Below, in pieces: positions 1-10,681 of a stretch of DNA of 10,681 nucleotides (position 1 is its first letter; every line of letters starts with the position of its first letter). A program made the position numbers and the translations under genes. The stretch comes from an uncultured Candidatus Poseidoniales archaeon (GTDB lineage: Archaea; Thermoplasmatota; Poseidoniia; Poseidoniales; Thalassarchaeaceae): contig CATMIM010000012.1 in the NCBI GenBank assembly GCA_950068635.1, positions 1 through 10,681 on the forward strand. The letters are read 5' to 3'. The notes under the pieces were generated by a model, which made no database searches, was not told the origin of the DNA, and worked only from the letters and a program-made list of their open reading frames with translations.

Positions 1-281
1 TGCATGATCTGCTCCTTCGATTCGAGACTCATGGATGCGGCCGCGTCGCGACTGGAGATCCACAACCTTCCCTCCTTCGCTCCCGGACGCTTGGGATGGG
101 AGATGTCCGCCTCCCGCTTCAGCTTGGAAAGCCCGGCCTGCCTCGCCGCCCACGCCAGCCCATCGAGGGTCGGGTCCACCACCGCCGCTTCCTTGGGAAC
201 GCGCCGGCCGGAGCGGCGAGACACCTTGGCGTTGAAGTAGCCAGGCCAGAGGACCATGCGGTCAGGATTGTGCTCGGTCAT
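1..281 (-). CDS. srp19: Signal recognition particle 19 kDa protein (SRP19), 3' end cut by window
   Basis: SRP19 binds helices 6 and 8 of 7S RNA and prepares it for SRP54 in the cytoplasmic protein-targeting particle. Translating the minus strand from the ATG at 279-281 gives 93 residues without a stop up to the window edge. The N-terminal segment RMVLWPGYFNAKVSRRSGRR, then VPKEAAVVDPTLDGLAWAAR, matches the SRP19 core pattern (hydrophobic strand, WPxY, basic SRRxGRRVP, then a helix). The segment DISHPKRPGAKEGRLWI corresponds to the RNA-binding loop and next strand. Archaeal SRP19 is about 90-110 residues, so almost the whole gene is present. The start is supported by GAGGG six bases upstream (286-292 region, minus strand). 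It lies 61 bases downstream of the S8e stop on the same strand, so cotranscription is likely. Confidence 0.85.
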   Translation of the reverse strand, partial: MTEHNPDRMVLWPGYFNAKVSRRSGRRVPKEAAVVDPTLDGLAWAARQAGLSKLKREADISHPKRPGAKEGRLWISSRDAAASMSLESKEQIM

Positions 282-342
282 CGACAGCCCTCGGAGCGTG
301 ACGGAGTGGTGGGTCCCTATCAGGGCTTGCACCTTACAGGAA

Positions 343-735
343 TCACTCGTCGAGCAGGACGCCGTTGAGCACGCCGGCGCTGCCCGGCCTGCTGGTGATG
401 CGCACGCTGCCGAGGTCGGTCTGTACCACGGCTCCCTTGGTCATGATGTTACGGCGAACGTAGTTGGCATCGGCCGGATTCTCGACCACGCTCTCCAGCG
501 TCGCCCGCTTGGTCTCGCCCGTGCTCGGGTCGTTGACATTGATGACCTCGTCTGCGAGGATGCGCACCGTCTGCAGCCCCGAGCGCTTGCGGTACACCTT
601 GCGGTTTGGCTTCCCGATCAGCGAGTGCTGTTTCTCGGAGGCGATCTCGGTTCGACGCTTGCCGCGATAGCGGCTCGGACGCTTCAGCCGACCTCCGCTG
701 GACTTGCGTCGCGAGATACCGTGCCACCGAGCCAT
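343..735 (-). CDS. rps8e: 30S ribosomal protein S8e
   Basis: This is the archaeal/eukaryotic-type small-subunit protein eS8, with no bacterial counterpart. The 130-residue product has the usual archaeal length. It opens with the highly basic MARWHGISRRKSSGGRLKR and continues with the GKRRTEIASEK block and the RSGLQTVRILADEVINV strand region. The VENPADANYVRRNIMTKGAV segment and a C-terminal RITSRPGSAGVLNGVLLDE follow, all typical of S8e. The start is the ATG at 733-735; no longer in-frame start is needed. It heads a minus-strand pair with SRP19 and is divergent from the ACT-domain gene. This is one of the strongest pieces of evidence that the window is archaeal. Confidence 0.96.
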   Translation of the reverse strand: MARWHGISRRKSSGGRLKRPSRYRGKRRTEIASEKQHSLIGKPNRKVYRKRSGLQTVRILADEVINVNDPSTGETKRATLESVVENPADANYVRRNIMTKGAVVQTDLGSVRITSRPGSAGVLNGVLLDE

Positions 736-847
736 GCGGCCCGCCGACCGGCTGCCCTTATTTCAAGGCCGCGATGGCTGATGATTCTCTACATCTGTGG
801 TTAAATATCGCGGGCTCCGCCGAGGTTTTGTTGCTTGGTGAGCGAAG
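736..847. promoter_or_regulatory. Divergent promoter region between rps8e and the ACT-domain gene
   Basis: This is the longest non-coding stretch of the window (112 bases). On the plus strand TTAAATAT at 801-808 is close to the archaeal TATA consensus. A start site about 25 bases downstream would fall near 831, just ahead of GGTGA (837-841) and the ATG at 848. Read on the minus strand the same element is ATATTTAA and could also serve rps8e with a roughly 40-base leader. A second AT-rich element, CTTGAAATAAG (about 757-767, minus strand), is centred about 27 bases from the rps8e ATG and would give a nearly leaderless transcript. The elements are seen; the start sites are inferred. Confidence 0.55.
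837..841 (+). promoter_or_regulatory. Shine-Dalgarno site of the ACT-domain gene
   Basis: GGTGA matches the archaeal anti-Shine-Dalgarno sequence and lies 6 bases before ATG 848 and 9 bases before ATG 851. It supports a start at one of these two adjacent ATGs rather than the ATG at 863. Confidence 0.5.
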
Positions 848-1243
848 ATGATGGAATTCAGCATGGAACTCCCCGATGAACCGGGACAGTTGGCGAGGGT
901 GAGCGAGGCTCTGGCGGCGGCGAACATCAACATCCTGACCATCTGCGCGATCGGCCGAGTGGCTCCCAACGTGGCCCTGGTGACCGAGCATGTGCCGCAG
1001 ACCAGAGCGGTGCTCGACGAACTCGGAATCGAGTACATCGCCTCCCCGCTGCTGAACATGGTGATGCCCGACGAGGCAGGCTCGCTGGCCAAGTTCTCGC
1101 GCAGGCTCTCCGATGCGGGTGTGAACATCAACTCGATCTACATCCTGAGCAAGCATCGCGGCGATGCCGAACTCGTGTTCAGCGTGGATGATGTCGACAA
1201 GGCACGCCAGACCCTCAACCTTCACGAATCGGTCCCTCCCTGA
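848..1243 (+). CDS. Tandem ACT-domain protein (amino-acid-binding regulator)
   Basis: The 131-residue protein consists of two ACT domains and nothing else. The first (about residues 3-62) has the strand MEFSMEL and the ligand-loop motif PDEPGQLARV, then the helix and strand NINILTICAIG. The second (about 66-128) repeats this as LLNMVMPDEAGSLAKFSRR followed by VNINSIYILSK. ACT pairs usually bind amino acids at a dimer interface and act as sensors, either by altering an enzyme or on their own. Free-standing ACT-ACT proteins of this size are common in archaea, but their ligands are mostly unknown. ATG 851 directly follows and is an equally good start. The gene ends 17 bases before the FAD oxidoreductase on the same strand, so an operon is likely and the ligand may be the substrate or product of that enzyme (inference). 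Confidence 0.85.
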   Translation: MMEFSMELPDEPGQLARVSEALAAANINILTICAIGRVAPNVALVTEHVPQTRAVLDELGIEYIASPLLNMVMPDEAGSLAKFSRRLSDAGVNINSIYILSKHRGDAELVFSVDDVDKARQTLNLHESVPP

Positions 1244-1260
1244 ACCTACGAGGGGCGAGT

Positions 1261-2445
1261 GTGGACTTACGCGAACTGGATGAGCCGCCGCGCTCGGCTG
1301 ATCTGGTGATAATCGGCGCTGGCGTGGTCGGCGCAGCGACCGCTTTCCACGCCGCGCGCGCTGGGCTGGATTGCATCCTGCTCGAGCGTCGTCCCCTTCC
1401 TGCGACGTTGACGACGCCGCGTGCCACCGGCGGATTTCGGCTGCAGTTCGACAATCGCGAGGAGATGGAACTGGTCTCGGAATCGGTCGAGCTGTTCCTT
1501 GGGTTCAACAGCACTCACGGCCACGACATCGGAATCAGGCAACAGGGCTACCTCTGGTGCACGATGGACGAGGCGGGCATACCGAGGCAGCAGGGGCTGG
1601 TGGAGATGCAACATGGCTGGGGACTCACCGACGTCGAGTTGCTCACCGGCGACGAGACCCGGGCGCGGTTCCCGTGGGTCGGCGAGCGGGTGCTGCAGGC
1701 GCGCTTCCGTCAAGGAGACGGGTTCCTCGACCCGCGCGCGCTGGCGCTGGGTATGCTCTCAGTCTCCCGAACACCCTTCGTCGCCGGATGTGAGGTGAGC
1801 GAGGTGGTCGTCGATTCTGGGTGCGTGCGCGGTGTGCGCACGAACAAGGGCGAGGTCGCCTGCGAGCAGGTGGTCATCGCCGCGGGGCCGTTCTCAGGAA
1901 CGGTGGCGGCGACCGCAGGGCTCGAACTGCCGCTCTACACGGTCAGGCGGCAGAAGTTGATCTTCGCGAACGCGCCGTTCGTCCCCCAGGACTCGCCGAT
2001 GGTGATCGACGAGGAGACCGGCGCCCACTGGAGGCCGGCCCTGGATGGCGCGTTCCTGCTGCACACCGATGCCGATGAGCCGGCAAGCCCGGCGGCTGAC
2101 CCGGTACCGGTCGACCACGGGCTGCACAGGAGGTTGATCGACCCTGACAGCCCGGTGAGCATCTGCCGCGTGACACCGTTCTGGGAACGTGCGTGGACCG
2201 ATGGCAGTCTCGAATGGGACATCGTCGCCGGCCAGTACACGATGACTCCCGACCACAGACCCCTGATCGGTCCGACGGACATCGAAGGCTTGTGGCTCAA
2301 CTGTGGGTACAGCGGTCATGGGGTGATGGGCAGCCCCGCCTGCAGTCGGGTGCTCATCGACCTGATCTGCGGACAGTCGCCACTCGATGGAAACCAGCTG
2401 GCCCCTGATCGTGAATTCATAGAGAGAGAAATTTCCAGCATCTGA
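1261..2445 (+). CDS. FAD-dependent oxidoreductase, DAO family (sarcosine oxidase/DadA-like)
   Basis: This family oxidises the C-N bond of amino acids or N-methylated amines with FAD. Residues 15-43 form the dinucleotide-binding fold: DLVIIGAGVVGAATAFHAAR has GxGxxG at 19-24, and the ribose-binding acid is E43 in LLERR. The ATGGFRLQFDNREEM block (about 55-69) matches the conserved GG(I/F)RxQF region of sarcosine-oxidase beta-type proteins. Residues 329-338 (TPDHRPLIGP) and 349-359 (GYSGHGVMGSP) are the C-terminal FAD-binding signature. At 394 residues the length is normal for the family. The start is a GTG with GAGGGG about 5 bases upstream. It follows the ACT gene by 17 bases. The true substrate (sarcosine, proline, a D-amino acid, dimethylglycine) cannot be decided from sequence alone. 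Its stop codon directly abuts the stop of the opposing FAH-fold gene. Confidence 0.9.
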   Translation: MDLRELDEPPRSADLVIIGAGVVGAATAFHAARAGLDCILLERRPLPATLTTPRATGGFRLQFDNREEMELVSESVELFLGFNSTHGHDIGIRQQGYLWCTMDEAGIPRQQGLVEMQHGWGLTDVELLTGDETRARFPWVGERVLQARFRQGDGFLDPRALALGMLSVSRTPFVAGCEVSEVVVDSGCVRGVRTNKGEVACEQVVIAAGPFSGTVAATAGLELPLYTVRRQKLIFANAPFVPQDSPMVIDEETGAHWRPALDGAFLLHTDADEPASPAADPVPVDHGLHRRLIDPDSPVSICRVTPFWERAWTDGSLEWDIVAGQYTMTPDHRPLIGPTDIEGLWLNCGYSGHGVMGSPACSRVLIDLICGQSPLDGNQLAPDREFIEREISSI

Positions 2446-3045
2446 TCAACCGATGCGCGATTGCAACATGCTGACTAGTCGGCCATCGACGGTATGCAGT
2501 GCCGCCTCGACGACATCACCGACCACCATCTCTCCCACACCTTCTGGAGTGCCTGTGAACACGAGGTCACCCGGTGAGAGCGCGTACCAGTCACTCAGGG
2601 TCGAAAGTTGGGTATCTATGTCGTGAAGCATCAGCGCGGTGCTGGCATGCTGGCGCAGTTCACCGTTCACTGAGAGTTGCAGCACATAATCGACATCCTC
2701 CCAGTCAGCCCAGGTCCCGAGAATCGCGGATTCACGGAATGACTTGCCTTCCGTCCATGGCCATCCCTTCACCTTGGCCTCGGACTGCCTGGTCCGATTG
2801 GTGATGTCGTTGCCGATGCAGACGGACTCCGGACGCAGATCATCCCCCAATCGAAGGACCATCTCGATCTCATGATGAATCTCATCGTGAGGATCCGGCA
2901 ATCCGAAATCGGCTTGTCCTTCGGCATCCGCCTGCACGATGGCGCTCATCGGCTTCAGGAAGAACAGCGGTCGCGGAGTGATGTCGCCACCAATCTCGAC
3001 CGCGTGGGCGGCGTAGTTGCGGAACACGCACCAGACGGCGGTCAT
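2446..3045 (-). CDS. Fumarylacetoacetate hydrolase (FAH)-fold protein, FAHD1/YcgM-like
   Basis: FAH-fold enzymes use one divalent metal to cleave or decarboxylate 2-oxo acids; FAHD1-type members act on acylpyruvates or oxaloacetate. The N-terminus, VWCVFRNYAAHAVEIGG then PLFFLKPMSAI, follows the pattern of short family members such as E. coli YcgM. The metal ligands appear as HHEIE (E59, E61) and GND (D80). A conserved lysine lies in WPWTEGKSF (K101) and the glycine-rich TGTPEGVG loop is at 164-171. At 199 residues it is shorter than the usual 215-225. Much of the difference lies between E61 and D80, where the helix preceding the metal aspartate seems reduced. The substrate is unknown. It lies 41 bases downstream of the TSP3 protein gene on the same strand and converges on the FAD oxidoreductase with no spacer. 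Confidence 0.9.
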   Translation of the reverse strand: MTAVWCVFRNYAAHAVEIGGDITPRPLFFLKPMSAIVQADAEGQADFGLPDPHDEIHHEIEMVLRLGDDLRPESVCIGNDITNRTRQSEAKVKGWPWTEGKSFRESAILGTWADWEDVDYVLQLSVNGELRQHASTALMLHDIDTQLSTLSDWYALSPGDLVFTGTPEGVGEMVVGDVVEAALHTVDGRLVSMLQSRIG

Positions 3046-3086
3046 CGCAGCGGCCGAGGGTCGTCGCCTTCAGAACGTTGCTGCCC

Positions 3087-5957
3087 TCAGGAATCGAAGA
3101 AGTCTCCCTCGTACCGCTCGATGACGTCGTCGCACTCAGCGCGGATGCGTTCGAGGCGGATGCCCTGATGCGTTCCCAGCAGGCGCAGCATCAAGGCGTG
3201 CTCGTAACTCTTCGCTATCTCCTCCAGTTCTTCTCGAGTCCCCGCCTGCTCCATCTTATCCTGGAATCCTTTCGCCCGGGTGGTGCGAGTGAGCAGACCG
3301 AAACCCAGCCAGATGGCGAGAGGGACGCCACCGATGATGCCGACGATGTCCCATACTCCCAGTTCGATGCCGAACACCGTGATGCCTTCGATCGGGTGGC
3401 TGTCGGCATCCAGCGGGTTGGTGCCGGCTTCCAGTTCAACGCTGTCCGTGAATCCATCACCATCATCATCCGTGTCCACCAGATCGGCGATGGTATCGCC
3501 ATCGGTGTCGTAACCCCACAACGGATTGTCGGGGAAGGCATCCTCAGAGTCGATCAAGCCGTCGTTGTCGCGATCATCGTCCAGCTCATCTGGGATGCCG
3601 TCACCATCAGCATCCGCCCAATATCTGGCATCATCGGGGAAATGGTCGGCACTGTTGCCCATCTTGTTGTCTCCGTGACCATCACCATCAGCATCCGCGC
3701 ACTGAGTGATATCCAAGGGGAACATGTCACCGGAGTTCCCGGTCTTGTTGTCACCACAGAGGTCACCATCGACATCCGACCATTGGGTGGAATCATCAGG
3801 GAAGGTATCGCCTTGGAATCCGTTGGGGTTGTCGCCGAACTGGTCACCGTCACGGTCTGTCTGCTGGTCTGGATTGAAGGGAAAGACATCTCTGTTGTCT
3901 CCAACTCCATCGTTGTCGGTGTCGCGGAATTCCGAGGGGTCGGCGGGGAAGTCGTCACCCGAGTCGCTGTAACCATCGCCATCCTGGTCAGGACAACCGT
4001 TCACATCGAGGTAACTCGTGCCATAATCAATCTGACAGAAGTCAGGGTTGAAACCAAACGGGTTGTCTCCGAAGTTGTCCCCGTCCTCGTCGCGCCACTG
4101 CGTTCCATCGACGGGGAATGGATCACTTTCGTCAGCCATTTTGTCTCCATCACTGTCGACACACCCGAACACCCCTGCCAACTGAGATGTGCCACTCTGC
4201 TCAGGGCAGGCATCCGGGGTGTTCCCGTCTGGATTGTCACCGTAGCCATCGAAATCAGCATCAGACCATTGAGACGGGTCTGCCGGGAAGATGTCCGCCT
4301 CGTCCGACCAACCATCTCTATCCCGGTCAGGGCAACCATACCTGTCTTCGGTCGAGGTCCCGGATTCATCGACACACGCATCCGGGGTGGTCGCCCCTTC
4401 GGTCGAATTGTCACCGTAGCCATCCCCGTCCGCATCGGACCATTGTGTCGGATCATCAGGGAATGAATCAGCTGCAGGACCATACCCATCAAGATCCTCG
4501 TCGTGCACGAGGTGAGTCACAGAGAAATCAGACATCCCGAGGCTGGAGTATTCGTGACCTTGGAAATTGAAATCATCCTCGAAGATGCCGAGGAAACCGC
4601 CTCCCGCGAAACCATGACAGTGGGTTTCCGAGAACTGGGTCGGGAGGATGTTGACATATTCTCCGTATCGGTTGATGATCACCACGATATCTCCGACCGC
4701 ATCACCATCTGGAACCTCTAACGGGGTCACGAGAATGGGGGTTCGGTTCTCCCGGGGAAACAAGGTCGTGTCCGCGAAGGAGCCGCTGAACAGCGCGTGA
4801 CCCGTATCCAACCAGCATGCCCCGCGCATGACGTCATCCTCTCCTGAACCGATGGAGAGATACCAGGACGTGCTGAACGTCTGTGGCGAGAGGGACAGCA
4901 GGAAACCATCGACACCACCTACCGGTTCGATGGCCGTGTCGTCGATCGTGATGCCGGAGTGCTCACCTGAGATCAACAGGCTGTGCGGGGTGGTGATGAT
5001 GTTGAAATGCTGCCCGATCGAGCCTGACAGATTGTGCATCGGGTGGAAAACCAGGTTGTCGTCTATCGCCCCTATTGCTGCCGACGGAGCCAATCCGCCT
5101 GAACCGGATGTGGGCGGAGTCGATACATACACCATGTTCGCGGTCTCGGCAGGGCCGGATGGGGCCATCGCAGCGGCCTGAACAACGAAACCTTCCGCTG
5201 CCGCCACCAGCCATTCATGCTGATCGATATGATAGATGGCATAGAAGCCATGCCACCCGGAGTTACCCTGCTGATTCAGGACCGTGTGTCCAGTGACCTC
5301 CAGCTTCCCCACGAAAACTCCGCTGACCAGGACGATATCCTGACGCAGCGGGATGACACTTCGAATTTGGAAATTCCCCGGGTCGGTGTTGTGGTAAATC
5401 CAGGTGGTGTCGTCAGAACCGTCGCTGAGATTTCGAATCGTGAGCGCCCAACTGTCCTCGTTCATTCCCTGCTGGCCGGGCCTGCTGTTCTCAGTAGCAT
5501 TGCAGAAAACGGTTTCATCTCCATAACAGTGAGTACCGATGACGAGGTGGTCGTTGCGCAGAACACCTCGGATGTGGCTGTCAGACGACCAATCGAGCCA
5601 GTCGATCGAGACTGCGGGTTCATCGCTGGTCCAATCAGCATCCAGATACATCAGATAGCCGCTCAGGCCATCGGTTTGGGAATAATTCGAGCCGAGGAAC
5701 AGACCCGGGTTGTACACCCCTTCGACCAGCATCGATTGCGGGGAGTGTGCTACGAGTCGAACGGTGTCATCCGCCGCCAATCCGCCTGCCGTGAACAGAT
5801 TCTGGTAAGCGACCTGGGTGTAATTCTGAGGACCGCCCGTCAGGTCGAAACCAAAATTCGCTTGCTGACCCTCATCCTCTTGACCTACAGATGAATCAGC
5901 GGCTGCTGGAAGAACGAACAACAGCAAGACTAGCGCACATGCGATGCGGCGGAGCAT
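3087..5957 (-). CDS. Large cell-surface protein with TSP type 3 calcium-binding repeats
   Basis: The 956-residue protein is predicted to be exported and membrane-anchored. Residues 1-20 (MLRRIACALVLLLFVLPAAA) are a signal peptide. Residues about 22-484 form a beta-rich head with several N-glycosylation sequons and blade-like repeats such as GFLLSLSP...WYLSIGSGEDD, resembling beta-propeller repeats (inference). Residues 486-853 hold about 13 TSP3-type units built on DxDGDGxGDN and DxFPxDPxQW, which bind calcium in known families. A single membrane helix spans 868-889, followed by a charged, helical cytoplasmic tail of 67 residues with DKMEQAGTREELEEIAKSYE. Start is ATG 5957; a weak TATA-like CAATACAT about 25 bases upstream would make it leaderless. 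Large TSP3 proteins are typical of marine Group II archaea. Adhesion, capture of polymer substrates or sensing are possible roles; none can be proven here. Confidence 0.88.
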   Translation of the reverse strand: MLRRIACALVLLLFVLPAAADSSVGQEDEGQQANFGFDLTGGPQNYTQVAYQNLFTAGGLAADDTVRLVAHSPQSMLVEGVYNPGLFLGSNYSQTDGLSGYLMYLDADWTSDEPAVSIDWLDWSSDSHIRGVLRNDHLVIGTHCYGDETVFCNATENSRPGQQGMNEDSWALTIRNLSDGSDDTTWIYHNTDPGNFQIRSVIPLRQDIVLVSGVFVGKLEVTGHTVLNQQGNSGWHGFYAIYHIDQHEWLVAAAEGFVVQAAAMAPSGPAETANMVYVSTPPTSGSGGLAPSAAIGAIDDNLVFHPMHNLSGSIGQHFNIITTPHSLLISGEHSGITIDDTAIEPVGGVDGFLLSLSPQTFSTSWYLSIGSGEDDVMRGACWLDTGHALFSGSFADTTLFPRENRTPILVTPLEVPDGDAVGDIVVIINRYGEYVNILPTQFSETHCHGFAGGGFLGIFEDDFNFQGHEYSSLGMSDFSVTHLVHDEDLDGYGPAADSFPDDPTQWSDADGDGYGDNSTEGATTPDACVDESGTSTEDRYGCPDRDRDGWSDEADIFPADPSQWSDADFDGYGDNPDGNTPDACPEQSGTSQLAGVFGCVDSDGDKMADESDPFPVDGTQWRDEDGDNFGDNPFGFNPDFCQIDYGTSYLDVNGCPDQDGDGYSDSGDDFPADPSEFRDTDNDGVGDNRDVFPFNPDQQTDRDGDQFGDNPNGFQGDTFPDDSTQWSDVDGDLCGDNKTGNSGDMFPLDITQCADADGDGHGDNKMGNSADHFPDDARYWADADGDGIPDELDDDRDNDGLIDSEDAFPDNPLWGYDTDGDTIADLVDTDDDGDGFTDSVELEAGTNPLDADSHPIEGITVFGIELGVWDIVGIIGGVPLAIWLGFGLLTRTTRAKGFQDKMEQAGTREELEEIAKSYEHALMLRLLGTHQGIRLERIRAECDDVIERYEGDFFDS
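3399..4502 (-). repeat. TSP3 calcium-binding repeat array (protein level)
   Basis: The region encodes residues 486-853 of the surface protein. About 13 acidic units follow one another, each with aspartates spaced as D-x-D-x-D-G, most followed by GDN or an FPxDPxQW linker. The DNA also looks repetitive (recurring gtcaccatc and tcatcagggaa words), as expected from coding repeats. Within it, residues 507-677 (bases 3927-4439) form three longer units of 58, 57 and 56 residues, each with one cysteine pair. Confidence 0.85.
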
Positions 5958-6044
5958 GGACTACCGAACCCCCAGCATGTATTGAAGCCTTCACGCGCCG
6001 GTGCCCGCCTCCAGAATGGACATCGATCGTACCTGGAGTGCCAA
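5958..6044 (-). promoter_or_regulatory. Intergenic region with weak TATA-like element upstream of the TSP3 gene
   Basis: Eighty-seven bases separate the amidotransferase stop from the surface-protein start. On the minus strand CTTCAATACAT (about 5977-5987) is centred roughly 25 bases before the ATG, which would fit a leaderless archaeal promoter. No Shine-Dalgarno sequence precedes the ATG. The match to a TATA box is weak. No oligo-T terminator was seen. Confidence 0.25.
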
Positions 6045-6755
6045 TCAGATGAGCGGGTCGGCGTAGAGTTGAATCTCACCACGATTGATGACCAGCAGAC
6101 GATCCGGGGCCAGCGGCACCCAGCCCTCATCGCTCAGCGGAACCGTTGAGACGAGTACTGCGCCGCCGTACTGTTTCGAACGCTCCAGCATGTAGATCGG
6201 TTTACCGGGATAATGGTGGAAGACGTAGAGATGATGGCCGTCGCTGATGAGTAGATTCAGGTTGATGTCAGTATCATAGGTGTCGAATATGTGTCGAATA
6301 GCCTTCTTCAAGGCTGGAATCTGACCTCTGATCCTGCCTCCTTCCTGATATTCCCCTACCTTTTCCATGATCTGGATGAAGATGCGCTCGGAATCGGTGT
6401 CTCCCTCGGCGAGAGGATGCGGAGACGTACCTCCGACATGTCCATTGTGAGCCAACAGCCAGTCTCGTCCGCGATGATTCCATTTGAATGGATGGCAGTT
6501 GCATTCGCAAGGCTTACCCACAGTCGAATAGCGGAGATGAGCCACGATCGTGTGGCTGCGAGCCATGGCTGTGCTCTCCTCGTAGAACGTACTGAAGTCT
6601 GCTCGTTCAGGTGCGCGATTGACCTCGGCGCTGTTGCCCTCGAACCAGCCTATTCCCCAGCCATGCGGATTACCAGCAGACGAGTCAGCGAAACGAGGAA
6701 GGCTACGCGTTGCCCTGTCACTCTCGTTGCAGCTCATACCGAACAAGTCGCACAT
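6045..6755 (-). CDS. Class II glutamine amidotransferase (YafJ/DUG3-like, Ntn hydrolase)
   Basis: Class II amidotransferases use an N-terminal cysteine, exposed by removal of Met1, to release ammonia from glutamine. The protein begins MCDLFGMS, giving C2 as nucleophile. NPHGWGIGWFEG (29-40), HLRYST (73-78, with R75), LAHNGHVGG (101-109, with N104 and G105) and TDSE (120-123, with D121) are the substrate-binding and oxyanion-hole motifs in the expected order. At 236 residues there is only the amidotransferase domain; no synthase domain is fused. That architecture matches the YafJ/DUG3/EgtC group, some of which hydrolyse gamma-glutamyl peptides rather than supply ammonia. The CECNCHPF stretch (83-90) is cysteine-rich compared with the usual NxHPF. 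It is divergent from the PUA gene and upstream of the TSP3 gene; the physiological substrate is unknown. Confidence 0.88.
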   Translation of the reverse strand: MCDLFGMSCNESDRATRSLPRFADSSAGNPHGWGIGWFEGNSAEVNRAPERADFSTFYEESTAMARSHTIVAHLRYSTVGKPCECNCHPFKWNHRGRDWLLAHNGHVGGTSPHPLAEGDTDSERIFIQIMEKVGEYQEGGRIRGQIPALKKAIRHIFDTYDTDINLNLLISDGHHLYVFHHYPGKPIYMLERSKQYGGAVLVSTVPLSDEGWVPLAPDRLLVINRGEIQLYADPLI

Positions 6756-6814
6756 ATCTGCGTATCATTCGCTGATTCCTTTTGAACCCTTCAAACCGGC
6801 GAGGGTTGAAGGGA
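6756..6814. promoter_or_regulatory. Divergent control region between the amidotransferase and PUA genes
   Basis: This short region must hold start signals for both directions. Read on the minus strand, TTCAAAAGG (about 6778-6786) is centred about 28 bases from the amidotransferase ATG and could be a TATA element for a leaderless transcript. It abuts the inverted repeat at 6787-6813. No clear TATA element for the plus strand was found. Confidence 0.3.
6787..6813. repeat. Perfect 8-bp inverted repeat (possible operator or hairpin)
   Basis: CCCTTCAA (6787-6794) and TTGAAGGG (6806-6813) are exact reverse complements separated by 11 bases. Two inner CC/GG pairs can extend the stem past an A/G mismatch. 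It lies between two divergent genes, 32 bases from the amidotransferase start and just before the likely PUA start at 6815. It could be a dimeric repressor site or a 5' hairpin; function is not shown. Confidence 0.4.
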
Positions 6815-7363
6815 GTGGCGCGCCGCGACGAGACCGTGGCGAAGGACTGGAAGCTGAAGCAGCGCAAGCCGGTGCGACAGAAGAAGATCCGCGGACTGCT
6901 CGAGCGCCTCTCGGAGCCGATCGCGCTGGAAGTCGACTTCTCCGACGCCTTCCTCGAACAGGCGAAGTTCGGCCCGTGGAGCCTGCTGCTGGTGGACAGG
7001 CAGCCACTCGCCTTCGAGGTCGTCCACGAGGATGGGCCTGAAGGCGTCGAAACGCAACGCGTCGCCTTCCCCACCCTGCGCGGCCTCCTCGCCTGGCAAC
7101 CTCAGCGCAGGTGGTGCGATGTCGACCACGGCGCCATCCCGTTCCTGCTCAACGGCGCCGACTGCATGGCGGCCGGCATCCACGCCGCCTGCGAATGCAT
7201 CGCGGAGGGTGACATGATCTGGATCCGGGACCAGGAACACGGAAAACCGCTGGCGGTGGGCTGGGCGCGCATGTCGGCGGAGGAGATGGTGACTGCGAGC
7301 GGAGGCAAGGCGGTTGGCACCATCCACTGGATCGGCGACGAGTTGTGGGAACTCGAGATGTAA
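6815..7363 (+). CDS. Pre-PUA/PUA-domain RNA-binding protein (MCT-1/Tma20-like)
   Basis: Archaeal proteins of this architecture resemble eukaryotic MCT-1/Tma20 and the PUA part of eIF2D, which act on ribosomes in initiation and recycling. Numbered from GTG 6815 (182 residues), residues about 10-97 are the N-terminal pre-PUA domain, with the basic LKQRKPVRQKKIRGLLERL at its start. Residues about 100-178 are the PUA domain, seen as VDHGAIPFLLNGADCMAAGI, then GDMIWIRDQEHGKPLAVG, then KAVGTIHWIGDELWELE. These blocks are highly characteristic. The start is uncertain: the frame is open from TTG 6782, with TTG 6806, GTG 6815 and GTG 6836 as alternatives. GTG 6815 is preferred because GAGGG (6801-6805) lies 9 bases upstream. 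It leads a run of four plus-strand genes. Confidence 0.85.
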   Translation: MARRDETVAKDWKLKQRKPVRQKKIRGLLERLSEPIALEVDFSDAFLEQAKFGPWSLLLVDRQPLAFEVVHEDGPEGVETQRVAFPTLRGLLAWQPQRRWCDVDHGAIPFLLNGADCMAAGIHAACECIAEGDMIWIRDQEHGKPLAVGWARMSAEEMVTASGGKAVGTIHWIGDELWELEM

Positions 7364-7410
7364 GTCCGCAGACGGTCAGTTTGATGAATGAGCACAACCG
7401 CGGAAGTAAC

Positions 7411-7977
7411 ATGCGAGGGCGTACGCTGTCGGCCGTCCTGCTCGTAGCCTGCCTGCTGGTCCCATTCGCCTCCGCAGCGAATCCGGGGGTGAACACCGAG
7501 GTGGACACCACGGGGACCCCGATCGCCAGCATCACGACTCCACAGGTATCCAGCGACGGTGTCAACTTCACCATCGAGGTGGTGCTCACAGAGGAGGCTG
7601 CTGGGAACGGAACAATCGTCTTCTGGGAGGTGCAGCAATGCATCAACACCGGTGTCTGCTATCCCCCGGAGATGCTGGAGATGACCGAGAATGACGGTGT
7701 CTGGTCCTACACCCTCGTTCCAGTCCCGACGCACACCTACATCAACTACGAGATCGACCTCAACTACTCCGACAACACCTCCGAGGTGTTCCCCGAAGGG
7801 GGCTTCATCGTCGGGGGCAAGGTATGGTCGGACTGCTGGGTGTCCGGAACCGAATCTGGGGGCGACGCCTGTCCCACAGACGATGTCGTCGCCATGGAAG
7901 GGGGAATTCCAGGACCCGGCCTGCTCATCGTCGCCGGCGGCTTGGCGCTCGCAGCGGTCATCGCTCGACGTGACTGA
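7411..7977 (+). CDS. Exported Ig-like protein with DsbD-like Cys motif and PGPG C-terminal anchor
   Basis: I do not recognise a named family for the whole 188-residue protein. Residues 1-22 (MRGRTLSAVLLVACLLVPFA plus SA) form a signal peptide. Residues about 35-135 look like one beta-sandwich: NFTIEVVL, GTIVFWEV, DGVWSYTL and YINYEIDLNYSD alternate like Ig-type strands. In the middle, C77-INTGV-C83-YPPE has the spacing and flanking residues of the active-site pair in the N-terminal domain of DsbD (C-x5-C-YPPE). C142 and C154 form a second possible pair. The C-terminus, PGPG (167-170), a hydrophobic stretch and final RRD, resembles archaeosortase PGF-CTERM signals. ATG 7411 is chosen because a signal peptide follows at once and GGAAG precedes it; ATG 7384 would add nine residues. 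A thiol-disulfide role is inference; a plain structural disulfide is the alternative. Confidence 0.75.
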   Translation: MRGRTLSAVLLVACLLVPFASAANPGVNTEVDTTGTPIASITTPQVSSDGVNFTIEVVLTEEAAGNGTIVFWEVQQCINTGVCYPPEMLEMTENDGVWSYTLVPVPTHTYINYEIDLNYSDNTSEVFPEGGFIVGGKVWSDCWVSGTESGGDACPTDDVVAMEGGIPGPGLLIVAGGLALAAVIARRD

Positions 7978-8061
7978 GACGCATATTCCCGCACCCGCTC
8001 GCGTGGGAAATGAACATGGGGTTCCGCTGCGGACCGCTCAGCCACACGGAGGTTCGCCCGC
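7978..8061 (+). promoter_or_regulatory. Intergenic region with hairpin and strong Shine-Dalgarno before the peptidase gene
   Basis: TTCCC (7986-7990) and GGGAA (8005-8009) pair, and the stem can extend through G-T, C-G and C-G pairs interrupted by one mismatch, leaving a 6-base loop. It follows the upstream stop codon by 8 bases. No oligo-T tract follows, so an ordinary terminator is not supported. GGAGG at 8048-8052 lies 9 bases before the ATG at 8062 and fixes the peptidase start. Confidence 0.4.
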
Positions 8062-9393
8062 ATGTCCGGAACGGTGACTCAGAAGCAGATAGCCGAGCTG
8101 CGCAGCCAGTTCGGCGACGATGCGACGGCGAAGATCCTGCAGAACGCAGTGACGACCACGACCATCCAGGAGGTGGCGCTCAACCGCGATGTCGTCGCCA
8201 GCACCGACTTCTCCTTCTCTACCAAACTGGACGACTGGAAGGCGACCTCGCAGAAGGCGTCCGGCCGCTGCTGGCTGTTCGCCTTCCTCAACCTGTTCCG
8301 CAAGGGCGCAATCGAGAAGATGAACGTCAAGGACTTCGAGTTCAGTCAAGCCCACATCCACTTCTGGGACAAGTTCGAGCGTGCCAACGCCAACCTAGAG
8401 GCGATCATCGCCACGGCTGACCGCCCAATCGACGACAGAACACTGGGTGTTCTCCTCGACCACCCATCCGAGGACGGCGGCCAGTGGAACATGGCGGTGA
8501 ACCTCATGCTCAAGCACGGGGTGGTGCCCAAATCCGTCTATCCCGAGTCGCAGTCCTCATCCTCGACCTACCGGATGAATGCGAACCTGCGTCATCTCGT
8601 GCGCGCCATCGCTGCGGAGATCAGGGGAATCATGGAGTCCGGAGGAAGCGAGGGCCAAGCGCGTGAGCACAAGCAGAGGCGCATGGCGGATGTGTGGCGG
8701 CTGTTGAACATCCATCTGGGAACACCCCCGAGACACTTCGACTGGCAGTGGCGGGACAAGGATGACGCGTTCCATCGCCGCGGCCGGATGACGCCGAAGG
8801 AGTTCATGGCGGAGTTCGTGACGCTTCCATTCCAGGAATACGTCTGTCTGGTGCACGACCCGCGCAACCCCACGCTGCAGACCTACACCGTCGACCTGCT
8901 GCAGAACGTCCACGGGGGCTTGCCGGTCATCTACCTCAATGTCGACATCGACTCCATGAAGGACATCACCCGCCGCATTCTCGAGGATGACGAGCCCGTC
9001 TGGTTCGGTTGTGACACCGGCAAGCAGATGCACCGCAGACTCGGCCTCTGGGATGCCGACCTCTACGAGTTCGAGCAGCTCTACGGATTCAAACTCGGCC
9101 TCGACAAGGAAGCGCGTCTGCGCTACCATCAGACGGCGATGACGCACGCCATGCTGTTCACCGGGGTCGATGTGACGGACAAGGGAATCCGGCGCTGGCG
9201 GGTGGAGAACTCGTGGGGCGAGAAGGAGAGCGGGAAATCCGGGTTCTACACCATGAACGACTCCTGGTTCGACGAGTACATGTTCGAGATCGCCTCGCCG
9301 AGGTCGTATCTCTCCGACGAGATGGTGGCCGCGCTCGACACCGAGCCGGTCGTGCTGCCCGCCTGGGACCCGATGGGCTCGCTGGCGCGGTGA
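8062..9393 (+). CDS. pepC: Bleomycin hydrolase / aminopeptidase C (peptidase family C1B)
   Basis: C1B peptidases are hexameric, papain-fold cysteine aminopeptidases with the active sites inside a barrel. The catalytic segment QKASGRCWLFAFLNLFR places the oxyanion glutamine at Q64 and the nucleophile at C70. MTHAMLFTGVDV gives H362 and WRVENSWGE gives N383, so the whole Cys-His-Asn set is present in order. At 443 residues it has the normal full length. The C-terminus, VVLPAWDPMGSLAR, matches the conserved C-terminal arm of yeast Gal6 and human bleomycin hydrolase, which lies in the active-site cleft and makes the enzyme an aminopeptidase. There is no signal peptide, so it is cytoplasmic. It fits the last steps of peptide use. 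C1B enzymes are mainly known from bacteria and eukaryotes, so acquisition by transfer is possible. Confidence 0.95.
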   Translation: MSGTVTQKQIAELRSQFGDDATAKILQNAVTTTTIQEVALNRDVVASTDFSFSTKLDDWKATSQKASGRCWLFAFLNLFRKGAIEKMNVKDFEFSQAHIHFWDKFERANANLEAIIATADRPIDDRTLGVLLDHPSEDGGQWNMAVNLMLKHGVVPKSVYPESQSSSSTYRMNANLRHLVRAIAAEIRGIMESGGSEGQAREHKQRRMADVWRLLNIHLGTPPRHFDWQWRDKDDAFHRRGRMTPKEFMAEFVTLPFQEYVCLVHDPRNPTLQTYTVDLLQNVHGGLPVIYLNVDIDSMKDITRRILEDDEPVWFGCDTGKQMHRRLGLWDADLYEFEQLYGFKLGLDKEARLRYHQTAMTHAMLFTGVDVTDKGIRRWRVENSWGEKESGKSGFYTMNDSWFDEYMFEIASPRSYLSDEMVAALDTEPVVLPAWDPMGSLAR

Positions 9394-9427
9394 AACTGTT
9401 GATGCGAGGGAGCGGCTTCGCCCGTTC

Positions 9428-10111
9428 ATGGGTGACGTGGTCGACGACGAGCCGGGGTTCGTCTCCTTGGTCTTCCACGAGTTGCCTGAGGCACAGATGC
9501 TGACGCGGGCCGAAGCCTTCCACGCCCGGATGGAGCTGCGCCGGACCACCCGGCACTTCTCCGACAGGGATGTGCCGCGGGAACTGATCGAGCTGGCCGT
9601 CCAGACGGCGGGAACGGCACCCTCGGGCGCGCACATGCAGCCATGGACGTATGTGGCGGTGTCCAACCCTGGACTGAAGCAGCGGCTGCGCGAAGCGGCT
9701 GAAGTGGAAGAGAAGCGATTCTACGAGGAGCGGATGCCCGCAGCGTGGGAGGAGGTTCTCACTCCTCTGGGAACTGATTACGTCAAGGAGCACATCACCG
9801 ACGCACCATGGGTCGTCGTCCTGTTCAGACACTCCAAGCGGCTGCGCGACAACGGGGAATGGGGGCCGACCTACTACTCACAGGAGTCCTGTGGCATCTC
9901 CGCCGGCCTGTTCATCGCCGCCGTGCACGACATGGGCCTGGTGACTCTCACCCACACACCCTCCCCGATGAAGTTCCTCTCCGAGGTGCTCGACCGACCG
10001 GAGCATGAGACGGCGATGCTGCTGATGCCGGTCGGCTATCCTGCCGACGATGCCATGGTGCCGGACATCCAGCGCAAGGCGCTCGAGGACATCCTGGTGT
10101 TCAAGGATTGA
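9428..10111 (+). CDS. Nitroreductase-fold flavoprotein, iodotyrosine deiodinase-like
   Basis: The 227-residue protein belongs to the FMN-dependent nitroreductase superfamily and matches the iodotyrosine deiodinase (IYD) branch. RRTTRHFSDRDVP (38-50) holds the FMN-phosphate-binding arginines. TAGTAPSGAHMQPW (60-73) is nearly identical to the human TAGTAPSGAHTEPW, and GLVTLTHTP (170-178) carries the threonine expected near FMN N5. VGYPADDAMVPD completes the C-terminal motif. The three IYD lid residues that hold the zwitterion of halotyrosine are present at exact spacing: E95, Y99 and K120 (E157, Y161 and K182 in human). The N-terminal ELPEAQMLTRAEAFHARM also follows IYD, which supports ATG 9428. 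It has no membrane anchor, unlike the animal enzyme. GAGGG (9406-9410) is far from the start (17 bases). It likely reduces a halotyrosine or related phenol. Its end overlaps the next convergent gene by 11 bases. Confidence 0.88.
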   Translation: MGDVVDDEPGFVSLVFHELPEAQMLTRAEAFHARMELRRTTRHFSDRDVPRELIELAVQTAGTAPSGAHMQPWTYVAVSNPGLKQRLREAAEVEEKRFYEERMPAAWEEVLTPLGTDYVKEHITDAPWVVVLFRHSKRLRDNGEWGPTYYSQESCGISAGLFIAAVHDMGLVTLTHTPSPMKFLSEVLDRPEHETAMLLMPVGYPADDAMVPDIQRKALEDILVFKD

Positions 10112-10568
10112 GGGACCAGTGCTCGCACAGCCGTTCGACGAGGCGACGGGCGCCGATGCCCCACTGGACGATGGAGACGCTGGCGCGGCTGCGGTCGTCA
10201 GCCAACTCTCCTGAGGCGAGGCCCGGTTGGTTCAGGTCAGAGGGAACGAGCGGCAGCGGTTCTCCTGTGGACTTGATGGTCAGCGTGAGGGTGTCGTCGA
10301 CGCAGGTGGCGGTCAGATGATCGCCCAGTTCCATACCAGCATCTTCGATCTTGATGTTGTCATCACCGAGCTGTGACCTGAGCGTGCGGGCGAGGGCATC
10401 CAGCATCTCTGAGGAGGTGCTCACCTCCTCCTCATCAGCGGAATCATCCTCCGGTCCGTAGGCGTCGAGGAAGGGGAGGTCGGTGTCATGCTGCTCCAGC
10501 AGTTCCCCGAGTCCGCGGCCCAAGCCCTTCTTCTTCTGGCTGGTGCCTTCCTCGTCGTCTCCGCTCAC
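10101..10568 (-). CDS. Small ParA-partner candidate with ParB-type N-terminal GLGRGL motif
   Basis: The 155-residue protein is not a member of any family I recognise as a whole. Residues 12-26 (KKKGLGRGLGELLEQ) match the N-terminal tail with which chromosomal ParB proteins contact and stimulate ParA ATPase; R18 would be the stimulatory basic residue. An acidic linker follows (about 27-52, with DSADEEE). The C-terminal part (about 53-150) has a short helix SEMLDALARTLRSQL, strands such as HLTATCVDDTLTLTIKS, and a final helix ARRLVERLCEHW. No ParB CTPase box, helix-turn-helix or nuclease motif is visible. The GTG start overlaps the stop of the upstream ParA-like gene (GTGA), with GAGGTG five bases upstream. 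The translational coupling supports a two-gene ParA/adaptor unit; the cargo is unknown. Confidence 0.7.
   Translation of the reverse strand: MSGDDEEGTSQKKKGLGRGLGELLEQHDTDLPFLDAYGPEDDSADEEEVSTSSEMLDALARTLRSQLGDDNIKIEDAGMELGDHLTATCVDDTLTLTIKSTGEPLPLVPSDLNQPGLASGELADDRSRASVSIVQWGIGARRLVERLCEHWSLNP
10491..10535 (-). other. ParB-tail-like motif KKKGLGRGLGELLEQ (residues 12-26)
   Basis: These codons give a basic patch followed by GLGRGLxxLL, the consensus of the ParB/Spo0J N-terminus (for example GLGRGLxALL). In ParB this peptide inserts at the ParA dimer interface and triggers ATP hydrolysis. Confidence 0.65.
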
Positions 10569-10681
10569 TCGTCCACCTCGTGGGCCAACCCCCAGCGCTT
10601 TGCGAGCGAGATCGCCAGTTCCAGATAGTCCCGACCCCCAGCGCTGTCCGGAGCGTGCACGTGGATGGGGACTCCATGGCT
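10565..10681 (-). CDS. Probable ParA-type ATPase, C-terminal 38 residues only
   Basis: An open minus-strand frame runs from the window edge to a TGA at 10565-10567. It encodes HGVPIHVHAPDSAGGRDYLE, then LAISLAKRWGLAHEVDE. The pattern (x)GxPI, strand, P-x-S-x-G, then YLELA is that of the C-terminus of ParA/Soj-type deviant Walker ATPases, where a switch to cargo positioning or chromosome partition depends on ATP-driven binding to DNA. The Walker motifs would lie outside the window, so the call rests on a short segment and on the neighbour, whose N-terminus looks like a ParA-stimulating peptide. The last bases overlap the GTG start of that neighbour by four bases. Confidence 0.6.
   Translation of the reverse strand, partial: SHGVPIHVHAPDSAGGRDYLELAISLAKRWGLAHEVDE
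10574..10579 (-). promoter_or_regulatory. Shine-Dalgarno site inside the end of the ParA-like gene
   Basis: GAGGTG on the minus strand lies 5 bases before the GTG start at 10568. It decides that start and points to translational coupling with the ParA-like gene. Confidence 0.55.

What the first reader, a model, noticed from the sequence alone, without database searches (positions are those of the whole stretch)
10101..10681. Archaeal ParA plus a ParB-tail protein without a recognisable ParB domain
The small protein carries KKKGLGRGLGELLEQ, the ParA-activating signature of ParB, but the rest shows none of the ParB CTPase, helix-turn-helix or spacer motifs. It is translationally coupled (GTGA overlap, GAGGTG site) to a gene ending like ParA. 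Known systems with a ParA-like ATPase and a partner bearing only a ParB-like tail (PpfA/TlpT, and functionally McdA/McdB) position protein cargo rather than DNA. I infer an archaeal cargo-positioning or non-canonical partition system whose cargo-binding part is the roughly 100-residue C-terminal domain.
Basis: partly seen in the sequence, partly recalled or inferred. Interest (0 to 1): 0.78.

Follow-up and report, generated by a model that had tools for sequence, protein, structure and literature searches.

The report
Archaeal ParA with swappable tailed partner
Marine archaea carry a ParA motor-type ATPase next to a small protein that has only the ParA-gripping tail of a partition protein, and in sister lineages the same tail sits on a membrane transporter instead, which suggests that the tail is a handle for whatever the cell wants positioned.

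Summary
The window (whole contig G000:C12, Poseidoniales/Marine Group II) ends in a translationally coupled pair: the 3' end of a ParA gene and a 155-aa protein with the tail KKKGLGRGLGELL and no Pfam or NCBIfam match. Full-length ParA1 orthologues in the same genus have the deviant Walker A box. The partner's C-terminal domain is modelled confidently as alpha+beta, with no ParB among its (weak) structural matches. The tail follows ParA1: 43 of 45 parsed soluble partners beside ParA1 keep L-[GAS]-R-G-L, whereas 0 of 14 orthologues in genomes without ParA1 do. In seven sister genera the gene after ParA1 is instead a 10-TM EamA/DMT transporter (75 loci), 40 of which carry an L-G-R-[GNS]-L tail on a predicted cytosolic N-terminus; on the ParA1 tree this swap needs one change. 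Other Thermoplasmatota attach a similar tail to helical bodies. So the tail looks like a portable ParA handle while the body varies. Most likely this is ParA-driven positioning or tethering of protein, partly membrane, cargo rather than DNA partition. Function and cargo are untested, and 34 of 75 transporters have no tail, which counts against an essential role there.

The parts
10565..10681 (-). 3' end of parA1 (38 codons plus TGA at 10565-10567); the rest lies beyond the contig end
   Evidence: matches the C-terminus of full ParA1 in G001/G002 and other genera
10574..10579 (-). GAGGTG ribosome-binding-site-like sequence inside the parA1 3' end
   Evidence: read from sequence
10101..10568 (-). 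gene of the tailed partner protein (155 aa, GTG start overlapping the parA1 stop)
   Evidence: 172 protein clusters at E<=0.001 (itself included), 32 of 59 genomes (own included)
10497..10526 (-). ParB-like ParA-binding tail GLGRGLGELL (residues 15-24)
   Evidence: spacing as L11-x-R13-x-L15-xx-L18-I19 of M. xanthus ParB (PMC12462528, passages)
10455..10487 (-). conserved second stretch DTDLPFLDAYG (residues 28-38), kept also where ParA1 is lost
   Evidence: L31, F33, L34, G38 invariant in 98 rows
10104..10421 (-). C-terminal alpha+beta domain (residues 50-155), unknown ligand
   Evidence: (90 residues of the model at pLDDT 90 or more)

Best explanation
The window holds the end of a ParA cargo system. 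ParA1-ATP dimers bind nucleoid DNA. The N-terminal tail of the partner (amphipathic L16-x-R18-x-L20-xx-L23-L24) docks at the ParA1 dimer edge and triggers ATP hydrolysis, so the partner and whatever its body holds follow or are spaced by the ParA1 distribution. In the window's genus the body is a soluble alpha+beta domain that I infer binds another protein; in a sister clade the body is a 10-TM EamA/DMT transporter, so the thing held is itself a membrane protein. A membrane protein with an N-terminal SAP domain (a DNA-binding type of domain, inferred to be cytosolic) is encoded just upstream and shares a short acidic-hydrophobic motif with the N-terminus of many ParA1; I infer that it belongs to the same system and that the system ties or positions envelope components relative to the nucleoid. 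Shown by computation: gene linkage, tail conservation, tail on other bodies, ParA catalytic and DNA-binding positions, predicted membrane topology, shared motif. Inferred: tail docking, ATPase stimulation, cargo identity, positioning.
For: ParA1 is a Soj/ParA-type ATPase (genus g4 copy: AAA_31 E 8.7e-54; best PDB chains 8ray and 1wcv). In 123 ParA1 rows D58 and N64 of M. xanthus ParA are kept, position 60 is D in 122 (one undetermined), position 238 is R or K, and four of the six tested tail-pocket positions are hydrophobic nearly throughout. Tail kept in 43 of 45 parsed soluble partners beside ParA1 but in 0 of 14 where ParA1 is absent. Transporter with tail directly after ParA1 in 40 of 75 loci; tail codons vary while residues stay; by a simple hydropathy script 65 of 66 transporters have 10 segments, and K+R in inner loops (618 versus 173) put the N-terminus in the cytosol. 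Transporter (20) and soluble partner (32) never occur together in 59 genomes. One change of partner type on the ParA1 tree. Similar tail on helical bodies after ParA in 8 of 14 loci of other Thermoplasmatota. SAP protein upstream in 14 of 14 loci that reach far enough, and shared motif.
Against: The tail is absent in 34 of 75 transporter loci (g8 11 of 11, g10 6 of 6, g9 7 of 8, g3 10 of 14) and altered (LGMGL) in one more, although ParA1 stays; no other long ORF with an N-terminal GLGRGL was found in four such genomes. In ParA1-less genomes the soluble partner survives with R18, L23 and the C-terminal domain intact and L20 in all but one, so the protein has a job that does not need ParA1. Pocket residue L187 of M. 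xanthus ParA is polar or acidic in all 123 rows and V116 in 122 (one undetermined); L152 is Q in the window's genus. The shared motif is missing by the pattern in 43 of 122 ParA1 rows, among them all of g2, g7, g16 and g21. The body's weak structural neighbours include a DNA-binding domain. No localisation or biochemical data were found or made.
Confidence: 0.55

Rival explanations
1. Non-canonical DNA partition: the C-terminal domain binds a centromere-like DNA site and ParA1 segregates chromosome or plasmid copies.
Confidence: 0.2
2. The small protein is an ATPase-activating or localising regulator of ParA1 (MinE-like), and ParA1 rather than the partner is the output.
For: Small size, coupling, tail; ParA1 kept where the transporter has no tail.
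Against: A conserved globular domain, kept even without ParA1 in 14 loci, is not needed for a pure activator.
Confidence: 0.13
3. For the transporter form only (not exclusive with the others): the tail there is a relic. The soluble gene's 5' end was fused to a newly inserted transporter gene and is now decaying.
For: At least 5 changes of tail state within the transporter clade; 34 of 75 loci without it.
Against: Where present it looks constrained: in genus g6 the first G, L and G of G-L-G-R-G-L are identical in the 18 rows aligned while 3 to 6 codons are used (the filter itself demanded R and a near-LG context; the 19th row, LGMGL, was left out); g5 8 of 8 and g11 9 of 9 carry the tail.
Confidence: 0.3
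4. The C-terminal domain is a chaperone-like peptide-binding domain of the type III secretion chaperone/YbjN shape that holds a client peptide, perhaps the acidic motif shared by ParA1 and the SAP membrane protein.
For: Foldseek's six best PDB rows are SycT (E 0.038 to 0.14); invariant R142 and R146; a YbjN-family protein has this shape without sequence similarity to the chaperones (PMC5398634, search listing with start of abstract).
Against: Matches are weak; the acidic motif persists in genera that lack this domain.
Confidence: 0.15

Closest known systems
Chromosomal ParA/ParB of Myxococcus xanthus (ParABS)
   Same: ParA fold and catalytic residues; partner tail L-x-R-x-L-xx-L-hydrophobic that matches L11, R13, L15, L18, I19 (PMC12462528, passages, section 14)
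   Different: partner has no detectable ParB domain; no bacterial parS above control; pocket positions V116 and L187 are polar or acidic
ParA/MinD-type cargo positioning with adaptor tails (McdA/McdB, ParC/CheW, PpfA/TlpT)
   Same: ParA-type ATPase, partner with a charged disordered N-terminus and a body devoted to cargo (general statement in PMC10241942, passages)
   Different: archaeal; similar tail shared by soluble, transporter and helical bodies; cargo unknown; PpfA/TlpT details are recalled, not tested
EamA/DMT transporters
   Same: 10 predicted segments, PF00892 E 1.9e-24 in the one scanned
   Different: in 40 of 75 loci an extra cytosolic N-terminus with a ParB-like tail; in the 20 relatives that have it the gene lies next to ParA1
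SegAB of Sulfolobales
   Same: archaeal ParA-type protein with a small partner (PMC12284271, search listing with start of abstract)
   Different: SegB is a DNA-binding ribbon-helix-helix protein (recalled); the window's partner is not modelled as one; the ParA2 operon here resembles that layout more

Membership tests
ParABS partition system | ParA ATPase with deviant Walker A | tested here: met
   INQKGGVAKTTT in L004/L005 of the same genus; AAA_31 in a g4 copy. In the window itself only the 3' end is present.
ParABS partition system | ParB partner with N-terminal ParA-binding motif | tested here: met
   KKKGLGRGLGELL
ParABS partition system | ParB CTPase/N domain (PF02195) and DNA-binding domain in the partner | tested here: not met
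   0 Pfam families at E<=1 in the window protein, 0 NCBIfam at E<=0.1; no ParB family among the 20 Pfam families matched by any of 98 members at E<=10 (one member has a weak Antitox_RHH match, E 0.018)
ParABS partition system | separate canonical ParB elsewhere in the genome | tested here: inconclusive
   PF02195 at E<=0.001 in 14 of 59 genomes, over cut-off in 5, none in genus g1; genomes incomplete, G000 60%
ParABS partition system | parS sites | tested here: not met
   TGTTNCACGTGNAACA with up to 2 mismatches not above reversed control in 10 genomes; only the bacterial consensus was tested
ParA cargo-positioning systems (McdAB, PpfA/TlpT type) | partner with ParA-binding tail plus a non-ParB body | tested here: met
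ParA cargo-positioning systems (McdAB, PpfA/TlpT type) | tail stimulates ATPase; cargo is localised | not testable with these tools
   needs biochemistry and imaging
Type III secretion chaperone/YbjN-like fold | domain with a significant structural match | tested here: inconclusive
MotA double-wing DNA-binding domain | significant structural match and basic DNA-binding face | tested here: inconclusive

The most novel reading that the evidence does not exclude
A ParB-type ParA-binding tail has been moved in evolution from a soluble adaptor to an integral-membrane transporter, and ParA1 together with a SAP-domain membrane protein that carries the same kind of short motif as ParA1 forms a nucleoid-to-envelope coupling machine in Marine Group II archaea, in which ParA1 positions or clusters membrane cargo on the nucleoid. 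The same tail-plus-variable-body design, including a body fused straight onto ParA, runs through Thermoplasmatota.
Probability: 0.3. Interest if true: 0.82.

Novelty: new variant of a known kind. Interest (0 to 1): 0.66.

Why it matters
Cargo-carrying ParA systems are best known from bacteria; for archaea a passage in PMC10241942 says that little is known of such roles, and it cites MinD in an archaeon. Here one archaeal order supplies a natural experiment: the same ParA gene with three partner states (soluble body with tail, membrane transporter with tail, transporter without tail). That makes the question 'is the tail alone what turns a protein into ParA cargo' directly testable, and it raises the unusual possibility that a nucleoid-bound ATPase manages an integral membrane transporter. 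It also points to candidate chromosome-segregation genes (ParA2 operon) in an abundant group of planktonic archaea.

Tried and rejected
Rejected: that the upstream gene is not a ParA. Rejected: chance motif. Not supported: ParB-like C-terminal domain; no ParB fold appears among the 50 rows shown of each, which is not proof of absence. Not supported: bacterial parS. Considered: the acidic motif [VIL][VILF][DE][AV][DE][FVIY] is bound by the C-terminal domain; weakened because the motif stays in genera without that domain. Considered: tail-less genera use another GLGRGL protein; none found in G009, G019, G011, G021 with the exact pattern, variants untested. Considered: ParA1 loses its tail pocket in tail-less genera; no clear loss seen, only L192 to F in g10. 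The ParA of other Thermoplasmatota is not shown to be a ParA1 orthologue: ParA1 is its own clade (support 100), deeper joins are weak. Literature: 'glgrgl' appears in one unrelated paper, and no paper held both 'lgrgl' and 'parb'; no paper held all of ParA, transporter, fusion, archaea, ParB, N-terminal tail. Searches on ParA with cargo, archaea and membrane protein gave listings, of which I opened two papers (PMC12462528, PMC10241942) for passages; that is the extent of the search for earlier reports. A second structure prediction (alignment A3, the ParA1-less form) was never accepted.

Rows dropped: one search lists 137 ParA1 places in 135 genomes; 125 of them went into. There 2 (L141, L160) were not parsed, and in 3 more (L012, L099, L157) the script took a wrong ORF, so they are left out of the 45. 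Two transporter rows (L137, L140) were marked '?' by the script and assigned by eye. One search used 82 of the 123 ParA1 rows (at most 6 per genus and state) plus 2 distant ParA2 as outgroup, so its root is not firm; it counted the 3 wrong-ORF rows and L136 (one undetermined residue) as soluble without tail, which inflates its overall tail count of 11 changes. In one search, 66 of 75 transporter loci were of fitting length and 65 had 10 predicted segments. In one search the row filter demanded R.

Full report
What is there. The window is a complete contig (G000:C12, 10681 bases) of a genome that is 60% complete. Where sources name homologues of the small protein, they name Thalassarchaeaceae, Poseidonia, Poseidoniales or Euryarchaeota. 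At its right end, on the minus strand, the last 38 codons of a gene run into a 155-aa ORF through a GTGA overlap, with GAGGTG 5 nt before the GTG. The small protein has no Pfam family at E<=1 and no NCBIfam family at E<=0.1.

The upstream gene is ParA. 34 of the 38 residues match a ParA1 of another genus (62%). In the two other genomes of the genus the complete gene stands upstream with INQKGGVAKTTT. ParA1 is Soj-like (g4 copy). On an alignment of 123 ParA1 rows to the M. xanthus chain, D58 and N64 are kept in all, position 60 is D in 122 (one undetermined), and the DNA-binding position 238 is R or K (position meanings from PMC12462528, passages). Of the six pocket residues replaced in that paper, L150, L155 and L192 are hydrophobic here, L152 is hydrophobic except for Q in the window's genus, L187 is E or Q throughout, and V116 is polar or acidic in 122 (one undetermined). 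So the pocket is related but not identical.

The tail tracks ParA1. The soluble partner occurs in 32 of 59 genomes, own included. ParA1 orthologues (E<1e-100) occur in 35 of 59: 32 of 36 in the window's family f1 and 3 of 23 in family f2; the window genome itself has only the fragment. In a wider set 135 of 292 genomes have ParA1 at E<=1e-80. I read the gene after ParA1 in 123 loci (25 already held and 98 of 100 newly fetched, out of 137 places). Soluble partners: 45 parsed, of which 38 read LGRGL, 4 LARGL (one with an undetermined first residue), 1 LSRGL and 2 GGRGL; 3 more loci were misread by the script. In 14 ParA1-less f2 loci the soluble protein is retained but the leucine before R18 is lost (RGLDHL, RDLDHL, RDLEHL, once RDFDHL). 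R18 is invariant in all 98 rows of a wider alignment, so the N-terminal module has a second, ParA1-independent constraint that I cannot explain.

The body is swapped. In genera g3, g5, g6, g8-g11 the gene after ParA1 is an EamA/DMT transporter (75 loci; PF00892 E 1.9e-24 in the one scanned). Tail L-G-R-[GNS]-L: g5 8 of 8, g11 9 of 9, g6 18 of 19, g3 4 of 14, g9 1 of 8, g8 0 of 11, g10 0 of 6, in all 40 of 75. In g6 the first three residues G-L-G are identical in the 18 rows aligned, with 3 to 6 synonymous codons each; the filter demanded R, and the row with LGMGL was thereby left out. By a simple hydropathy script 65 of 66 transporters of fitting length have 10 segments, and basic residues favour a cytosolic N-terminus (618 versus 173). 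The transporter occurs in 20 of 59 genomes, in all 20 next to ParA1, and never together with the soluble protein. On a ParA1 tree of 82 rows the partner type changes once (transporter clade SH-aLRT 96); rooted on the distant ParA2, the soluble form lies on the earlier branches; within the transporter clade the tail state changes at least 5 times. The plain reading is that the tail was carried over to a membrane protein, is kept in some genera and has been lost in others.

The same design elsewhere. All 14 ParA places outside the order were fetched. That ParA is not shown to be an orthologue of ParA1. In 8 of the 14 it is followed by an overlapping gene that starts with ALG[KR]G[LMI][KR][DE]L and continues as a charged, helical-looking protein of 189 to 447 residues. 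Of four scanned, three have weak TPR matches below the curated cut-off at the C-terminus. None of the 25 proteins found with one of them (itself included) carries a precomputed Pfam domain; two are named TPR proteins by a source. In three loci of families f8 and f18 a long body is fused to ParA itself; one stretch of it resembles the tailed body (24% over 94 residues, E 4e-5 for the single comparison). The other 3 of the 14 show neither.

The neighbourhood. In all 14 loci with enough upstream sequence (L041-L052, L058, L060) ParA1 is preceded by a protein of about 700-980 residues as called; the one scanned with Pfam has an N-terminal SAP domain (E 6.5e-11), and four of the five examined for it have one hydrophobic segment after an acidic linker, the fifth none above the threshold. 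The same protein lies upstream of the soluble gene in a genome without ParA1 (L188). The linker carries a motif such as VFEAEV in 9 of 10 linkers tested, and the ParA1 N-terminal extension carries the like in 79 of 122 rows, though in none of g2, g7, g16 and g21. With the stricter form of the pattern the motif occurs, among 217 ORFs of 20 loci, only in 12 SAP proteins and 2 ParA1. I infer a shared binding partner.

ParA2. A second ParA sits in an operon with a MoxR-like ATPase (named from recall), an 80-90-aa ribbon-helix-helix-like gene (VAPB_antitox E 0.012) and an 86-aa gene with a weak PIN match (E 0.022). It is the better candidate for chromosome partition, which would free ParA1 for cargo. 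ParB_N is present at E<=0.001 in 14 of 59 genomes, over cut-off in 5, and not in g1. In a sample of 292 genomes of the phylum the soluble partner was found in 49, all of them Poseidoniales (families f1 and f2).

Verdict. I rate it a new variant of ParA cargo systems. What is new is the portability of the tail, most of all onto an integral membrane transporter.

Noticed in passing
L053:3610-4569 (G000:C23), L054:7602-9197, L055, L057, L059: Second ParA (ParA2) in an operon with a MoxR-like ATPase, a small ribbon-helix-helix-like gene and a weakly PIN-like gene, in both families; a candidate chromosome segregation locus of Marine Group II.
   Followed up: partly
L052:10064-12196 and equivalents in L041-L051, L058, L060: SAP-domain membrane protein upstream of ParA1 whose acidic linker shares a short motif (VFEAEV-like) with the N-terminus of many ParA1; binding partner unknown.
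   Followed up: partly
L196-L200, L202-L204: Other Thermoplasmatota: ParA followed by ALGKGMKDLL-tailed helical proteins, some with a weak TPR match; most unnamed or 'hypothetical'.
   Followed up: partly
L201, L205, L206: ParA fused to a long proline/glutamate-rich and helical-looking C-terminal body (open frames of 633-939 aa).
   Followed up: no
L017-L019, L021-L023, L025-L032 (f2, no ParA1): The N-terminal stretch R[GD]LDHLMEQN.TEL.FLSAYGG is very conserved although ParA1 is gone; its function there is unexplained.
   Followed up: no
L118 and L119 (G130); L080 and L081 (G156): Two ParA1 loci in one genome; in G130 one of them groups with another genus, so transfer or contamination is possible.
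   Followed up: no
L051:15714-16757: XerA-like recombinase (just under the NCBIfam cut-off) close to the ParA1 cluster, with a RimK-like ligase between them.
   Followed up: no
window 3087-5957 (-): 956-aa protein with a bacterial TSP3 repeat match (PF18884 E 9.4e-8) and many DxDxDG-like repeats by eye.
   Followed up: no
window 8062-9393 (+): C1-like peptidase (PF03051, E 2.3e-155) followed by a nitroreductase that converges on the small gene.
   Followed up: no
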